Made by a program: the position numbers and the translations under genes. Shown here in pieces: positions 1 to 64,000 of a stretch of DNA of 64,000 nt. Each line of letters begins with the position of its first letter. Positions within the stretch are counted from its first letter, which is position 1. The DNA is taken from positions 92,905-156,904 of the forward strand of contig JAJFKR010000028.1 in the NCBI GenBank assembly GCA_021773095.1. The letters run 5' to 3'. Below the pieces are notes generated by a model. It had not been told where the DNA came from and did not search any database. It worked only from the letters and a program-made list of their open reading frames with translations. Source of the DNA: Woeseiaceae bacterium (GTDB taxonomy: Bacteria; Pseudomonadota; Gammaproteobacteria; Steroidobacterales; Woeseiaceae).

Positions 1-1
1 G

Positions 2-109
2 ACGTACCAGAGGTGGATTATCGCATCCGGCCTGATCTGGGCAATGGCCTTTCTGGTTTTTGCGCTGCGTTACCTGCCTATTCTCAGTCGCCCGCGAGTG
101 TCGGGCTGA
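2..109 (+). CDS. NnrS-like membrane protein, C-terminal end (partial)
   Basis: The window opens inside this frame, which runs to a TGA at 107-109. The 35 visible residues form one hydrophobic helix (WIIASGLIWAMAFLVFAL) followed by PILSRPRVSG. A last transmembrane helix ending in P-I-L-x-R-P-R-x-x-G is the C-terminus I know from NnrS, a haem- and copper-containing multi-pass membrane protein linked to nitric-oxide stress. With only the tail visible the family assignment is tentative. It converges on the ABC permease gene, whose stop lies 12 bases further on. Confidence 0.5.
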   Translation, partial: TYQRWIIASGLIWAMAFLVFALRYLPILSRPRVSG

Positions 110-121
110 TCCGGCACCGGA

Positions 122-1342
122 TCAGATCGATCGCGTCGCGATGGCTGGTGTGATATTGCTCGCTTTTCTCGCGGGGCCAGCGACGGCCATTTGACCGACA
201 GTCAAGAGAACAATCATCGCAACCGGTATCACGTACCAGGCTAGTGGCTGCAGTGAAAACGCCTCGACCATCGCAATATTCAGAGCGACAGAAAGAACCC
301 CTCCAATCAGGAGACCGATGCTGGAGACAATGAAATTTTCCACCATGAAGTAACGCACGATGGCGAGTTTGGTCGCACCCAGCGCGCGGCGAACTCCGAT
401 CTGACGTGTCCGACGACTGACGTTGAAGCTTGCCAATCCCACAATGCCGAGGCCGGTAATTATCGTTAGCAAGGCAACGACAAACGCCAGAATCCTGATC
501 ATCGCCGTGTCACCAAGATAGGCAAGCTTTCGTACCTCATCCATTGTCGCAATGTCGCGAATAAGGCGGTCTTTATTGCTGTTGGCCAGTAGTTCTTCAA
601 TCTGTGGCATCAATTCATCGCGATAACCGGGGTCGGTTCGGACGAGGTAGCGTTGAAACTCGGAGGTTCGCCGCTGTGGTACGAGCATGGATTGCTCAAC
701 ACTACTCCACCCCTGCCAGGGTGCCTGCAGACGCTCAATCACACCGACGATGTTCACTGGGTCGTTATCGTTAATGTAAAACGACTTTCCTACATAGGAT
801 ACTTGTTCGTCGGGAAACAGCTCCTTGCCAAGCGCCTCGGTGATGATGCTGTACGCTGGCCATGTATTTTCGTCATCGGCTTGCCATGTTATCTGGTCGG
901 GCGTGAAGTTCTTGCCGTCGATAATATTGGACGCGAATGTTTCGACACCGTGTTCATCGACGAAATAGATCGCAGAGCCAACAGAATCCGCGGTCTGATT
1001 GCCTGGTGTTGTCTGCAATGCCATGGACCAGCCACCCTGACGAAGAGGGTAGGAATTCGTAGCTACAGCACCCCGGACACCCGGCAGGCCTCTGATTATC
1101 GCAAGGTCTTCGTCTATCAGTACTTTCATTTTTTCGCTGTCGTACTGACTGAATGACTGACTAACCAGTGCAAACGTATTTGCTTCGTCAATGCCACTTT
1201 CACGACCTGCGTTATGTGCGCGTTCCTGCATAATCGCGAACGCGTTGACCATAATCGTCATCGTTACTGCAATTTGCAGGGCGATCAGTACGAAGCCGGC
1301 CTTGTTCCTCAGCATCGCCCGCCAGATTGGTCCAATGTCCAT
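122..1342 (-). CDS. MacB/FtsX-type ABC transporter permease (second of a pair)
   Basis: A 406-residue inner-membrane permease. It has one N-terminal transmembrane helix (about residues 15-35), a large periplasmic domain, and three C-terminal helices. The FtsX-type cytoplasmic segment SRRTRQIGVRRALGAT lies before the last helices. This is the MacB_PCD plus FtsX layout of MacB, LolCE and related mechanotransmission transporters, which move substrates from the periplasmic side. I chose the ATG at 1342 because an AAGGAG ribosome site precedes it; the frame stays open upstream only inside the neighbouring permease gene. It is the last gene of a four-gene minus-strand run (adaptor, ATPase, permease, permease). 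The permease is separate from the ATPase, unlike true MacB. The substrate cannot be read from sequence. Confidence 0.88.
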   Translation of the reverse strand: MDIGPIWRAMLRNKAGFVLIALQIAVTMTIMVNAFAIMQERAHNAGRESGIDEANTFALVSQSFSQYDSEKMKVLIDEDLAIIRGLPGVRGAVATNSYPLRQGGWSMALQTTPGNQTADSVGSAIYFVDEHGVETFASNIIDGKNFTPDQITWQADDENTWPAYSIITEALGKELFPDEQVSYVGKSFYINDNDPVNIVGVIERLQAPWQGWSSVEQSMLVPQRRTSEFQRYLVRTDPGYRDELMPQIEELLANSNKDRLIRDIATMDEVRKLAYLGDTAMIRILAFVVALLTIITGLGIVGLASFNVSRRTRQIGVRRALGATKLAIVRYFMVENFIVSSIGLLIGGVLSVALNIAMVEAFSLQPLAWYVIPVAMIVLLTVGQMAVAGPARKASNITPAIATRSI

Positions 1343-1368
1343 GTTTATCTCCTTTCCACTCGGGCGGC

Positions 1369-2688
1369 TTATTGAATGCGCAGCGTTGTTGCCGGGGAGA
1401 CGCTGCAGGCGCGCCAGGTTGGATACAATGCAGCCCCGAGAGCGGAAATAATGGCCAGTGCTACCGCTGCCATTATCATCGTCCAGTCCATAGTGACGAG
1501 ATACGAGATGAAGTCGTACCCGGAAAAGACGTTTTCGATACCGCGCAGTCCCAGCCACGTCATACCTATCCCAGCGAGACCGCCGGCAACCCCAATCATG
1601 CCGGCTTCGATGATGTACTGGGAAAACAGCGCCGACTTACTGGCACCCAGCGCACGCCGCAAGCTAATGTCATTGCTTCGTCGCATTACCTTGGCAAGTA
1701 ATAAGCCGATCGTGTTTAACAGGCAAACCGCTAGAAACAGTATCGCGAGACTCAGTAACACGCTGACCGAATCATCGACTACCTCACGACTGATCATCCA
1801 CTCAGCTGGCGTGCTGAGGCGGTTATTCAGTTCCCGTGGAAAACGACCGAGTGATTGCTGTTCTTCGACATAGTCATCGAGAAACTGCATATACATGTCT
1901 TTATCCGAAGCACTTCGCAGCTCAACCCACATTTGAATCCAGATACATTCAGACGCAAGATAGGCGGCGTAGCCAACGCCATCAATGGGTTTCCAGCAAC
2001 TGTTATTGCCGGCACTACCCCATTCGCCAGATACCGCCACTGAAAATGGCGCGAAGATTTTTTCCGCACCTTCGTAAGGATTGTTATTCAGGTCATAAAA
2101 TTTTGGTATCGGCTGCCATTCCGCCAGAACACCGAGAACGCGGAACTGCTCTTTGTTCATAGTCAGCGTGCGGCCCACTGAATCTTCACCGCCAAAAAGA
2201 CGCTGGTTCATTTCCGACGACAACACGACAACGTGTTCTTCAGACTGATCAGCATCAGCGCCCCAGCCGTCGCCAAATTCGAACGGCACGTCGAACATCG
2301 CGAAGAAGTCTGCCGTCGTTGCTCTCACGTCTTCCTGGAACGGTCTTGCGTCATCTCCTTCGGGCTGCACGACCCGGCTCGATTTGAAGCTGACCGTTTG
2401 TCGAAAGGCTCGTCCTGCCTGATGTAAGGCGGTCGAATCCAGATAGGTAACCTGTTCCGGAGGTTCGTTCGGATCCTGATACGGGTCGTCCGGATTCCAG
2501 TTGTCGAGTTGCACGTGGTATAGCATTTCATTCTTGTGCTCGACCGGATTATCGCTCATTACATGACGTACGGTAACGATCGACATGCACGCGCCAATAC
2601 CGACGGCTATCGCTGCGACCATGAGCGCACTGAGTGCAGGGTTAGCGCGAATGCTGAGAATACCGAGCTTCAGATAATATCGAAACAT
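1369..2688 (-). CDS. MacB/FtsX-type ABC transporter permease (first of a pair)
   Basis: A 439-residue permease with the same plan as its downstream neighbour: an N-terminal helix (about residues 18-38), a periplasmic MacB_PCD-like domain and three C-terminal helices. The FtsX segment DISLRRALGASKSALF lies after the second helix. The two permeases are clearly diverged, so the complex is probably a heterodimer like LolC/LolE rather than a MacB homodimer (inference). It starts 12 bases after the ATPase stop and ends 26 bases before the next permease, consistent with one transcript. The substrate is unknown. Confidence 0.88.
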   Translation of the reverse strand: MFRYYLKLGILSIRANPALSALMVAAIAVGIGACMSIVTVRHVMSDNPVEHKNEMLYHVQLDNWNPDDPYQDPNEPPEQVTYLDSTALHQAGRAFRQTVSFKSSRVVQPEGDDARPFQEDVRATTADFFAMFDVPFEFGDGWGADADQSEEHVVVLSSEMNQRLFGGEDSVGRTLTMNKEQFRVLGVLAEWQPIPKFYDLNNNPYEGAEKIFAPFSVAVSGEWGSAGNNSCWKPIDGVGYAAYLASECIWIQMWVELRSASDKDMYMQFLDDYVEEQQSLGRFPRELNNRLSTPAEWMISREVVDDSVSVLLSLAILFLAVCLLNTIGLLLAKVMRRSNDISLRRALGASKSALFSQYIIEAGMIGVAGGLAGIGMTWLGLRGIENVFSGYDFISYLVTMDWTMIMAAVALAIISALGAALYPTWRACSVSPATTLRIQ

Positions 2689-2700
2689 CTCTGATCTCCG

Positions 2701-3402
2701 TTAGCCATTGGCTGCGGTGGCCAAATGTATCTCTGGGGGTCCATCACTGACCTGGCCATCGCGAACAAATATGTTTCTTTTTGCGCGGTCGGCGAGACTT
2801 AATTCATGTGTCACCATGATGATGGTTGTGCCAGACTCGTTGATTTCCGTCAGCAGGTCGAGAACGCTATCCGCCATGTGGGTATCGAGATTTCCGGTCG
2901 GCTCATCGGCAAGCAGAAAACGTGGTTCGCCAGCGAGTGCGCGAGCGATCGCGACTCGTTGTTGCTGACCGCCGGATAGCTGCGCGGGATAATGTTTCAG
3001 GCGTGAAGCGAGGCCCACCATTTCCAGACATTTTTCTATGCGTCGTTTGCGTTCATCAGCATTGAAGCCGCGATAGCGCAGTGGTACGTCAACATTGTCG
3101 AATATATCGAGCTCCGGAATCAGGTTGAAGCTTTGGAAAATGAATCCGATTTTTTCGTTGCGAAACTTTGAACGCTCTTTGTCGTTTAGCTTCGATACGT
3201 CCCGGCCGTCGAGTTCATAGCTTCCACTGCTCAGCTCCTCGAGCATGCCGGCGATGTTAAGAAACGTCGTTTTTCCGGAACCGGACGGTCCGGTTACGGA
3301 TACAAATTCGCCCTCATCGACTGCGAGCGAGAACTCGCGCAATGCGTGCGTCTCGACTGTATCCGTGCGGTACGTCTTTGATACCTTATTCATTTTCAAC
3401 AT
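2701..3402 (-). CDS. ABC transporter ATPase, MacB/LolD type
   Basis: A 233-residue stand-alone nucleotide-binding subunit. Walker A is GPSGSGKTT, the Q-loop sits in FIFQSFNLIP, the signature is [15 protein letters not shown], Walker B is [11 protein letters not shown], and the H-loop is VTHE. The DEPTGNLD and FQSFNL wording is typical of the MacB/LolD/FtsE branch. An AAGGAG ribosome site precedes the ATG and overlaps the stop codon of the upstream adaptor gene, suggesting coupled translation. It powers the two permeases encoded downstream, with the HlyD-like adaptor upstream completing an envelope-spanning export system. Confidence 0.95.
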   Translation of the reverse strand: MLKMNKVSKTYRTDTVETHALREFSLAVDEGEFVSVTGPSGSGKTTFLNIAGMLEELSSGSYELDGRDVSKLNDKERSKFRNEKIGFIFQSFNLIPELDIFDNVDVPLRYRGFNADERKRRIEKCLEMVGLASRLKHYPAQLSGGQQQRVAIARALAGEPRFLLADEPTGNLDTHMADSVLDLLTEINESGTTIIMVTHELSLADRAKRNIFVRDGQVSDGPPEIHLATAANG

Positions 3403-3415
3403 CGGGTTGTTCTCC

Positions 3416-4663
3416 TTAATCCGTTAGTAGAACCGAGTCCGCGCCGCGGAACGGGTCAAGATTCGAAACGACAATGGTGTCGCCAGGCTCGAGGCCGGCA
3501 ACAATTTGAACCGCTCCGAGACTGCGCGCGCCGGTTTGAATCTGGTGGCGTTCGGCCATGCGGTCTTCGTTGATGACATAAGCAATACGACCCGCTCCAC
3601 TGTCGAGAAACTGCCCGCGCTGTACCATCAGCACGTCGTTGTACTCAGCCAACAGCACGCGCGTGGTCAGGCGCTGGTTTTGCCGGAGGTTGGTCGGGCC
3701 GTGATCGTGGAAACGGATGCGACTTGCCACCTGGTTGTTTACGATTTCCGGTGAAACAGCAATTAACTGGCCCGCGTATCGCTCACCACCGACCAGTATT
3801 TCGGCCTGCATGCCGATCGCGAGATCGTCTGCGTAACTCTCCGGAATCAGTGCATCGATCTCGAAACGCGACAAATCAACAACGGCCATCACGGGCGTGT
3901 CGCGAGATACCGCGGATTTTTGATCGACGAGCAGGTCGCCGACGATGCCATCAACCGGCGATTTAATTGACAGGTCACCGACCTGGCGGCGCAGGTCATC
4001 CACAAACAGTAACTGCCGACCCACTTCGAACTCGCTGGCGCGCAGCTCAAAGGCGAGACGCTCATCAAACAGGTCCGCGTCAGCGACCGCATGCTCAAAA
4101 GCCAGTTGCGCATTGCGCAGGTCATCCTGCGCCTTTTCAAAGTCGATAACCGGTATGACGCCGAGTTCGTTGGCTTCATGGGCGCGGCGTTGTTCTCGCT
4201 TTGCGGCAACGAGCGCGACATCGGCGAGGTCAGCTGCCTTGCGTTTTTCAAGGGCCTGCTGCCGGGATGCTATGCGTTGTCGCTCGAGTTCAACCTCGCG
4301 TTGTGCGAGGGTCGATTCGGATTGGCGTAGCTCACTGGCCAATTCGGGACTATCAACGGTCGCCAGTATCTGCCCGGCGACCACCTGTTGGCCGGCGACC
4401 ACTCGCAAAGTGATATTGCCCGAGGCGCTGGCGTAAAGGGTTGGGCTGACGGCGGCGACGATCCGGCCTTGAACGGATACGTCGCGCACGAGATCACCCC
4501 GCGTAACGACTGCGGTTCGCACGCGATCGTAGGGTACGCTGACCGTAGCGCTGGCCCAGCGTTTTACCCAGGGTGCGGCAAACAGAATAGACGCGATGAC
4601 CGCTACGCCAATAGCAGCGAATATCAATTGATTACGGCGGGGATCTCGCGGCGCAAGCCGCAC
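3416..4663 (-). CDS. Periplasmic adaptor subunit (MacA/HlyD family)
   Basis: A protein of at least 415 residues with one N-terminal membrane anchor (about 13-32), a split lipoyl/barrel-sandwich domain, a long coiled-coil hairpin (about 120-225, rich in Glu, Gln, Arg and Ala) and C-terminal beta-barrel parts. This is the adaptor that links the ABC permeases to an outer-membrane channel. The start is uncertain. The listed GTG has no good ribosome site. The frame remains open 10 codons further, to a CTG at 4693 preceded by AGAGGAG, which would add the N-terminus LKIADTSAQD, a polar leader I recall from related adaptors. It is the first gene of the minus-strand ABC run. Confidence 0.85.
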   Translation of the reverse strand: MRLAPRDPRRNQLIFAAIGVAVIASILFAAPWVKRWASATVSVPYDRVRTAVVTRGDLVRDVSVQGRIVAAVSPTLYASASGNITLRVVAGQQVVAGQILATVDSPELASELRQSESTLAQREVELERQRIASRQQALEKRKAADLADVALVAAKREQRRAHEANELGVIPVIDFEKAQDDLRNAQLAFEHAVADADLFDERLAFELRASEFEVGRQLLFVDDLRRQVGDLSIKSPVDGIVGDLLVDQKSAVSRDTPVMAVVDLSRFEIDALIPESYADDLAIGMQAEILVGGERYAGQLIAVSPEIVNNQVASRIRFHDHGPTNLRQNQRLTTRVLLAEYNDVLMVQRGQFLDSGAGRIAYVINEDRMAERHQIQTGARSLGAVQIVAGLEPGDTIVVSNLDPFRGADSVLLTD

Positions 4664-4848
4664 GTCCTGCGCCGAGGTGTCGGCAATTTTCAGCTTCCTG
4701 GCTCCTCTGCCATCCAGTCAAATCAGTGATTTTCGAACTCTTAACAACTTAGATGCTGGCTGTGCGCGATTCGTTTGAATACCAGTCGTGCCGGGACGAA
4801 GCGTGCTTTGCGGGGGTCGAGCCGTGTGTATTCAAGCCGAATGCTCCC

Positions 4849-4854
4849 TATAAT
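4849..4854 (+). promoter_or_regulatory. Candidate -10 box for the LytS/LytTR pair
   Basis: A perfect TATAAT sits 28 bases before the proposed TTG start at 4883. No convincing -35 hexamer is visible 16-18 bases upstream, so it may need an activator. It lies in the 200-base gap between the divergent adaptor and sensor kinase genes. If used, transcription would begin near 4861, which argues against the longer in-frame starts upstream. Confidence 0.4.
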
Positions 4855-4882
4855 TAGGTCCAGCAAGCCGGGAAGGATTAAT

Positions 4883-5950
4883 TTGAGGTTCGAATCATTA
4901 GTCCGGGACAGGGGCCGCCTGTTCTGGATGCTGAATATTGGCGGTTGGTCGGGTTACACGCTTACCGCGTGGCTGGGTGCGCTCGCCCACGAAAAACCCG
5001 AATCCTATTTCGCCGTAATCGCCGCGACGGCCGCGGTTGGCTTTGTCGTCACGATTCCAATGCGTTACCTGTTTCGCTGGCTCTGGACGCGGCCTCTGTT
5101 GACGTTGGCCAGTACCATGTTGATGTCATGTTACGGCATCGCCCTTGGCTGGCGATTGATGCACAACTATCTCTATTACTTTTGGGTGAAGAACGCCTGG
5201 TACCCGGAAGACTTCATGGACTATGTCAGCGGCGTGATGGGTTCGTTCTATATCTTGCTGTGCTGGAGCGGTCTTTATTTTGGAATCAAATACTACCAGC
5301 AGTTGCAGGAACAGACCGAGCAGACGCTAAAGGCAACTGCAGCCGCACATCAGGCTCAGCTCAAGATGCTGCGCTATCAGCTGAATCCACATTTCCTGTT
5401 TAATACGCTCAACGCAATTTCCACGCTGATACTGGACGGCGCCAATGACACTGCGAACAAGGCGGTCAGCCGGCTCAGTGATTTTCTTCGCTACACGCTC
5501 GACAACGATCCGATGAGCCGGGTAAGTCTGGGCTCTGAGCTTGATGCTCTTGACTTGTATCTCGAGATCGAGAAAGTTCGCTTCGGTGACCGGCTGATCA
5601 TTGAGAAGCTTATAGAGAGCCCGGCCGAGAAGGCATTGGTTCCCAGCATGATTTTGCAGCCTTTGATCGAAAACGCCATCAAATATGCTATCTCGCCCAG
5701 TGAGGAGGGAGGAACGTTGCGACTATCGGCCCGGGTGCAACGCGGCGTGCTGGTGATGCAACTGTCCGATACCGGGCCGGGACTCGGCAATGGCGAGAGT
5801 GGCCACAAGTCGAGTGGTGTCGGTCTGAAAAACACTCGTGAGAGATTGCAGCAACTTTACGGCGATCATCAGGCGTTTACATTGGCGCCAAACGAACCAA
5901 CGGGTCTCGCCATAACGATTAACCTGCCGTATGAGGAAGGCGATGCTTAA
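4883..5950 (+). CDS. LytS/YehU-type sensor histidine kinase
   Basis: A membrane sensor kinase of about 355 residues. Four hydrophobic segments fill the first half, followed by a coiled coil. The His_kinase domain has the phospho-acceptor histidine in QLNPHFLFNTLN. The ATPase domain has the N-box (ENAIKYA) and G-box (DTGPGLG). This is the family that partners LytTR response regulators, and one follows directly with overlapping stop and start. The frame is open back to 4775. I prefer the TTG at 4883 because AAGGA lies just upstream and a TATAAT at 4849 would fall inside any longer version. An ATG at 4841 is the alternative. It is divergent from the ABC export genes, so the pair may control them (inference). 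Confidence 0.9.
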   Translation: MRFESLVRDRGRLFWMLNIGGWSGYTLTAWLGALAHEKPESYFAVIAATAAVGFVVTIPMRYLFRWLWTRPLLTLASTMLMSCYGIALGWRLMHNYLYYFWVKNAWYPEDFMDYVSGVMGSFYILLCWSGLYFGIKYYQQLQEQTEQTLKATAAAHQAQLKMLRYQLNPHFLFNTLNAISTLILDGANDTANKAVSRLSDFLRYTLDNDPMSRVSLGSELDALDLYLEIEKVRFGDRLIIEKLIESPAEKALVPSMILQPLIENAIKYAISPSEEGGTLRLSARVQRGVLVMQLSDTGPGLGNGESGHKSSGVGLKNTRERLQQLYGDHQAFTLAPNEPTGLAITINLPYEEGDA

Positions 5951-6752
5951 AGCATTGATTGTTGATGACGAAGAGCTCGCGCGACGTGGTCTGGAAATTC
6001 GTTTGGAGAAATTCGATGACATCGAAATCTGCGCCCAAAGCCGCAATGGACGTGAAGCGCTTGTGGCGGTACGGGAGCATGCGCCTGACATCATGTTTCT
6101 CGACGTTCAGATGCCGGGAATGGATGGCTTCGATGTTTTGCGCAACCTTTCGACGAGTAACATGCCGGCCGTCATATTCGTAACCGCGTACGACGAATTC
6201 GCCCTCAAAGCCTTTGACGCCAATGCGCTCGACTACCTCCTGAAACCGATCGACGACGATCGACTCGCTGAAGCGATCGAAAGGGCTCGACACGACAACG
6301 ATGAAAAGCAGGCCAATGAGCATCGTTCGAAGTTACTGCGGTTTGTCTGTGACCTGACGGGCCAGGAGCTTTCCCTTGATGCCGCACTGCAGGCGGCTTC
6401 GGGAAACAGCCAAAGCTATCCGACGCGACTGGCCATTCGGGATGGCAAGAAAACGACCTGTATAGAGATCGATGCCATCGACTGGATCGATGCAGCGGGC
6501 GACTATATGTGTGTGCACTCTGACGGCGATACGCACGTGTTGCGTGGCACGATGAAACATCTCGAAGAACTCCTGAATCCGGAGGTTTTCATACGCGTGC
6601 ATCGTTCTGCGATAGTGAATCGGCACCGGGTCAAATCGATGCGCCCACACCGCAACGGTGAGTATTTCCTGAGTCTTGAGGGGGATACAGAGCTCAAGCT
6701 CAGTCGTAAGTACAAATCCAATATTGAACGAATCGCGCACCGTTCGTCCTGA
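5943..6752 (+). CDS. LytTR-family response regulator
   Basis: A 269-residue DNA-binding response regulator. The receiver domain has the acidic pair in LIVDDEE, the phospho-acceptor Asp54 in MFLDVQMPGMDG and the conserved lysine in YLLKPID. A LytTR domain fills about residues 160-265 (IDWIDAAGDYMCVH, FIRVHRSAIVN). It overlaps the kinase stop codon (ATGCTTAA), a classic translationally coupled pair, with GAGG six bases upstream of the ATG. Regulators of this type bind direct repeats in promoters. The divergent ABC genes and the downstream DUF5916 gene are the obvious candidate targets, but I could not identify binding sites. Confidence 0.95.
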   Translation: MLKALIVDDEELARRGLEIRLEKFDDIEICAQSRNGREALVAVREHAPDIMFLDVQMPGMDGFDVLRNLSTSNMPAVIFVTAYDEFALKAFDANALDYLLKPIDDDRLAEAIERARHDNDEKQANEHRSKLLRFVCDLTGQELSLDAALQAASGNSQSYPTRLAIRDGKKTTCIEIDAIDWIDAAGDYMCVHSDGDTHVLRGTMKHLEELLNPEVFIRVHRSAIVNRHRVKSMRPHRNGEYFLSLEGDTELKLSRKYKSNIERIAHRSS

Positions 6753-6840
6753 ATCACGCACGCTTCGTCGAATACCTTGAAACGAAAGGTATGCGTCTCG
6801 CATCAAAGGAACATTCCGTCAATGTCATTGGGGAGACGTC

Positions 6841-8994
6841 ATGTTTCGCATCACTCGAATTTCAATCACGATATTGCTGTTATTGCTGGTCAGCAACGCC
6901 GCAGCCGTGTACATCGTTGATGGTGAGCGCAAGTCTTTTGAGATACACCGCGCAACGTCCGCGCCCATAATTGACGGTCGCCTTGATGACGATGTGTGGA
7001 AAACTGCCGCGATGGTGGATGATTTCCACCAGACGTCTCCATCCGACGGAGCAAAGCCAACCGAGGTGACCATCGTCAGGGTGGCTTTCGATGATGAATT
7101 TCTGTACATCGCCGCAGACCTCAAAGACAGCGATCCGGACAGTATTAGTGCGAAACAGATGATTCAGGGGAAAATGATCTTTTCCGATGACCGCTTCTGG
7201 GTCACTCTGGACAGCTTTAACAACAAACGGAACGACTACTTCTTTCAGGTGAACGCCAATGGTGTTCGACGTGATGCACTGCGTGAGAATAACGCGCGTA
7301 TGATCGAAGAATGGGCGACGATCTGGCAGGCCGAATCAACGGTTACGGAGGACGGCTGGACGACTGAAATCGCGATACCGTTCAAATCCATTTCGTTCTC
7401 ACCCAACACCGATACCTGGGGTATCAACTTCGGTCGCGGCATCATGCGCAAGCAGGAATATGCCATGTGGGCATCACACGACCGCCAGGACTGGCCTGCG
7501 TACAGTGGCGAAGTCAGCGGCATCGAAGATATCAAGCAGGGTGTCGGGCTTGATGTGGTTCCATCGGTGAGTCTGAGTCAGAGTCGCGATCTGGTACTTG
7601 ATACAGACAGCTCGGGTTTTGATCCCTCCCTGGATGTGCGGTATCGAATCACGCCGTCACTCAGCGCGACATTTACACTTAACACGGATTTTTCGACGGC
7701 GGAGGTCGACGAGCAGCAAGTATCTCTCGATCGTTTCTCACTATTTTTTCCAGAAAAACGAGACTTCTTCCTGCAGGATGCGGGCATTTTTGAATTTGGC
7801 AATATCGACACAAACGGTCGGCCGTTTTTCTCTCGCCGTATCGGGCTGTCCGGTGATGGGCAGTCTGTTGGAATTGACGGCGGCATCAAGTTGACGGGGC
7901 GTGTCGGCGATTTCAACGTTGGTGCATTGGCGATTCGCCAGGAAGCTGCGGGCGACGTCGAGGCGACAGATCTTTTCGTTGTGCGGGGATCCTACAACGT
8001 GCTGGATGAGTCCGCCGTTGGATTTATCATGACGCATGGTGATCCAACGTCTAACGAATCGAACTCCGTAGTCGGTGTCGATTTTTTATACCGTGATAGC
8101 GATGGACCCTTTGGTGAAATCCTGACGGGGAAAGTTTGGGCGCAACAAAGTCGCTCGTCGAATCTTGAAGGCGATGACCAGGCGTTCGGAGCACAATTCG
8201 AAATTCCCAGCGACAAGCTATTGGTTTATGCAGGAGCGCAGCACATTGAAGAGAACTTTCATCCTGCACTGGGTTTCGTCAATCGCGCCGGTATCCGTCG
8301 CTTCGATACCGGCATTCGGTATCGGGTTCGACCGGACGAAGGCAGGTGGCGCGCTTTGAACAGCCGTATCGACATCACTCATATTACGGATATGAACGGC
8401 GATGTACTTTCGCAAAAAACCCGAGTCTGGCCGATCAGTTTCTACTCGCACCGCGATGACTTCATGTTCATCGAATGGGAGGGCAACACTGAGGTCGTGC
8501 GTGACGAGTTTGATCTGTTTGGCCGTGTCAATATACCTGCGGGCGAGTACAATTTTAATCGCGTTCGCGCCGAACTCATATCCGGCATGCAACGACCAGT
8601 TCGGGTCTTGTTGTCGGTGCAGAGTGGTGGTTTTTTTGGCGGTGACCGACTGGAGAAATTCGTTGAGCTTCAATGGCGTCAGTCAGCGTACTTCTTCATG
8701 GCACTGGGGTTCACGGAAAATGTTGTTGACCTTCCCAGCGGGAGTTTCACCTCACACCTGGGAAGTCTGCGCACCGACGTCGCGTTCAACTCCAAATGGT
8801 CGTGGAGTAATTTCCTGCAATACGACAATACCGGCGATGTGTTCGGCGTTAACAGTCGGCTGAGGTATGTGCCAGATGCAGGCAAGGAGGTGGTACTGGT
8901 GCTCAATCAGGGTGGTGTGGTGGATTCGGAAAATCACTTCGCCAGTACGCAAAGTGACATCAACCTGAAGTTTTCGTATACGTTTCGTTATTGA
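6841..8994 (+). CDS. CBM9-like / DUF5916 secreted or outer-membrane protein
   Basis: A 717-residue exported protein. A hydrophobic signal peptide covers about residues 1-22. A carbohydrate-binding family 9-like domain follows at about 35-220 (APIIDGRLDDDVWKTA is its hallmark opening). The remainder has the alternating, aromatic-rich strands of a DUF5916 region, with SLFFPEKRDFFLQDAG as a recognisable motif and a C-terminal aromatic ending (FSYTFRY) resembling an outer-membrane barrel. GGGGAG precedes the ATG. Homologues are common beside peptidases and TonB receptors in marine bacteria, but no activity is established. It starts 88 bases after the response regulator and may share its transcript. 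Confidence 0.85.
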   Translation: MFRITRISITILLLLLVSNAAAVYIVDGERKSFEIHRATSAPIIDGRLDDDVWKTAAMVDDFHQTSPSDGAKPTEVTIVRVAFDDEFLYIAADLKDSDPDSISAKQMIQGKMIFSDDRFWVTLDSFNNKRNDYFFQVNANGVRRDALRENNARMIEEWATIWQAESTVTEDGWTTEIAIPFKSISFSPNTDTWGINFGRGIMRKQEYAMWASHDRQDWPAYSGEVSGIEDIKQGVGLDVVPSVSLSQSRDLVLDTDSSGFDPSLDVRYRITPSLSATFTLNTDFSTAEVDEQQVSLDRFSLFFPEKRDFFLQDAGIFEFGNIDTNGRPFFSRRIGLSGDGQSVGIDGGIKLTGRVGDFNVGALAIRQEAAGDVEATDLFVVRGSYNVLDESAVGFIMTHGDPTSNESNSVVGVDFLYRDSDGPFGEILTGKVWAQQSRSSNLEGDDQAFGAQFEIPSDKLLVYAGAQHIEENFHPALGFVNRAGIRRFDTGIRYRVRPDEGRWRALNSRIDITHITDMNGDVLSQKTRVWPISFYSHRDDFMFIEWEGNTEVVRDEFDLFGRVNIPAGEYNFNRVRAELISGMQRPVRVLLSVQSGGFFGGDRLEKFVELQWRQSAYFFMALGFTENVVDLPSGSFTSHLGSLRTDVAFNSKWSWSNFLQYDNTGDVFGVNSRLRYVPDAGKEVVLVLNQGGVVDSENHFASTQSDINLKFSYTFRY

Positions 8995-9011
8995 ACGCAT
9001 CTACCGGAGGG

Positions 9012-9995
9012 CTATCCCCAAAAATGCTGCGCAGGCAGGGTTACAATGCCGCGGTCGTAGACGAGCCCACCATCACGGTCCTTGCTGATTAGCAGCGGGC
9101 CATCGATATCGACGAAATCGCAGAGTTGTGCGATGACGTGCGAGGGTGCCATCGAGAGTGAGGTGCCGCCCATGCAGCCGACCATCAAGCCGAGGCCGCT
9201 CTCCCTGGCCGCACGGGCCAGCTCGAGTCCGTGTGTGAGCCCGCCACACTTGTCGAGTTTGATATTAATCATTTGATAGCGGCCGCTGTTCTCATCAAGT
9301 TCACCGATATGCTGACAGGACTCGTCCGAACACAGGGGTGAAGCCGACTCATATCCTTTGAGTACCTGATCCGCACCGCGCGGCAGAGGCTGCTCGATCA
9401 TCAGGACTCCAAGCTCATGCAAAGCCGGACCGAACTCCTTTAGCTCATCGAAGCTCCAGCCCTGGTTCACGTCAACGACCAGCCGCGAGTCGGGTCGTGC
9501 CTCGCGGATTGCCGCAATACGTTCGACCGGTCGGTCATTACCCAGTTTTACCTTGAATAAAGTGAGCTCAGCTGCTGCGGTCGCTTTCGCCGCCATTTGT
9601 TCGGGCGTGTCTTCGAGGCCAATTGTGAAGACAGTTTCGATTGGGTTGGGTTCGACACCCGCCGTCTGCCATGCGCTGATACCCGACTTTTGTGCCTCCA
9701 GATCCCAAAGCGCTGAGTCGATGGCTAATCGTGCGCCGCCCGCGGGCAGTAAGGTCAGTAGCTCTTCACGGCTTGCTCCGTGGGATATTTCGTCGGCCAC
9801 TGATTCGATCTGTCGCGTTATCGATTCAAGTGTTTCGCCCAGGTAAGACACGCCCAGCGCTTCACCGCGTCCCGTGATGCCGTCCTGATCAATCTCACAG
9901 ACGATGCACGGGAACTCATGCCAGACGTTTCTCGAGATTCGAAAGGGCGTGATGCAAGGCCAGGATTCAGAGCGGACCCTGATATCGCGATTCAT
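9012..9995 (-). CDS. dgcA: N-acetyl-D-glutamate racemase / dipeptide epimerase family (enolase superfamily)
   Basis: A 327-residue mandelate-racemase/muconate-lactonizing fold enzyme. Visible catalytic elements are the Lys in LFKVKLGND, the metal ligands in LVVDVNQGW, MIEQPLPRG and LCSDESCQ, and the second base Lys in INIKLDKCGG. This K-x-K plus D-E-D-K layout is that of L-Ala-D/L-Glu epimerases and their relative DgcA. Its start overlaps the stop of dgcN by four bases (ATGA). That coupling, rather than the fold alone, makes me call it DgcA, which racemises N-acetyl-D-Glu made by DgcN. A plain dipeptide epimerase is the alternative. Confidence 0.82.
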   Translation of the reverse strand: MNRDIRVRSESWPCITPFRISRNVWHEFPCIVCEIDQDGITGRGEALGVSYLGETLESITRQIESVADEISHGASREELLTLLPAGGARLAIDSALWDLEAQKSGISAWQTAGVEPNPIETVFTIGLEDTPEQMAAKATAAAELTLFKVKLGNDRPVERIAAIREARPDSRLVVDVNQGWSFDELKEFGPALHELGVLMIEQPLPRGADQVLKGYESASPLCSDESCQHIGELDENSGRYQMINIKLDKCGGLTHGLELARAARESGLGLMVGCMGGTSLSMAPSHVIAQLCDFVDIDGPLLISKDRDGGLVYDRGIVTLPAQHFWG

Positions 9996-11020
9996 GACGC
10001 GTACTTCAGGAGGAAATTTGCGATGGGTGTCATGCCGGTTGCGACGGCATCGACGCAGGGCAGTCCGAGTTCATTCTGCAACCGGGACAAATAATTGTCG
10101 CGGTCAAAGTCGCCCATACTGGACGTATTGACGCTAACGCCCGCGCAGAAACATCGTGTGCGCATGCGTCGCGCCATTCGAAGAGCATCGTCGATGACTT
10201 CGTCAAGCTCGGGTATTGGATAGTCACCCGTGGTTCCATCGATAGCGAGGCGCTCGGCGTCATGGCATAAGACGATGGCATCCGGTTGCGAGCCGTGGAG
10301 CAGACCGAGACTGACGCCCGAGTAACTCGGATTCAACAACGAACCCTGTCCCTCGATCACATCCCAGTGATCGTCATCGTTGTCGGGAGACAGGACTTCT
10401 GCAGCCCCGGAGATGAAGTCAGCGACGACCGCGTCAATCGGCAGGCCTTCGCCAGCGATCATGATCCCGGTCTGACCGGTAGCTCTAAACGTCGCCTTTA
10501 TATCTCTGCGCTCAAGTTCGCGGTGCAGAGCCAGGGCACTGTATTTCTTGCCCACAGCGCAATCGGTTCCGATCATCAGCACGCGTTTCCCGCTGCGCGG
10601 TCGACCGCTGCCTACCGGAAGGCCCGCGGGCGGCACGCGAACGTCAATTAACTCGGCGCCGCTTTTGTTGGCGGCGACGACTAAATCTGCAATGTCGGAG
10701 AGTCTCGTATGCAGTCCCGCGGCGATATTAAGTCCAGCACTCGCGAGCTCGATTAGCTGTGGAATCCATTTGCCCGGGATTTGTCCGCCCATCGGAGCGA
10801 CGCCGACGATGACTGTTCGTACACCGGCATCTACTGCATCCTGCACCGTCATATCCGGGAGTCCGAGATCAATCGGGCATTCCGGCAGGCGCAGCTGCCC
10901 GGCACAATGTTCCGGTCGCCAGTAGGCGATTCCCGCACCCGTTTTCGCATGATGCATGTCTGGGACATCGCCCAGGTAGATAAGGTACGGCGTATCGAGA
11001 CTGATTTTATTGATTTGCAT
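9992..11020 (-). CDS. dgcN: DgcN-like N-acetyltransferase (DUF1611 P-loop protein)
   Basis: A 342-residue DUF1611 protein with an N-terminal Rossmann-like half and a C-terminal P-loop half. The nucleotide-binding-like loop is GTDCAVGKK (residues 151-159). VIEGQGSLLNPSYSGVSLG and AIVLCHD are further family motifs. DgcN has been reported to N-acetylate D-glutamate, with DgcA then racemising the product as the entry to D-Glu catabolism in marine bacteria. Translation from the ATG at 11020 drops three residues from the longest frame; no strong ribosome site is visible. It follows the E2 gene by 31 bases, so the pair may be co-transcribed with branched-chain amino-acid catabolism. A divergent homologue of the same fold lies in the arginine operon at 40925-41980. 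Confidence 0.82.
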   Translation of the reverse strand: MQINKISLDTPYLIYLGDVPDMHHAKTGAGIAYWRPEHCAGQLRLPECPIDLGLPDMTVQDAVDAGVRTVIVGVAPMGGQIPGKWIPQLIELASAGLNIAAGLHTRLSDIADLVVAANKSGAELIDVRVPPAGLPVGSGRPRSGKRVLMIGTDCAVGKKYSALALHRELERRDIKATFRATGQTGIMIAGEGLPIDAVVADFISGAAEVLSPDNDDDHWDVIEGQGSLLNPSYSGVSLGLLHGSQPDAIVLCHDAERLAIDGTTGDYPIPELDEVIDDALRMARRMRTRCFCAGVSVNTSSMGDFDRDNYLSRLQNELGLPCVDAVATGMTPIANFLLKYAS

Positions 11021-11051
11021 GTTGACCAATAATAAATTGATTTGTTGGTCA

Positions 11052-12272
11052 TTACGCCAAAAATATTGTTGCCGGGTGCTCGAGCATTTCCTTTATGCGT
11101 TGAATCATCGCCGCTGCGTCATAGCCGTCAACAAAGCGGTGGTCAAACGATGACGACAAGTTCATCATCAGACGAACGGCGATTTGGCCGTTGAAAACCA
11201 CGGGCCTTTCAACGGCCCGGTTCACACCGATAATGCCGACCTCAGGCAAGTTGATCACCGGTGTTGACGCGATGCCACCTAGTTTACCGAGGCTGGTGAC
11301 GGTAATCGTTCCACCCGTCAATTCACTCTTCGTTGCACTGTTGTCACGCGCGGCCTGAGTGACTCGCTGAATCTCGTTAGCGAGACCGTCGATATCCTTC
11401 ATCTCAGCGTGTTTGACGACCGGAACCTTGAGTCCATCCGGTGTTTGTGTGGCAACTCCGAGGTGCACGGCCGTATGTTGTCGCAATATGTTGCGATCTT
11501 TATCGTAAGTCGAATTGCATTGCGGAAATTCTTTTAACGCACGTATCAATGCAAGACCAAGAAATGGCAGCAGCGTGAGTCGATTCGAAGAATCACTCAG
11601 GCCGCGGTTGAGATGCTTTCGCAAAGCTTCAAGTTCGGTGATGTCGATTTCCTCGACATAGGCGAAATGCGGAATTTCCTGCTTCGATTTGCTCATTCGT
11701 TCTGCAATGATGCGTCGCAGACCGATGATCTTGATTTCCTTCACGTCCGTCGATGGTGCAGCCGCTTGTGCTACCTCAATGCCCATCGCCTGCGACTTCA
11801 TGTATTGATCGAAGTCCTTGCGTTGTATTCGACCGCCAGATCCAGTACCGGGAACGAGGTTCAGGTCGATACCTGCTTCCTTGGCACGACGTCGAACTGC
11901 GGGCGAGGTAATTACTCGGCTACGCGACTCGTTGGGCGCCGCGACGGACTCGGTCGCCGGGATTGGTTCTGGCGCTGCTTTTGATTTCGCTTTCGGTTTT
12001 CCGGCCTTCTTTTTTGCTGCCGCCGTCTTGGCGTCAGTTTCGAATACGACCAGCGCTGCACCTACTGCAACAATATCGCCCGGTTCGCCGGCAAGTTTGA
12101 TGACGGTACCGCTGACTGGCGAGGCCAGCTCAACGGCCGCTTTATCGGTCATCATCGTTCCGACAACGGCCTCTTCCTCGACGAATTCGCCAACCTTTAT
12201 GAACCACTCACCGATTTCGGACTCGACCGTGCCTTCACCGAGGTCCGGCAGTTTGAAAATATGTTCGCTCAT
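11052..12272 (-). CDS. bkdB: Branched-chain alpha-keto acid dehydrogenase E2 (dihydrolipoyl acyltransferase)
   Basis: A 406-residue E2 core subunit. There is one N-terminal lipoyl domain (residues 1-75) with the lipoylated Lys44 in MTDKAAVE, an Ala/Lys/Pro-rich linker, an E1/E3-binding domain (about 120-155, SPAVRRRAKEAGID) and a C-terminal acyltransferase domain with the catalytic DHRFVDG. The ATG at 12272 overlaps the E1beta stop by four bases (ATGA). With E1alpha, E1beta and leucine dehydrogenase upstream this is clearly the branched-chain rather than the pyruvate complex. No E3 (lipoamide dehydrogenase) gene is in the window, so it is presumably shared from elsewhere. Confidence 0.95.
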   Translation of the reverse strand: MSEHIFKLPDLGEGTVESEIGEWFIKVGEFVEEEAVVGTMMTDKAAVELASPVSGTVIKLAGEPGDIVAVGAALVVFETDAKTAAAKKKAGKPKAKSKAAPEPIPATESVAAPNESRSRVITSPAVRRRAKEAGIDLNLVPGTGSGGRIQRKDFDQYMKSQAMGIEVAQAAAPSTDVKEIKIIGLRRIIAERMSKSKQEIPHFAYVEEIDITELEALRKHLNRGLSDSSNRLTLLPFLGLALIRALKEFPQCNSTYDKDRNILRQHTAVHLGVATQTPDGLKVPVVKHAEMKDIDGLANEIQRVTQAARDNSATKSELTGGTITVTSLGKLGGIASTPVINLPEVGIIGVNRAVERPVVFNGQIAVRLMMNLSSSFDHRFVDGYDAAAMIQRIKEMLEHPATIFLA

Positions 12273-13285
12273 TCCGCCTCCATTACTCTCTGGATACCTG
12301 CTGACATACGTTTCAGCCCAGGGAAGTATTGCCACTCGAATGCGTGTGGGTAGGGTGTGTCCCAACCGGCAACACGTGAGATGGGTGCTTCAAGATGGTA
12401 AAAACAATCCTTCTGGATTGTCGCGGCGAGCTCAGCGCCGTAACCGCCGAAACGGGTCGCTTCATGCGCGATCAGGCAGCGACCGGTCTTCCTGACCGAC
12501 TCAACCAGCGTCGAAACATCCAATGGTGCCAGCGTGCGCACGTCAATGACCTCGCAGTCAATTCCCGTCTCTTGTGCGGCTGCAATTGCAACGTGCACGA
12601 GCGTTCCGTACGTGACAATAGTCAACTCATCGCCGGGGCGTGCTATGTCCGCCTGGCCGAGTGGCACTGTGTAATGACCTTCAGGAACCTCGCCTTTTGG
12701 ATGTGAACCCCAGGAGACGGCCGGTTTTTCCGGATCGCCATCAAAGGGACCGTTGTAAATTCGCTTGGGCTCGAAAAAGACCACCGGATCGTCGGATTCG
12801 ATCGCGCTGATGAGCAACCCTTTGGCATCGTAGGGATTGGATGGCATGACAACCTTGATACCGCTGACGTGGGTGAAGATACCTTCCGGCGACTGCGAGT
12901 GTGTCTGGCCACCGCGGATACCACCGCCGCAGGGCGTACGAATAGTGACGGGTGAAAAAAACTCGCCGCCGGTTCGATACCGCAACTTGGCAAGCTCGCT
13001 GGCGATCTGGTCGAACCCGGGGTAAATGTAGTCAGCAAACTGGATCTCGGCGACGGGCCGCAAACCATTCACGCCCATGCCAATGGCTGCACCGATGATG
13101 CCACCTTCAGAGATAGGGGCGTCGATGACGCGGTGTTCACCGTATTTGCGCTGCAAGCCATCCGTGCAACGGAAGACGCCACCGAAGTAGCCAACGTCCT
13201 CGCCCAGAACTACGACGCTTGGGTCCTTGTCCATGACGACGTCATGGGCGGAGCGAATCGCCTCGATCATATTCATGCGTGCCAC
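12269..13285 (-). CDS. bkdA2: Branched-chain alpha-keto acid dehydrogenase E1 beta
   Basis: A 338-residue transketolase-like subunit with VLGEDVGYFGGVF near the N-terminus, the FADYIYPGFDQI motif, GGGIRGGQTHSQSPEG, and the C-terminal transketolase domain (VIDVRTLAPLD). It pairs with E1alpha to decarboxylate keto acids of Val, Leu and Ile and pass the acyl group to the E2 lipoyl arm. Translation begins at a GTG that overlaps the E1alpha TAG by one base (TAGTG). An internal ATG three codons later is the alternative start. Confidence 0.95.
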   Translation of the reverse strand: MARMNMIEAIRSAHDVVMDKDPSVVVLGEDVGYFGGVFRCTDGLQRKYGEHRVIDAPISEGGIIGAAIGMGVNGLRPVAEIQFADYIYPGFDQIASELAKLRYRTGGEFFSPVTIRTPCGGGIRGGQTHSQSPEGIFTHVSGIKVVMPSNPYDAKGLLISAIESDDPVVFFEPKRIYNGPFDGDPEKPAVSWGSHPKGEVPEGHYTVPLGQADIARPGDELTIVTYGTLVHVAIAAAQETGIDCEVIDVRTLAPLDVSTLVESVRKTGRCLIAHEATRFGGYGAELAATIQKDCFYHLEAPISRVAGWDTPYPHAFEWQYFPGLKRMSAGIQRVMEAE

Positions 13286-14526
13286 TACTCGCCCCTCTCG
13301 ACTTCAAGCATGCGCCGACGCTGTGACTCGAGATGTTTCGGCGTCTCGGCATAGACATCGTCAAACATCGTTGCCGGATCGAGCCAGGGTTCTTCGGTCA
13401 TCGTGCCGTACTTCTGCGCCTCTTTCCAGGCGGCAGTTACTTCAGTCCGCAATTCGTCGATCAGACTTTCATGTTTCTTATCAGACCAGTGACCCTCGGC
13501 GATCATGTGGTGCTTCAGCCGCTCAACCGGATCACCGAGCGGGAAGGCATCCCATTCGTCTTTTGGCCGATACTTCGACGGGTCATCACTCGTTGAATGG
13601 GCTCCACCTCGGTAGGTAACAAGCTCGATGAGCGTCGGTCCGCCGCCACGGCGCGCTCTATCGGCTGCCCATAACGTTGCAGAATACACGGCTAGAAAAT
13701 CATTGCCGTCAACTCGCAGGCCAGGTATTCCCAGGCCAAGTCCGCGGGCCGCGAAGGCCCTGCGCTGTCCGGCTGCCGTGCCCTGGAATGTCGAGATAGC
13801 CCATTGATTATTGACGACATTAAGAATTACGGGGGCCTGATATATAGCAGCAAAAGTCAATGCATGATGGAAATCCGCTTCCGAAGTTGTGCCGTCTCCG
13901 ACCCATGAAGCGGCGATATGGTCTTCGCCCTTGATCGCCGAAGCCATCGCCCAGCCAACGGCGTGTGGATATTGTGTACCGAGGTTTCCGGAGATCGAAA
14001 ACATGTTGCCGCTTTTGCTGTGATACATGATGGGTAGTTGCCGGCCCTGGCACATGTCGCGAGTATTCGATAAGCACTGGCACATCATGTCGACCAGTTT
14101 TACGCCGCGATACATGTACAGGCCCTGATTGCGATAGGAAGGAAAACACATATCACCCGAACGCAGCGCCATACCCTGCGCGATCGAAATGGCTTCCTCG
14201 CCCAGCGCCTGCATGTAAAACGAGATGCGGCCCTGGCGCTGGATTTGCCACATGCGCTCATCGAAAACACGGTTCAACATCATCCAGCGTAATCCGATCT
14301 GAAGTTCCGACGCGTCAAAGTTCGGGTTCCATGGACCTTTCGCGACGTGGTCATCATCGAGGACGCGAACCAGGCCGCTGGCTAGATGCTGTATGTCCCG
14401 CGTGCGGGCGTCGAGTGGTGGTTTGTCGACACTGCCGGCCGGCGATAGATCGAGATAACTGAAGTCCGGATCTTCACCTGGACGAGCAGTTGGTCGCGGA
14501 ATTTGCAGTCGTGATTTCGTAATCAT
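13285..14526 (-). CDS. bkdA1: Branched-chain alpha-keto acid dehydrogenase E1 alpha
   Basis: A 413-residue thiamine-diphosphate-binding subunit. The ThDP motif is visible as WVGDGTTSEADFHHAL followed by VVNNQWAIS. The phosphorylation-loop-like TYRGGAHSTSDDPSKYRP is typical of BCKDH E1alpha. The roughly 75-residue N-terminal extension before the catalytic domain is usual for proteobacterial BkdA1. It starts 12 bases after the leucine dehydrogenase stop, so transamination-like deamination and oxidative decarboxylation are encoded in order on one probable transcript. Confidence 0.95.
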   Translation of the reverse strand: MITKSRLQIPRPTARPGEDPDFSYLDLSPAGSVDKPPLDARTRDIQHLASGLVRVLDDDHVAKGPWNPNFDASELQIGLRWMMLNRVFDERMWQIQRQGRISFYMQALGEEAISIAQGMALRSGDMCFPSYRNQGLYMYRGVKLVDMMCQCLSNTRDMCQGRQLPIMYHSKSGNMFSISGNLGTQYPHAVGWAMASAIKGEDHIAASWVGDGTTSEADFHHALTFAAIYQAPVILNVVNNQWAISTFQGTAAGQRRAFAARGLGLGIPGLRVDGNDFLAVYSATLWAADRARRGGGPTLIELVTYRGGAHSTSDDPSKYRPKDEWDAFPLGDPVERLKHHMIAEGHWSDKKHESLIDELRTEVTAAWKEAQKYGTMTEEPWLDPATMFDDVYAETPKHLESQRRRMLEVERGE

Positions 14527-14538
14527 GTGCGCTTCCTG

Positions 14539-15591
14539 TTATTTCTCACCGGCGGTAATCAAACGACGTGCGTGTTCGTCTGCAATCTCATTAGTTGGCC
14601 GGCCGGAATCATTGGACTCCGCGAAAATCGCCTGCAGGCGCGTTGGTATTTTTTCGACATCGGCGCGTACTTTGTCTTCTGAACTGCCGCCATAATATTC
14701 ATGTGAAACGCTGATTATGCCACCGGCATTAATGACATAGTCAGGAGCATAGAGAATTTCCTGCGCTGAAAGTCGTGCGCCGTCCTCGAGCGTCGACAAT
14801 TGGTTGTTGGCGGCACCAGCGATGATTTTCGCGTTTATTTTGGGAATTGTCGCTGACGTCAGGATATTGCCAAGTGCGCACGGAGCGAGCACGTCAGCTT
14901 CCGCATACAGGATTTCGGACGGCGCGATAACTTCAACCGGCACGTTTTCGGCAACGGCATTTAGATTGTCGCTATTAACGTCAGCGACTAAAATTCTTGC
15001 ACCGGCGTCGTGCAATAATCGACAAAGATGTGCGCCAACATGGCCGACCCCTTGTACGGCGACCGTTAGTCCTGCCATAGAGTCCCTGCCGAATCTCACT
15101 TTAACAGCGGCCTCTATTCCCAGGAACACGCCCAGTGCTGTCCACGGCGACGGATCACCGCCGGCGTCGCCACCGCTTTGCGGGAGCCCGGATACGAATT
15201 TCGTTTGTTGCTGCACGTGCCGCATGTCTTCTACGGACATGCCAACATCTTCCGCTGTTACGTAACTACCGCCCAGCGAGTTGACAGCCCGACCGAACGC
15301 GGCCAACAACTCAGGCGACTTAGGTGCTGCGTCATCAGCGAGGATTACGGCCTTACCGCCACCAAAAGGTAGTTCGGCTACAGCATTCTTGTAGGTCATT
15401 CCACGGGAGAGACGCAAGGCGTCGGTCAGTGCTTCCGAATCGCTCGCATAGGACCAACGGCGGCAACCGCCTGCGGCGGGGCCAAGGGCGGTTGAATGTA
15501 CGGCAATGATGGCGCGCAGTCCGGTCGACTCGTCATTAATGAAATGCAGCGATTCGTGGTTGTCGAATTCGGTGTGGTCGAAGACGGCCAT
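14539..15591 (-). CDS. ldh: Leucine dehydrogenase (Glu/Leu/Phe/Val dehydrogenase family)
   Basis: A 350-residue amino-acid dehydrogenase. SRGMTYKNAVAELPFGGGKA carries the catalytic lysines, AEDVGMSVEDM follows, and the nucleotide-binding fold is at about 170-200 (VAVQGVGHVGAHL). It deaminates leucine, valine and isoleucine to the keto acids used by the downstream dehydrogenase complex, reducing NAD+. GGGGGAGG lies only one or two bases before the ATG, unusually close for a Shine-Dalgarno site, so initiation may be inefficient. It is the first gene of the minus-strand catabolic run and is divergent from the Lrp-type regulator. Confidence 0.9.
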   Translation of the reverse strand: MAVFDHTEFDNHESLHFINDESTGLRAIIAVHSTALGPAAGGCRRWSYASDSEALTDALRLSRGMTYKNAVAELPFGGGKAVILADDAAPKSPELLAAFGRAVNSLGGSYVTAEDVGMSVEDMRHVQQQTKFVSGLPQSGGDAGGDPSPWTALGVFLGIEAAVKVRFGRDSMAGLTVAVQGVGHVGAHLCRLLHDAGARILVADVNSDNLNAVAENVPVEVIAPSEILYAEADVLAPCALGNILTSATIPKINAKIIAGAANNQLSTLEDGARLSAQEILYAPDYVINAGGIISVSHEYYGGSSEDKVRADVEKIPTRLQAIFAESNDSGRPTNEIADEHARRLITAGEK

Positions 15592-15722
15592 GCCTCCCCC
15601 GGTGAACTACGCGTAGATTGACTAATATATCGCGAATTAGGCCCATAAAACTTGCAAATTCTTTTACCTAAGTGCAAATAAGCGCATAATCAATGCGGTA
15701 ATAATAATTCAGCGACTAAATC

Positions 15723-16190
15723 ATGCAAAGCGCTTCACTGGACCATACGGACCGAAAAATCCTCGATCTGCTGCAAACAAACTCGGGCATCAATGCGACC
15801 GCGATTGGTGAGCGCATTGGGTTGTCACAGTCAGCGTGCTGGCGTCGAATTCAGCGCATGCGTGAAGAGGGTGTCATTCGGGATCAACCCGTTATTCTGG
15901 ATCGCGAAAAGGTTGGCTTGACGACAATGGTGTTCGCACACGTCAAGCTCACGTCACACGGTCGCAGCAATCTTTCCACTTTCGCCGAAGAAGTGAAGCG
16001 ATATCCAGAGGTGCTGGACTGTTACCTGGTACTCGGCAATGTCGATTTCCTGTTGCGCATCATTACCGAGGACATCAAAGCCTACGAACGATTCTTCTTT
16101 GAGAAGCTGTCGCGTCTGCAAGGCATTCAGGAAGTCACCTCCAGCATCGTTCTTTCCGACATAAAACACACGACAGCCCTCCCCATCTAG
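15723..16190 (+). CDS. Lrp/AsnC-family transcriptional regulator
   Basis: A 155-residue leucine-responsive-type regulator. An N-terminal winged helix-turn-helix covers about residues 5-60 (DRKILDLLQTNSGINATAIG, then LSQSACWRRIQRM), followed by an RAM ligand-binding domain (about 70-150, with DCYLVLGNVDFLL). It is transcribed divergently from ldh-bkd across a 131-base AT-rich gap, the usual position of BkdR/Lrp regulators that sense branched-chain amino acids and activate their catabolic operon. That role is inference from position. Confidence 0.92.
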   Translation: MQSASLDHTDRKILDLLQTNSGINATAIGERIGLSQSACWRRIQRMREEGVIRDQPVILDREKVGLTTMVFAHVKLTSHGRSNLSTFAEEVKRYPEVLDCYLVLGNVDFLLRIITEDIKAYERFFFEKLSRLQGIQEVTSSIVLSDIKHTTALPI

Positions 16191-16250
16191 TTAAGGTGAC
16201 AAGTTAAGGTGACAGTGACCTTATCCCGGGAGATAAGGTGACAGTGACCA
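16191..16250. repeat. REP-like repeats upstream of the RAYT gene
   Basis: The 15-mer AAGGTGACAGTGACC occurs twice (16206-16220 and 16235-16249), after a truncated copy TTAAGGTGAC at 16191-16200. CCTTATC (16218-16224) and GATAAGG (16233-16239) make a short hairpin between the two full copies. The same 15-mer forms an arm of the palindrome on the other side of the transposase gene. This is the arrangement of REP sequences around their cognate RAYT. Confidence 0.8.
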
Positions 16251-16346
16251 TATCTCCTTATACCCGCCAGAAAGTGGCAGCGCATTCGCAATTGAATCGG
16301 GTCATCTTCGACCTTCCATACGATCTAAATAAGCAATGAGAGGTTC

Positions 16347-17006
16347 ATGCCGAAGTTTCCCCGCCTGGTCGTACCGGGATATCCGCACCATGTCACTCAA
16401 CGTGGAATTCGCAGGCAACAAACCTTTTTCGATGACTCTGATTACAAGGCCTACGTCGATCTCATCAAAGAATTAAAGGTCGTCGCGGATGTTGAGATTT
16501 GGGCGTATTGTCTGATGCCGAACCATATCCATATGATTGCGGTACCGAACGCGAAGCAGGGCTTGGCGAGGCTTTTTGGTGCTGCTCACCATCGGTACGC
16601 GATGCGCGTAAATGCCATGCATAATTGGCGTGGACATCTGTGGCAAGAACGATTTTATTCCGTGGTAATGGATGAAACGCACACACTCGCGGCGATGCGG
16701 TACATCGAATTGAATCCGGTCCGGGCTGGATTGTGCAGGCACGCAGACGATTGGCCCTGGTCGAGTGTGCATCGAAATATGGGGAACAAGCACGACGAAA
16801 TTGTCGACGATTCAGAAATTCGAAGTATTATCACCGACTGGCGATCTTTCCTTCTCGAGGATAGCGGGCCCGACATTCTCGAGTCGCTGCGTTATCAAAC
16901 GAACACTGGCCGCCCAACTGGCGACGAGCACTTTATAGAAATTTTGGAGCGGAAAACCGGGCGGCGTATACGTCGCAGTAACCCCGGTCCGGCGCCGACG
17001 AGATAG
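16347..17006 (+). CDS. REP-associated tyrosine transposase (RAYT, TnpA_REP)
   Basis: A 219-residue Y1/HUH single-strand endonuclease of the RAYT family. The N-terminal RLVVPGYPHHVTQRG is the family opening. The metal-binding HUH motif is NHIHMI, the nucleophilic tyrosine is probably in HHRYAMRVN, and RYIELNPVRAGL plus DWPWSSV are strong RAYT signatures. RAYTs cut and join REP hairpins; they are usually domesticated single-copy genes, not IS elements. The matching palindromes lie on both sides (16191-16250 and 17007-17048). All motifs are intact, so the enzyme could be active. Confidence 0.93.
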   Translation: MPKFPRLVVPGYPHHVTQRGIRRQQTFFDDSDYKAYVDLIKELKVVADVEIWAYCLMPNHIHMIAVPNAKQGLARLFGAAHHRYAMRVNAMHNWRGHLWQERFYSVVMDETHTLAAMRYIELNPVRAGLCRHADDWPWSSVHRNMGNKHDEIVDDSEIRSIITDWRSFLLEDSGPDILESLRYQTNTGRPTGDEHFIEILERKTGRRIRRSNPGPAPTR

Positions 17007-17048
17007 GGTCACTGTCACCTTATCTATGGAGATAAGGTGACAGTGACC
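17007..17048. repeat. Perfect 19-bp REP-like palindrome between convergent genes
   Basis: GGTCACTGTCACCTTATCT (17007-17025) and its exact reverse complement (17030-17048) flank a four-base loop. The palindrome fills exactly the 42 bases between the RAYT stop (17004-17006) and the isoaspartyl peptidase stop (17049-17051). It carries the same 15-mer as the upstream repeats. As RNA it would be a very stable hairpin in either direction and may also act as a bidirectional 3' end. Confidence 0.9.
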
Positions 17049-17933
17049 TTATTTGAAGGTGGTGACCTGGAGGGGCTGTTGATTGGAGACCGATGCGCGT
17101 TTCATGCCGGCGGAGTTGTACAGGGTTGCCATGCTGGAATTTCGGGTTACGGCAATAACGCCGGCATCGCCACCAAGACGTTTCACTTCGATCAGCATAT
17201 CGTTGATGGCGGTTTCCAGTTCAACACCGGATTTGAACGCGCAGGCGATCGACACTGCACCACCCGCGCGGATGATGTGTTCCCCGATACCCGTGCACGA
17301 AATAGCGATTTCGTCATCGGCCCAGGTCCCTGAGCCGATTAGTGGTGTGTCGCCGACGCGACCTTCGAGTTTGCCAAAAGTACCACCCGTTGAGGTCGCA
17401 GCGGCAAGCGCGCCCGATTGATCAAGCGCTACAGCACCAACGGTACCGTGAGCATTGCTGTCAGTTTGTTCTTCCTTAGTAACGCCGACCGGAATGATGT
17501 AATAGCTGGCAGGGTCTTCGACTGTGGCGTATCCGTTACTGCGAGCGAAAGCCTCGGCGCCCGAACCGACAAGCAGTACGTGCGGTGTTTCTTCCATTAC
17601 ACCGCGCGCTACCTGAATCGGACTTTCAAAACCGGGCAGGGCCGCAACAGCTCCGGCTGCGCGCGATGGCCCGTGCATAATCGACGCATCGAGCTCGACA
17701 TAGCCGGCCGTATTCGGAGCGGAGCCGCGCCCGGCAACGTACATACCGGACCTCTCCATCTCGGTCACAGCCGTTTCGACCACATCGAGAGCAGAGCACC
17801 CTTTAGCCAGTAGCGCCCGACAGCCCTCTGTGAGACTGCGGAGATGTTCTTCAACTGAATCGTAGTTCCTGCCGGCTACCGCACCTGCACCACCGTGCAG
17901 CGCGAATGCATAGTTTTCATTGAATTGGCTCAT
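17049..17933 (-). CDS. iaaA: Isoaspartyl peptidase / L-asparaginase (Ntn hydrolase)
   Basis: A 294-residue N-terminal-nucleophile hydrolase. The autoprocessing site and catalytic nucleophile is Thr164 in HGTVGAVALD. The substrate motif TSTGGTFGKLEGRVGDTPL and the opening FALHGGAGA are diagnostic. The precursor would split into alpha (1-163) and beta (164-294) chains that hydrolyse beta-aspartyl dipeptides and asparagine. It converges on the RAYT gene across the palindrome at 17007-17048, and its 260-base upstream region is shared with the divergent export operon. Confidence 0.93.
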   Translation of the reverse strand: MSQFNENYAFALHGGAGAVAGRNYDSVEEHLRSLTEGCRALLAKGCSALDVVETAVTEMERSGMYVAGRGSAPNTAGYVELDASIMHGPSRAAGAVAALPGFESPIQVARGVMEETPHVLLVGSGAEAFARSNGYATVEDPASYYIIPVGVTKEEQTDSNAHGTVGAVALDQSGALAAATSTGGTFGKLEGRVGDTPLIGSGTWADDEIAISCTGIGEHIIRAGGAVSIACAFKSGVELETAINDMLIEVKRLGGDAGVIAVTRNSSMATLYNSAGMKRASVSNQQPLQVTTFK

Positions 17934-18193
17934 CTTCAGTTTCTACGTCGATTTCCGCATCGGGTTGCGAATGGTATGGCGCTAATTTACAGAATAAAAC
18001 AGTGAGTTACAGGGGGTTTCACCGCTATCGCGAGAATTTTCGGCGGAGAGTAAAACTATTTCGGCGTTTCATGCATCTAAATTAACGAACCATCCGTCTA
18101 TAGGGTGCTCTAACAATTAACTTGGTGCGCACGGCCGCATCCCTTGCAGCGACTGTTTTGCAGGCGCTGCACAGCAGTTAAGCAGGATAAATC

Positions 18194-19441
18194 ATGAATA
18201 AGAAATTCGTATGGGGTGGAGCAGTCGTAACTGTCGCTCTGGCCGTGTCAGCGTTTGCGTTCCTGAAGGGCCAGGGAGAGACTCTTGTTGAGGTTCAATC
18301 GGCGACCGTAGCTCTGGAAACTGTTGTACAGAAGGTTAATGCCACGGGTCGTATTCAACCAAAGACACAGATTCGTATCAGCGCCGACGTCAGCTCCAAA
18401 ATAGTTGCGTTGCACATCGAGGAAGGTGACTGGGTTGAGCAGGGGGAATTGTTGGTCGAGCTTGATCGAGAGCGTTATGATGCGGCCGTCGAAAGTGCAC
18501 AGGCGAATATTCGCGCGTCGCAGGCGAATGCCAAGCTCGTTCTACAGAACAAGATCAAAACGGAAAAAGACTACGCGAGGGCCAAAGACCTGGTGGAGAG
18601 GAATTTGGAATCAATTTCCGCACTCGACTCGGTCGAGGCGGCCTACCAGGTAGAGATTGCGCGTTATCAGGCCGCATTGGAGCAGGTTGAGCAGGTTCGG
18701 GCAATGTTGAAACAGGCCGTGGACGATCTGTCAAAAACAATGATCTACGCGCCGATGTCGGGAACGATTAGTGATCTCAACAAAGAACAAGGTGAAATAG
18801 CGATCGGCTCGCAATTCCAGGAAGACGTCATTCTGATCGTCGCAGATCTGAGCGCGATGGAAGCACTGGTCAACGTCGACGAGAATGACATAGTCAATAT
18901 CGCGATCGGGCAAAAGGCGACGATTGAGGTTGATGCGTTATTCGGCCAGACGCTGAGCGGCACCGTTTACGAGATCGCGAACTCCGCAAACCTCAACGAT
19001 CAGGGTACCGCAAATCAAAAAACCGAGTTTGAAGTAAAGATCGCAATTGCCGGTGAGATTGTGAAGCTGCGGCCGGGAATGACGGCAAGCGCGGATGTCA
19101 TTACGCAAACCAAAGAAGACGTTGTTGCAGTGCCGATTCAAAGTGTCGCGGTAAGAACGCTTGACCAGCTAACCATGGCAGGTCAGGAAGTTTCGGATAT
19201 AGAAAGTGAATTCACGGTAGATGAAGACGGGTTTGTTGAAATCATCTTTTGCATTGAAGACGGTACCGTCGTGGCTCGACAGGTCGAAATCGGCATTCAA
19301 AGCGATAAGAAAATCGAAATCATTTCGGGCATTGACGAAGCGGAAGAGATCGTAACGGGAAGTTACCGCGCGATATCACGGGACCTGATCAATGGAAGTA
19401 CGGTCACGATCAATAACGACGGTGACGAAGATGACGCCTGA
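18194..19441 (+). CDS. Periplasmic adaptor subunit (MacA/HlyD family)
   Basis: A 415-residue adaptor with an N-terminal anchor (about 5-25), a lipoyl-type motif ([20 protein letters not shown]), a coiled-coil hairpin (about 95-180) and a beta-barrel followed by a membrane-proximal domain. The C-terminus is very acidic (NNDGDEDDA). An AGGA ribosome site precedes the ATG. It opens a four-gene operon with an ABC ATPase and two MacB-type permeases and would bridge them to a TolC-like channel. The 260 bases upstream contain no gene; TCTATAGG near 18100 is a possible -10 region, but it is weak. Confidence 0.92.
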
Positions 19442-19452
19442 AGGATAATCAC

Positions 19453-20187
19453 GTGGATGCCAGCTCCGAAAAAGAGGTAGTTCTCAAACTCAGAAACATC
19501 GTTCGAACCTATGAAATGGGTAGTGAATTGATTCACGCGTTGTGCGGCGTTTCTCTCGATATCTGCCGCAATGAATACGTCGCGATTATGGGCCCGTCAG
19601 GATCCGGCAAGTCGACACTCATGAATATAATCGGTTGCCTCGATATACCGACCAGTGGTGATTACTCACTGGCTGGAGAAATGGTTGCCGACAAGAATGA
19701 GTCCGAGTTGGCCGATATTCGCAATAGGCTGATCGGCTTTGTTTTTCAGACTTTCAATCTGCTGCCGCGCGCGAACATTTTGCACAACGTGGAATTGCCG
19801 TTGATTTATGGCGGCGTCCCGAAAGCCGAGCGTCGGGATCTGGCCGAACAGGCATTGGAGCGCGTTGGGCTAAAGGACCGATTGACTCACCGGCCGAACG
19901 AATTGTCCGGTGGACAATGTCAGCGCGTCGCTATCGCCCGTGCTCTGGTGCTTAACCCTTCTATCATTCTTGCGGATGAGCCAACCGGTAATCTCGATAG
20001 TAAGACCGGTAACGACATCATGGGTATGCTGGACGATCTGCATGCCGATGGGCAAACGGTCATACTCGTAACCCACGAAGATGATATCGCGGCGCACGCG
20101 AAGCGCGTGCTGCGTTTGCGTGACGGTGAAATTGAGTCGGACGTGACAAAAGACGAACGGTCCATTCCCGATGCAATCGCGGTATAG
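19453..20187 (+). CDS. ABC transporter ATPase, MacB/LolD type
   Basis: A 244-residue stand-alone ATPase starting at a GTG 11 bases after the adaptor stop. Walker A is GPSGSGKST, the Q-loop is [10 protein letters not shown], the signature is [15 protein letters not shown] (Cys replaces the usual Gln), Walker B is [11 protein letters not shown] and the H-loop is VTHE. It drives the two permeases that follow. It differs clearly from the ATPase at 2701-3402, so the two systems are not a recent duplication. Confidence 0.95.
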
Positions 20188-20190
20188 CTG

Positions 20191-21429
20191 GTGAAGCTCC
20201 TCGTTGATGTTGGCGAGTCATTGCGAATCGCAGTAGGTGCGGTAACGGCGAATAAGGCGCGCGGTGCCCTCACAACACTGGGTATCATTATCGGTATCGT
20301 GGCTGTAACGATGACATTGGCCGCCTCCAACGGAATGCAGCAGTCGTTCCGTCAGGCAGCCGGGTCGATCGGGGCGGATGTCATCTATGTATCGCGGATG
20401 CCCTGGGTCACTATTAACGATTTCTTTACGTTTCGTAACCGGCCGAATATCAGTTTGTACGAGGCGGAAAAAATGGTGGAGGCATTCACCGGGGCCGCCA
20501 TCGTCAATCCGACGATATTCGGACGCCAGCCGCTAAAGTATCGGTCCGAGGTTCTGCAGGACGTGGCTATCGTAGGTACCTCGGAGAAGATGCCACTGAT
20601 CAGCGGGCAGGTGCCCGAGGACGGCCGCTTCCTGATGCCTTTCGATGTGCGCTTCAAAAAGAACGTTGCGATCATCGGCAAAGATATCGCGGAAAACCTT
20701 TTTCCGGCCGCGGATCCATTAAACAAGACCATTAATATTGGTCCGTATCGCTACCAGGTGATTGGCGTCATGGAAAAACAAGGCGGCAACTCGTTTGGCG
20801 GGCCCAATCTGGATTTGCAGGTCTTTATTCCGATTACCTCTTTTGTGAAGTCATTTGGCGGCCGGCGAAATACTAACGTCAATATTGCGGTTAAGGCCGA
20901 TTCGATTGCTGCGATGAAAAATCTGGAATTCGAAATCATTGGAGAAATGCGAAGAATTCGAAAACTGCGGCCAGCCGAAGACGACAATTTTTCCATCAAC
21001 AAACTCGATTCTCTAATGGGCGCATTTAATAGTGTGTTCGGAGCCGTACTGGGTATCGGACTGTTGGTGACGAGTATTTCACTGATCGTCGGTGGAATCG
21101 GCGTTATGAATATCATGTTTGTGTCAGTTACGGAGCGAACACGCGAGATCGGAATTCGCAAGGCGATCGGGGCGCGGCGGCGCAGCATTCTTATGCAGTT
21201 TCTTTTCGAGTCGGCACTGATTTGTGTCCTGGGCGGTATCCTCGGTATTTGCCTGTCGATCCTGTTGACGTATGTAGTCAATGCCACCGGTGCGTTCACA
21301 GCGAGCTTGTCGCCAGGAATCATGCTTAGTGCTGTGATCGTTTCTGCACTGGTCGGAATTGTTGCGGGTCTGGTACCGGCTTACAAAGGCGCGAAATTCG
21401 CGCCGATCGATGCACTGCGCTACGAATAG
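20191..21429 (+). CDS. MacB-type ABC permease
   Basis: A 412-residue permease starting at a GTG three bases after the ATPase stop. One N-terminal helix (GIIIGIVAVTMTLAA) is followed by a MacB_PCD periplasmic domain. Three C-terminal helices come with the FtsX signature NIMFVSVTERTREIGIRKAI and end with FAPIDALRYE. It resembles the transmembrane half of MacB without a fused ATPase. With the next gene it probably forms a heterodimeric permease. Confidence 0.93.
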   Translation: MKLLVDVGESLRIAVGAVTANKARGALTTLGIIIGIVAVTMTLAASNGMQQSFRQAAGSIGADVIYVSRMPWVTINDFFTFRNRPNISLYEAEKMVEAFTGAAIVNPTIFGRQPLKYRSEVLQDVAIVGTSEKMPLISGQVPEDGRFLMPFDVRFKKNVAIIGKDIAENLFPAADPLNKTINIGPYRYQVIGVMEKQGGNSFGGPNLDLQVFIPITSFVKSFGGRRNTNVNIAVKADSIAAMKNLEFEIIGEMRRIRKLRPAEDDNFSINKLDSLMGAFNSVFGAVLGIGLLVTSISLIVGGIGVMNIMFVSVTERTREIGIRKAIGARRRSILMQFLFESALICVLGGILGICLSILLTYVVNATGAFTASLSPGIMLSAVIVSALVGIVAGLVPAYKGAKFAPIDALRYE

Positions 21430-21444
21430 GGAAGGGCGAGAATC

Positions 21445-22698
21445 ATGCTTAAGATGGACATCTTCACAATGTCGCTGCAGGCTATTCGCACCAATAAACT
21501 GCGGTCATCGCTGACACTTTTCGGAATTGTACTGGGCGTTGCGTCGATCATCGCCGTCATGACGGGCATCTCGGTCATCCAGGGCACCATGGAACAGGAG
21601 ATGAGTGTCCTGGGTGCACAGACGTTCCAAATACAAAAATGGCCATCCGGATTCAGCACCGATGAAGACCGTCGCAAGGCAATGCGACGTCCAGCCGTAA
21701 CCTTGAGCGATGCGGCGGCGATTCGTGACAACGTCGAGAACGTCGATATAGTGGGCTCCGAGCTGTGGCAGTTCGGTTTTACCGCCGAGTATCGGGGAGA
21801 GTCGACAAACGGTGATACGGTTATTTGCGGCTGTACGCCGGAATACCCGCAAAATAACACGCACTTTGTTTCCTACGGGCGCAATATTTCGCACATGGAT
21901 GTGCGGCGATCACAGAAGGTCGCGGTCATAGGTCACGCGATCGCGAATCGCCTGTATCCATTCGTCAACCCGGTTGGCAGGGAGATACGAGTTGATGGAC
22001 GGAAATACACAGTTATCGGCGTTTTTGACGAAAAGAAGTCGGCGTTCAATTCCGGGTATGACAATTATGTGATTCTACCGATTAGCACCTTCGTCAATAC
22101 TTACGGTATGACCAATAACTTTGGCTTCGAGCGATCGGTTAATATCACGGTGCATGCGAAAACTCCTGAAGTCGTCGCCGATGCCATTGAGGAAACCCGC
22201 CAGGTATTACGCAGAGTTCGTGGAGTTCGTCTTGGCGAAGAAGACAATTTCGAATTTTTTAATAGCGAAAGCAGTATCGCCCAGTTCAATCAAATGACCG
22301 CTGGCGTCAAAGTCGGTGCTTTTGTGATTGGAATCGTTGCCCTCGTCGTCGCCGGCATCGGCATCATGAATATCATGCTGGTCTCGGTTACCGAGCGAAC
22401 CAAGGAAATCGGTATCCGTAAATCGCTCGGCGCTCACCCGCCGGATATCCTGCGACAGTTTCTGGTTGAGGCAGTGGTTCTCTGCAATGTCGGTGGCGTG
22501 GTGGGCGTCATACTCGGCTTCGGCATTGGCAATATCATCGTCAAGCTCGGGATCTCATCGTCATTTGAGAGCGTTGTGCCCATGCAGTGGGCGGTCATTG
22601 GTCTGCTGTTTTGTACTGCGGTGGGTGTCATATTCGGCATGCTGCCGGCCGTGAAAGCGTCCAGGCTCAACCCGATCGATGCGCTGCGATTTGAGTGA
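21445..22698 (+). CDS. MacB-type ABC permease
   Basis: A 417-residue partner permease, clearly paralogous to the preceding one: N-terminal helix (LFGIVLGVASIIAVMTG), periplasmic domain, then NIMLVSVTERTKEIGIRKSL and an ending of LNPIDALRFE. It starts 15 bases after its neighbour. The four-gene order of adaptor, ATPase, permease, permease matches many marine gammaproteobacterial export operons of unknown substrate. No outer-membrane channel gene is present nearby. Confidence 0.93.
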   Translation: MLKMDIFTMSLQAIRTNKLRSSLTLFGIVLGVASIIAVMTGISVIQGTMEQEMSVLGAQTFQIQKWPSGFSTDEDRRKAMRRPAVTLSDAAAIRDNVENVDIVGSELWQFGFTAEYRGESTNGDTVICGCTPEYPQNNTHFVSYGRNISHMDVRRSQKVAVIGHAIANRLYPFVNPVGREIRVDGRKYTVIGVFDEKKSAFNSGYDNYVILPISTFVNTYGMTNNFGFERSVNITVHAKTPEVVADAIEETRQVLRRVRGVRLGEEDNFEFFNSESSIAQFNQMTAGVKVGAFVIGIVALVVAGIGIMNIMLVSVTERTKEIGIRKSLGAHPPDILRQFLVEAVVLCNVGGVVGVILGFGIGNIIVKLGISSSFESVVPMQWAVIGLLFCTAVGVIFGMLPAVKASRLNPIDALRFE

Positions 22699-22718
22699 AC
22701 GTCATTTCATACGTCTTT

Positions 22719-23339
22719 TCATTTCGTGCGTCGCACGGCTGCCAAGCGATTGTTGCTGCCTATCTTCATGTTAAAGCTACCCAGACGCCCCTTTGTAATT
22801 CTAACCGGGCTCCCTGCTTTGGGTAGACGATTTGAGCGGCGGGTCAGCGCAGTTTCACGCCATACCTGTCCGTTGTCCAGGAGTACCTCGAATCGATTGT
22901 CGGCAGTTGGCCATGCTTCAACAATCGTAGCGTGAATTGAGTCGACGTTATCGCGTCGTGCTTTCACTTCTTTCCGTTTTGCCGCTTTTTGTTCAGCCGC
23001 CTTCATATCCTCACGGCCAAAATCATCGACGGCCGCCGGGAGTTTCTTCGAGCTTGTTTTCACTACTGCTGCCGTATCAGGGGGTGTCGCCGCGGTTGTG
23101 GAAGAATCGGGTGCCGTGGCCGGCTGTGACTCAGCCATTGGCGGTTCATCAGCACGCTTTAATCGGCTAACCACCGCTGCAAAGCACTCCATTTTTTCAG
23201 CCATATCAACAATGAGATCACAAGCCAGTAGCTGCTCGTCGGTGCTGTCCTCGGCGTGAAGGGTGCCGGGCCCGCCGCTCGCGATAATTGTCACCATGAC
23301 CGCAGCTATTACGGCAGCCCGGTTCTTGTAGGTATGCAT
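22719..23339 (-). CDS. Secreted protein of unknown function
   Basis: About 206 residues. I place the start at the ATG at 23339 (MHTYKNRA), preceded by AAGGTGG; a GTG four codons earlier is possible. A signal peptide is likely (about residues 1-29, ending near TLHAED). A Pro/Ala/Thr-rich low-complexity stretch covers about 65-100, a Lys-rich helix follows, and then a compact C-terminal beta-rich domain (VLLDNGQVWRETAL, PVRITKGRLGSFNMKI). The C-terminal piece resembles a small SH3-like fold seen in many exported proteobacterial proteins. I do not recognise a named family. It converges on the second ABC operon. Confidence 0.75.
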   Translation of the reverse strand: MHTYKNRAAVIAAVMVTIIASGGPGTLHAEDSTDEQLLACDLIVDMAEKMECFAAVVSRLKRADEPPMAESQPATAPDSSTTAATPPDTAAVVKTSSKKLPAAVDDFGREDMKAAEQKAAKRKEVKARRDNVDSIHATIVEAWPTADNRFEVLLDNGQVWRETALTRRSNRLPKAGSPVRITKGRLGSFNMKIGSNNRLAAVRRTK

Positions 23340-23429
23340 TAGTAGCACCACCTTAGTATTAGGAGAGTGGGTATATTATCAGGCATCTCATGCCCGGCAA
23401 ACCGGGTCTTTCGAGCCGTCAGGAAAGCG

Positions 23430-23460
23430 CAAAAAAAACCGGGGCCAAAGGCCCCGGTTT
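23430..23460 (-). terminator. Rho-independent terminator of the TonB receptor gene
   Basis: An 11-base perfect stem (23436-23446 with 23450-23460, core CCGGGGCC/GGCCCCGG) with an AAA loop is followed, on the minus strand, by a run of eight T. It lies 33 bases after the receptor stop codon. On the plus strand no comparable T-run follows directly, so it works mainly for the receptor. Confidence 0.93.
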
Positions 23461-23492
23461 CTACTTCTCTTTTTAAACTGATTCGATGCGAA

Positions 23493-26400
23493 TCAGAAGT
23501 TTTTCACAAAGTTCAGGAAGTATGACGTTCCAATCAGGTCATAGCGAGCCGAAGCAACTGCGTTGTTTCGGTTCGGACCTGCTTCCTGCGAGATGAGCGG
23601 TGGCTCTTCATCGGTGAGGTTGTTAACACCAATCGTCACAGCCGCAGTCTCCCAGTTATAGGTCAGGCCGAGATCATGGTGCCATTGTCCTTCCGCAGAT
23701 GTAACCGGACGGGTCGGACCAACACTCAGAGGAATCTGGCTTGATTGCGAGAAGCCGAAATCCGCGAAACCGTCTTCAGCAAACAAGACAGCCGGATCCT
23801 GACCCACAGGACACCCTTCAAGACACAGACCATTCACGTCGGTAACGACTGGATTCGCCGTACCTTGAGCATAGCGAGTATCAGACCAGTAACGTGACTG
23901 GAAGACCAGATCAAAGTTACCCATGGCCAATCCGACCGTAGACTGGAAGGTCCATTCGGGAGTACCGATGCGGCCCACGTCGTCGACAATTGCTGAGCCA
24001 TTCAGATCCGCTTCACTCGGCGGGAACTCCTGACTCAGGCGCTCCTGCATAAAGGTCGTAGCAGTTGACCAGTTCAGATTCACTTTGTCGAAATCCATCG
24101 CAAATCGCGTCGTGATGTCATAGCCGCTAGCCGTCTCTTCACCCGTGTTGACAAAACCTGCCCGCACAAAACTGATGAAGTTGTTCAGCGGCGTCGCATT
24201 CGCCCGATCCCTGCCAACCCGCTCACAGAATGGGCTACCGAGGTTCGGCTCGTCGTTGTAACAACGGGCGACGATCGTAGCCGGATCCAGCGCACGAACG
24301 GTGTCTTCAATCGTGATATCGAAATACGTCAAAGCGACATCAAAATCAAATCGATCCGTAAATGGTTGGCTCACAGTCAATGTTGCCGTCAAAGACTCCG
24401 AAGTTTCCGGAGCCAGACCTGCTGCGCCACCGGTAGAGGTCGGAATAGCAACCGTGAATGCAGTACCCAGCTGAGTCCAATCCGCACCGCTCAGGATGCA
24501 GTTGTTGATCAGTCGGGTCAATCCAGGACTTGGCGGTGCCAGTGCAATATTGTTGTTATGACACGGATCGCTGCCTCCAGGAAGTGCCCCGGCCTGGTCC
24601 GCCAGGAATTGCTCCCGGAGGTTCGGCGCGCGGAATGAGGTATTGAATGACGAGCTGAACGCTACGTACTCATTAAATCTCCACAAAGCGCCAACCTTAT
24701 AGACGGTCTCATTACCGAAGTTTTCGTCATCTGTAAAACGAACAGCAGCATCAAGCTGCAACAGTTCGGCCCACGAGGCATCAACAACCAACGGTGCAGA
24801 GATTTCCCCATAGACATCGAAAGTGCTGCGACTGCCGCGGGTCTCGCCTTCCTGCAGTGCGTTCTCCGCAGCATTCAGACCAAGCACACCGATAGCATCG
24901 TTTTGCGAGTCAATCTTGTCTTCGCGAAACTCGATACCAAATGCAGTGCCAACTGTCTCGCCATTCCAGAGCTCAAACAGGTCGCCTGTTACAAACGCTT
25001 GTAACATCGACTGTTCGGTGACAGTACGGTTGGTTCGGTTACCCATCAGGAACGCACGTTCCTCAGGCGTACTGAACGAGCCCGATGTCGTTACACCGTC
25101 TCCCGCAATGCTTTCAGCAAAGACGTTGAACGGTACACACGCCGACGGCGTGATGAAGCCACCAGGTGCCGGTAGGCGCATGTCGCAGACGACATTACCG
25201 GTGCCAACCGGGTTATTCAGCCATACTTGTTGGCCGGTCGATATCTGCTGGCCGAACGTAGGTGAGTCGTCAGCGGTACCGTCAATTCCGTCAGCACCGT
25301 TATCCGTATCAAGCGTCAGAACAAACCGCGGATCACCAAGCGCCTGGTCAGCCCCACAATTCCCTGCTACGCATGTGTCCTGCAGAGATGGCAATCCAAG
25401 ATTTTGCGTGGCGAAGAACAGGTTGTTTTCGAGCATGACCTCCTGCGATGCAAAACCTGTACTGCGATCATATGACAACGAAATGTCATAACTCCAGTTG
25501 TCGCTGAACGGGAAGTCGCCGGTGATACCCGCGACCATCCGTACCTGCTGCAACTCGACATCGAACGTCTGTCCAACGTCGTCCAGTGTCAGGACAGGGT
25601 TTACGTCGAATCCAAATGGATTCATCGGATTCTGGACCATTGAAACAAAACCGTTCGTTACGTTGACTGGCGTACCAGAGGCATCGACAGAGGTGCCCGT
25701 AGTTGGGTCGAACAGTTGGATGGTGTTGTTCGCATCGGTTAGCGGTATTTGCCCAGGAACACCCGGGAAAATTTGCTCGCGCGCGCCTATGACTTTATTT
25801 GTCCGGTTGAAATAATAACCTTCGAAATAAAACTCTTCGCTATTCCCCCAACCAAGTTCCTGGTGACCATTAATAACCAGTGAGAATCTCTCGTACGGGC
25901 GCCACAGATCGGCATTAGCTCGCGCAAGCTGATCATTCGTGCTCGGATCGTAACGGAATCGATCCAGGAAGAATGGACGAGTACCAGTGTCGTCTACCCC
26001 CGTGGAAGGAAACTGCGCAAGCGTTGGACTAGTTGGCTGCGGCAGTGATGAGAACAACGAGAATCCCGTGACCGGTTGACCGGGGTTTAGTCCGTTTGGT
26101 CCGTAAAGAATGTTGCTGGTGCCGGGAGTATAAATAAGACGTGTGCCATCAACCGGATGGGTTGCGGTGCCATCGGCGGCAACCAGGTTGCCTGACGCAA
26201 ACGGGTCGATGGTGAGGGCTGTCATCCAGGCATCCGGGAAGTCGCTGCGACAGTTCAAGACGCTCTGACCTGTCAGACCCACGCTGATACCTGACGTACC
26301 ACGACGCAGACACTGAGAGAAAGACCGATCGCCGGTACGAACACGTTCCTGCCGGGAATACTCCATGCCGAACGTGATATTGCCGGTATCGCTACCGACA

Positions 26401-27047
26401 CCGCCAACGAGAGAGGCTTGATAAATTTCGCCACCTTCTTCATTGGGTATATCCGTATTAACAGTGAAGTTAATGCCTTCAAAGTCCTTCTTCATACGTA
26501 CGTTTACAACACCTGCTACTGCATCGGCGCCGTAAACCGTTGAAAGACCACCGGTCAGAAGATCTACACCTTCAACCATGCCGATCGGAATCATATTGAT
26601 ATCCGGCTGCGGGGGGGCCCCACGAATACCTGCAATACCCAGGCGTTTGCCGTTGACGAGAACCAGGGTTCTTTCGCAACCCAGGCCGCGCAGATTGATA
26701 CAGGCAGATCCTACGCCACCGTCAGCCGGTGCTTCTGAAGCGTTGGTTTGACCAGCGTTGGTGCTAATGCTGCCGTCAATCTGTTGGCCGCTGGATGCTG
26801 TTGATTTTTGCAGCAACTCTGAAATAGAAACGATGCCAAGTCGCTGCGCCGCCTCCGTGTTAAGTACTTGAATCGGTGTGGTAGTAGAGAATGCGTCACG
26901 GGCGATACGAGAGCCTGTAACGGTTACTTCCTCAATGTCCTCTTCGTCGTCGGCATCTTGTGCCTGAGCCGGAGATACAAAGAAGAAAAAACTTACTACT
27001 ACCGGCCACGCACACAATAGGCGTAACCAGTTCTTCCTAATAATCAT
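23493..27047 (-). CDS. TonB-dependent outer-membrane receptor
   Basis: A 1184-residue receptor. The signal peptide covers about residues 1-28 (ending SPAQAQD). An acidic stretch is followed by the plug opening EEVTVTGSRIARDAFSTTTP. The plug domain shows RGLGCERTLVLVNGKRL and STVYGADAVAGVVNV. A long beta-barrel ends in the aromatic YFLNFVKNF. I use the ATG at 27047, where AGGAG lies upstream and the signal peptide begins; the frame is open for a further 345 bases but that part looks non-coding. Barrels of this size import large substrates such as peptides, glycans or chelates. Its neighbour is a DUF885 peptidase, so peptide uptake is plausible but unproven. Confidence 0.95.
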   Translation of the reverse strand: MIIRKNWLRLLCAWPVVVSFFFFVSPAQAQDADDEEDIEEVTVTGSRIARDAFSTTTPIQVLNTEAAQRLGIVSISELLQKSTASSGQQIDGSISTNAGQTNASEAPADGGVGSACINLRGLGCERTLVLVNGKRLGIAGIRGAPPQPDINMIPIGMVEGVDLLTGGLSTVYGADAVAGVVNVRMKKDFEGINFTVNTDIPNEEGGEIYQASLVGGVGSDTGNITFGMEYSRQERVRTGDRSFSQCLRRGTSGISVGLTGQSVLNCRSDFPDAWMTALTIDPFASGNLVAADGTATHPVDGTRLIYTPGTSNILYGPNGLNPGQPVTGFSLFSSLPQPTSPTLAQFPSTGVDDTGTRPFFLDRFRYDPSTNDQLARANADLWRPYERFSLVINGHQELGWGNSEEFYFEGYYFNRTNKVIGAREQIFPGVPGQIPLTDANNTIQLFDPTTGTSVDASGTPVNVTNGFVSMVQNPMNPFGFDVNPVLTLDDVGQTFDVELQQVRMVAGITGDFPFSDNWSYDISLSYDRSTGFASQEVMLENNLFFATQNLGLPSLQDTCVAGNCGADQALGDPRFVLTLDTDNGADGIDGTADDSPTFGQQISTGQQVWLNNPVGTGNVVCDMRLPAPGGFITPSACVPFNVFAESIAGDGVTTSGSFSTPEERAFLMGNRTNRTVTEQSMLQAFVTGDLFELWNGETVGTAFGIEFREDKIDSQNDAIGVLGLNAAENALQEGETRGSRSTFDVYGEISAPLVVDASWAELLQLDAAVRFTDDENFGNETVYKVGALWRFNEYVAFSSSFNTSFRAPNLREQFLADQAGALPGGSDPCHNNNIALAPPSPGLTRLINNCILSGADWTQLGTAFTVAIPTSTGGAAGLAPETSESLTATLTVSQPFTDRFDFDVALTYFDITIEDTVRALDPATIVARCYNDEPNLGSPFCERVGRDRANATPLNNFISFVRAGFVNTGEETASGYDITTRFAMDFDKVNLNWSTATTFMQERLSQEFPPSEADLNGSAIVDDVGRIGTPEWTFQSTVGLAMGNFDLVFQSRYWSDTRYAQGTANPVVTDVNGLCLEGCPVGQDPAVLFAEDGFADFGFSQSSQIPLSVGPTRPVTSAEGQWHHDLGLTYNWETAAVTIGVNNLTDEEPPLISQEAGPNRNNAVASARYDLIGTSYFLNFVKNF

Positions 27048-27431
27048 GATCGTCAATCTCCTAAAAAATGACCGGCCCATAAATTGCTTGTGAGCTTGTG
27101 GTCGAAAGGTTTGTTTTAATTTTGATCGCGAAAAACGACTGGCGCTGACCGGAACCCCAAAGAAATTCACCCCATTGTTGAGTGGCCTTAAAAATACAGA
27201 CCGGTCGGTCAACGACAATCTCGTGGAGCCTAATCTACTTCTATGCTCAGCAAATTTCAATGTTTTGTTGTTTTGGCGACAGAGCTGAAGCACAAAATCG
27301 AAAATATCGTATAAAATAAAGGACATACAGAGCCAAGCAAAACGTTGGATTTTAGCAACAGTTTGTATTTTTTGGGCATTATTGGGAAGCAAACCGTTTG
27401 CAAGGGTCTGTCGCCAAGCCCTGACTATGAG
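27048..27431. other. Non-coding upstream region of the TonB receptor gene
   Basis: This 384-base AT-rich gap has no credible gene. Near its middle is GACCGGTCGGTC (27199-27210), which contains the perfect palindrome GACCGGTC and resembles operators of TetR-family regulators. It lies about 150 bases upstream of the receptor start on the minus strand, within reach of a promoter. I could not pick a convincing -35/-10 pair. The remainder is unstructured. Confidence 0.35.
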
Positions 27432-29195
27432 TTAATTGTGAGGAATCGGCTGATTTAACATCAGCGCGCGGATGTACTTGACCGGTGGAGAACCGTAGGA
27501 CAATGCCTGATCGTGATAGCGGCGAAGTGTGAATTCCTCGCCCCAGGCATCCTGTACGGCTCCTCGCATTTCGAGGTGTTCCTGGAAACCCACGAAGTAT
27601 GTGGATAGCTGAGCCGAGCTGAGTTGTGCACGTACCCATTTGAGTGAAGCCTCACTTTCCTCCTGAAAGCCACCTTCTATCATAAGGTTCATGGCCGCAT
27701 CGCGGGTCATGCCATCAACGTGAATGGCCGAGTCGATAATCGCATTGGTTATGGTGCGCAAATACCATTTGAGGTTGATGAGTTTCATCAGCGGGTCACG
27801 ATCAAGATAGCCCTCGTCGATCATCAGTTGTTCTGCGTAGACACCCCAACCCTCAACAAACGGTCCCGACGACAGTACTGAGCGCAAGGTTGATGGGTAT
27901 CGATTGCTCAGCGCGATTTGCAGGTAATGCCCCGGCACCCCCTCGTGAATGGTCAGGTTCTGGATCGAATAAATGTTGTATTCACGGAGGAATGACTGGA
28001 CCTGATCTTCATTCCAGTCGGTCGGCAGGGGTGCAACGGCATAAAATGCAGGCTGATCACGGTCAAGCGGTCCGGGTGGGTCGAGATAGGCGATGCTCAC
28101 GCCACGCTGGAATTCGGGCATGATGATGATTTCAACAGGCTCGTCCGGCATCGTAACAATGTTATTTTCTACAACAAAATCAATCGCTTGTTGTAGCTGT
28201 TGTTTGGCAATATCGACGATGCCATCGCGCGGTGGCAAAACCGAATACGCCTGCTCGAGCGCGGCGCGAATGATCGTTTGCTTGTAGGCCTCCTCCGGGT
28301 TATCGGGAAACGACGTGTACGGATGTTTTTCGAGATACACCGTTTTCGCGACCTGATACATTTCATTACGTACCGTTTCGTACTCCTGTTCAGCACGGGC
28401 AGTTATTTCCCTGCGGCTTAACGGTGAGCTCAGAGCGAACGCAAGTTTGGTGTCATAGAGCGCAGCGCCTATACGAAAATTACCGGCTGCGCGCGGCAGC
28501 AATTCTTCTTCGAGCCAGGTCTGGTGATCGGCGACGGCATCCCTGGCCGTTTCGATCGCCGCTAATAGTTGCGCTTGTTCCTCTGCAGGTAATGCGCCCA
28601 TCTCGGGAACGATCAGGTCATCGATGATCGATATCAGCCCGGGGTTTTGACGGATTGCGGTCTCTGCATGAATTTTTGGTACGCGTTCAGGTTGAAGCGC
28701 GTCTCGCGACTGTTCGAGAAAACGCGGAATCTGCAGGAGCCTTGCGGTCACGTTCCTTAGACGATTCTCTATCGGAGCAAAGTCACGTGCGACGAGCGCG
28801 TATATGGAGCCGCCGGATAATCCCGTGTAATACAGCGGATTCCAGGCCCACTCCTGTAATTCGTTCAAAGACCAGAGATCGGATTTCAGTTGATTCATCA
28901 GTATCTCGGCATCTACCTGATTGGCCGGGCTCAGGTTGTCTCGGTCCAGAACTTCAAGTGCTGCGATGTACTCCATGAGCAGCGAGCGATTGCCGGCGCG
29001 TGCTGCCGCATCCACGTTGTCGAGCTTGTCATCAGCGCTGTGGTCACCGACGGAAGTCGCAGAGACCGGCGAGAAATTTGTCAGATCACTAATGTATTCG
29101 TCGGCGAGATTCTGGAAGGCTTCATCGGTTGCAGTCGCGGCCGATACCACTGATCCAAAGTGAAGAAACACCAAAAACAGAACAAAGCGATTCAC
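27432..29195 (-). CDS. DUF885 family exported peptidase-like protein
   Basis: A 587-residue exported protein. The signal peptide covers about residues 1-19 (FLHFGSVVSAATA). The body is helical, and near residue 415 the family metal-binding motif HEGVPGHYLQ appears, followed downstream by GPFVEGWGVYAEQLM with the probable third ligand glutamate. DUF885 proteins belong with gluzincin-like metallopeptidases; peptidase activity is inferred from that motif. The protein is of normal full length. It lies upstream of the TonB receptor in the same orientation but 384 bases away, so co-transcription is doubtful. Confidence 0.9.
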   Translation of the reverse strand: MNRFVLFLVFLHFGSVVSAATATDEAFQNLADEYISDLTNFSPVSATSVGDHSADDKLDNVDAAARAGNRSLLMEYIAALEVLDRDNLSPANQVDAEILMNQLKSDLWSLNELQEWAWNPLYYTGLSGGSIYALVARDFAPIENRLRNVTARLLQIPRFLEQSRDALQPERVPKIHAETAIRQNPGLISIIDDLIVPEMGALPAEEQAQLLAAIETARDAVADHQTWLEEELLPRAAGNFRIGAALYDTKLAFALSSPLSRREITARAEQEYETVRNEMYQVAKTVYLEKHPYTSFPDNPEEAYKQTIIRAALEQAYSVLPPRDGIVDIAKQQLQQAIDFVVENNIVTMPDEPVEIIIMPEFQRGVSIAYLDPPGPLDRDQPAFYAVAPLPTDWNEDQVQSFLREYNIYSIQNLTIHEGVPGHYLQIALSNRYPSTLRSVLSSGPFVEGWGVYAEQLMIDEGYLDRDPLMKLINLKWYLRTITNAIIDSAIHVDGMTRDAAMNLMIEGGFQEESEASLKWVRAQLSSAQLSTYFVGFQEHLEMRGAVQDAWGEEFTLRRYHDQALSYGSPPVKYIRALMLNQPIPHN

Positions 29196-29266
29196 TGTTG
29201 CACCTCGGGCAGTTTCGATATGCGGTAGACCTTAGCATGGCAGTGACATAGCTGTAATATCGGCCT

Positions 29267-30172
29267 ATGCGCCGAATTCTGAGGATCTTCCTGTTGTTTC
29301 TTGCCTTTGTTGTGCCCGCAATTTCGCTGGCCGACAGGGGGCTGCCTGCATCGCTCATTCGGTTGCCTGAGTCAGTTAAGACGGTATTTATTGCGGAGAC
29401 ATCGACGTCAGAATTCCATCGCTTCTTACGATCGGATAACGACATTATTTATGGCGAAAGCACCTACATGTCGATTGGCGAGGACGGCCCTGGCAAGCAA
29501 CGCTCGGGCGACAAACGAACACCGCTGGGTGTCTATTTCGTTACCGAACAGCTCGATACCAGCGAGCTGCATGAAAAATACGGCGTCACGGCATTTCCGC
29601 TCGACTATCCCAATGCCTGGGATCGGCACGTAAATCGCGATGGCGACGGCATTTGGGTGCACGGCGTTTATCCTGGCGGTGGACAGCGGCCGGCAAGGGA
29701 TACCGATGGTTGTATCGCCTTGCCGAATCAGGACCTGTCGATGCTGGCTGCCGACTTCAAGGACAATGTAACGCCGGTGCTGGTCACGAGAATAGTGGAT
29801 TGGGGCAAAGCGACAGCAAACGACGCACTGCGATCCGAGCTCGAAGATCGCATTGCCGAATGGGTAGACAGCAAAACAAACGGAGACCTCTATACCTATT
29901 TATCACTCTACAGTGAAGACTTCGGGCGCTGGGAAATGGACAAAGCACAATGGTCGTCATTCAAGCTGCAGACGCTGGCCCGGCGCGAAGCGAGCAAGGC
30001 AACCTTCAGCGAACTGCTGTTGCTGGGTTATCCGGATGAGGCGAAACTCTACCTCAGCCGGTTTCGTCTGAGGGTCGTCGAGGGTAGCCGGGAAACCGTA
30101 TCCACAATACGATTGTACTGGCACCGCGAAGCGGGCGGCGCCCTGAAAATCATTGCTGAGGACGCTGGCTAG
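29267..30172 (+). CDS. L,D-transpeptidase-like (YkuD/YafK) periplasmic protein
   Basis: A 301-residue protein with a signal peptide (about 1-22, ending ISLADRG) and a YkuD catalytic domain at about 38-165. The catalytic pair is visible as His132 in IWVHGVYP and Cys149 in DTDGCIALP. The usual S/T-H-G-C motif reads T-D-G-C here, with the conserved His replaced by Asp, as in some YafK-like enzymes. The C-terminal third looks like a small NTF2-like domain (EDRIAEWVDSKTNGDLYTYL). It would act on peptidoglycan stem peptides or cleave lipoprotein links, as YafK/DpaA does. Its TAG stop is the first three bases of the palindrome at 30170-30252. Confidence 0.85.
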   Translation: MRRILRIFLLFLAFVVPAISLADRGLPASLIRLPESVKTVFIAETSTSEFHRFLRSDNDIIYGESTYMSIGEDGPGKQRSGDKRTPLGVYFVTEQLDTSELHEKYGVTAFPLDYPNAWDRHVNRDGDGIWVHGVYPGGGQRPARDTDGCIALPNQDLSMLAADFKDNVTPVLVTRIVDWGKATANDALRSELEDRIAEWVDSKTNGDLYTYLSLYSEDFGRWEMDKAQWSSFKLQTLARREASKATFSELLLLGYPDEAKLYLSRFRLRVVEGSRETVSTIRLYWHREAGGALKIIAEDAG

Positions 30173-30252
30173 TAGGAGCGCGCCCAGCGCGCGAAGCACC
30201 GCGGTGCCCTGCAAGGCTGAAAAAAATTCGCGCGCAGGGCGCGCTCCTACTA
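30170..30252. repeat. Inverted REP doublet enclosing both stop codons of convergent genes
   Basis: A 26-base arm at 30170-30195 (beginning TAGTAGGAGCGCGCCC) is repeated as its reverse complement at 30227-30252 with a single mismatch. Each arm contains its own small GC palindrome. A 31-base spacer lies between. The TAG of the L,D-transpeptidase and the TAG of the DsbA gene are the outermost bases of the two arms. The GTAGGAGCGCGCCC-type sequence is a REP family known to me from Pseudomonas and Xanthomonas relatives. It is unrelated to the repeat beside the RAYT gene. Confidence 0.92.
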
Positions 30253-31125
30253 GCGAAGTCCCTCACGGGCCGTGAGTTCGTCGATGAGTTCGATGAGTTT
30301 CGGATAGCTTCCGGCAGATCCAGCATCGGTACGGTATTTGCCGTTGACGACGATCATTGGGACGCTGGAAACACCGTAACGACGGGCAAGATCCTGAGCA
30401 ACGCGTAGCGCCTGGTTGACCTCGAAAGAGCCCCAGGTACGTTGGAAATCCTCTTCGCTTACGCCCGCGCGCAGGAACAATCGTTGAATTGCCGTCTCCG
30501 AAGTGAGGCGATTACCGCGACGGTGATACTCTTCAAAAACCATTTCGCGAAAGGCGTTCTGGTCTTTGAGTTTGCCGGATTGCGTAAGAAATACCTCGGT
30601 GTAGTAGAGCTGTCCGTGCATAACGGCCAGTTGGTTAAACATCGCCGGAATTCGAACCAGACGGACATTCGGATCTTTATTCTCTGCCCACTGATTAATA
30701 AATCCCTCAAGATCGAAGCAATGCGGGCAGCTGTACATGAAAACTTCAGCGACCTCAATCTTGTCTGCGCCGCCAACCGTCGGCTGGGTTGGGACCATAC
30801 GTGTGAAGTTCTGGCCCTCTTTGTATTTCCAGTTTCTTGCGCCGGAAGCCGCGATATCGTTAGCTTGCGCCAAAACAATCGCCTGGTTCTCGGGCTCTGT
30901 TTCCGCGGCCGATTCCTCGACGACTTCCAGAGATTCCGCTTCAGGCGTCGCAGTTTCTTCCGATTCTGTATCGGCTGATTCTGTATTGGCGGCAGTCGCC
31001 TCAACTTCCACGGCGGTCGTTTCTTCTGCAGGTGTTTCGGTTGCTTCTTCTTTGCTGCAGCCGCTAATGATGAGTCCGAATGACGCGAGCAAAGCCAGGT
31101 TTCGGTTTCGAGTTAGTCGCTTCAT
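30250..31125 (-). CDS. dsbA: DsbA-family thiol:disulfide oxidoreductase, lipoprotein form
   Basis: A 291-residue protein. The N-terminus carries a lipobox (GLIISGCSK, acylated Cys23) instead of a plain cleavable signal. A very acidic Glu/Thr/Ala-rich linker covers about residues 24-85. The thioredoxin/DsbA domain has the redox motif CPHC (Cys133 and Cys136) in VFMYSCPHCFDLE, and the cis-proline loop is GVSSVPMIVVNGKY. It introduces disulfides into periplasmic proteins, here probably tethered to a membrane. It follows cytochrome c4 by two bases, the same order as in Pseudomonas. Confidence 0.93.
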   Translation of the reverse strand: MKRLTRNRNLALLASFGLIISGCSKEEATETPAEETTAVEVEATAANTESADTESEETATPEAESLEVVEESAAETEPENQAIVLAQANDIAASGARNWKYKEGQNFTRMVPTQPTVGGADKIEVAEVFMYSCPHCFDLEGFINQWAENKDPNVRLVRIPAMFNQLAVMHGQLYYTEVFLTQSGKLKDQNAFREMVFEEYHRRGNRLTSETAIQRLFLRAGVSEEDFQRTWGSFEVNQALRVAQDLARRYGVSSVPMIVVNGKYRTDAGSAGSYPKLIELIDELTAREGLR

Positions 31126-31127
31126 GC

Positions 31128-31757
31128 TTATTGTAGACCCTGTACGTAGGAAGAAAGTGCCGCAATATCGTCTTTGTCGAGATTGGCTGCGATGTCCCGC
31201 ATGATGCGGGTCTTGCCGTCAGTCGTGCGTGCGCCGCTGGCGTAAGCAGTCAACTGTTTGCTCGTATAGGCAGCATGCTGTCCTTTCAAGGCAGGATATT
31301 TTGCTGCCGGATTACCGCGTCCGGTCGGGCCGTGGCAAGCGAGGCATGCCGCGGCTTCCTCTTGCTTGTTGCCGCCGCGGTACAGTGCTTCACCGCGGTC
31401 AATCAAGGCTTCGTCTGCGACAGACTGCGCGGCTGCCGGCAGGCTTTCGAAATACACTGCGAGGTTTGCCATGTCTTCCTCTGACAGCATCATTGACTGG
31501 CTCGACATCAAAGGATCCGTACGACTGCCGTCCTTGAATGCCTGCAGCTGCGCCAGGATATAGGGTGCGTTCTGGCCGGCAATATTCGGCCACATCGGAC
31601 TGACGCTATTACCTTCGGCGCCGTGACAGGCCGTGCAGGTTAGTGCTCGCGCCTTACCGGCGTCTGCCGAACCGTCGACGAGACTTTCCGCGTGAATTTG
31701 GGTGCTTGCCAGCGCAAGGCCAGCCACTGTGAACAGCGTTGAGAGCTTCATTTTCAT
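31128..31757 (-). CDS. Dihaem cytochrome c4
   Basis: A 209-residue periplasmic cytochrome. The signal peptide covers about residues 1-23 (STQIHAES). Two homologous haem-c domains each have a CxxCH motif (CTACHGAEGNS and CLACHGPTGRG) and a distal Met region (SQSMMLSEEDM and RIMRDIA). This is the class known as cytochrome c4, an electron donor to terminal oxidases. It is divergent from engB and precedes dsbA, an arrangement conserved in gammaproteobacteria. Confidence 0.95.
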   Translation of the reverse strand: MKMKLSTLFTVAGLALASTQIHAESLVDGSADAGKARALTCTACHGAEGNSVSPMWPNIAGQNAPYILAQLQAFKDGSRTDPLMSSQSMMLSEEDMANLAVYFESLPAAAQSVADEALIDRGEALYRGGNKQEEAAACLACHGPTGRGNPAAKYPALKGQHAAYTSKQLTAYASGARTTDGKTRIMRDIAANLDKDDIAALSSYVQGLQ

Positions 31758-31829
31758 ATCGTGTAACCGTTACTTCCCTGCGTTGGGTATTATCCTAAAA
31801 TTATACACATTATCCGCAGGGCATACCCC

Positions 31830-32426
31830 ATGTCGCAATACCCGGAAGCTCATTTCATCAAGAGTGCCAATAAGCCTGATCAATTCGTTACGGATACGGG
31901 CTCGGAGGTTGCCTTCGCCGGGCGATCGAATGCGGGTAAGTCGAGCGCGATCAATATTATTGTCAACCGGCGCCAGTTTGCGCGCACCAGCAAAACGCCG
32001 GGCCGCACACAGCTGGTTAATTTCTTCGGCTTGCAGGGAGAGCAGCGCCTCATCGATTTGCCGGGCTACGGATTCGCCAGGGTGTCCGACAAAAAACGCG
32101 CGCACTGGCGCGATCTGATGGCCGACTACTTCGAGGCCCGACAAAGTTTGCAGGGCCTGTTCCTGATCGTCGATATCCGGCGCCAGATCACCGCATTCGA
32201 CGAGCAAATGCTGGCATTCGCGGAGCAGGTGTCGCTGCCGACACACGTGCTGCTGACCAAGGCGGACAAATTAAAGCGCGGGCAGGCGGCGAAAGCATTG
32301 CTTGAGGTGCGACGCAACCTTGGTTCCATCGCGACAGTACAACAATTTTCAGCGTTGACCCGGCTAGGGGAGGAAGAGGCGCGCACAAAGCTCGATGAGA
32401 TCCTGTCGTTGCCCGCGCGGCAATAA
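31830..32426 (+). CDS. engB: Ribosome-biogenesis GTPase EngB (YihA/YsxC)
   Basis: A 198-residue TrmE-Era-EngA-EngB GTPase. The G1 loop is GRSNAGKSS, G2 is TPGRT, G3 is DLPGYG, G4 is TKADK and G5 is SALT. It helps assemble the large ribosomal subunit. The length is typical and all motifs are intact. It lies convergent to polA with a structured 173-base gap, the place where small RNAs are encoded in related bacteria. Its TAA overlaps the T-rich tail of the minus-strand candidate RNA. Confidence 0.96.
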   Translation: MSQYPEAHFIKSANKPDQFVTDTGSEVAFAGRSNAGKSSAINIIVNRRQFARTSKTPGRTQLVNFFGLQGEQRLIDLPGYGFARVSDKKRAHWRDLMADYFEARQSLQGLFLIVDIRRQITAFDEQMLAFAEQVSLPTHVLLTKADKLKRGQAAKALLEVRRNLGSIATVQQFSALTRLGEEEARTKLDEILSLPARQ

Positions 32427-32465
32427 AATAACCCCGAAATAGCGGTTGTAGCCGCTACCCGGGGT
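32421..32465 (-). terminator. Terminator of the candidate small RNA / polA transcript
   Basis: ACCCCG (32431-32436) pairs with CGGGGT (32460-32465) and TAGCGG (32440-32445) with CCGCTA (32452-32457), separated by small internal bulges. On the minus strand the hairpin is followed by TATTTTATT. In the plus direction, after engB, no T-run follows, so it is chiefly a minus-strand terminator. Confidence 0.7.
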
Positions 32466-32541
32466 CAAAAGAAGCAAGCGACTTGGGGTTGTCGCGTTGC
32501 ACGCCCGTTTAGGGAGGTAAACGGGCGAGTGACTTATGCAC
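32421..32541 (-). ncRNA. Candidate polA-downstream small RNA with C-rich hairpin loops
   Basis: On the minus strand, after polA, three hairpins follow one another. Hairpin 1 (32502-32527) has a perfect 10-base stem and the loop CCTCCC. Hairpin 2 (32474-32500) has a GCGAC/GTCGC stem with an outer four-pair extension and the loop AACCCCAA. Hairpin 3 (32431-32465) is a two-part GC stem followed by TATTTTATT and looks like a terminator. A TCTAAT box at 32554-32549 with TGAACT 17 bases upstream could start transcription near 32541, giving about 120 nt. Spot 42 and ErsA (both between polA and engB) and sX13 of Xanthomonas (next to polA, with C-rich loops) occupy equivalent positions. Exposed CCTCC and CCCC loops are suited to pairing with ribosome sites of mRNAs. 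The ends and the promoter are inferred. Confidence 0.68.
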
Positions 32542-32599
32542 TCAGAAGATTAGAGGGCGTAACGTGTATTCAGTTCACTATTTTTTCTTGCGAGCTGCC

Positions 32600-35290
32600 T
32601 CAGTGCGCCTCATCCCAGTTGCTGCCGATACCGGCATCGACTCTCAATGGCACGGACAGAGTCGCGGCCGCGTTCATGAGGCCGATAACCTGCTCACGAA
32701 CACGGTCGATGTTGTCCTCTGCAACTTCGAAGACCAGTTCATCGTGAACCTGCATGATCATGCGCGCACCGGGACGTTCATCCTGCAGCCACTGATGGAC
32801 CGAGATCATCGCTCTCTTGATGATGTCGGCCGCCGTGCCCTGCATGGGCGCGTTGATCGCGGTACGTTCGGCATATTGGCGACGATTGGCATTGCGTGCG
32901 TTAATCTCCGGTAAATACAAGCGCCGACCGAAAACGGTTTCGACAAATCCATCCGCACTGGCTTTCTCGCGAATGCCATCCATGTACGCTTTGACGCCGG
33001 GATAGCGGTCAAAATACAGATTGACGTATTCCTGCGCCTCACCGCGTGCGATGCCGAGTTGCTTGGCGAGGCCGAACGCGGACATGCCGTACATCAACCC
33101 GAAGTTGATTGCCTTCGCCGAGCGCCGCTGATCATCAGTCACTTCGGCGAGTATCATGCCGAATACTTCGGCTGCCGTCGCACGATGCACGTCCTGCTCG
33201 TCGGCAAATGCCTTCATGAGTCCCGGATCGGCGGACAGGTGCGCCATGATTCGTAACTCAATCTGGGAGTAATCGGCCGCGAGCAATACTTGGCCCTCCG
33301 GCGCGATGAATGCCTGACGGATGCGGCGCCCTTCCGGTGTGCGTATCGGAATATTCTGCAGGTTCGGATCGGTGGACGATAGCCGCCCGGTAGCCGCAAC
33401 AGCTTGATGATAGGACGTGTGTATACGTCCCGTGCTCTCGGCAATCTGTAGCGGCAACTTGTCGGTGTAGGTGCTCTTGAGTTTGCTAACGCTACGGTAA
33501 TCGATGATGACGGCAGGCAGTTCGTAGTCACCCGCGAGCTCTGCCAATACGTCCTCGGCGGTCGAGGGTTGTCCCTTGGGCGTCTTGCGGATAACTGGCA
33601 GTCCCTGTCGTTCGAACAGGATTTCCTGAAGTTGTTTGGGCGAGCCGAGATTGAACGGTCCACCAGCCAGCTCATGTGCTTTTGATTCGAGCTCGATCAT
33701 CTTTTTCGCGAGTTCGCCGCTTTGCGTATTGAGCATTTTTCGGTCGACCAGAACACCGGTTTCTTCCATCTCGAGCAGTATGGGAACCAGCGGTTGTTCG
33801 ATGTCCTCGTAGACGCTCTTGAGTGTTGCGTGTTCGCCCAGCTGTGCCCACAAAGTCTGATGTAACTGCAGCGTGATATCGGCATCTTCCGCGGCATAGG
33901 GTGCGGCGACCTCAAGATCAATCTGATTGAATGTCAGCTGTTTGGCGCCTTTACCGGCGACATCCGTGTAGTGAATGGTCTCGCGACCCAGGTACTGGCG
34001 GGCGACCGAATCCATGTCGTGTCGTGTGGCTACACTGTTCAGTACGTAGGACTCGAGCATCGAATCAAATTGCATGCCCGCCAGCGAGATGTCGTAGCGG
34101 GCCAGTATGTGGGCGTCGTACTTGAGGTGATGGCCAACTTTCTTCTTGCTGTCGTCCTCCAGCCAGCCACGTAATTTCTGTAGTACTTCTTCTCGCGGCA
34201 GTTGCTCTGGCGCACCCATGTAGTCATGTGCGAGCGGTATGTAAGCGGCCTCATTGGCAGTGACGGAAAGAGAAAATCCGACGATATGGGCTTCCATGTA
34301 ATTGATGCTGGTTGTTTCGGTATCGAAGGCTGTTAGTTCGGCCTGATCAATTTTTTCAAACCATCGGTCGAACTCATCCCAGGTAAGGACGGTCTCGTAG
34401 TATGACTCTTGTGAATTATCCGCTGGCGCAACAGCTTGCTCGATCTCTTCATCCAGCTGGCCGAGCAACGAACGCAACTCAAAACGGCCGTAAAGTTCTC
34501 GCAATCGACTGGTGTCGGCCGCTGTCGGTGACAGGTCCGCGATGCCGGTGTCAAGATCGAGGTCCAGACGAATGGTTGCCAGATTCTGCGACAGTCGCAA
34601 CTGTTCAATGTTTTCACGCAGACTGTCGCCCACTTTGCCCTTAATATCGTCCGCGTTTTCGACGATGCCAGCTGCACTGTCGTAAAGGTTTAACCATTTC
34701 GCGGCCGTTTTGGCACCCACTTTTGGCACACCCGGTATGTTGTCCGAGGTATCGCCGACTAGAGCCAGGTAGTCGATGATTTGTTCCGGGAATACGTCAA
34801 ACTTCGCCTTCACACCATCACGATCCATCCTCGAATCGTTCATCGTGTTGATTAGAGTGACCTTGTCATTCACAAGTTGTGCGAGATCTTTGTCGCCAGT
34901 CGAGACAAGCACACTCATCCCCGCACTCGATGCTACGCTGCACAATGTGCCAATTACGTCGTCCGCCTCGACGCCTGCGACCCGCAGCAGCGGTAAGCCC
35001 ATGGCTTCGACAGCATCCAGAATTGGCTGCACCTGTGAGCGCAGTTCATCGGGCATGGGCGGACGGTTGGCTTTGTATTCCGAATAGAGTTCGTCACGGA
35101 AGGTTTTGCCGGGTGCGTCAAACACAACTGCTACATGCTGCGGCTTCTCTTCACGCAAAAGTTTTTGGATCATCGTCACGACGCCGTGCAACGCGCCGGT
35201 GGGCTCACCATTTGCATTGGTGAGCGGCGGCAGCGCGTGAAAAGCGCGATATAAATACGATGACCCGTCGATCAGGACGAGGTCGGTCAT
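32600..35290 (-). CDS. polA: DNA polymerase I
   Basis: An 896-residue three-domain polymerase. The 5'-nuclease domain is at about 1-290 (VFDAPGKTFRDELYSEYKA, VSTGDKDLAQLV). The 3'-5' proofreading domain is at about 300-490 and keeps the metal-binding acidic residues (AFDTETTSINY, YAAEDADITLQLH). The polymerase domain follows, with motif A LLAADYSQIELRIMAHLS, O-helix RRSAKAINFGLMYGMS and motif C MQVHDELVFEV. It fills Okazaki and repair gaps. All catalytic residues appear intact. It follows the small lipoprotein LptM by 15 bases, and the candidate small RNA lies just beyond its stop. Confidence 0.97.
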   Translation of the reverse strand: MTDLVLIDGSSYLYRAFHALPPLTNANGEPTGALHGVVTMIQKLLREEKPQHVAVVFDAPGKTFRDELYSEYKANRPPMPDELRSQVQPILDAVEAMGLPLLRVAGVEADDVIGTLCSVASSAGMSVLVSTGDKDLAQLVNDKVTLINTMNDSRMDRDGVKAKFDVFPEQIIDYLALVGDTSDNIPGVPKVGAKTAAKWLNLYDSAAGIVENADDIKGKVGDSLRENIEQLRLSQNLATIRLDLDLDTGIADLSPTAADTSRLRELYGRFELRSLLGQLDEEIEQAVAPADNSQESYYETVLTWDEFDRWFEKIDQAELTAFDTETTSINYMEAHIVGFSLSVTANEAAYIPLAHDYMGAPEQLPREEVLQKLRGWLEDDSKKKVGHHLKYDAHILARYDISLAGMQFDSMLESYVLNSVATRHDMDSVARQYLGRETIHYTDVAGKGAKQLTFNQIDLEVAAPYAAEDADITLQLHQTLWAQLGEHATLKSVYEDIEQPLVPILLEMEETGVLVDRKMLNTQSGELAKKMIELESKAHELAGGPFNLGSPKQLQEILFERQGLPVIRKTPKGQPSTAEDVLAELAGDYELPAVIIDYRSVSKLKSTYTDKLPLQIAESTGRIHTSYHQAVAATGRLSSTDPNLQNIPIRTPEGRRIRQAFIAPEGQVLLAADYSQIELRIMAHLSADPGLMKAFADEQDVHRATAAEVFGMILAEVTDDQRRSAKAINFGLMYGMSAFGLAKQLGIARGEAQEYVNLYFDRYPGVKAYMDGIREKASADGFVETVFGRRLYLPEINARNANRRQYAERTAINAPMQGTAADIIKRAMISVHQWLQDERPGARMIMQVHDELVFEVAEDNIDRVREQVIGLMNAAATLSVPLRVDAGIGSNWDEAH

Positions 35291-35305
35291 GAGATTCTCT
35301 GCAGC

Positions 35306-35494
35306 TTAGTCCGTTTCGGACGAATCGCTGGGTTCCTGTTCTTCTTCCTCAGCATCCTCGCTAGCGGTTTCCTGCGATGGCGGGATGGCCATCTGGCTTG
35401 GATTGCCGGGAACGTATAGCGGACCGCTTTGGCCACAGCCCGAAAAAAGAAACATAAATGCGAGTGCGGCAACTAAAAACGTCAGGCGTTTCAT
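35306..35494 (-). CDS. lptM: LPS translocon maturation chaperone LptM (YifL-type lipoprotein)
   Basis: A 62-residue lipoprotein. The signal helix is followed by the lipobox LFSGCGQSGPLYVP, the diagnostic YifL/LptM motif, and then a short acidic tail (EDAEEEEQEPSDSSETD). LptM stabilises the LptD outer-membrane LPS translocon during its disulfide maturation. The gene is usually beside lysA/dapF; here it lies between argH and polA. AAGGA precedes the ATG. Confidence 0.88.
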   Translation of the reverse strand: MKRLTFLVAALAFMFLFSGCGQSGPLYVPGNPSQMAIPPSQETASEDAEEEEQEPSDSSETD

Positions 35495-35521
35495 GTCATC
35501 TATCCTTTTAATAGAATCGAC

Positions 35522-35527
35522 ATTATA
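35522..35527 (-). promoter_or_regulatory. Candidate -10 box for lptM-polA
   Basis: A perfect minus-strand TATAAT lies 28 bases upstream of the lptM start, inside the 57-base gap after argH. No matching -35 is evident. It suggests that lptM and polA can be transcribed independently of the arginine operon. Confidence 0.3.
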
Positions 35528-35551
35528 GAGGCACCGCGGCTGAAAGGGGCA

Positions 35552-36736
35552 TCATTTTGCGTAGCGTTTCGCGACCTGCCGGTAAGCATCACGAAACGGA
35601 ATACCGTCTTCACGAACAAGCCGATAGGCTTCCGCAGTCGCGAAAATACCATCGTCGAGCTTAATGTTGTCTGCTTGAAACTGAAGGCCCTCGAGGACGT
35701 AAGCCATGATGTCGACGCTATCGATCGCAAGATCAATGGCACGAAACAGTGGCGACTTCAGACGCTGCAGATCACGGTGATAACCCGACGGTAGTTTTGC
35801 GGTGATCATCAGCGACTCGTCCAGACAGGCCTGCGTTGTTGCGGACGACGCACGCAGTAATTCGAGAACATCCGGGTTACGCTTTTGCGGCATAATCGAG
35901 GAGCCGGTAGTGACCTCAGCAGCCAGTGACACATAGGCGAACTCCTGTGTGTAAAACAACAGAAGGTCGCTGGCCATACGACTCAAGTCCTGCATCAGGA
36001 GGGTTATTTCAAATAACAGCGCACTCTCGGCTTTGCCACGCGACAACTGCGCTGCTGTCACCGGGTTCTGGGTCGAATCGAACTCAAGCTTTTTGGTAGT
36101 CGTATCCCGGTCCAGTGGCAATCCTGGTGTCCCGTAGCCAGCCGCGCTACCCAGCGGGTTCTTGTTAATGCGCTTTCGCACGAGGCGCAGGCCGTCACAG
36201 GCGTCGGCAAAGCCTTCTTCGAAACCGCCGCACCACAGGGCAACCGACGAGGGCATCGCATGCTGCATATGAGTGTAGCCGGGCAGTTCAATATCACCCT
36301 GACGTTCGCTTAAGGAGCTGATCGAGCCACGCAGTTCAGTGACGCGCGACGTGAGATCGCTGGCCGCGTCACGAAGGTACATTCTCAGCGCGGTGAGTAC
36401 CTGATCGTTTCTTGAGCGACCGAGATGAAGACGTCCGCCGGCTGCACCAATAGCATTGGTTAATCGAGTTTCCAGTGCCGTGTGAGCATCTTCATCTTCC
36501 AGGCCGATGCTCCACTCACCTGCGGCGAAACTGTCATTGAGTGCATTCAGACCATCGCGGATTGCGCTGCAATCGTCGCTACTGATCAAGTCCTGATCGG
36601 CGAGCATTTCGGCATGCGCAATCGAGCCGCGCACATCGTATGGGACCAGCCGTGCATCGAGCAGGTGATCTTCGCCCGCCGTGTAGCGTAGTACGCGCTC
36701 GTCGAGTGGCAATCCCTTTTCCCAGAGTCTGCTCAT
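35552..36736 (-). CDS. argH: Argininosuccinate lyase
   Basis: A 394-residue fumarase/aspartase-superfamily enzyme catalysing the last step of arginine synthesis, argininosuccinate to arginine and fumarate. The signature GSSIMPQKRNPD is intact, with HLGRSRNDQV and PGYTHMQHAMP supplying further active-site residues. It is shorter than the roughly 460-residue E. coli enzyme, mainly at the C-terminus. Its ATG overlaps the argB stop by four bases (ATGA). It is the last arginine gene of the operon. Confidence 0.95.
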   Translation of the reverse strand: MSRLWEKGLPLDERVLRYTAGEDHLLDARLVPYDVRGSIAHAEMLADQDLISSDDCSAIRDGLNALNDSFAAGEWSIGLEDEDAHTALETRLTNAIGAAGGRLHLGRSRNDQVLTALRMYLRDAASDLTSRVTELRGSISSLSERQGDIELPGYTHMQHAMPSSVALWCGGFEEGFADACDGLRLVRKRINKNPLGSAAGYGTPGLPLDRDTTTKKLEFDSTQNPVTAAQLSRGKAESALLFEITLLMQDLSRMASDLLLFYTQEFAYVSLAAEVTTGSSIMPQKRNPDVLELLRASSATTQACLDESLMITAKLPSGYHRDLQRLKSPLFRAIDLAIDSVDIMAYVLEGLQFQADNIKLDDGIFATAEAYRLVREDGIPFRDAYRQVAKRYAK

Positions 36737-37662
36737 GATGCGGTACTTTGCTCGGCTGGCGTCAGGCCGCCGATATCGTCGACAACTAATGTGCCGGTGC
36801 CTTCATTTGTAAAGACTTCGAGCAAGATACTGTCGGGCAGTTTGCTGGAAATGACATGCACACGCTGCACACCGTTTTTTATTGCGGAGTCGATCGCGGC
36901 CGCCTTCGGCAACATGCCATCCGCGAGGGTTCCGGATTCCTTTAATTTTCTGAGCGCAGCTCGATCGATGTAGCTGATTAGCGAGGTCGGGTCATTCACG
37001 TCTTCGAGGATGCCGGGCGCACCCGTTGCCAGCAGCAGCTTTTCGGCATCCAGCTCCGCCGCGATGGCCGCTGCGACGGTATCGGCATTGATGTTCAGAA
37101 TCGTGCCCGACTCATCACAGGATAGCGGACTCACGACGGGCATCAGTCCGTTGTCCAGCTGCTTTCGCAGGATGTCCGCGTCAACAGAATCTATGTCACC
37201 AACAAATCCGTAGTCAAGCGGCGATTCGCCGTCACGTTCGACCGGCGGTCGTTTGTGTGCGCGAATCAGTCCTGCGTCAACGCCGCTGATACCGACGGCC
37301 GGAATTTGAAGGTCGCGACAGGTGGCCAGAATCCGGGTGTTAATCTGGCCATTCAAAACCATGGTTGCGACGTTCAGCGATTCGCCATCGGTGACACGGC
37401 GACCGTCGACAAAGGTCGTGTCCAGTCCCAGGGCAGATGCCAGTTCTGTCGACTGAGGTCCGCCACCGTGTACCAGCACGACACGGATACCCACCTGATA
37501 CAGAATGCCGACCTGCTCCATCAGGGCATTGGTATTCCCGGCGTCCGCGAAAACCTCGCCGCCTGCTTTGATAACGAAAACCTTGCCTTTGAACAAGCGA
37601 ATGTACGGCGCGGCATGCTTAAGCGCCGATACAACAATCGCGCGATCCTTCCGGGTGCTCAT
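36733..37662 (-). CDS. argB: N-acetylglutamate kinase (amino-acid kinase family)
   Basis: A 309-residue kinase. The glycine-rich phosphate loop is VIKAGGEVF, substrate-binding motifs are VLVHGGGPQSTEL and NGQINTRIL, and the C-terminal nucleotide site is INADTVAAAIAAELDAEKLL. It phosphorylates N-acylglutamate. The ATG at 37662 overlaps the argF' stop by four bases. Unlike the Xanthomonas enzyme it has no fused GNAT acetyltransferase domain, so it cannot itself supply N-acetylglutamate. Whether it takes acetyl- or another N-acylglutamate is open, given the unusual transcarbamylase next door. Confidence 0.93.
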   Translation of the reverse strand: MSTRKDRAIVVSALKHAAPYIRLFKGKVFVIKAGGEVFADAGNTNALMEQVGILYQVGIRVVLVHGGGPQSTELASALGLDTTFVDGRRVTDGESLNVATMVLNGQINTRILATCRDLQIPAVGISGVDAGLIRAHKRPPVERDGESPLDYGFVGDIDSVDADILRKQLDNGLMPVVSPLSCDESGTILNINADTVAAAIAAELDAEKLLLATGAPGILEDVNDPTSLISYIDRAALRKLKESGTLADGMLPKAAAIDSAIKNGVQRVHVISSKLPDSILLEVFTNEGTGTLVVDDIGGLTPAEQSTAS

Positions 37663-38666
37663 GACGCGCCTCCGAGCATTTGGTGCAGCACCGCCATCTG
37701 CGCGAGCATGCGGTTGCGCGCTTCCGCGATCACCACACTTCGCGGACCGTCGAGGATCTCGTCGGCAACTACGACCCCCCGCCTTACGGGCAAACAATGC
37801 ATAAATCGACAGTCGTCCTTCGCGTTCGCAAACCAGGGCTCGTCCACGCACCAGTCCAGATGTTGTTCACGCAGTTTCTGGTCATTGATCTTGTTGCCGT
37901 AGTGATGGGTCGACGACCACGACTTCGCGTAAATAATATGGGCGCCTTGCATCGCTTCACTGCGCTGGTCCGTTTCAGTGACCGAACCGCCAGCGGCTTC
38001 GGCAGCCGAGATGGCTTTTTGCATCAGTGCCTGTGGTAACTCAAATCCCTCAGGCCTTAACACCGTCACATCCATGCCGCGTTTCGCAGCCATATGCAGC
38101 GTCGCTGCCGGAACCGCCAGCGGTAGTGCTCGCGGATGGTAAGCCCAGCTCAATACGAACTTGCCGCCGTTGGCCGGGACATTGAGATCGTCCAGGGTCT
38201 TCCAGTCTGCGAGGCTCTGGCAGGGATGATTCATCGCCGATTCCATGTTGATGTAAGGCGTATCGATGAGATCTGTGAGCGACGTGAATTCGTTCTCCTG
38301 CATGTCGGCGTCAATGTTTTTTCTTTCTGCGAAGGCACGTATGCCGATAGCATCGCCGTAGGATGCGATCACTGGAATAGCTTCACGTATATGCTCCGCG
38401 GCCGCTCCGTCCATTACGATTCCAGGTCGCGATTCAATACCATGAATCGACATTTCAGGCGAGATGACGAAAGACCCCCCTCCGAGGCGCGTCATGGCGG
38501 CTTGAAACGAGGCGAGCGTTCTCAGGGATGGGCTCAGAAACAATAGCGACAGCACCTTGCCCCTAAGAGCTTCAGGCTCAGGGTTCGTATCAAGACGCGC
38601 GGCTAGCGTAATCAGAGCCTGTATCTCTTCGTTCGAAAAGTCCGCCAGGTCGTTAAAATATTTCAT
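37659..38666 (-). CDS. argF': N-acylornithine carbamoyltransferase (ArgF', AOTCase/SOTCase type)
   Basis: A 335-residue transcarbamylase of the acetyl-/succinylornithine branch, not classical OTCase. The carbamoyl-phosphate loop is SLRT (47-50), the catalytic HPCQ lies in MNHPCQSLAD, and the second binding motif is FMHCLPVRR. LSWAYHPRALPLAVP and YAKSW are signatures of the N-acyl family. In alignment from memory, the position that is Glu92 in Xanthomonas AOTCase and Pro90 in Bacteroides SOTCase is Ala90 here (VMDGAAAEHI). Other segments look closer to SOTCase. An Arg after SLRT is replaced by Leu. AAGGA precedes the ATG. It carbamoylates an N-protected ornithine, so arginine synthesis here passes through N-acylcitrulline. 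Confidence 0.88.
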   Translation of the reverse strand: MKYFNDLADFSNEEIQALITLAARLDTNPEPEALRGKVLSLLFLSPSLRTLASFQAAMTRLGGGSFVISPEMSIHGIESRPGIVMDGAAAEHIREAIPVIASYGDAIGIRAFAERKNIDADMQENEFTSLTDLIDTPYINMESAMNHPCQSLADWKTLDDLNVPANGGKFVLSWAYHPRALPLAVPAATLHMAAKRGMDVTVLRPEGFELPQALMQKAISAAEAAGGSVTETDQRSEAMQGAHIIYAKSWSSTHHYGNKINDQKLREQHLDWCVDEPWFANAKDDCRFMHCLPVRRGVVVADEILDGPRSVVIAEARNRMLAQMAVLHQMLGGAS

Positions 38667-38676
38667 CAGTAATCCT

Positions 38677-39867
38677 TTAGTCAGTTGCCGGCGCAATATC
38701 TCTTAGCGCCTCTGCAAGGTGATCAATATGTCCGGGCTCCAGTACCAGCGGTGCCAGAATTCGAAGTACCTCCGGATCGCTGCTGGTGCCCGTCAAAATG
38801 TCATGGTCGAGCAGTGCGTCGCGCACCTCGATCGCGGGGCGGTCGCATACGAGTCCGAGCAAAAGGCCCATGCCCTGAATTTTCCTGATCGGACCGAGCA
38901 CACACTGCTCGCGGATCGCGGCCTCTGACCGACGGACATTCATCAGCAGGCCTTCTGTTTCGATCGCATCGATCGTCGCTGCGATGGCGGCCGCAGCGAT
39001 TGGACCACCGCCAAAGGTCGAGCCAAGGTCACCGGCACCAAATTGTGCTGCAATCGTGTGGTTGCACAATACGGCGCCACAGGGAATACCGCCGCCCAGC
39101 GCTTTTGCGCTGCTCAGAATGTCGGGCTGAATCTGATGCGCCTGAACCGCAAAGAACTGGCCGCAGCGTCCGATACCCGACTGAACTTCATCGGCGATCA
39201 ACAAAGCACCGTGTTTTTGGGTTGCAGTGCGCAATGCGTGAATGAATTCTGTCGACAGATCGTATGCGCCAGCGACACCCTGGACCGGTTCGAAGATAAC
39301 GGCGGCAATATCGTCACCAATCATTGCATGCGCCGCGGCGACGTCATCGCGCGGAATAAAGTCAACGGCAAAAGGTTTATCGGGAAAACCGTACCAGCGA
39401 TCTGAATTCCAGGTCACCGCCGCTGCCGCTGCAGTGCGTCCGTGAAAACCTTCTGTAATGGCGAGTACTTTTTTTCGGCCGGTCGTCATGCAGGCCATTC
39501 GCAGCGCATTTTCATTCGCTTCGGCGCCTGAGTTGACGAAAAACACCCGGTCCATTCCCTCCGGTGCGACACTGACGAGTTTTTCGGCAGCTTCAGCACG
39601 TATGTCCAGTGCCACGGCGTTGCTCTGGAACAGCAGTTTGTTGCTCTGGTCAGTAATAGCCTTGATCAGGCGAGGATGACCGTAGCCGAGTGCGGCGACC
39701 GCGTGTCCACCATAGAGATCGAGTATGCGGCGGCCGTCTTTTGTGAAAATATCGCAGCCACTGGCTCGCTCCGGAACGAATGGCAATTGCCCATAAACCG
39801 GAATTGTGACGCCGGCCTCGCGAATTCGAGGGTCGGTCATCAGTGCGTGTTTACCGATGCTCGACAT
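38677..39867 (-). CDS. argD: N-acetylornithine aminotransferase (class III, PLP)
   Basis: A 396-residue PLP enzyme. FVNSGAEANENALRMA binds cofactor phosphate, LLIADEVQSGIGRCG holds the PLP-binding aspartate, and the Schiff-base lysine is in LSSAKALGGGIP. It converts N-acylglutamate semialdehyde to N-acylornithine. The ATG at 39867 overlaps the argC stop by one base (TGATG); a second ATG nine codons later is less likely. The order argC-argD-argF'-argB follows the chemistry closely. Confidence 0.93.
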   Translation of the reverse strand: MSSIGKHALMTDPRIREAGVTIPVYGQLPFVPERASGCDIFTKDGRRILDLYGGHAVAALGYGHPRLIKAITDQSNKLLFQSNAVALDIRAEAAEKLVSVAPEGMDRVFFVNSGAEANENALRMACMTTGRKKVLAITEGFHGRTAAAAAVTWNSDRWYGFPDKPFAVDFIPRDDVAAAHAMIGDDIAAVIFEPVQGVAGAYDLSTEFIHALRTATQKHGALLIADEVQSGIGRCGQFFAVQAHQIQPDILSSAKALGGGIPCGAVLCNHTIAAQFGAGDLGSTFGGGPIAAAAIAATIDAIETEGLLMNVRRSEAAIREQCVLGPIRKIQGMGLLLGLVCDRPAIEVRDALLDHDILTGTSSDPEVLRILAPLVLEPGHIDHLAEALRDIAPATD

Positions 39868-40928
39868 CAGGTCCACCCTGGCCCGGCAGCAGTAAGACCT
39901 GCGGTTTCCGGGAGATTCCAGAGCCGGTTCATCCATTGCACGGCACCGCCCGCAGCACCTTTGACGAGATTGTCTATCACGCTCATCACGACGACCGACT
40001 GACCGTCTGTTGCAACGCTGATATGGCACATATTGCTGCCGACGACATTCTTGAGTCTGGGTGTTCCACTCACAACCTCGACGAAGGGAGAGTTCGCATA
40101 AGCCTTCGCGTAAACATCGCGAAGTTGCTCTTCACTGACGGCGCTGGTGGTTTTTGCCTGTAACGTAATGTGGATCCCTCTCGAAAACGGCCCGGAGTGC
40201 GGTACAAAATGTACGGTCGTATCGCAGCCACTGGCGGTGGTCGCGAGGCCGGCGATCTCCGGCGAATGACGGTGCGCCAGCGGCTTATAGGCATACAGAT
40301 TGCTGTTGCGTTCCGGATGGTGCGTGCCGGCTTGCGGGCTGCGTCCGGAGCCTGTGCTGCCGGTGACGCCGGTGACGAAAACTTCACGATTCGTCAGTCC
40401 CGATCGCATCAGTGGCACTGCTGCCAGCAATGTCGCCGTCGCGAAACAACCCGGGTGGCCAACGTGCGGTGTTGCAATTGTGTCGACATGCTCCGGTAGC
40501 GCACAGGTGAATTCCTGTAGTAATTCCGGCGCGCCGTGCTCGCTGCCATAAACGGCCTCCCAGGCCGGTTGCTCCGAGTAGCGAAAGTCAGCCGACGAGT
40601 CGACAACGTGAATATTCAGGTTTTTGTCGTCGGCAGCGCTCAATATCGTTTTGATAATGCTGGCCGAGGCACCGTGCGGTGCAGCCGAGAACAGTGCGAT
40701 ATTGCTGTCATCTTCAATGGCGTCCGACCAGGCGTCGCGTGCCACAAATGTGGTGCCCGCCAGCACCTGTGACAAATGAGCAAAGGTCTCAGCGACCGGG
40801 AGACCCGCCCGGCTGTCGGAGACGGCAGCCGCCAGCTCAAAATCCGGGTGTCCTGAAATCAGTCGTAACAGCTCGCCACCGACATAGCCGCTGGCTCCCA
40901 GTACTACGGTTTGAATGGGCGCTGTCAT
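39867..40928 (-). CDS. argC: N-acylglutamyl-phosphate reductase
   Basis: A 353-residue NADPH-dependent dehydrogenase. The dinucleotide fold is GASGYVGGEL at the N-terminus and the catalytic cysteine is Cys161 in HPGCFATATL. IDNLVKGAAGGAVQ is the C-terminal family signature. The loop at 201-221 reads THHPERNSNLYAYKP followed by HRH, which is close to the loop of LysY, the reductase that works on LysW-bound substrate, rather than to typical ArgC. The overall sequence looks like Bacteroidetes ArgC. The ATG overlaps the stop of the P-loop gene by four bases. Confidence 0.92.
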   Translation of the reverse strand: MTAPIQTVVLGASGYVGGELLRLISGHPDFELAAAVSDSRAGLPVAETFAHLSQVLAGTTFVARDAWSDAIEDDSNIALFSAAPHGASASIIKTILSAADDKNLNIHVVDSSADFRYSEQPAWEAVYGSEHGAPELLQEFTCALPEHVDTIATPHVGHPGCFATATLLAAVPLMRSGLTNREVFVTGVTGSTGSGRSPQAGTHHPERNSNLYAYKPLAHRHSPEIAGLATTASGCDTTVHFVPHSGPFSRGIHITLQAKTTSAVSEEQLRDVYAKAYANSPFVEVVSGTPRLKNVVGSNMCHISVATDGQSVVVMSVIDNLVKGAAGGAVQWMNRLWNLPETAGLTAAGPGWT

Positions 40929-41980
40929 GCGACCTCCTTTTCAAGCAAAGCAGCAATCTTGTCGCCCAGTGCCACGCCACTGGATAATGCATTGATTCCC
41001 TGTAATGACAAGCGTTCTGCGATTTGCTGTACGCCCACATCGTTATCCGTTGCCGGGCCGGTTACGACGGCCGGCTCTATGCCATGTTCATCCCGTAGAA
41101 TTTTCGCGCCACCCCAGGCTGATACAGGGTCGTTCGCACATAGAACAACAGCCGTTAGTGCATCGCGAATCTGCTCGTCGGAGAGTATGGCGGCGACGCC
41201 GTATGCACCCAGCAATCCGTCGCCCAGTTCGAGAACGATGACGTCCGGTTTTTTCGCGCCGAGACCTGTAAGCAATGATCGCGTGAGGGCGGGGCCGTTG
41301 TCCGCGGTCGTTGTGACAATCCCAAGGTCAGAGAAAATCATTGTGTCCGCAGCACCAGCGTCCTCCATTGCGAGCACGTCGCGCCGCAGAGAAACGCCGG
41401 TCGCCTTGCAAGCCGCGACTTTCAGTCCGAGGTGTCGTAGCCGCCCTACGATGGCGCAGGCGGCGGCGGTCTTGCCCGAATCCATGCAGGTGCCCGCAAG
41501 TGCCACTACCGGCACGCCGTTCAATTTCAGCAGTGCGTCTTTATCGAGCGTCGAGGATCCGGCACGTGCCGGCACGCCGATGCGTTCGCCAAGATAGGGA
41601 AACTCAAGAACGGTACCCAGCACTTCGCATTCGAAGGGTGAGCCGACGTCCGGATTCGCCGAATCGCATATTCCAATGACGCCGCCGATGTTCAATATCT
41701 GTACGTGATCGCCTATTGCCAATTCCGTTGGCAAATGTCCGGAATAACCGCGTAAGGCATTGCGATGGCCAAGTGCTCCGACAACGACGTCACCCATTGT
41801 TACAGTCGCCATGCGGCCCGACGTCAGCTCAAGCTGGTTGTAGCGTGATTTGTTGTTCAAAACGCGGACTGCAATAAGCACACCTTCTTCACACGGGATA
41901 TCCGGGGACAAGCGGAGCTCTGCGGCCAGATCATTGTGCTGCGCGACCGAAGCCACTTTGTCGACGACGATACTTTTCAT
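40925..41980 (-). CDS. DUF1611/DgcN-like P-loop protein inside the arginine operon
   Basis: A 351-residue protein with an N-terminal domain of about 150 residues (GDVVVGALGHRNALRGYSG, then VQILNIGGVIGICDSANPDVG) and a C-terminal P-loop domain with Walker A GTCMDSGKT (163-171). By eye it aligns with DgcN at 9992-11020: both share GT-x4-GK, a K-x5-ATG segment, an acidic E-x3-GLL or E-x3-SLL segment and a DA-x-VLC motif. DgcN N-acetylates glutamate. This operon has no argA, argJ or GNAT gene, so an N-acyltransferase role in the first step is an attractive inference, not a demonstrated one. GGAGG lies upstream of the ATG, two bases after the argG stop; its own stop overlaps argC. Confidence 0.82.
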   Translation of the reverse strand: MKSIVVDKVASVAQHNDLAAELRLSPDIPCEEGVLIAVRVLNNKSRYNQLELTSGRMATVTMGDVVVGALGHRNALRGYSGHLPTELAIGDHVQILNIGGVIGICDSANPDVGSPFECEVLGTVLEFPYLGERIGVPARAGSSTLDKDALLKLNGVPVVALAGTCMDSGKTAAACAIVGRLRHLGLKVAACKATGVSLRRDVLAMEDAGAADTMIFSDLGIVTTTADNGPALTRSLLTGLGAKKPDVIVLELGDGLLGAYGVAAILSDEQIRDALTAVVLCANDPVSAWGGAKILRDEHGIEPAVVTGPATDNDVGVQQIAERLSLQGINALSSGVALGDKIAALLEKEVA

Positions 41981-41981
41981 A

Positions 41982-43190
41982 TCAGCCTCCCGCCGCCCGC
42001 GTCTGCAGCGTCCCAGGTAAGGACAGAATGCGTGCGTATCCCAGCGCATCGCCGGCCGTCCATTCGCCAGCCGCTTCGCCATAGATTCCTTTGCTGGCAG
42101 CCAGCAAGGAGTGTGGCGAGGTCGTGCCTTCAATGAACAAAGCACCCGGTCGCAAGCCGAACGTGACCGACCCGGTTACGCGCTTCTGTGATGACGCGAG
42201 CAGTGCCTCGACATCGTCGCAGGCCAGATCAAGTTGCTTGCCTTCGTGCACGAGGTCCCCATACACGGCAGCGACACTGTCTTTAATGCGCGCCTGCTGG
42301 GCACTAAGGACCAGTTTCTCGAGCTCGCGGTGAGCGGTAATCAGGGTGATTGCAGCGGGCGCCTCAAATGCGACGCGGCCCTTGGTGCCGAGTACGGTGT
42401 CGCCGAGGTGAATACCGCGTCCAATGCCGTAGCCTCCCGCGAGTACTTCGAGTTTTTCAATCAGCTCTACCGGTGCAAGTGCTTCGTCGTCCAGCGCGAC
42501 TGGCACGCCCGCAGTAAAGTCCAGTGTGTGGCTTGACGGTTCCAGCGGCTCCGAGAATGCGCTGGCTGATAACACCCAGGCTGACTCGGGAATCGAGGCG
42601 TCGGACGTCAGTGTCTCCTGACCACCAATCGTGATGCCCCACAAACCGCGATTGATTGAGTACGCCGAGCCCTGTGCGGGTAACGGCAATCCATGGTTTT
42701 CAAGATAGGCGAGCTGCTCGTCACGAACCCAGTTGTTGTCACGCACCGGTGCCAGGACTTCGAGTCCCGGGTTGAGTGTCCGCAAAGCGACTTCAAAGCG
42801 AACCTGATCATTGCCTGCAGCGGTGCAGCCGTGAGCAACGGTTGTTGCGCCACGATCGGTCGCGATAGCCGCCAGCCGCTCGGCCTGCAGGCCGCGTTCC
42901 GCGCCGACACACAGCGGATACGCGTGGCCACGAAGTACGTTGCCGGCGATAAGGTGTTTGATCACGGTTTCGAAAAAGTCCTGCTTTGCGTCAATCAGTA
43001 CGTGTTCAATCGCACCCAGCGCCAGGGCACGCTCTTGCAGAGCGGTCGCAGCTCCCGCATCGATACCGCCGGTATCGACACAGGCAGTAATTACTTCGCG
43101 GCCATAGTTTTCCTTTAGCCATGGCACGCAAAACGACGTATCAAGGCCACCTGAAAAGGCGAGAATAATGGGTGATGTGTCCTTGCTCAC
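41982..43190 (-). CDS. argG: Argininosuccinate synthase
   Basis: A 402-residue ATP-pyrophosphatase. The PP-loop is AFSGGLDTSFCVPWL, and GCTAAGNDQVRFE is the substrate-binding motif. It joins citrulline and aspartate. The first segment resembles Bacteroidetes-type ArgG more than the E. coli enzyme. I use the GTG at 43190 because GGAG lies six bases upstream; the longest frame adds nine residues. It follows argR by 23 bases and is the first biosynthetic gene of the operon. Confidence 0.94.
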   Translation of the reverse strand: MSKDTSPIILAFSGGLDTSFCVPWLKENYGREVITACVDTGGIDAGAATALQERALALGAIEHVLIDAKQDFFETVIKHLIAGNVLRGHAYPLCVGAERGLQAERLAAIATDRGATTVAHGCTAAGNDQVRFEVALRTLNPGLEVLAPVRDNNWVRDEQLAYLENHGLPLPAQGSAYSINRGLWGITIGGQETLTSDASIPESAWVLSASAFSEPLEPSSHTLDFTAGVPVALDDEALAPVELIEKLEVLAGGYGIGRGIHLGDTVLGTKGRVAFEAPAAITLITAHRELEKLVLSAQQARIKDSVAAVYGDLVHEGKQLDLACDDVEALLASSQKRVTGSVTFGLRPGALFIEGTTSPHSLLAASKGIYGEAAGEWTAGDALGYARILSLPGTLQTRAAGG

Positions 43191-43213
43191 TAAGGTCTCC
43201 GAAAAAGGGTGGA

Positions 43214-43663
43214 TCACCGGGAACGAGCGGTGTGCTCGATCCGGGTAATGAGATTTTTTTGTGCGATGCCGGACTCGGTCGCAACAAATACGGTGTCGTC
43301 GCCACCAATATTGCCGATGACTTCAGGCCAGTTGCTGCGGTCGAAGGCGAGTGCAACACGTTGTGCCGCACCGATGGCTGTTTTGACGACGAGCAGATTG
43401 GGGCCCGCTGGCTGGATGGTTCGAAGCAGCTCAGCGACGGCCGTCAACTGGTCGTCATCATCCCGACTCCCGGTGGGTAGCTCGTAGCCGGCCGGGGTCT
43501 TGATCGCGCCGATCTCCTTGAGATCACGACTGACGCCGGACTGCGTTGCGCCGTAGCCTGCGGCCCGTAACGTAGCCACGAGGGAGCCTTGCGTTGCCGC
43601 AGGTCGTTCCAGCAGCAATTGTCGTATCGCATCGCGTCTTTGTTCGTGATTGGTGTTGGGCAC
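43214..43663 (-). CDS. argR: Arginine repressor ArgR
   Basis: A 149-residue regulator. The N-terminal winged helix covers about 5-70 (RRDAIRQLLLERPAATQGSL, then ATQSGVSRDLKEIGAIK). The C-terminal hexamerisation and arginine-binding domain has the conserved GNIGGDDTVFVAT, where the two aspartates contact arginine. It heads the arginine operon and probably represses it together with itself. A paired palindrome lies immediately upstream at 43678-43713. Confidence 0.95.
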   Translation of the reverse strand: MPNTNHEQRRDAIRQLLLERPAATQGSLVATLRAAGYGATQSGVSRDLKEIGAIKTPAGYELPTGSRDDDDQLTAVAELLRTIQPAGPNLLVVKTAIGAAQRVALAFDRSNWPEVIGNIGGDDTVFVATESGIAQKNLITRIEHTARSR

Positions 43664-43677
43664 GGGCCGTCTCGCAT

Positions 43678-43713
43678 AAATATGTGCATAAGTTAAACAT
43701 CATGCGCATATTT
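43678..43713. promoter_or_regulatory. Candidate ArgR operator (paired palindromes)
   Basis: AAATATGTGCAT (43678-43689) and ATGCGCATATTT (43702-43713) are inverted with one mismatch. Each also contains its own palindromic or near-palindromic core (ATGTGCAT, ATGCGCAT). Their centres are 20 bases apart, about two helical turns, similar to the paired ARG boxes bound by an ArgR hexamer. It sits 14 bases upstream of the argR start. The cores do not match the E. coli ARG box well, so the assignment rests on position and symmetry. Confidence 0.5.
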
Positions 43714-43787
43714 AGTCAAGGCCCCAAGCCGCGTTTTTTAGCTTTTTCTGCGCTACACTGCGCCGCTTCAAGACGTAGGAGCGAAAC

Positions 43788-44447
43788 GTGCAGACACCCG
43801 AAGCCGTCGAGGTCGTCACAGGCGAAAATGCCCAGGGCAGTGTTATCTGGTTACATGGACTGGGCGCGGATGGCCACGATTTCGAAGCCATCGTTCCCGA
43901 ACTTCGCTTGCCTGGCGATACGTTTTTACGATTCGTTTTTCCACACGCCCCCGTGCAGCCCGTGACAATCAATGGCGGTATGGCGATGCGTTCCTGGTAC
44001 GACATCGTGAGTTTTGATTCCGAGGGCCGGGCGGATCGGGCGGGCGTACTGGCGAGCAGCGACAGGCTGGAAGGATTGATCGCAAGAGAAATTGAGCGCG
44101 GCATCGCGCCGAACAAGATAGTGATCGCCGGATTTTCACAAGGTGGCGCTGTTGCGATTCATACAGCTTTGCAAACAAAACACGACATCGCGGGTCTGAT
44201 GGCGCTGTCCACTTACATGGCACTGCCGGACGATGTCGCGAGCGCCAGCTGTCGCAAGGACCTGCCGATCTTCATGGCGCATGGCAGTTTTGATCCGGTA
44301 TTAAGTATGGAGTGGGGTCGCTTATCTGCAGACAAGCTCATCGATGCCGGGTATTCAGTTGACTGGCATGAATATCCGATGGCGCATGCGGTCTGCCCAC
44401 AGGAAATCGCAGATATCAGCCACTGGTTGTCCGCTATTTACAGCTGA
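43788..44447 (+). CDS. Carboxylesterase / phospholipase (alpha/beta hydrolase)
   Basis: A 219-residue cytosolic hydrolase of the Abhydrolase_2 (acyl-protein thioesterase-like) family. VIWLHGLGADGHDF contains the oxyanion region, the nucleophile elbow is GFSQGG, the acid lies in MAHGSFDPVLS and the histidine in YPMAHAVCP. It begins at a GTG with AGGAG seven bases upstream. It is divergent from argR across the operator region. Its last 14 bases overlap the convergent NRDE gene. Confidence 0.93.
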   Translation: MQTPEAVEVVTGENAQGSVIWLHGLGADGHDFEAIVPELRLPGDTFLRFVFPHAPVQPVTINGGMAMRSWYDIVSFDSEGRADRAGVLASSDRLEGLIAREIERGIAPNKIVIAGFSQGGAVAIHTALQTKHDIAGLMALSTYMALPDDVASASCRKDLPIFMAHGSFDPVLSMEWGRLSADKLIDAGYSVDWHEYPMAHAVCPQEIADISHWLSAIYS

Positions 44448-45216
44448 TTCCGAGTGGCTTCTTTGCTGTGATCGCAAAGGCAGAATCGCCGGCCCTGTTG
44501 CCGTCGACGTCAAAGCGCCGCTCGTGAAATTGCCAACCACCGCGAGCATCGAGTAACGCGACGCTTGAGCTTCGCGTACCGTAGTCGGGCAGAACGATAA
44601 ACGGCGCGGTGATCGCGTGGGCTTTCTCGAACGGCAAACGGTCACTTTTGACCTCGCCTGCCATTGCTCTCTCCCTGTCATCCAGTAGCCGAAACAACTC
44701 GGTTTCGTTCACCTTGTCCTGTCGGATCAACTCTTCCAGTGCGGCCTTGCTGCGCAGGACTTTTTGCCAGGGTGAGTCCAGCAACGCATTGCTGAGCCCG
44801 TAAACGCCTGGCGCAAGGGTTCGAATACCGTCGCCGCGGTTTGAGAGCCAGGCTAACGACGTGCCGTCGCTGACAAGCAGATTGAATCCCGCGTAGTCTG
44901 CGCCCGCAATAGTGTCGAGGTAATCGACTGGCGTTTGCGTACCACTGAGAAATTCCGTAACGAGGTGGCCCCGCGAGCGGTACTTCGGGGACGGCTGCTG
45001 TGCATCCCGAAAATTGGTAACTGTCGCGAACCGCCCGGCGCTGTGTAACGCCAGCCATGTGCCACCCGCTTGCAGGTCTCTGCCGCCGACAATATCCGGC
45101 GCATCCGACCACCAATGCGCTGGTTCGGTGGGACGCCCATGAAACTCGTCACGATTACCCGCAATAATCAACGGAAACTCGGGATGCTGTTGCCAGCCAA
45201 TAACAACGAGACACAC
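44434..45216 (-). CDS. NRDE (TANGO2-like) family protein
   Basis: A 260-residue protein that begins MCLVVIGWQ and carries the family-defining Asn-Arg-Asp-Glu motif in AGNRDEFHGRP (residues 21-24). Cys2 at the extreme N-terminus after Met suggests an N-terminal-nucleophile hydrolase fold. In animals TANGO2 is linked to haem and acyl-CoA handling; the bacterial role is not established. It starts just after the nudC stop, so the two are probably co-transcribed. Confidence 0.92.
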   Translation of the reverse strand: MCLVVIGWQQHPEFPLIIAGNRDEFHGRPTEPAHWWSDAPDIVGGRDLQAGGTWLALHSAGRFATVTNFRDAQQPSPKYRSRGHLVTEFLSGTQTPVDYLDTIAGADYAGFNLLVSDGTSLAWLSNRGDGIRTLAPGVYGLSNALLDSPWQKVLRSKAALEELIRQDKVNETELFRLLDDRERAMAGEVKSDRLPFEKAHAITAPFIVLPDYGTRSSSVALLDARGGWQFHERRFDVDGNRAGDSAFAITAKKPLGISCK

Positions 45217-45218
45217 GA

Positions 45219-46121
45219 CTATTCGGCCGTATCTGCGTTAAGCCAGTTTTCCACGAGGCGTCGTGCGATCGATATCTCAAAAGGCAACTTCGGAAACACC
45301 GAGCGCAGGTCCTTGCGCGTGAACCAACGTGCATCTTCAAGCTCGCCATCGTTCAGGCGGATTTCCTGCTCTACCGCGGTATCGGCCTCAGCAACAAAGC
45401 CAAGCATCAGAGACGACGGGAACGGCCACGGCTGTGAGCTGTGGTAGCGAACCGCCGTCGCCCGAATGTTGGTTTCTTCATAAACCTCGCGGCGAATCGC
45501 GTCCTCAAGGCTCTCGCCAGGCTCAACAAAACCAGCGATTGTTGAATACAGATCCTCAGGCCAGCCCGTTTGCCGGCCGAGCAGACAGCGGTCGCCGTCC
45601 GCAACCAACACAATGATGGCGGGGTCGACGCGCGGGAAAATTTCGCGGCTGCAGCCGGAATTTACACAACGCCGGGAGTTGCCGCCGGTATCCGGTCGAG
45701 CGGCGGAACCGCAGCGCCCACAAAACAGTTGCGAGGAGTGCCAGAGAACCAGCCCACGTGCGTGTGCCGCCAGATTGGCTTCGTCAGCGCGCAGTGCTGT
45801 GCCGAGATAGCGCAGGTCCTGGAACTCTCCCAGCGCCGGGTACGGTGCTGACCCTTCAACAGGGATCGAGACGGCGAACGCCGGTTTACCGCGAAAAAGG
45901 CCCAGAAAAATCTGATTGTTCCCATCGAGAAAACTCTCAATCTGGTGACGTTGGAGCAACGTGAGTTGCAAGGGGTCGCCGCCCGCCAGGCAGCGGTCAC
46001 CCCAAACGGGAACGAAGTGCGTTTCCGGATCCTGCAGCGCTTCATCAAGCCAGGCAGCGTCCTTGCGTTTTTCACCACTGCGATCAACGAAGGCACCGGC
46101 AAATACATTGTGATTTTCCAT
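45219..46121 (-). CDS. nudC: NADH pyrophosphatase NudC
   Basis: A 300-residue Nudix enzyme. A zinc ribbon with four cysteines (CGRCG and CVNSGC) precedes the Nudix box GFVEPGESLEDAIRREVYEE. The NudC-specific SQPWPFPSSLM follows. It cleaves NAD(H) and removes NAD caps from RNA. Length and motifs are complete. It ends two bases before the NRDE gene begins. Confidence 0.96.
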   Translation of the reverse strand: MENHNVFAGAFVDRSGEKRKDAAWLDEALQDPETHFVPVWGDRCLAGGDPLQLTLLQRHQIESFLDGNNQIFLGLFRGKPAFAVSIPVEGSAPYPALGEFQDLRYLGTALRADEANLAAHARGLVLWHSSQLFCGRCGSAARPDTGGNSRRCVNSGCSREIFPRVDPAIIVLVADGDRCLLGRQTGWPEDLYSTIAGFVEPGESLEDAIRREVYEETNIRATAVRYHSSQPWPFPSSLMLGFVAEADTAVEQEIRLNDGELEDARWFTRKDLRSVFPKLPFEISIARRLVENWLNADTAE

Positions 46122-46138
46122 CCCCCCATTGTAACTTA

Positions 46139-46699
46139 CTAATGAACTTCGCCGCTGATCTCACAGGCGGGACAGCTTCCACGATCGAGTGCGTAGGCGT
46201 CCTGCACATAAAACGCGTGACAATGATTGCAGGTTGCGAGGAAGAGCTCGTCATTATGCGAAATGCACTGCAGAAGATTCCACGCCCATTCGAAGCTCAA
46301 CTGCGGATCTTTGTGCAACAACAAATAGGTTTCATACGCACGGCACAATCGATGACCGAATTCCACATCGGGTCGTGGCCAGCAGGGATGCACGCAGTCG
46401 TCGTTATCGATGCGTACGAGAAGGCCGGCTGAAAACAGCGCGACCAGTGTGGTCGCCTGCATCTGGTTTTCTGAATTTTTGACGAAGCGGGTGATCTGGC
46501 GCGGTGATTTGCCACGACGGCGTTTGATACCGGCGCTGCCGCCGTTGCGAAAATAGGTTGTGTACAGCTTTCGGATACGGTCATCGGAAAGCCCCGTGCA
46601 TTCGCGAATAGTACGCGTGCGTGCTTCGTGGCGAATCATTCTGAGCGCGAGCTCAAACTGACTGCGTTCCCCTGAATAACGGTCATCGGTTAGTCTCAT
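46139..46699 (-). CDS. FlhC-like transcriptional regulator
   Basis: A 186-residue protein matching FlhC in plan. An N-terminal helical DNA-binding region (ALRMIRHEARTRTIRECTGL, then SDDRIRKLY) is followed by a middle helical domain (AYETYLLL, SFEWAWNLLQ). The C-terminal zinc knuckle has Cys157, Cys160, Cys176 and Cys179 (C-x2-C-x15-C-x2-C, against x16 in E. coli FlhC). FlhC normally acts only with FlhD to switch on flagellar genes. No FlhD and no flagellar gene is in the window, so the target is unknown. GGAGG precedes the ATG. It faces an unknown gene across an AT-rich region full of palindromes. Confidence 0.8.
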   Translation of the reverse strand: MRLTDDRYSGERSQFELALRMIRHEARTRTIRECTGLSDDRIRKLYTTYFRNGGSAGIKRRRGKSPRQITRFVKNSENQMQATTLVALFSAGLLVRIDNDDCVHPCWPRPDVEFGHRLCRAYETYLLLHKDPQLSFEWAWNLLQCISHNDELFLATCNHCHAFYVQDAYALDRGSCPACEISGEVH

Positions 46700-46763
46700 T
46701 GCTTGCCCTCCAGCACTTGCAGTTGATCATTATTTATTACCATTTCTGTGACTATTTGCCCAG

Positions 46764-46823
46764 ATATAGTAATATCATATCGTATATGATCCATATATGG
46801 TCGTATAGTCCGACATATAGTAA
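46764..46823. promoter_or_regulatory. AT-rich palindromic region between the FlhC-like gene and an unknown gene
   Basis: Within 60 bases there is a direct repeat ATATAGTAA (46764-46772 and 46815-46823), the palindrome ATCATAT-cgt-ATATGAT (46774-46790) and the adjoining perfect palindrome CCATATATGG (46791-46800). ATA steps recur at about 10-base intervals. The composition contrasts sharply with the flanking genes. This looks like a divergent promoter with several regulator-binding sites on one face of the helix. The binder is unknown; the FlhC-like protein itself is a candidate. Confidence 0.55.
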
Positions 46824-46882
46824 CTACAAGAATCGGCCAAAAAGGCCTGAATTGGGCAAGCACAGCCCTTAAGGGAGAGAAG

Positions 46883-47494
46883 ATGGAGCAACTCGATGAA
46901 TTTCAGGGTCCTAGCCCCGATGACTACGCGAACGTCCTGGCTTTGAATACAGCTTTCGTCAAAGCAAGCTCCGTTTTAAAGGGCCCGCAACGGGGGCGTC
47001 TTGCGGCGGCACCGTTCCTTTTATTTTCCTTGCGTGAGAATGATGTTGACTGGTGGGCCGGTGTGCTGGCCGACAAACGTCAAGGTGACCTGATGCCTGC
47101 TGCTGAGTGTGAGAGTCCTGAGTTGCGACGCATACAACTGGCGGCGATGAGTTTCATCTGGCAGCTCGGTCGTCGCAACCCGTATGCCGCAAGAATCATT
47201 ACCGGTGCCACCAACGCATGGTGTGAGACGATTACGGCTTTGCCGTTGGTGACTTTGCTCAACAGGATCGGTGGACGAGGTGATCTGCTGGTGTCCCGAC
47301 TGAATAGTCCGGTCGCGATGGGCGAGAGGCTTCTCGCTGGTGGAACCAGTTCGCAGAGGAAGATTCGCCGGTCCACTCAACTGACAGTGTTGCATACGCT
47401 TCTAACACGGAGCGGCCTCGATGATTACACGCGACAATCCGCGGCGGCTTGCAGTATGGCGGGGCCGTTGCGTGTGCTGGACAAGAAGTCGTGA
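46883..47494 (+). CDS. Conserved-looking protein of unknown function
   Basis: A 203-residue protein with GGGAGAG upstream of the ATG. It has no signal peptide and no transmembrane helix. It is mostly helical, with an aromatic patch (FLLFSLRENDVDWWAGVLAD), two cysteines in the middle region and a basic C-terminal third (SSQRKIRRSTQL). I do not recognise the family. The only clue is position: it is divergent from the FlhC-like regulator and shares its palindromic promoter region, suggesting joint control or partnership. A 36-base gap separates it from the ABC-2 operon. Confidence 0.72.
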   Translation: MEQLDEFQGPSPDDYANVLALNTAFVKASSVLKGPQRGRLAAAPFLLFSLRENDVDWWAGVLADKRQGDLMPAAECESPELRRIQLAAMSFIWQLGRRNPYAARIITGATNAWCETITALPLVTLLNRIGGRGDLLVSRLNSPVAMGERLLAGGTSSQRKIRRSTQLTVLHTLLTRSGLDDYTRQSAAACSMAGPLRVLDKKS

Positions 47495-47530
47495 CGATGC
47501 TGGCGCAGCGCGGGTACAATACGCGACCTG

Positions 47531-48463
47531 ATGAATGCGCTGACCATAAGAAACCTCAAAAAAACCTACGCCAACGGTAACGAGGCCCTGAAGGGAATCG
47601 ACCTCAATGTCGAATGCGGTGATTTCTACGCCCTACTGGGCCCCAACGGCGCGGGTAAAACTACCGCAATCGGAATAATAAGTTCGCTGGTCAATAAGAC
47701 CGGCGGCGATGTAGAGATTTTCGGCCATAACATCGATGCAGAATTCGAAGCGGCCAAGTCCTGCCTCGGCCTGGTGCCACAGGAAATCAATCTCAATCTC
47801 TGGGATACCGCCGGTAATATCGTTACGAATCAGGCCGGCTACTACGGTATTGGTGGCCGCACCGCACGTGAGCGCACAGAGAAATACTTGCGCGCGCTGC
47901 GACTCTGGGATCGGCGCAATGATATCGCGCGCAGTCTGTCCGGCGGCATGAAACGCAGGCTCATGATTGCCCGGGCGCTCGTGCATGAGCCGCGCTTGCT
48001 TATTCTTGATGAGCCTACAGCCGGTGTGGACATAGAGATTCGGCGCTCAATGTGGGAGTACCTGAAGGACATCAATGCGGCCGGTACAACAATTATTCTG
48101 ACAACGCACTATCTGGAGGAAGCCGAATCGCTTTGCCGCCACATCGGGATTATCGATGATGGACGAATTATCGAAGATGCGAAGATGAGCACAGTGCTTC
48201 GCAAGCTACAGCGCGAAGTGTTTATTGTCAGTCTGGCAGCTGAGGTGACAAGAGCCCCACAACTTGACGGCTTCAAAACCAAGCTCCGGGATGATAGTGA
48301 GCTCGAAGTCGAAAAAGGACCGGACCACGACATCAACGATCTGTTCGAACAACTGAGCAAACACGGAATCCGGGTAGTGAGTATGCGTAACAAGGCCAAT
48401 CGCCTCGAAGAATTGTTCCTTCGTCTCGTTGATAACAAGCAGAGGCTTACGGGAGGCGTATGA
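47531..48463 (+). CDS. ABC-2 type exporter ATPase (YadG-like)
   Basis: A 310-residue ATPase. Walker A is GPNGAGKTT, the signature is LSGGMKRRLMIARAL, Walker B is LLILDEPTAGVD and the H-loop is TTHYLEEAE. A C-terminal extension of about 80 residues follows, as in YadG, CcmA and NodI relatives. It drives the permease encoded next, whose ATG overlaps its stop by four bases. The substrate is unknown. Confidence 0.94.
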   Translation: MNALTIRNLKKTYANGNEALKGIDLNVECGDFYALLGPNGAGKTTAIGIISSLVNKTGGDVEIFGHNIDAEFEAAKSCLGLVPQEINLNLWDTAGNIVTNQAGYYGIGGRTARERTEKYLRALRLWDRRNDIARSLSGGMKRRLMIARALVHEPRLLILDEPTAGVDIEIRRSMWEYLKDINAAGTTIILTTHYLEEAESLCRHIGIIDDGRIIEDAKMSTVLRKLQREVFIVSLAAEVTRAPQLDGFKTKLRDDSELEVEKGPDHDINDLFEQLSKHGIRVVSMRNKANRLEELFLRLVDNKQRLTGGV

Positions 48464-49233
48464 ATATCGCATTAAACATCGTGGCTGTTCGCACCATTAT
48501 CCACAAGGAAATAAGCAGGGTATTGCGAATCTGGATACAAACAATCGTCCCGCCGGCCATCACGATGACACTGTACTTTATTATTTTCGGCAATCTCATC
48601 GGGCGGCGAATCGGCAGCATGGGTGGTTTCGACTACATGCAATACATCGCGCCGGGTCTTATCATGATGTCCGTGATCACAAACTCCTACGGTAATGTCG
48701 TGTCTTCTTTTTTCGGAGCGAAATTCAGCCGCCACATTGAAGAAATGCTGGTATCGCCGATGTCGAATGCAACGATAATCATTGGCCACGTAGCCGGCGG
48801 CGTAATGCGTGGCATGCTGGTTGGCACGCTCGTGACGATCATTGCGCTGTTTTTTACGCGTCTTGAAGTTGCGCATCCGCTCATCATGATCACCGTTGTA
48901 CTGTTGTCCTCTGTCGTCTTTTCGCTGGCTGGTTTCATCAACGCCGTTTTTGCGAAGAAGTTCGACGACATTTCAATCGTGCCGACGTTCGTGCTGACGC
49001 CGCTGACTTACCTGGGCGGCGTATTTTATTCGATATCAATGTTGCCCGAGTTCTGGCAAAACGTATCGAAAGCAAACCCGATCCTGTACATGGTCAATGC
49101 GTTCCGATATGGGATCCTGGGAACGTCGGATATCAGTATCGTGCATGCGTATGCAATTCTGCTTGGCTTTGTCGTGTTGTTGTTTTCCGCCTGTTTTTTC
49201 CTCATGAAGAAAGGCGTTGGAATTCGCGAGTAG
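48460..49233 (+). CDS. ABC-2 type permease (YadH-like)
   Basis: A 257-residue inner-membrane protein with six predicted helices of the ABC2_membrane family. IAPGLIMMSVITNSYGN and FVLTPLTYLGGVFYSISMLP are characteristic; the latter is the conserved region before the fifth helix. It forms a two-gene exporter with the preceding ATPase, like E. coli yadGH. Its stop lies one base before the YedK start codon. Confidence 0.94.
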   Translation: MNIALNIVAVRTIIHKEISRVLRIWIQTIVPPAITMTLYFIIFGNLIGRRIGSMGGFDYMQYIAPGLIMMSVITNSYGNVVSSFFGAKFSRHIEEMLVSPMSNATIIIGHVAGGVMRGMLVGTLVTIIALFFTRLEVAHPLIMITVVLLSSVVFSLAGFINAVFAKKFDDISIVPTFVLTPLTYLGGVFYSISMLPEFWQNVSKANPILYMVNAFRYGILGTSDISIVHAYAILLGFVVLLFSACFFLMKKGVGIRE

Positions 49234-49234
49234 T

Positions 49235-49903
49235 ATGTGCGGCCGCTTCGCCTTTTATTCCCCCATTGAAGCGACTGCGGCGCTGTTTGGTGTCGATGGG
49301 GCGATGGCGGTTGAGCCACGCTACAACATTGCGCCGACACAGTTCGTCGCAGCGATCAGAAACGAGGACGAATACAGTCGTGAGCTTGTCATGTTGCGCT
49401 GGGGACTCGTTCCGTCCTGGGCGAAGGATCCGGCTATTGGCAATCGAATGATTAACGCTCGAGCGGAAACGGTGGCCGAGAAACCGTCCTATCGAGCCGC
49501 ATTCAGGCATCGCAGATGCATCGTACTGACTGATGGCTTTTATGAATGGCGTCGAGACGGCGATGAAAAGACGCCGTATTTCATTTCGCTGGCCAGCGCT
49601 GAGCCTTTTGCCCTGGCCGGGCTTTGGGAAAACTGGCAAGACAAGGAAAGTGGCGAGTCTTTGCAGACAACCACTTTAATAACGATTGCTGCAAACGATT
49701 TCATGCAGCCGCTGCACCATCGCATGCCAGTAATATTACAGCCCGATACCGCCGATGAATGGCTGGCGCAGCCGGACGATTATCTGCAAAAGGCTGCCGT
49801 GTGTGCGCCGGATCTCCAGGCCTGGCCTGTCAATCGTCGTGTCAATAACGCGCGCAATCAGGGCGAGGAGTTAATCAGCGTCAACGGCGAAGTGATTCGC
49901 TGA
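49235..49903 (+). CDS. yedK: SOS response-associated peptidase / abasic-site DNA-protein crosslink protein (YedK/HMCES)
   Basis: A 222-residue SRAP protein. The mature N-terminus is Cys2 in MCGRFAFYS, which forms a thiazolidine link with abasic sites. NARAETVAEKPSYR supplies the conserved Asn and Glu, CIVLTDGFYEW is a family motif, and the catalytic His is in HHRMPVIL. I start at the ATG at 49235 because Cys must be residue two; the longer frame would block it. The last 33 bases overlap the convergent DAK2-DegV gene. Confidence 0.95.
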   Translation: MCGRFAFYSPIEATAALFGVDGAMAVEPRYNIAPTQFVAAIRNEDEYSRELVMLRWGLVPSWAKDPAIGNRMINARAETVAEKPSYRAAFRHRRCIVLTDGFYEWRRDGDEKTPYFISLASAEPFALAGLWENWQDKESGESLQTTTLITIAANDFMQPLHHRMPVILQPDTADEWLAQPDDYLQKAAVCAPDLQAWPVNRRVNNARNQGEELISVNGEVIR

Positions 49904-51712
49904 TACCGACGGCCGCGTGGAAATGAGTAAGGTACCGGGCCCACCGTGAACACCGATTCCCGTGCCCAGATTACAGATCTTCAGACTATCCACTTGCACC
50001 ACACGCTGCTGCAGCGTGGCGGCTGCCAACTCTGCGTCGTCAGGGCAAAGCGCATGTCCAATACCGATCTCAATGGCTCCGGCCCGCTTAACCCTTGAAG
50101 CGACGAGTCGTGCAAATCTTGTGACTTGATTGCTGCGCCCAAGCAGAAAGCCACAGAGGCTGATTCGCCCACCGGGGCTGACACAGATTAGCGGCGTTAC
50201 CCTTAACAGGTCGGCGATCAGCTTGACCCAATTTGGCAACCGGCCCCCGCGAACCGCATAACGCAAGTCCCTGAGCAGTGCGAAGGTCCGGGTCTTTGCA
50301 ACCTGGTCTTCGATTATTCGTATGGTTTCCTCAATGTTGATGCCGGCTGTAGCACACTCGGCGGCGAGGACAACCAGTTGTCCCTGTCCCATCGACGCAT
50401 TCAATGAATCAATAACGTGTATGCGCCCCGGCGCATTACAGCGTTTTGCGGCCGACTGTGCGCCCTCGCAGGTGCCGCTGGCCCTGGATGTCAGGGTAAT
50501 GGCAAGGACGTCGTTGAAGTGGCTGGCAAGAAACTGAAACTGGCGTCGAAAATCACCGGGCGCCGGCTGTGATGTGGTCGGGTGGTGTGGATTATTTTCG
50601 AGCTCGTAAAAAAACTCGTCGGTCGTGATGCTGACCTTGTCGAGGTAGCCGCGATCGCCGAACTGAATACGACAAGGCACCATGTGGATGTCGAGTCTCT
50701 CCATATCCTCATCGCAGATATCGGCACCCGAATCTGTAATGACTGCAAACGTCCTCGAAGAAACGTGCGTCGAGTGTTGCTGCCGATGCATGTCATCAGC
50801 TTTTTCGCCGCGTAAGTCACCGAATCGTCGCGCGACTTCAAAGACTGCATCCGGGTCGTCAACGTGAATATGAATTTTGGCCTTGCGTTTACTGCCTGCA
50901 AGCACCACCGAGTCGCCGAGTTCGGTGAGGGCCTCACGTAATTTGCGGCGATCAATGTCACCAGCTGTTACGAGGCATTCCGTGCAGTATCGAAATTTCG
51001 AGGTGTTGTCCGCGGCGGAAAACTCGACCGGTGCTTGAATATCGTCGAGCAATGCAGTCTCCGGCATTGGCGTCATGTGACCATCATTTAGATAGTCCGA
51101 CATTCCACCAACCAGTTCTGCGAATCCTTTAGCACCCGCATCTACAACACCCGCTTTTCGTAACACATCGAGCTGCTTTGGAGTGTCAGCAAGCGCCTCA
51201 TCGACTCTGGTTCGAGCCCGCGAGATGACCACAGCAAAGCTGTCCTCCGAATTCGCCGATACCTGGTGCGTAATAGTTTCAGCGAATGCGGCCATAACTG
51301 AAAGTACGGTTCCTTCGCGCGGTTTTGATAAGGCATCGTGCGCGTATTCAGAGCCGAGGCTCACAGCTTTACTGAACGTATAAGTCGTGAACTGCGTGAT
51401 TTCTCCAGCCGAATCACTTATACCCTGGAAAAACTGCGCGATGATCGCCCCCGAATTTCCCCGGGCACCGTCCAGCAATGCGTCGGCCATTGCCGCAAGC
51501 ATCGTTCCAAGATGTTTGCCCACACCGCCTTCCAGTACGCCCAAAGCTGAGCTCAGGGAGAGACTCAGGTTGGTTCCGGTATCGCTGTCCGCGACCGGAA
51601 ATACGTTTATGCGGTTAAGGAGTTCCTGCTGGCCGATGACACGATGAATTCCGGATACGAGAGCGGTCGCCAACAAGTCGCCGTCAACGTGTTTTTCCCC
51701 GGTATTAATCAC
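49871..51712 (-). CDS. DAK2-DegV fusion (FakA-FakB-like fatty acid kinase fusion)
   Basis: A 613-residue fusion. Residues about 10-205 form a DAK2 nucleotide-binding domain (NVFPVADSDTGTNLS with Asp42 and Asp44, LLDGARGNSGAIIAQFF). Residues about 240-312 match the FakA middle domain (FRYCTECLV, then KIHIHVDDPDAVFEVA with His281 and His283). Residues about 322-605 are a DegV fatty-acid-binding domain (FAVITDSGADICDED, HHPTTSQPAPGDF, LTSRASGTCEGA). In Firmicutes FakA and FakB are separate and phosphorylate exogenous fatty acids; here kinase and carrier are one chain. It overlaps the gspB stop by eight bases. Confidence 0.9.
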   Translation of the reverse strand: MINTGEKHVDGDLLATALVSGIHRVIGQQELLNRINVFPVADSDTGTNLSLSLSSALGVLEGGVGKHLGTMLAAMADALLDGARGNSGAIIAQFFQGISDSAGEITQFTTYTFSKAVSLGSEYAHDALSKPREGTVLSVMAAFAETITHQVSANSEDSFAVVISRARTRVDEALADTPKQLDVLRKAGVVDAGAKGFAELVGGMSDYLNDGHMTPMPETALLDDIQAPVEFSAADNTSKFRYCTECLVTAGDIDRRKLREALTELGDSVVLAGSKRKAKIHIHVDDPDAVFEVARRFGDLRGEKADDMHRQQHSTHVSSRTFAVITDSGADICDEDMERLDIHMVPCRIQFGDRGYLDKVSITTDEFFYELENNPHHPTTSQPAPGDFRRQFQFLASHFNDVLAITLTSRASGTCEGAQSAAKRCNAPGRIHVIDSLNASMGQGQLVVLAAECATAGINIEETIRIIEDQVAKTRTFALLRDLRYAVRGGRLPNWVKLIADLLRVTPLICVSPGGRISLCGFLLGRSNQVTRFARLVASRVKRAGAIEIGIGHALCPDDAELAAATLQQRVVQVDSLKICNLGTGIGVHGGPGTLLISTRPSVSANHFAVDAD

Positions 51713-52343
51713 GCGCTAACAAGAACAGCTGTCCCTGATGCTCCAATACGACGCCCTGCGGAGTGATTTCGGTGATTACAGGACCTTCTGCAAGTTGCGA
51801 TCCTTCACGCAACTTCGCCATGTTAATGAAGACAAAACGATCACCGGGTTTGGTGCTGTAAACGTGGATATCGAGATGCAGGTCGGGAAGGGTGCTCGAG
51901 CCGCTGGCACGATATTCCTGAATCGACGGGTAAAGGTCCGCAGCGGGAATGGCCTCCGGATTTTGCGAGATCAGCACTGGCCTTACGGGATCGGGTGGGG
52001 TCTCGACGGAAGTGTCGATGGATTCATTTTTCTGCTCGGTCGGAAGGTCGAGTCGTGCAGCGGCAAGCTTTTCCCGAAAGCTGGGCGGGGGATCTGCCGG
52101 TTCAGGCGACGGCGCGTTCGTTGCTGCAATCGAGGGAGTTGCCACCTGAGTCAGGACGGGGTCCGGCCTGAGCAATAAGCCGATCAGGACCGCCAGATTG
52201 ACTGTGAGCAAAATCCCCGCCACCCACATCCAGCGTGGCACGGATGGTGTTTCAGGGCTCGTCGGTACAGCGGCAAATTCGGAACTACTTTGTTGCTGTC
52301 GGTCGGTTTCCGATTTTTTTAGAGCGTCGAGTATGAATGACAT
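51705..52343 (-). CDS. gspB: Type II secretion assembly factor GspB-like protein
   Basis: A 212-residue membrane protein. MSFILDALKKSETDRQ is the hallmark N-terminus, a transmembrane helix spans about 39-58 and a Pro-rich periplasmic linker follows. The C-terminal GspB domain covers about 150-210 (LPDLHLDIHVYSTKPGDRFVF). With GspA/ExeA it makes room in peptidoglycan for the secretin. It starts three bases after gspA. The rest of the gsp operon is not in the window. Confidence 0.92.
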   Translation of the reverse strand: MSFILDALKKSETDRQQQSSSEFAAVPTSPETPSVPRWMWVAGILLTVNLAVLIGLLLRPDPVLTQVATPSIAATNAPSPEPADPPPSFREKLAAARLDLPTEQKNESIDTSVETPPDPVRPVLISQNPEAIPAADLYPSIQEYRASGSSTLPDLHLDIHVYSTKPGDRFVFINMAKLREGSQLAEGPVITEITPQGVVLEHQGQLFLLARD

Positions 52344-52346
52344 GTA

Positions 52347-54002
52347 TTAACTCTCCGCAATATCCGGCGTGGACAAACGCGGTGAGCCGTCCGGTCCCAG
52401 CAATGAATTGATAATGATTATCGTCTGCTGGCCAGCCAGGCCGTCGACATCGAGACGATTGTCCTTTTGAAAGTCACGCACGATGCCCTGTAGATTGGTG
52501 TCGTATTCGTCGTCGTCAATAACTTCGCTGACGTAGCGGACATCGATCTCAGCCAGACTCCGGCGCAGCCACACAACCTCGGTGCCACGAGCCCCGGGCG
52601 ACAGGGATACCGGTACACCGCCAGGAGGGCGCCACAGCAAAATGTATTCACCGAACCAGAGTTTGGTAACTTCGCTGATGGGATGACTAACTGCGACACC
52701 ACCAATCGAAAGCTCGGCGCTATCATCATGAATAGCGGTCAGGACGATTTCGTGTGAATTGCCGCCGTCGTCGATGACGGAGAGAATCGCAGGACGATTT
52801 AGCTGTCGCAGACCATTCCAGGAGCCGCGCTGACTCAGGCAGGCCAAACCGGCCGCGGCGGCCTGCGCACAACCCGATCGTGAGCCGCGCGCATATTCCA
52901 GGCCCCAAAGATCAAACAGGGAGGCAAAAGCGAAATCTGTGGTCGTCAGTGTGTCTGCCAGGGCGAGTTCCTGGGAAAGCGTGGCTTGCGCCGTCTCCGG
53001 AGCCAACCTCGGCTTGTCAATGGTGGCTTCGATCGGAGCGGCGATGGCAGGCGATCGCAATGCGACTGACTCTTCCGCCAAATCGGCCGGCCCGGAACTT
53101 TGAATAAGCGACCAAAGGCTCGCCACGACGATAGCGATTCCAAAAATGCCCCCGGCCATTGCAACGCGGCGCAAACCCTGAGATCGGTCGAGCTGTCCCG
53201 AAACCTCGGCGGCCGCACGTTTGATCAGGCGCCTCGTGATGATGCGGGACTCCTGGCTGTAAGCTCCGAGCAACGCCCGGTCACAAATAACGTTGATGAG
53301 TCTCGGCACACCCTGCGATAGATGAAATACTTCCTTTTTGGCAGCGCTATCAATGATCTCGCCCAGCGCACCTGCAACGCGAAGCCGGTGTTCGACGTAT
53401 TGAGCGGATTCCTCGCGGGTCAGTGGCTCGAGGTGGTAACGGCCAGTGATACGTTGCGCCAGTTGCCTGAGGTCGTTGCGCCCAAGCAGCTCGCGCAACT
53501 CGGGTTGCCCAATAAGAATAATCTGCAGTAATTTCTGTTTGGCGGTTTCGAGATTGGTGAGCAGTCTCACTTGTTCCAGTACCGCCGGTGCAAGATTTTG
53601 TGCCTCGTCCACGACGAGAATGGTCCGCCTGCCCGCGGCATGCGCGCTCAGCAAATGACGATTGAGCGCGTCGGTAAGCGCCTTGATACTGTCTTTGTGT
53701 TCCGTTATCTGAATGTCCAGTTCTTCGCAAATCGTCAGGAGGAATTCATGGACTGTGATTTGCGGATTCAATACGACCGCGACATCAGCGTTGTCGGGCA
53801 TTCGATTCAACAACAAGGTGCGAACCAGCGTGGTCTTGCCGGTGCCAACTTCACCGGTGAGCTGGATGAACCCACCACTTTCCGTAACGCCATAAACGAG
53901 GTGCGCGAGCGCTTCGCCATGCCGCTCACTCATAAAAAGATAACGCGGATCCGGTGTTATCGAGAACGGTTTCTCGTTGAGTCCAAAAAAGCCTAAATAC
54001 AT
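52347..54002 (-). CDS. gspA: GspA/ExeA-like AAA ATPase with peptidoglycan-binding domain
   Basis: A 551-residue protein. MYLGFFGLNEKPFSITPDPR is the ExeA opening. The AAA domain has Walker A GEVGTGKTT and Walker B TILVVDEAQNLAP. A transmembrane helix lies near 280-298, then a periplasmic papain-like/C39-like region, then a peptidoglycan-binding domain (about 470-540, SLSPGARGTEVVWLRR, FQKDNRLDVDGLAG). It works with GspB in secretin assembly. All ATPase motifs are intact. Confidence 0.94.
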   Translation of the reverse strand: MYLGFFGLNEKPFSITPDPRYLFMSERHGEALAHLVYGVTESGGFIQLTGEVGTGKTTLVRTLLLNRMPDNADVAVVLNPQITVHEFLLTICEELDIQITEHKDSIKALTDALNRHLLSAHAAGRRTILVVDEAQNLAPAVLEQVRLLTNLETAKQKLLQIILIGQPELRELLGRNDLRQLAQRITGRYHLEPLTREESAQYVEHRLRVAGALGEIIDSAAKKEVFHLSQGVPRLINVICDRALLGAYSQESRIITRRLIKRAAAEVSGQLDRSQGLRRVAMAGGIFGIAIVVASLWSLIQSSGPADLAEESVALRSPAIAAPIEATIDKPRLAPETAQATLSQELALADTLTTTDFAFASLFDLWGLEYARGSRSGCAQAAAAGLACLSQRGSWNGLRQLNRPAILSVIDDGGNSHEIVLTAIHDDSAELSIGGVAVSHPISEVTKLWFGEYILLWRPPGGVPVSLSPGARGTEVVWLRRSLAEIDVRYVSEVIDDDEYDTNLQGIVRDFQKDNRLDVDGLAGQQTIIIINSLLGPDGSPRLSTPDIAES

Positions 54003-54017
54003 CGGCCTGATTCTACC

Positions 54018-55187
54018 CTATCGCCTGAGGGTCTTCGCTCGTCCGAGGGATAGCGAACCGAATTTTTCGCGAATTTCATCGACCGTCTCATCGATGGCAG
54101 ACGTGCTGTCGGCAGCATCATCGGCAAACAGGTCAGGCTGCGCTGCGCGAGCCAGTTTTCCGCCGCCAACACCGAGCAGACGAACTCTGGCGCCGGGATT
54201 GCCCCCTAGCCAGGTGTCCAGCAATTCACGGGCCACCGCATATATTTGATCGGTTCCGTTCGCCGGTGGGTTGATGCTGCGTTGCCGGGTACAGGTCGTG
54301 AAGTCCGCGCGGCGAATTTTGATTTGCACAGAGCCGGCTGCCAGTGCGGCCTTACGCAGGCGAGCCGCCGTGCGGTCGGACAAGCGCAGTAGTTCGCGAT
54401 TCATGTCACCCGGCTTTGACAGGTCCTGATCAAAGGTTTCTTCAGCGCTGATCGACTTTTCCTCGCGACTGGGCACGACGGGGCGATCGTCGATACCTGA
54501 AGCGCGATCTCTGTTTTGTTGCGTAAATCGACCGAAAACAGGTTCGAGGTCACGATCAGCTGCACATCGCAGGTCGCGCACCGTCGACACGCGTATTTCG
54601 CCCAGACGTTTCAGCGTTTCTCGCCCGATACCGGGAATTACACTGACCGGCAACGGGTCCAGTTTTTCGCGGTAGAGATCGGGTGTGACGATTGCCAGGC
54701 CATCCGGCTTATCGAGGTCCGACGCGATCTTTGCTACTAGTTTGTTTTGTGCTACACCGACTGATGCGGTCAGCCGGGTTGCTTCCAGAATACGCTGCTT
54801 GATGTCTGTTGCGATTGTTTCGGGCGCACCGAATAATTTAACGCTTGCTGTTACATCCAGAAATGCTTCGTCCAGGGACAGCCCTTCCACCAATGGTGTG
54901 AACTCCCGGAAAATGGCGAAGATTTGCAAGGACGCCTCTTTATAGTGCGACATCCTTGGTGGTACCCGGACAAGGTGATCGCAGCGCCGTATCGCCTCGG
55001 CCATCGGCATCGCCGAACGAACACCAAATTTACGGGCTTCGTAGCTCGCAGCCGCAACAACACCGCGATTGGTACCGCCGCCAACGACTACCGGCAATCC
55101 CTTGAGGTCCGGATTATCCCGTTGCTCGACGGACGCGTAAAAGGCATCCATATCAACATGCAGAATGCTGCGTGTTGACGGTTGCAT
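54018..55187 (-). CDS. dinB: DNA polymerase IV (Y family)
   Basis: A 389-residue translesion polymerase. The catalytic motifs are HVDMDAFYASVEQRD and LSLDEAFLDVT, YEARKFGVRSAM is the conserved finger segment, and the helix-hairpin-helix is PVSVIPGIGRETLKRLG. A little-finger domain follows. The C-terminus lacks a clear canonical beta-clamp peptide, although QPDLFAD near residue 350 matches a Q-x-x-L-F clamp motif placed internally. It ends 15 bases before gspA. Confidence 0.95.
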   Translation of the reverse strand: MQPSTRSILHVDMDAFYASVEQRDNPDLKGLPVVVGGGTNRGVVAAASYEARKFGVRSAMPMAEAIRRCDHLVRVPPRMSHYKEASLQIFAIFREFTPLVEGLSLDEAFLDVTASVKLFGAPETIATDIKQRILEATRLTASVGVAQNKLVAKIASDLDKPDGLAIVTPDLYREKLDPLPVSVIPGIGRETLKRLGEIRVSTVRDLRCAADRDLEPVFGRFTQQNRDRASGIDDRPVVPSREEKSISAEETFDQDLSKPGDMNRELLRLSDRTAARLRKAALAAGSVQIKIRRADFTTCTRQRSINPPANGTDQIYAVARELLDTWLGGNPGARVRLLGVGGGKLARAAQPDLFADDAADSTSAIDETVDEIREKFGSLSLGRAKTLRR

Positions 55188-55191
55188 ACGG

Positions 55192-56082
55192 TTACTGGCC
55201 GCGCTCGACGATATAGCGTGCTAACCATTCCAGAGGCAAAGCGGAATCGCCGAAGCCCGACAACCCGTCCAGTGCGCCAGCGAGTAATTCGTCGCATCGG
55301 GCACGGGAGGATTCCGCGCCGAACAAGGCAGGATAGGTTGCCTTGTTCAGAGACTCGTCGGAACCGGCTGGCTTGCCGATGACTTCGGTTTCCCCTTCTA
55401 TGTCCAGAATATCGTCCTTGATCTGAAATGCAATGCCGATACTGCGACCAAAACAGTCCAGTGCCTCGGCGTCATCAGCGGCAAGGTCATCGCACAACAG
55501 GCAAGCGGATACGATGGCGGCGTGAATCAGTGCGCCGGTCTTGAGCGCATACATGTGCTCAAGTTCTTCTGCAGTAAGCCGCGCGCCTTCGGCCGCGAGG
55601 TCGATGGACTGGCCGCCGGTCATTCCGGTCGAACCGCAAGCGTCGGTAATCAGGCGGACGAGTCTGATTACAACATCGGCGGGTACGCCTTCGACGTTGG
55701 CCAACACAGAAAAAGCGAGTGGTTGCAGCGCATCGGCCGCGAGGATAGCGGTCGCTTCGTCGTACTTTATATGAACCGTAGGCTTGCCGCGCCGCAGATC
55801 GTCATCATCCATAGCCGGCAGGTCGTCGTGAACCAGCGAAAACGCATGGATCAATTCGATGGCCACAGCCGGCGCATCCAGCAGACGGGTCTCGACACAA
55901 AGACACTCACCCGCCGCATAAACCAGCAGAGGCCGTATGCGCTTGCCGCCATTCAATACCGCATAGCGCATCGCTTCGTGCAGGCGCTGCGGCTTGCTGC
56001 CTGCCTGTGGTAACGCCGCATCCAGACCATTATTGACGCGGTCTGTGTAGGCAGCAATACGATTTTCAAAGTTGTGAGGCAA
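55192..56082 (-). CDS. ispA: Farnesyl/geranyl diphosphate synthase
   Basis: A 296-residue trans-prenyltransferase. The first aspartate-rich motif is LVHDDLPAMDDDDLRRG and the second is FQIKDDILDIEG. GGKRIRPLLVY binds diphosphate. It condenses IPP with DMAPP and longer allylic units. It is divergent from the mevalonate operon, which supplies exactly these substrates, with 117 bases between the starts. Here ispA lies beside dinB and the mevalonate genes rather than between xseB and dxs. Confidence 0.95.
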   Translation of the reverse strand: MPHNFENRIAAYTDRVNNGLDAALPQAGSKPQRLHEAMRYAVLNGGKRIRPLLVYAAGECLCVETRLLDAPAVAIELIHAFSLVHDDLPAMDDDDLRRGKPTVHIKYDEATAILAADALQPLAFSVLANVEGVPADVVIRLVRLITDACGSTGMTGGQSIDLAAEGARLTAEELEHMYALKTGALIHAAIVSACLLCDDLAADDAEALDCFGRSIGIAFQIKDDILDIEGETEVIGKPAGSDESLNKATYPALFGAESSRARCDELLAGALDGLSGFGDSALPLEWLARYIVERGQ

Positions 56083-56153
56083 GGCGTTATTCCCGGAATT
56101 GGGGCCGTGTAGCGTACACGGAATTCAGACACTGTGCGCGGCGCTCACTGGGC

Positions 56154-56159
56154 TATAAT
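56154..56159 (+). promoter_or_regulatory. Candidate -10 box of the mevalonate operon
   Basis: A perfect TATAAT lies 40 bases upstream of the mvaD start in the gap shared with ispA. A -35 is not obvious; ACTGTG at 17-base spacing is a poor match. No other promoter-like sequence stands out before mvaD. Confidence 0.45.
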
Positions 56160-56199
56160 TCGCGTCCTTTACTGGCCAGAACGATCAGGAAACAAGCTC

Positions 56200-57162
56200 A
56201 TGCAGGCGACGGCGATAGCACAGCCGAACATTGCGCTCATTAAGTACTGGGGCAAACGTGATGTCGACCGGAACCTGCCGGCGGTTGGCTCGATTTCGAT
56301 TACTTTAAGTGAGCTGTACACGCAAGTCACTGTTGAGTTGAGCGGTGACCTTGCTAGCGACGAATTAATTGTTAATGGCGAGGAGAGCCAGTCGATGCTG
56401 CCGCGGATCAGCCGCTGCCTGGATTCACTCATTGGTGATACGCGCGCGCGGGCGCGTGTTACAAGCCATAGCAATTTTCCGATCGCGGCGGGGCTTGCAT
56501 CATCGGCGTCTGCATTCGCCGCAACAACGGTCGCCGCTGCGGGTGCCGCGAATCTGTCATACGATACCGAGGCGCTGGCGCGACTGGCCGGGCTGGCGTC
56601 CGGGTCGGCTGCGAGGTCGTTTTACGGTGGCATAGTCGAGTTGAAAAACACGGGCGACACGATCAGCCTGACATCCTTGAGCGAGCGCGACGTCTGGCCA
56701 CTGCAGGTTGTGGTAGCGATCACCGAAACCGCGCCGAAAGCAACCGGGTCGACAGCAGCGATGGAGATTTCGCGCGAGACCTCGCCTTTTTACTCTAGCT
56801 GGATTGAGCGGCAGGATCAGGATTTGGACGTCGCGCGTGCTGCCATCCTGCGACGGGACTTTCGCGGGCTTGCTGCTGTCGCCGAGCACAATTGTCTGAA
56901 AATGCACTCCGTCATGTGGGCTTCGCGTCCACCAATGATGTATTGGAATTCGGCGACCATGCGATGCATGCAGACAGTGCGGCGATTGCAGGCAGAAGGT
57001 TGCAATGTATTTTTTACGATCGACGCGGGTCCGCAAGTCAAGGCGGTGTGTTTGCCGGCGGATACCGAGCGCGTCAGCGAGGCACTCGTTGCGACACCGG
57101 GCGTGCGAAAAATAATGACAAGTGTTCTGGGGCCCGCTGCCCGGCTGGTTCTGCAGACGTGA
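56200..57162 (+). CDS. mvaD: Diphosphomevalonate decarboxylase
   Basis: A 320-residue GHMP-superfamily enzyme converting mevalonate 5-diphosphate to IPP. AQPNIALIKYWGKRD is the diagnostic N-terminus. The ATP loop is FPIAAGLASSASAFAA, LARLAGLASGSAARSFYGG follows, and FFTIDAGPQVKAV holds the catalytic aspartate. I start at the ATG at 56200 with AGGAAA upstream. Its stop overlaps the phosphomevalonate kinase start by four bases (GTGA). Confidence 0.95.
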   Translation: MQATAIAQPNIALIKYWGKRDVDRNLPAVGSISITLSELYTQVTVELSGDLASDELIVNGEESQSMLPRISRCLDSLIGDTRARARVTSHSNFPIAAGLASSASAFAATTVAAAGAANLSYDTEALARLAGLASGSAARSFYGGIVELKNTGDTISLTSLSERDVWPLQVVVAITETAPKATGSTAAMEISRETSPFYSSWIERQDQDLDVARAAILRRDFRGLAAVAEHNCLKMHSVMWASRPPMMYWNSATMRCMQTVRRLQAEGCNVFFTIDAGPQVKAVCLPADTERVSEALVATPGVRKIMTSVLGPAARLVLQT

Positions 57163-58142
57163 CGAGTCGAGTGGCAGCCAGCGCACCCGGAAAGGTGGTA
57201 CTCAGCGGCGAGTACGCGGTGCTCGATGGCGCCCCGGCGATTTGTATGGCTGTTGATCGACGCGCCTATGTGACGCTTGCTGATACTGATGGCGACCACA
57301 GTGAAGTGACAGCACCCGGGTACTCAGACGACGTTGGACGGTTTGTAACCGTTGACGACGATATCGAGTGGCAGCATGGGGAAGCGTCATTTGGAGTTGT
57401 TGACTCGGTCTGGCGTGTCGCCGACCTCAGGCAGAAGGGCGCGATGGCTATCAACCTGGACACGAGCGAGTTCATCGATGTCGCAACGCAGCGCAAAATT
57501 GGCATTGGTTCGAGCGCGGCCATTACCGCCGCGTTGTGCGCGGCCGCATCCCATTCGGCGGATGTCTCTGCGTTGACTACGTTGGCGCAACGGGCGCACG
57601 CAATCCTGCAGGGCGGTACAGGCAGCGGAGCGGATGTCGCCTGCAGCCTTAGTGGCGGACTGATCGAATATCGCAGGGAAGGTGCGTCCGTGGAGGCCCT
57701 GAAATGGCCTGCAGGATTGTCGTATCGCCTGATCTGGACGGGTGTTGCGGTCAGCACGACAGACAAACTTAAGAAACTCGCCGCCAATGTCAGCAAGCCG
57801 TCCCGGGTACTTCTTGCGGGTGCATCCGAAGATATGGCAGTGGCCTGGCGCAGCGCCGATGCGAGTAAGATCATCGAAGGGTACCGGGACTACAGCGAAC
57901 AACTTCGTCGATTCGGCAGCGACCACAATCTCGGTATCTTCGATGCCGGCCACGACGAGCTTTGGCATGCGGCCAATACTGCCGGTCTCACCTACAAACC
58001 CTGCGGCGCCGGCGGTGGCGACGTTGGCATCCTGTTGGGTGCGGATGATACTGCCCTGGATGCGTTTACGGATTCACAATCCACCCATTGCACCGTGCTT
58101 GACTGTGAGATGAGTCCAACGGGCGTTAGGATTGGCGTATGA
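57159..58142 (+). CDS. mvaK2: Phosphomevalonate kinase (GHMP family)
   Basis: A 327-residue kinase. ASAPGKVVLSGEYAVLDGAP is the N-terminal motif, the phosphate loop is RKIGIGSSAAITAAL, and CGAGGGDVGILL the C-terminal GHMP motif. It phosphorylates mevalonate 5-phosphate. It begins at a GTG overlapping the mvaD stop; a second GTG four codons later is the alternative. The end overlaps the next gene's ATG by four bases. The assignment rests on motif and on pathway context, as GHMP kinases are similar. Confidence 0.9.
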   Translation: MTSRVAASAPGKVVLSGEYAVLDGAPAICMAVDRRAYVTLADTDGDHSEVTAPGYSDDVGRFVTVDDDIEWQHGEASFGVVDSVWRVADLRQKGAMAINLDTSEFIDVATQRKIGIGSSAAITAALCAAASHSADVSALTTLAQRAHAILQGGTGSGADVACSLSGGLIEYRREGASVEALKWPAGLSYRLIWTGVAVSTTDKLKKLAANVSKPSRVLLAGASEDMAVAWRSADASKIIEGYRDYSEQLRRFGSDHNLGIFDAGHDELWHAANTAGLTYKPCGAGGGDVGILLGADDTALDAFTDSQSTHCTVLDCEMSPTGVRIGV

Positions 58143-60370
58143 AGCATTCGCGACTTTCGGGGCTCTACAAGCTCAGCGTTTCCGAACGCATCAAAAAGCT
58201 TGAAGAGCTGGGCTGGTTGGCGCCAGACGATGCCCGTCAGTTGCGGGCCGGACAGCAGATTATCTCAGCCACTGCGGCGGACAGGATAATAGAGAATGTC
58301 ATTGGTGTTTTCGGTTTGCCGCTGGCGATCGCGCCGAACTTTATCGTCAATGATCGCGACTACATTGTGCCGTTGGTCGTCGAAGAGCCATCGATCGTTG
58401 CAGCGTTGGCAAGTGCGGCCGCGCTGGCCAGATCCACAGGTGGATTTTCCGTGGCCCAGGATGAGTCATTACTTGCCGGACAAATTCACGTTGTGGAGAT
58501 TGCAGATATCGACTCTGCAATGGCGCTGTTAAACGATTCTGTCGATGAACTTGTAAACGCCGCAGATGCTGTGCATCCGCGACTGAAGGCCCGCGGTGGT
58601 GGCGTTCGGGACATCGAATTTCGAGCGCTGCAACTGGCGGATGGAACATCATCTATTGTTGTGCATTTGCTGGTCGATACCGGTGATGCGATGGGCGCGA
58701 ATCTCACGAATACAATTTGCGAGTCGATTGCACCCAGAATTGCGGAAATTTGCGGCGGTGATGTCGCTCTTCGAATCCTCTCGAATCTGGTGGACAGGTC
58801 AATTTGCAGCGCGTCAGTTCGTTACTCAGTTGACAGGCTGGCGAGTGATTCGATGGACGGCGACGAAGTCCGGGATCGTATTGTGCTGGCTAGTGACATA
58901 GCGATCGCGGACCCACATCGAGCTGCGACACATAACAAGGGCATCATGAATGGTATCGATGCACTCGCCATTGCTACGGGTAATGATTGGCGTGCGGTTG
59001 AAGCGGGGGCACATGCCTTCGCAGCTGGACGCGGCCAATACTCGACGCTGGCACGATGGTCGGTCGCCGCCAACGGCGATTTGCTGGGCGAAATCGTAGT
59101 GCCACTAAAAGTGGGCATTGTCGGCGGGACGTTGTCGTCGAATCCCGCAGCGGCCCTGGGGCTGGCCATCGCCGGTGTCGAATCAGCGACGCAATTGGCC
59201 GAGCTGATGGCGGCCGTCGGTTTGGCGCAAAACTTCGCAGCGCTGCGGGCGTTGGCGACCAGCGGCATTCAAAAAGGGCATATGCGACTGCACGCGCGCA
59301 GTGTCGCAACGGCGGCGGGAGCACCGGACAACCGGCTCGACGAGGTTGTATCCAGGCTCGTGGACAGTGGCGATATCAAGGACTGGAAAGCGGTGGAGAT
59401 TATCGAAAGTCTCGGCGATGCTGCTGTCGATGAGATGGCCACGGTGGCGACGGCGGCTGGCAAAATCATCCTGCTTGGTGAGCACGCGGTGGTCTACGGT
59501 CGGCACGCGCTTGCCATACCCATCGCAGAAGCGGTGCGAGCAGCGGTGCTACCCGATAAGCACAGCACGACAATAAGCGTGAGAGAGTGGGGGCTAAGTC
59601 ATGTTGTCGATCGCACTAGTACCGACGGTATCGATGCCGCGGTGAACCTGATTCTCGAGGAACTCGGTGTCGGCGACACGAATTACAGCATCAAGGTGAG
59701 CAGCAGCCTGCCGCGTGGCATGGGTCTGGGATCATCCGCGGCCATCGCTGTCTCGATTACTCGCGCCGTAGCACAATGTGTGGGCGCCGAAATCGATGAT
59801 GAGCTGGTCAATACGATTGCGTTTGCTTGCGAACAATGCGCACATGGCACGCCGTCCGGGATCGACAATACGCTGTCCTGCTATGGCAAACCCATGCTGT
59901 TTCGAAATGCCGGTGCGCCGGATATTCAAAACCTGCAACTGAAGGAATTTCCGCCGCTCGTCATCGGCTTCAGTCATACGGCCGGACCCACGCATGAGCA
60001 GGTGGCCGGAGTAAAATCGAGATTCGGTCAAAATACGGAGCTGTTTAATGCGCTATTCGATCAGATCGGTGAAATCAGCCGGGCGGGCGGGAAAGCGCTG
60101 CTTCTGAAGCAATACGATGAGCTGGGTCGGCTCATGAATATCTGTCACGGTCTCCTGAATGCGATCGGGGTATCGACGCCGGATCTCGAGAACATGATAT
60201 CGATTGCGCGCCAAAACGGCGCAGTCGGTGCGAAGTTAACCGGGGCCGGTGGCGGCGGTTCAATGGTGGCGCTTTGCCCGGAAACAGAGGAAAAAGTGCG
60301 GTCCGCGCTGCATGAGGCGGGCTATAAAACGTTGCGGCCGAGGGCGCCAAAAGGAGAGGCCATTGAATGA
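58139..60370 (+). CDS. Fused HMG-CoA reductase (class II) and mevalonate kinase
   Basis: A 743-residue fusion. Residues about 1-435 are a class II HMG-CoA reductase with all catalytic residues visible: Glu83 in VEEPSIVAA, the Lys in HNKGIMNGIDALA, the Asp in ATGNDWRAVEAG and the His in GHMRLHARS; DAMGANLTN is the cofactor-site motif. From about residue 437 a mevalonate kinase begins (AAGKIILLGEHAVVYGRHAL), with PRGMGLGSSAAIAVS, AHGTPSGIDN and LTGAGGGGSMVAL. There is no stop or frameshift between them, and the linker is short. One chain thus makes mevalonate and phosphorylates it. It sits between phosphomevalonate kinase and the isomerase, coupled to both. Confidence 0.93.
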   Translation: MKHSRLSGLYKLSVSERIKKLEELGWLAPDDARQLRAGQQIISATAADRIIENVIGVFGLPLAIAPNFIVNDRDYIVPLVVEEPSIVAALASAAALARSTGGFSVAQDESLLAGQIHVVEIADIDSAMALLNDSVDELVNAADAVHPRLKARGGGVRDIEFRALQLADGTSSIVVHLLVDTGDAMGANLTNTICESIAPRIAEICGGDVALRILSNLVDRSICSASVRYSVDRLASDSMDGDEVRDRIVLASDIAIADPHRAATHNKGIMNGIDALAIATGNDWRAVEAGAHAFAAGRGQYSTLARWSVAANGDLLGEIVVPLKVGIVGGTLSSNPAAALGLAIAGVESATQLAELMAAVGLAQNFAALRALATSGIQKGHMRLHARSVATAAGAPDNRLDEVVSRLVDSGDIKDWKAVEIIESLGDAAVDEMATVATAAGKIILLGEHAVVYGRHALAIPIAEAVRAAVLPDKHSTTISVREWGLSHVVDRTSTDGIDAAVNLILEELGVGDTNYSIKVSSSLPRGMGLGSSAAIAVSITRAVAQCVGAEIDDELVNTIAFACEQCAHGTPSGIDNTLSCYGKPMLFRNAGAPDIQNLQLKEFPPLVIGFSHTAGPTHEQVAGVKSRFGQNTELFNALFDQIGEISRAGGKALLLKQYDELGRLMNICHGLLNAIGVSTPDLENMISIARQNGAVGAKLTGAGGGGSMVALCPETEEKVRSALHEAGYKTLRPRAPKGEAIE

Positions 60371-60932
60371 CCTGCATCGGGTTGTATCGTCGGAAAGCGA
60401 AGAACTCATACTGGTCGACGATAAGGACAATGAGATTGGCTATCGTTCCAAGGCAGATTGTCATGATGGTAGCGGCATCATGCACCGCGCCTTTTCATTG
60501 TTTCTTTTTAATGCGGCCGGTGAATTACTGCTGCAACAACGCGGCGCTGAGAAGCGTTTGTGGCCCGGCTTCTGGTCGAATAGCTGTTGCAGTCATCCGC
60601 GCCGTGGTGAGTCGTTAGCCATTGCGACAGGACGACGCTTGGTCGATGAACTCAATATCACGGCAGAGCTCGAATTTGTCTACCGCTTTTGCTATCAGGC
60701 GAAATTCAGCGCGGCCGGCTCCGAGAACGAACTCTGTCATGTATATCTCGGCAAAGTGGAGGGCCAGGTTCGCCCGAACGACAGTGAAATTGAAAGTACA
60801 CGATATCTGGCGGCGGACGATCTAACGGTCGAGCTCGCGCAGCACCCACAGCGGTTCACGCCGTGGTTTCAGCAGGAGTGGCGGACTTTGAGAGAGAGCT
60901 ACGCCGGGCAACTGGCCCGCTACGCAATATAG
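60363..60932 (+). CDS. idi: Isopentenyl-diphosphate delta-isomerase, type 1
   Basis: A 189-residue Nudix-fold isomerase. HRAFSLFLFNAAGELLLQQR and WPGFWSNSCCSHPRRGES contain the metal-binding histidines and the catalytic Cys; SENELCHVYLG holds the catalytic Glu. It interconverts IPP and DMAPP, feeding ispA. It starts at a TTG with AAAGGAG six bases upstream, overlapping the end of the reductase-kinase gene. The last 13 bases overlap the convergent HMG-CoA synthase gene. Confidence 0.94.
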   Translation: MNDLHRVVSSESEELILVDDKDNEIGYRSKADCHDGSGIMHRAFSLFLFNAAGELLLQQRGAEKRLWPGFWSNSCCSHPRRGESLAIATGRRLVDELNITAELEFVYRFCYQAKFSAAGSENELCHVYLGKVEGQVRPNDSEIESTRYLAADDLTVELAQHPQRFTPWFQQEWRTLRESYAGQLARYAI

Positions 60933-62404
60933 CGGTAGTACTCGATTCCGAGGTCCGAGAAGTGACGTTCGTCGCTTACCCCAACCCGGTCAATGACGAA
61001 CTCATTTCGTGCGACGTAATCCAGACCCTGTACGCGTCGTCCGTCGTGCAGTGCTTCATATTGCTGACGGTCCAGGTCAATCGTCAAATCCATGGCATCT
61101 GCGAAATTTATTTTTGCGGCAGCTTCGCGCCAGTTTTCAGCCATGAAAAACGGGATAACTTCGGCTGCATCACCGCTTCCGTATCCCAGCGTCAGGACCT
61201 CTTCACCTGCTGATAGCGATTTTTCGTCGAGCGCTTGCTCGAATCCTGCAGCCATCCACGCGGGTAATGCGGCGGTATACAGATTGCCAAGATCGAGCAT
61301 GGTGTCGCTGCCCAGCCGTAACTTGTCGAGAATTTCATAGCGGTATCGGCGCGACGCCCGGAACGTTCTGAGAACAGCCATGGCGATGGGGTAAGCCTCA
61401 TACTGCAGGCGCTCGGGATCTGCCAACTCCGCAATGTCGGGCTTAGAGATCATTTCATCGAGTAATGCATCGACATCGACTCCCGCCTCATAGCAGTAAG
61501 ACGCGAGCTCAGCGCGATCTTCGGCGCTGCCTTGTCCGAGCGCAAATAAGTAAGAGACCGCCCATCCGGTTTCCGGCATACGTCTATAGGGCCGGTGCAG
61601 GAACAATGTACGCAGCGACCGCAAGTGCTCAATCGAACACAGATCGCGCTTTTCATACATATCGTTCAAAGCGTGCAACGTCTCGTCGATGTAGCAGGTT
61701 GTCGAATACTTGCCGTTAAATACCGGAAAGTCCTGAACCTGATGCGACTCGGATCGGTCCTGGCCACAGAATCGCAACATCGGTTTGCGAAAATCCATGA
61801 TTCGGTAATCAGACGCCGAGCCTGAGCCAATGAGGTCAACGATAGCGAGCTGTGGGTCTTCTTCGAGCAGCATGGCGACCGCGCCCGCGCCCTGAGTGGG
61901 TTCACCAGAGCTGCCGCGTGCGTATTCGGCGATATCTGCGCAGACAACTATGGCCTGGCTGCCCGCACCGTCGAGAGCCAGGTGGCGAATAGCCCCTTTC
62001 ATACCGTAAACGCCACCAAGGCAGGCGTGTTTGAACTCCGGAACTTCACAACTGCGGGAGATCGGTATCTTGCCGCGTGCGACAAGCGCCTGGTCAACCA
62101 TGCCTTTTACGATGATCGCACCCGCTGAATTATCGGTGCTCGACTCGGTGCCGAGTCCTAGGAACTTCACGCGGCCAGGATCGACATCGTACTGGTCGAT
62201 CAGGCGGATAACAGCGTTAGCTGCCATCGTGTATACACTGTGATCTGGCCCACGAACACGGAAGCTGCGCCCGACAATTTCACGAATTTTCGGCCACTGA
62301 TTATCTGTCCAGTCGCACCAATCTTCCAGCCACACGCGATACGGCGGGACGTAGGCCGCGAGACCGCTGATTCCGATTGGTTTTTTTTGCTTGGATTGAT
62401 TCAT
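60920..62404 (-). CDS. mvaS: Hydroxymethylglutaryl-CoA synthase
   Basis: A 494-residue thiolase-superfamily enzyme. The catalytic cysteine is Cys128 in EFKHACLGGVYG, the general base Glu lies in LGTESSTDNSAG (residue 87), and FLHRPYRRMPETGW supplies the conserved His. It condenses acetyl-CoA with acetoacetyl-CoA. It is about 100 residues longer than the Staphylococcus enzyme, with extra sequence in the C-terminal half. It converges on idi, so the pathway is split between two transcripts. An acetoacetyl-CoA thiolase is not in the window. Confidence 0.92.
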   Translation of the reverse strand: MNQSKQKKPIGISGLAAYVPPYRVWLEDWCDWTDNQWPKIREIVGRSFRVRGPDHSVYTMAANAVIRLIDQYDVDPGRVKFLGLGTESSTDNSAGAIIVKGMVDQALVARGKIPISRSCEVPEFKHACLGGVYGMKGAIRHLALDGAGSQAIVVCADIAEYARGSSGEPTQGAGAVAMLLEEDPQLAIVDLIGSGSASDYRIMDFRKPMLRFCGQDRSESHQVQDFPVFNGKYSTTCYIDETLHALNDMYEKRDLCSIEHLRSLRTLFLHRPYRRMPETGWAVSYLFALGQGSAEDRAELASYCYEAGVDVDALLDEMISKPDIAELADPERLQYEAYPIAMAVLRTFRASRRYRYEILDKLRLGSDTMLDLGNLYTAALPAWMAAGFEQALDEKSLSAGEEVLTLGYGSGDAAEVIPFFMAENWREAAAKINFADAMDLTIDLDRQQYEALHDGRRVQGLDYVARNEFVIDRVGVSDERHFSDLGIEYYRYIA

Positions 62405-62461
62405 AAATGGTGTCTGCTTAACCCGCCGATTCTAGTGTCCCCGGGCGTTTCGCTCAACTGT

Positions 62462-62968
62462 TTATTCTACCGTGATGGTGATGGTTTCCGATATCAGAGG
62501 TGGATCATGCGGGATGTGGAGATGATCGCCGAGCAACATCTGCAAAGTGTGCTCCCCCGGCGGTAACGTAATTTCGGTCGTGGTGCTGCCATCCCCGAAG
62601 TGTACGTGGTATTCATCAGCCGGGATCGGCATCCCCATATCCGGCAATTCGGTATCGATCAGCAGGTGATGGTGTCCGGAATTGGGTTGGTCGTTGCCAG
62701 CTTTGACGACATCCATGCCCGCGATGCCGAACTCGATATTGATCGGATTTGACACAGTGGCACCGTCCGCGGGCGTTATGAAAAACACACCGGCGCCATC
62801 GGGCGATGCGGTTCGTGCCAGGGCAGCCGGTATATGGGCAGACTCGTCGCTCATCGCCTCGTCTGGCGTTGCATCCGTTTGCTCGGCCAAAGGTGCCTCG
62901 GTGGGTTCCTGGCTACACGCGGCCAGAATAATAAAGGTGGTGCTCAAAACCAGAAGTCGTAATGTCAT
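62462..62968 (-). CDS. DUF4399 lipoprotein
   Basis: A 168-residue lipoprotein. The lipobox is IILAACSQ (Cys18), an acidic linker follows, and a DUF4399 domain covers about 60-168 (FFITPADGATVSNP, NSGHHHLLIDT, EYHVHFGDGSTTTEI, LPPGEHTLQMLLGDHLHIPH). The many histidines suggest metal binding, but no function is established for the family. It lies downstream of the DUF3667-like gene by 18 bases on the same strand. Confidence 0.88.
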   Translation of the reverse strand: MTLRLLVLSTTFIILAACSQEPTEAPLAEQTDATPDEAMSDESAHIPAALARTASPDGAGVFFITPADGATVSNPINIEFGIAGMDVVKAGNDQPNSGHHHLLIDTELPDMGMPIPADEYHVHFGDGSTTTEITLPPGEHTLQMLLGDHLHIPHDPPLISETITITVE

Positions 62969-62986
62969 TGTCTAATCCTCATATTG

Positions 62987-64000
62987 TCAGGCGGATAGCA
63001 GGGCGACAAAAACCACGCCGACCATCGTGAGTGTGGCGCCAGCGAAATAGGCCATCGATAACATCGCATACTTCGGTAATGTAACAAGATGTGCCTGGCC
63101 GTAAACGTGGCGCATGGCTTTGTATAAATACACGGGTATATAAAACGACGCCACGACCAGGACGAGCGTGCTGATGCTGTCAACAGTGCCGTCCTCCGGC
63201 CCGAGCAGGCCCGTCGCGCGCGAAAAAAGAATTTGCAGAATCAGCATCAGGAAGAAAAACGCGTGAAAATGCACAAAAAACAGCAGGTGCTCGACGAAAT
63301 AACGTCGCGATAACGGATACAGGACCTTTAGTACCAGCGCCATGAAAGGCAGAAGTACGATAAGTGCGACGGGAATATTATCCAGCATCGCGCCGGCAAA
63401 GTTATCGATGCCCCGAGCCTTGTTGCGCTCGCAAATTTGCCTGACCCGATCATCCGGGAAGCGCTTCTTTACCCATTCCGGTAAGTCTTCCTCGTCAGCA
63501 ATTGACGCGGTCTCGCAGTTCTCGAACAGGTTGTTGTCGTCGTCGGATTCGTTTGTCTCTTCGCCGCTTGTTTGTTGTGGTTCGGGCTCGAAAAACAGGC
63601 CGAGCTCATCCTGAGGATCGAAGAACGCCACCACGAAGAAAATGACACTGAGAACCAGATAGGTGCGAAACGGCGGCATGTAGCGTGCGCGCCGGCCCTC
63701 AAGATAGTCACGCGTCAGTTGCCCCGGCCTGGTCAGCAACGGCAGCACGGTACGCCATAGTCGTGAGTCGAGTTCCAACAAGTCGCCGAAAGCTTCTCTC
63801 AGGAGCTGCCAGATGCTAATCAGCCGAGTCCGCGATCGTTGACCGCAATGACCGCAATACTGCCCACGAAGGTGAGTGCCGCAGTTCAGGCAAGTGGGGC
63901 TTTCGCCCGGGGTCAGTTCAAGCGAATGGTCGGCACGCAGTGTCCGGCTCTCGATTGATACCTGACTGCCAAACCGCTCCAAAGCCTCGGCTTCGACATC
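62987..64000 (-). CDS. DUF3667-like zinc-ribbon membrane protein (runs to the window edge)
   Basis: At least 331 residues. Near the N-terminus a four-cysteine ribbon (CLNCGTHLRGQYCGHCGQR) is followed by a conserved DLLELDSRLWRTVLPLL and GRRARYMPPFRTYL segment. Four or five membrane helices then surround an acidic loop (about 140-175). The ribbon plus membrane layout fits DUF3667. The frame is open to the window edge without a convincing start; the only nearby initiator is a TTG at 63982 with no ribosome site. The gene may therefore begin outside the window. Function unknown. Confidence 0.8.
   Translation of the reverse strand, partial: DVEAEALERFGSQVSIESRTLRADHSLELTPGESPTCLNCGTHLRGQYCGHCGQRSRTRLISIWQLLREAFGDLLELDSRLWRTVLPLLTRPGQLTRDYLEGRRARYMPPFRTYLVLSVIFFVVAFFDPQDELGLFFEPEPQQTSGEETNESDDDNNLFENCETASIADEEDLPEWVKKRFPDDRVRQICERNKARGIDNFAGAMLDNIPVALIVLLPFMALVLKVLYPLSRRYFVEHLLFFVHFHAFFFLMLILQILFSRATGLLGPEDGTVDSISTLVLVVASFYIPVYLYKAMRHVYGQAHLVTLPKYAMLSMAYFAGATLTMVGVVFVALLSA

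Follow-up and report, generated by a model that had tools for sequence, protein, structure and literature searches.

A P-loop protein of the arginine operon in Woeseiaceae as a candidate N-succinyl-L-glutamate synthase

Introduction

Several unrelated enzymes fill the first step of arginine synthesis, and the locus described here raises the question of which protein fills it in a lineage of Woeseiaceae. The window (the whole stretch of DNA analyzed, 64,000 nucleotides of contig JAJFKR010000028.1) contains an arginine operon in which a gene of an unnamed family, referred to as X in this study, lies between argG and argC. An initial annotation had judged X by eye to be DgcN-like and had proposed that it makes the N-acylglutamate, in the manner of an unrelated replacement for N-acetylglutamate synthase.

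According to passages of a 2015 NAGS review (PMC4490483), the gene for glutamate succinylation was not identified. For Bacteroidetes, passages of two later papers propose the GNAT protein BT3761 (PMC7311316) and ArgA2 (PMC9026213), presumably the same protein, as the N-succinylglutamate synthase. That GNAT was the only synthase for the succinyl version of the pathway found in the literature; no description of a P-loop N-succinylglutamate synthase, or of gene X, was found within the scope of the search, outside of which lay most subscription-journal papers.

Materials and Methods

The order to which the window belongs (Steroidobacterales in GTDB; the NCBI taxonomy assigns Woeseiaceae to Woeseiales) was represented by 196 genomes that were drawn evenly from a larger group. 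The 100 X loci examined comprised 20 stretches from this order sample and 80 named records, and some of these represent the same genomes (e.g. L035/L205 and L036/L204). The loci encoding NAGS-K were taken from 18 of the 22 NAGS-K genomes. For hhalign, the profile of X relatives was built from 22 proteins, among them paralogues, and was compared to one of nine DgcN/DUF1611 proteins. Three alignments of X were used, i.e. A1 (25 orthologues), A3 (64 orthologues), and A5 (22 rows, with paralogues and outside relatives added). The AlphaFold model of X was made with a 64-row alignment.

Results

X is a gene of the arginine operon

X starts with an ATG at position 41980 and is part of an operon with the gene order argR-argG-X-argC-argD-argF'-argB-argH (Table 1). 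It does not overlap argG; the stop codon of argG and the start codon of X are separated by a single base (TGA-T-ATG) and not by two, as had been claimed. The four-base overlap reported for the stop of X and the start of argC was borne out (ATGA). The later arginine steps that had been recognized in the operon could all be named using NCBIfam and Pfam models, and the window's ArgB had no GNAT domain in Pfam, which found the kinase domain (PF00696) only.

Table 1. Features of the window that bear on the analysis, with the model scores used to name them.
Feature	Coordinates	Strand	Evidence
X, P-loop protein, candidate N-succinyl-L-glutamate (N-acylglutamate) synthase	40925..41980	-	351 aa; Walker A GTCMDSGKT, residues 163-171
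argG, argininosuccinate synthase	41982..43217	-	TIGR00032, 307.5 bits (cut-off 268.2)
argR, arginine repressor, first gene of the operon	43214..43663	-	TIGR01529, 96 bits (under cut-off of 130); PF02863 and PF01316 over cut-off
argC, N-acyl-gamma-glutamyl-phosphate reductase	39867..40928	-	TIGR01850, 318 bits (cut-off 233.6)
argD, acylornithine aminotransferase	38677..39840	-	PF00202, E 3.4e-92; TIGR00707, 327 bits (under cut-off of 410)
argF', acylornithine carbamoyltransferase	37659..38666	-	NF003384, 333 bits (cut-off 288); NCBIfam name N-acetylornithine carbamoyltransferase
argB, N-acylglutamate kinase, stand-alone, 309 aa	36733..37662	-	TIGR00761, 219 bits (cut-off 151); Pfam, PF00696 only
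argH, argininosuccinate lyase, 394 aa, C-terminus short	35552..36736	-	TIGR00838, 311 bits (cut-off 279.5)
DgcN homologue	9992-11029		NF041892, 456 bits (slightly below cut-off of 480); PF07755, E 2.7e-67
dgcA, adjoins DgcN gene	9012-9995		406 bits (cut-off 400)

Matches to X were obtained in 160 of the 196 genomes of the order. Seven of these (G003, G007, G030, G053, G063, G125, and G166) held a ca. 30%-identical paralogue alone, which left 153 genomes with an orthologue, several of them represented by fragments and some low-scoring ones judged by E-value alone. This distribution rules out a chance open reading frame; X is a genuine gene, and the observation that gave rise to this study was confirmed.

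At least 548 named relatives of X were found. Among the best 80 of these, 37 were labelled Woeseiaceae or Woeseia, and most of the rest Gammaproteobacteria or Proteobacteria. X was located between argG and argC in all 80 of those loci; all eight operon genes were visible in 66 and fewer in the other 14. The same gene order was observed in each of 20 diverse loci chosen from the order, with eight genes in 19 and one operon truncated where its contig ends. Of 369 genomes sampled across the class, nine matched X at E 1e-40, five from the same order (the window's own genome included) and four from outside it. All four of the latter also had X between argG and argC, with ca. 0.6 kb separating X and argC in one of them (L216). 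Three of the outside loci featured a rearranged operon, argD-argF'-argB-argH-argG-X-argC, in which X was 45-49% identical; the fourth was situated on a 4.8-kb contig, with X 44% identical. X is conserved at the level of the pathway enzymes: over 20 loci, the median identity to the window protein was 65.6% for X, compared to 66.4% for ArgG, 66.7% for ArgB, and 53.5% for ArgC.

Known glutamate-acylating enzymes

Neither argA nor argJ, the presence of which elsewhere would have spoken against the initial annotation, was found in the window's own genome (89% complete, 42 contigs) using the ArgA and ArgJ models. ArgJ gave no match at E 10, and the ArgA model matched argB itself and two weak GNATs only (E 0.012 and 0.031), one of which proved to be RimI and the other ArsN2-like. 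The idea that this genome hides an ArgA or ArgJ was rejected on these grounds.

ArgA (TIGR01890) was over the cut-off in none of the 196 genomes of the order and in none of the four outside X genomes; because this model exceeded its own cut-off in just 1 of 14 control genomes, these negatives exclude classical ArgA alone. Weak partial matches to the GNAT end of the model occurred in two outside genomes, G427 and G480 (E 6.8e-8 and 3.4e-5), and further weak matches to it were present in part of the X genomes, including two that consist of a single contig (G029 and G080). In five other single-contig X genomes (G065, G048, G060, G070, and G088), the ArgA model matched one place only at E 0.001. 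ArgJ was over the cut-off in one of the 196 genomes, as a fragment of ca. 50 residues at a contig end of G181, a genome that also has X; this fragment may be contamination or a remnant.

NAGS-K (NF003387) was detected in 22 of the 196 genomes, 20 times over the cut-off (in G040 barely so, and cut), once as a partial match (G081), and once in two pieces (G019). It was never found together with an X orthologue (0 of 196 genomes). The 43 genomes without an orthologue thus comprised 22 with NAGS-K and 21 with neither. Five of the latter (G100, G131, G188, G189, and G192) are MAGs in 160-490 contigs, and four of these five have a stand-alone argB next to neighbors of the X-operon type. In the other 16, NF003387 had no match at E 0.001; with neither X nor such a match, the pathway seems to be absent or different there.

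That X is a general gene coexisting with known synthases was also considered and rejected. Such coexistence holds only for the ca. 30%-identical paralogues (five of the seven paralogue-only genomes have NAGS-K) and not for orthologues, and no arg genes were seen in the paralogue loci that were fetched. Of 18 paralogue loci, 13 encoded an M20 hydrolase within ca. 100 bases of the paralogue; the two such hydrolases that were scanned resemble PRK07338 and PRK06133, each below the cut-off. A cluster on a Priestia plasmid includes a homologue, an M20 gene two genes away, and a carbamoyltransferase nearby. The proximity of M20 genes is what would be expected of N-acylation/deacylation pairs and hence supports N-acyl chemistry for the family.

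ArgF' residues and the acyl group

Passages of PMC4581275 describe Glu92, Asn185, and Lys302 (X. campestris numbering) as marks of N-acetylornithine carbamoyltransferases; in N-succinylornithine carbamoyltransferases, A, S, P, V, or Q occurs at 92, P at 185, and V, I, or E at 302. GapMind applies the first of these positions likewise for Bacteroidetes, according to a passage of PMC7311316. The window's ArgF' has Ala, Pro, and Val at positions 92, 185, and 302, respectively, i.e. residues of the succinyl type throughout and none of the three acetyl-type residues.

With missing, too weak, or shorter than 200-aa argF' frames excluded (11 of the 100 X loci and 2 of the 18 NAGS-K loci), 89 X loci were read as A-P-V (81), A-P-A (7), or A-P-unknown (1), and 16 NAGS-K loci as E-N-K (14) or E-N-Q (2). 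The three outside X loci that were read (L218, in which the contig ends, was left out) gave P-P-E (2) and V-P-E (1). Every one of the 92 X loci read thus has succinyl-type residues at positions 92 and 185, and every one of the 16 NAGS-K loci read has acetyl-type ones there; position 302 was of the succinyl type in 84 of the 92. The alanine at position 302 in 7 of the 89 X loci is outside the published V/I/E list.

A tree was calculated from 45 ArgF' rows (part of the X rows only; just those longer than 250 aa were kept, unknown letters deleted, and one long branch flagged). It displayed one deep split, which separated the rows from X loci and outside X loci from the Xanthomonas reference and the rows from NAGS-K loci. 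X and the succinyl-type ArgF' travel as one cassette within the order. Given the single deep split, the residue association represents few independent events; the best partly independent support comes from the outside operons, which differ in gene order and have a different set of succinyl-type residues. Overall, the window's ArgF' scored 210-212 bits against the Xanthomonas acetyl-type enzymes and mutants, compared to 166 against the B. fragilis succinyl-type enzyme. The succinyl-type residues point to intermediates that would be N-succinyl rather than N-acetyl compounds, a refinement of the N-acyl reading in the initial annotation.

Deacylases

By tblastn, an ArgE-type deacetylase gene was present in 16 of the 18 NAGS-K loci (it was missing in L231 and L234; that of L221 scored 448 bits with NF006439, cut-off 345). 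None was found in the stretches fetched for the 100 X loci and the four outside X loci, and a DapE query likewise had no match in the stretches of these 104 loci. In four X genomes (G000, G065, G048, and G070), the sole M20 enzyme common to all was DapE, which scored 508-536 bits with TIGR01246 in three and 497 bits in the fourth, where it was read from an internal start. DapE was the only clear M20 enzyme of G070, which is a single contig; a second match there, located in a very long frame, was marginal (E 7e-10). As a desuccinylase, DapE fits a putative succinyl pathway that would need no argE.

Sequence and predicted fold of X

No Pfam or NCBIfam model was matched by X over its cut-off. The top matches were MobB models (E 0.0039 and 0.00093), and none of the models for ArgA, ArgJ, and NAGS-K (TIGR01890, PF01960, and NF003387) was among the matches at E 1. 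Searches of the PDB sequences also yielded nothing, whether carried out with X in phmmer (best E 0.28) or with a profile of X and its paralogues (best E 0.19).

The DgcN homologue said to be encoded 30 kb from X was indeed located ca. 30 kb away, in the company of a DgcA homologue (Table 1). It scored 361 bits against structure 7xrj and was the sole match when the window's own genome was searched with PF07755. The literature passages on dgcN or DgcN-DgcA mention only a D-glutamate pathway. The likeness to DgcN that had been perceived by eye held up only in the P-loop region, where hhalign gave a probability of 50.7 (E 1.6e-4) over 100 columns. At E 1, X had no match to NF041892, PF07755, or PF17396 (DgcN/DUF1611), and BLASTP found no similarity between X and the window's DgcN (best E 0.23). 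X was thus rejected as a member of DgcN/DUF1611. Judged by these comparisons, it is a family of its own, the P-loop region of which is also weakly matched by the MobB models.

The Walker A pattern GT-x-M-x-x-GKT was invariant in the aligned orthologues of A1 and A3, as were K192, T194, G195, D201, D218, E251, and D284. In the wider alignment A5, two of the 22 rows deviated from the Walker pattern, and two deviated from the seven residues. The homology of X to proven acyltransferases was confined to the P-loop region. Such a region is commoner in NTPases.

The AlphaFold model of X had a mean pLDDT of 77 and a pTM of 0.74; the half containing the P-loop was mostly above a pLDDT of 90, and the N-terminal half was weak. 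Most of the first 18 ranks in Foldseek were occupied by SRP GTPases, with HypB at ranks 9 and 11. The DUF1611 structure 2obn followed at rank 19 (E 1.3e-5, TM 0.41) and BioD at rank 23; all matches had a TM of ca. 0.4 of the query. The structural comparison to DgcN that had been suggested thus placed 2obn behind SRP GTPases and HypB, and the sequence and model together suggest that X and DgcN have a fold class in common (a SIMIBI-type P-loop region).

Discussion

We propose, with a probability of ca. 0.6, that X is an N-succinylglutamate synthase and catalyzes the committing step of arginine synthesis in this lineage. X would succinylate L-glutamate at its alpha-amino group, most likely with succinyl-CoA as the donor, and so yield N-succinyl-L-glutamate; its P-loop may bind phosphates, either those of CoA or those of a nucleotide. 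ArgB, ArgC, and ArgD would then convert N-succinyl-L-glutamate to N-succinylornithine, which ArgF' would carbamoylate to N-succinylcitrulline. The succinate would be removed by a desuccinylase, probably a DapE-type M20 enzyme, and ArgG and ArgH would complete the synthesis of arginine. X would be a non-orthologous replacement for ArgA, ArgJ, NAGS-K, and the GNAT proposed in Bacteroidetes (BT3761/ArgA2). The idea of a replacement synthase put forward in the initial annotation was partly supported, in that X is a dedicated gene of the arginine operon that is accompanied by no ArgA or NAGS-K over the cut-off and by ArgJ as one fragment only; a specific kinship to DgcN was not supported.

The alternatives differ from this proposal in the acyl group, in its source, or in the role of X altogether. 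If X were the committing N-acylglutamate synthase but used acetyl or another acid instead of succinyl, its operon position and the missing ArgA, ArgJ, and NAGS-K would count equally. NCBIfam calls ArgF' an N-acetylornithine carbamoyltransferase, over the cut-off, and the NF041892 annotation of DgcN, which also has a P-loop, is N-acetyltransferase. X shows no specific kinship to DgcN, however, and the residues at ArgF' positions 92 and 185 (of the succinyl type in each of the 92 X loci read and of the acetyl type in each of the 16 NAGS-K loci read) render this version quite unlikely. The X operons lack both a synthase and a deacylase, so that X could supply either one or both. As an ArgJ-like recycler, X would take succinyl from N-succinylcitrulline and place it on glutamate in a cycle without a deacylase. 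The distribution of argE (0 of 104 X loci versus 16 of 18 NAGS-K loci) and the status of DapE as the only clear M20 enzyme in single-contig G070 are consistent with such a cycle. It would nevertheless require a separate priming reaction, transacylation needs no P-loop, and the removal of succinyl could fall to DapE; we regard recycling by X as very unlikely.

X could instead have another role in the operon, e.g. as a deacylase, an ATP/GTP-dependent regulator, or a different enzyme that handles acyl or carbamoyl groups, with a GNAT or other protein encoded elsewhere serving as the synthase. The weakly MobB-like P-loop region (E 0.0009) and the SIMIBI NTPase-like model would suit such a role. 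The N-succinylglutamate synthase proposed for Bacteroidetes in passages of PMC7311316 and PMC9026213 is itself a GNAT, and the ArgA model finds additional weak matches in part of the X genomes and in G427 and G480 outside the order. Set against this are the mutual exclusion of X and NAGS-K, the five single-contig genomes in which the ArgA model matches one place only (E 0.001), and the identities of the two weak GNATs of the window's own genome (RimI and ArsN2-like). A separate role is unlikely on balance. A broader version of our proposal is offered tentatively, as somewhat more apt to fail than to hold: X may found a SIMIBI P-loop N-succinyltransferase class, and most of the sampled members of this marine gammaproteobacterial order may make arginine via succinylated intermediates with neither a dedicated GNAT synthase nor an argE, either with DapE serving both lysine and arginine synthesis or with X itself acting as the recycler.

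The likely identity of the acyl group as succinyl, to which the ArgF' residues point, is new here. If X is the N-succinylglutamate synthase, a P-loop enzyme closes a pathway gap in many genomes of a mostly uncultured marine lineage, an unnamed protein family gains a function, and the succinyl pathway extends beyond Bacteroidetes. The name "N-acetylornithine carbamoyltransferase" of the neighboring argF' would also be corrected. Woeseia has a cultured species.

Among known systems, DgcN resembles X in its length (each is ca. 350 aa) and in its P-loop, which precedes a K/R-x-TG motif. DgcN has been reported to acetylate D-glutamate, and its NCBIfam annotation (NF041892) is that of an N-acetyltransferase acting on glutamate. 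DgcN has a DUF1611_N Rossmann-like domain, whereas the N-terminal region of X is beta-rich in a low-confidence prediction; dgcN is paired with the racemase gene dgcA, and X is paired with arg genes and not with dgcA. BioD, MobB, and HypB, which are SIMIBI P-loop enzymes, appear to share the P-loop region and fold class with X, but there is no full-length match, and X, unlike them, has a conserved N-terminal region of ca. 150 residues and invariant residues of its own. The gene for BT3761/ArgA2 adjoins argG. The same reaction in the same succinyl pathway is proposed for that protein, in the passages that describe it, as for X; BT3761/ArgA2 belongs to the GNAT family, whereas X is a P-loop protein without a GNAT match. 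In sister genomes of the order, NAGS-K (NF003387, the Xanthomonas type) performs the step proposed for X and is accompanied by a related acylornithine carbamoyltransferase, but it is a GNAT fused to ArgB and makes N-acetylglutamate, where X would make N-succinylglutamate.

Arginine-biosynthesis genes

The window ArgH aligned with the ASL_C2 domain model over the first part of that domain only, and the aligned ArgH length was similar in the other X-containing operons with a complete ArgH. NF003387, the NCBIfam model of the bifunctional N-acetylglutamate synthase-kinase, had no match at all in 5/5 genomes of family f9, in 8/11 of family f13, and in genomes G042, G125, and G166; these organisms are probably auxotrophic for arginine, or else make it by a different route. 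An ArgJ-like fragment was located in genome G181, which also has X.

Features with coordinates
Feature	Location	Details
Window ArgH	35552-36736 (-)	394 aa
ArgJ-like fragment	G181:C24:20-169	ca. 50 residues, at contig end
Cluster with X homologue (28% identical), Priestia megaterium plasmid NZ_CP085446.1	L265:730-8894	Carbamoyltransferase; two ATP-grasp proteins; two thiamine-pyrophosphate enzyme genes; M20 peptidase; LLM oxidoreductase; isocitrate lyase/PEP mutase family protein

Paralogues and distant homologues of X

Among the 18 fetched loci of X paralogues (ca. 30% identical), an M20 hydrolase adjoined the paralogue in 13 (L109-L116, L118, L119, and L122-L124), and a ca. 200-aa protein preceded it in 10. 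One such protein was scanned and had no NCBIfam match; judged by eye, the protein looks like an FMN split-barrel flavoprotein. A second type of X paralogue was observed in loci L117, L126, L264, and L266, of which L264 and L266 are located on Sulfitobacter and Paracoccus plasmids. This type was adjoined by an alpha/beta hydrolase in L117, L126, and L266, and by an ABC transporter in L264 and L266. The Priestia megaterium cluster may be of the phosphonate-type natural product class.

On the Vibrio parahaemolyticus plasmid NZ_CP013250.1 (locus L271), a DUF1611 protein adjoins an alanine/ornithine racemase family enzyme, and not dgcA.
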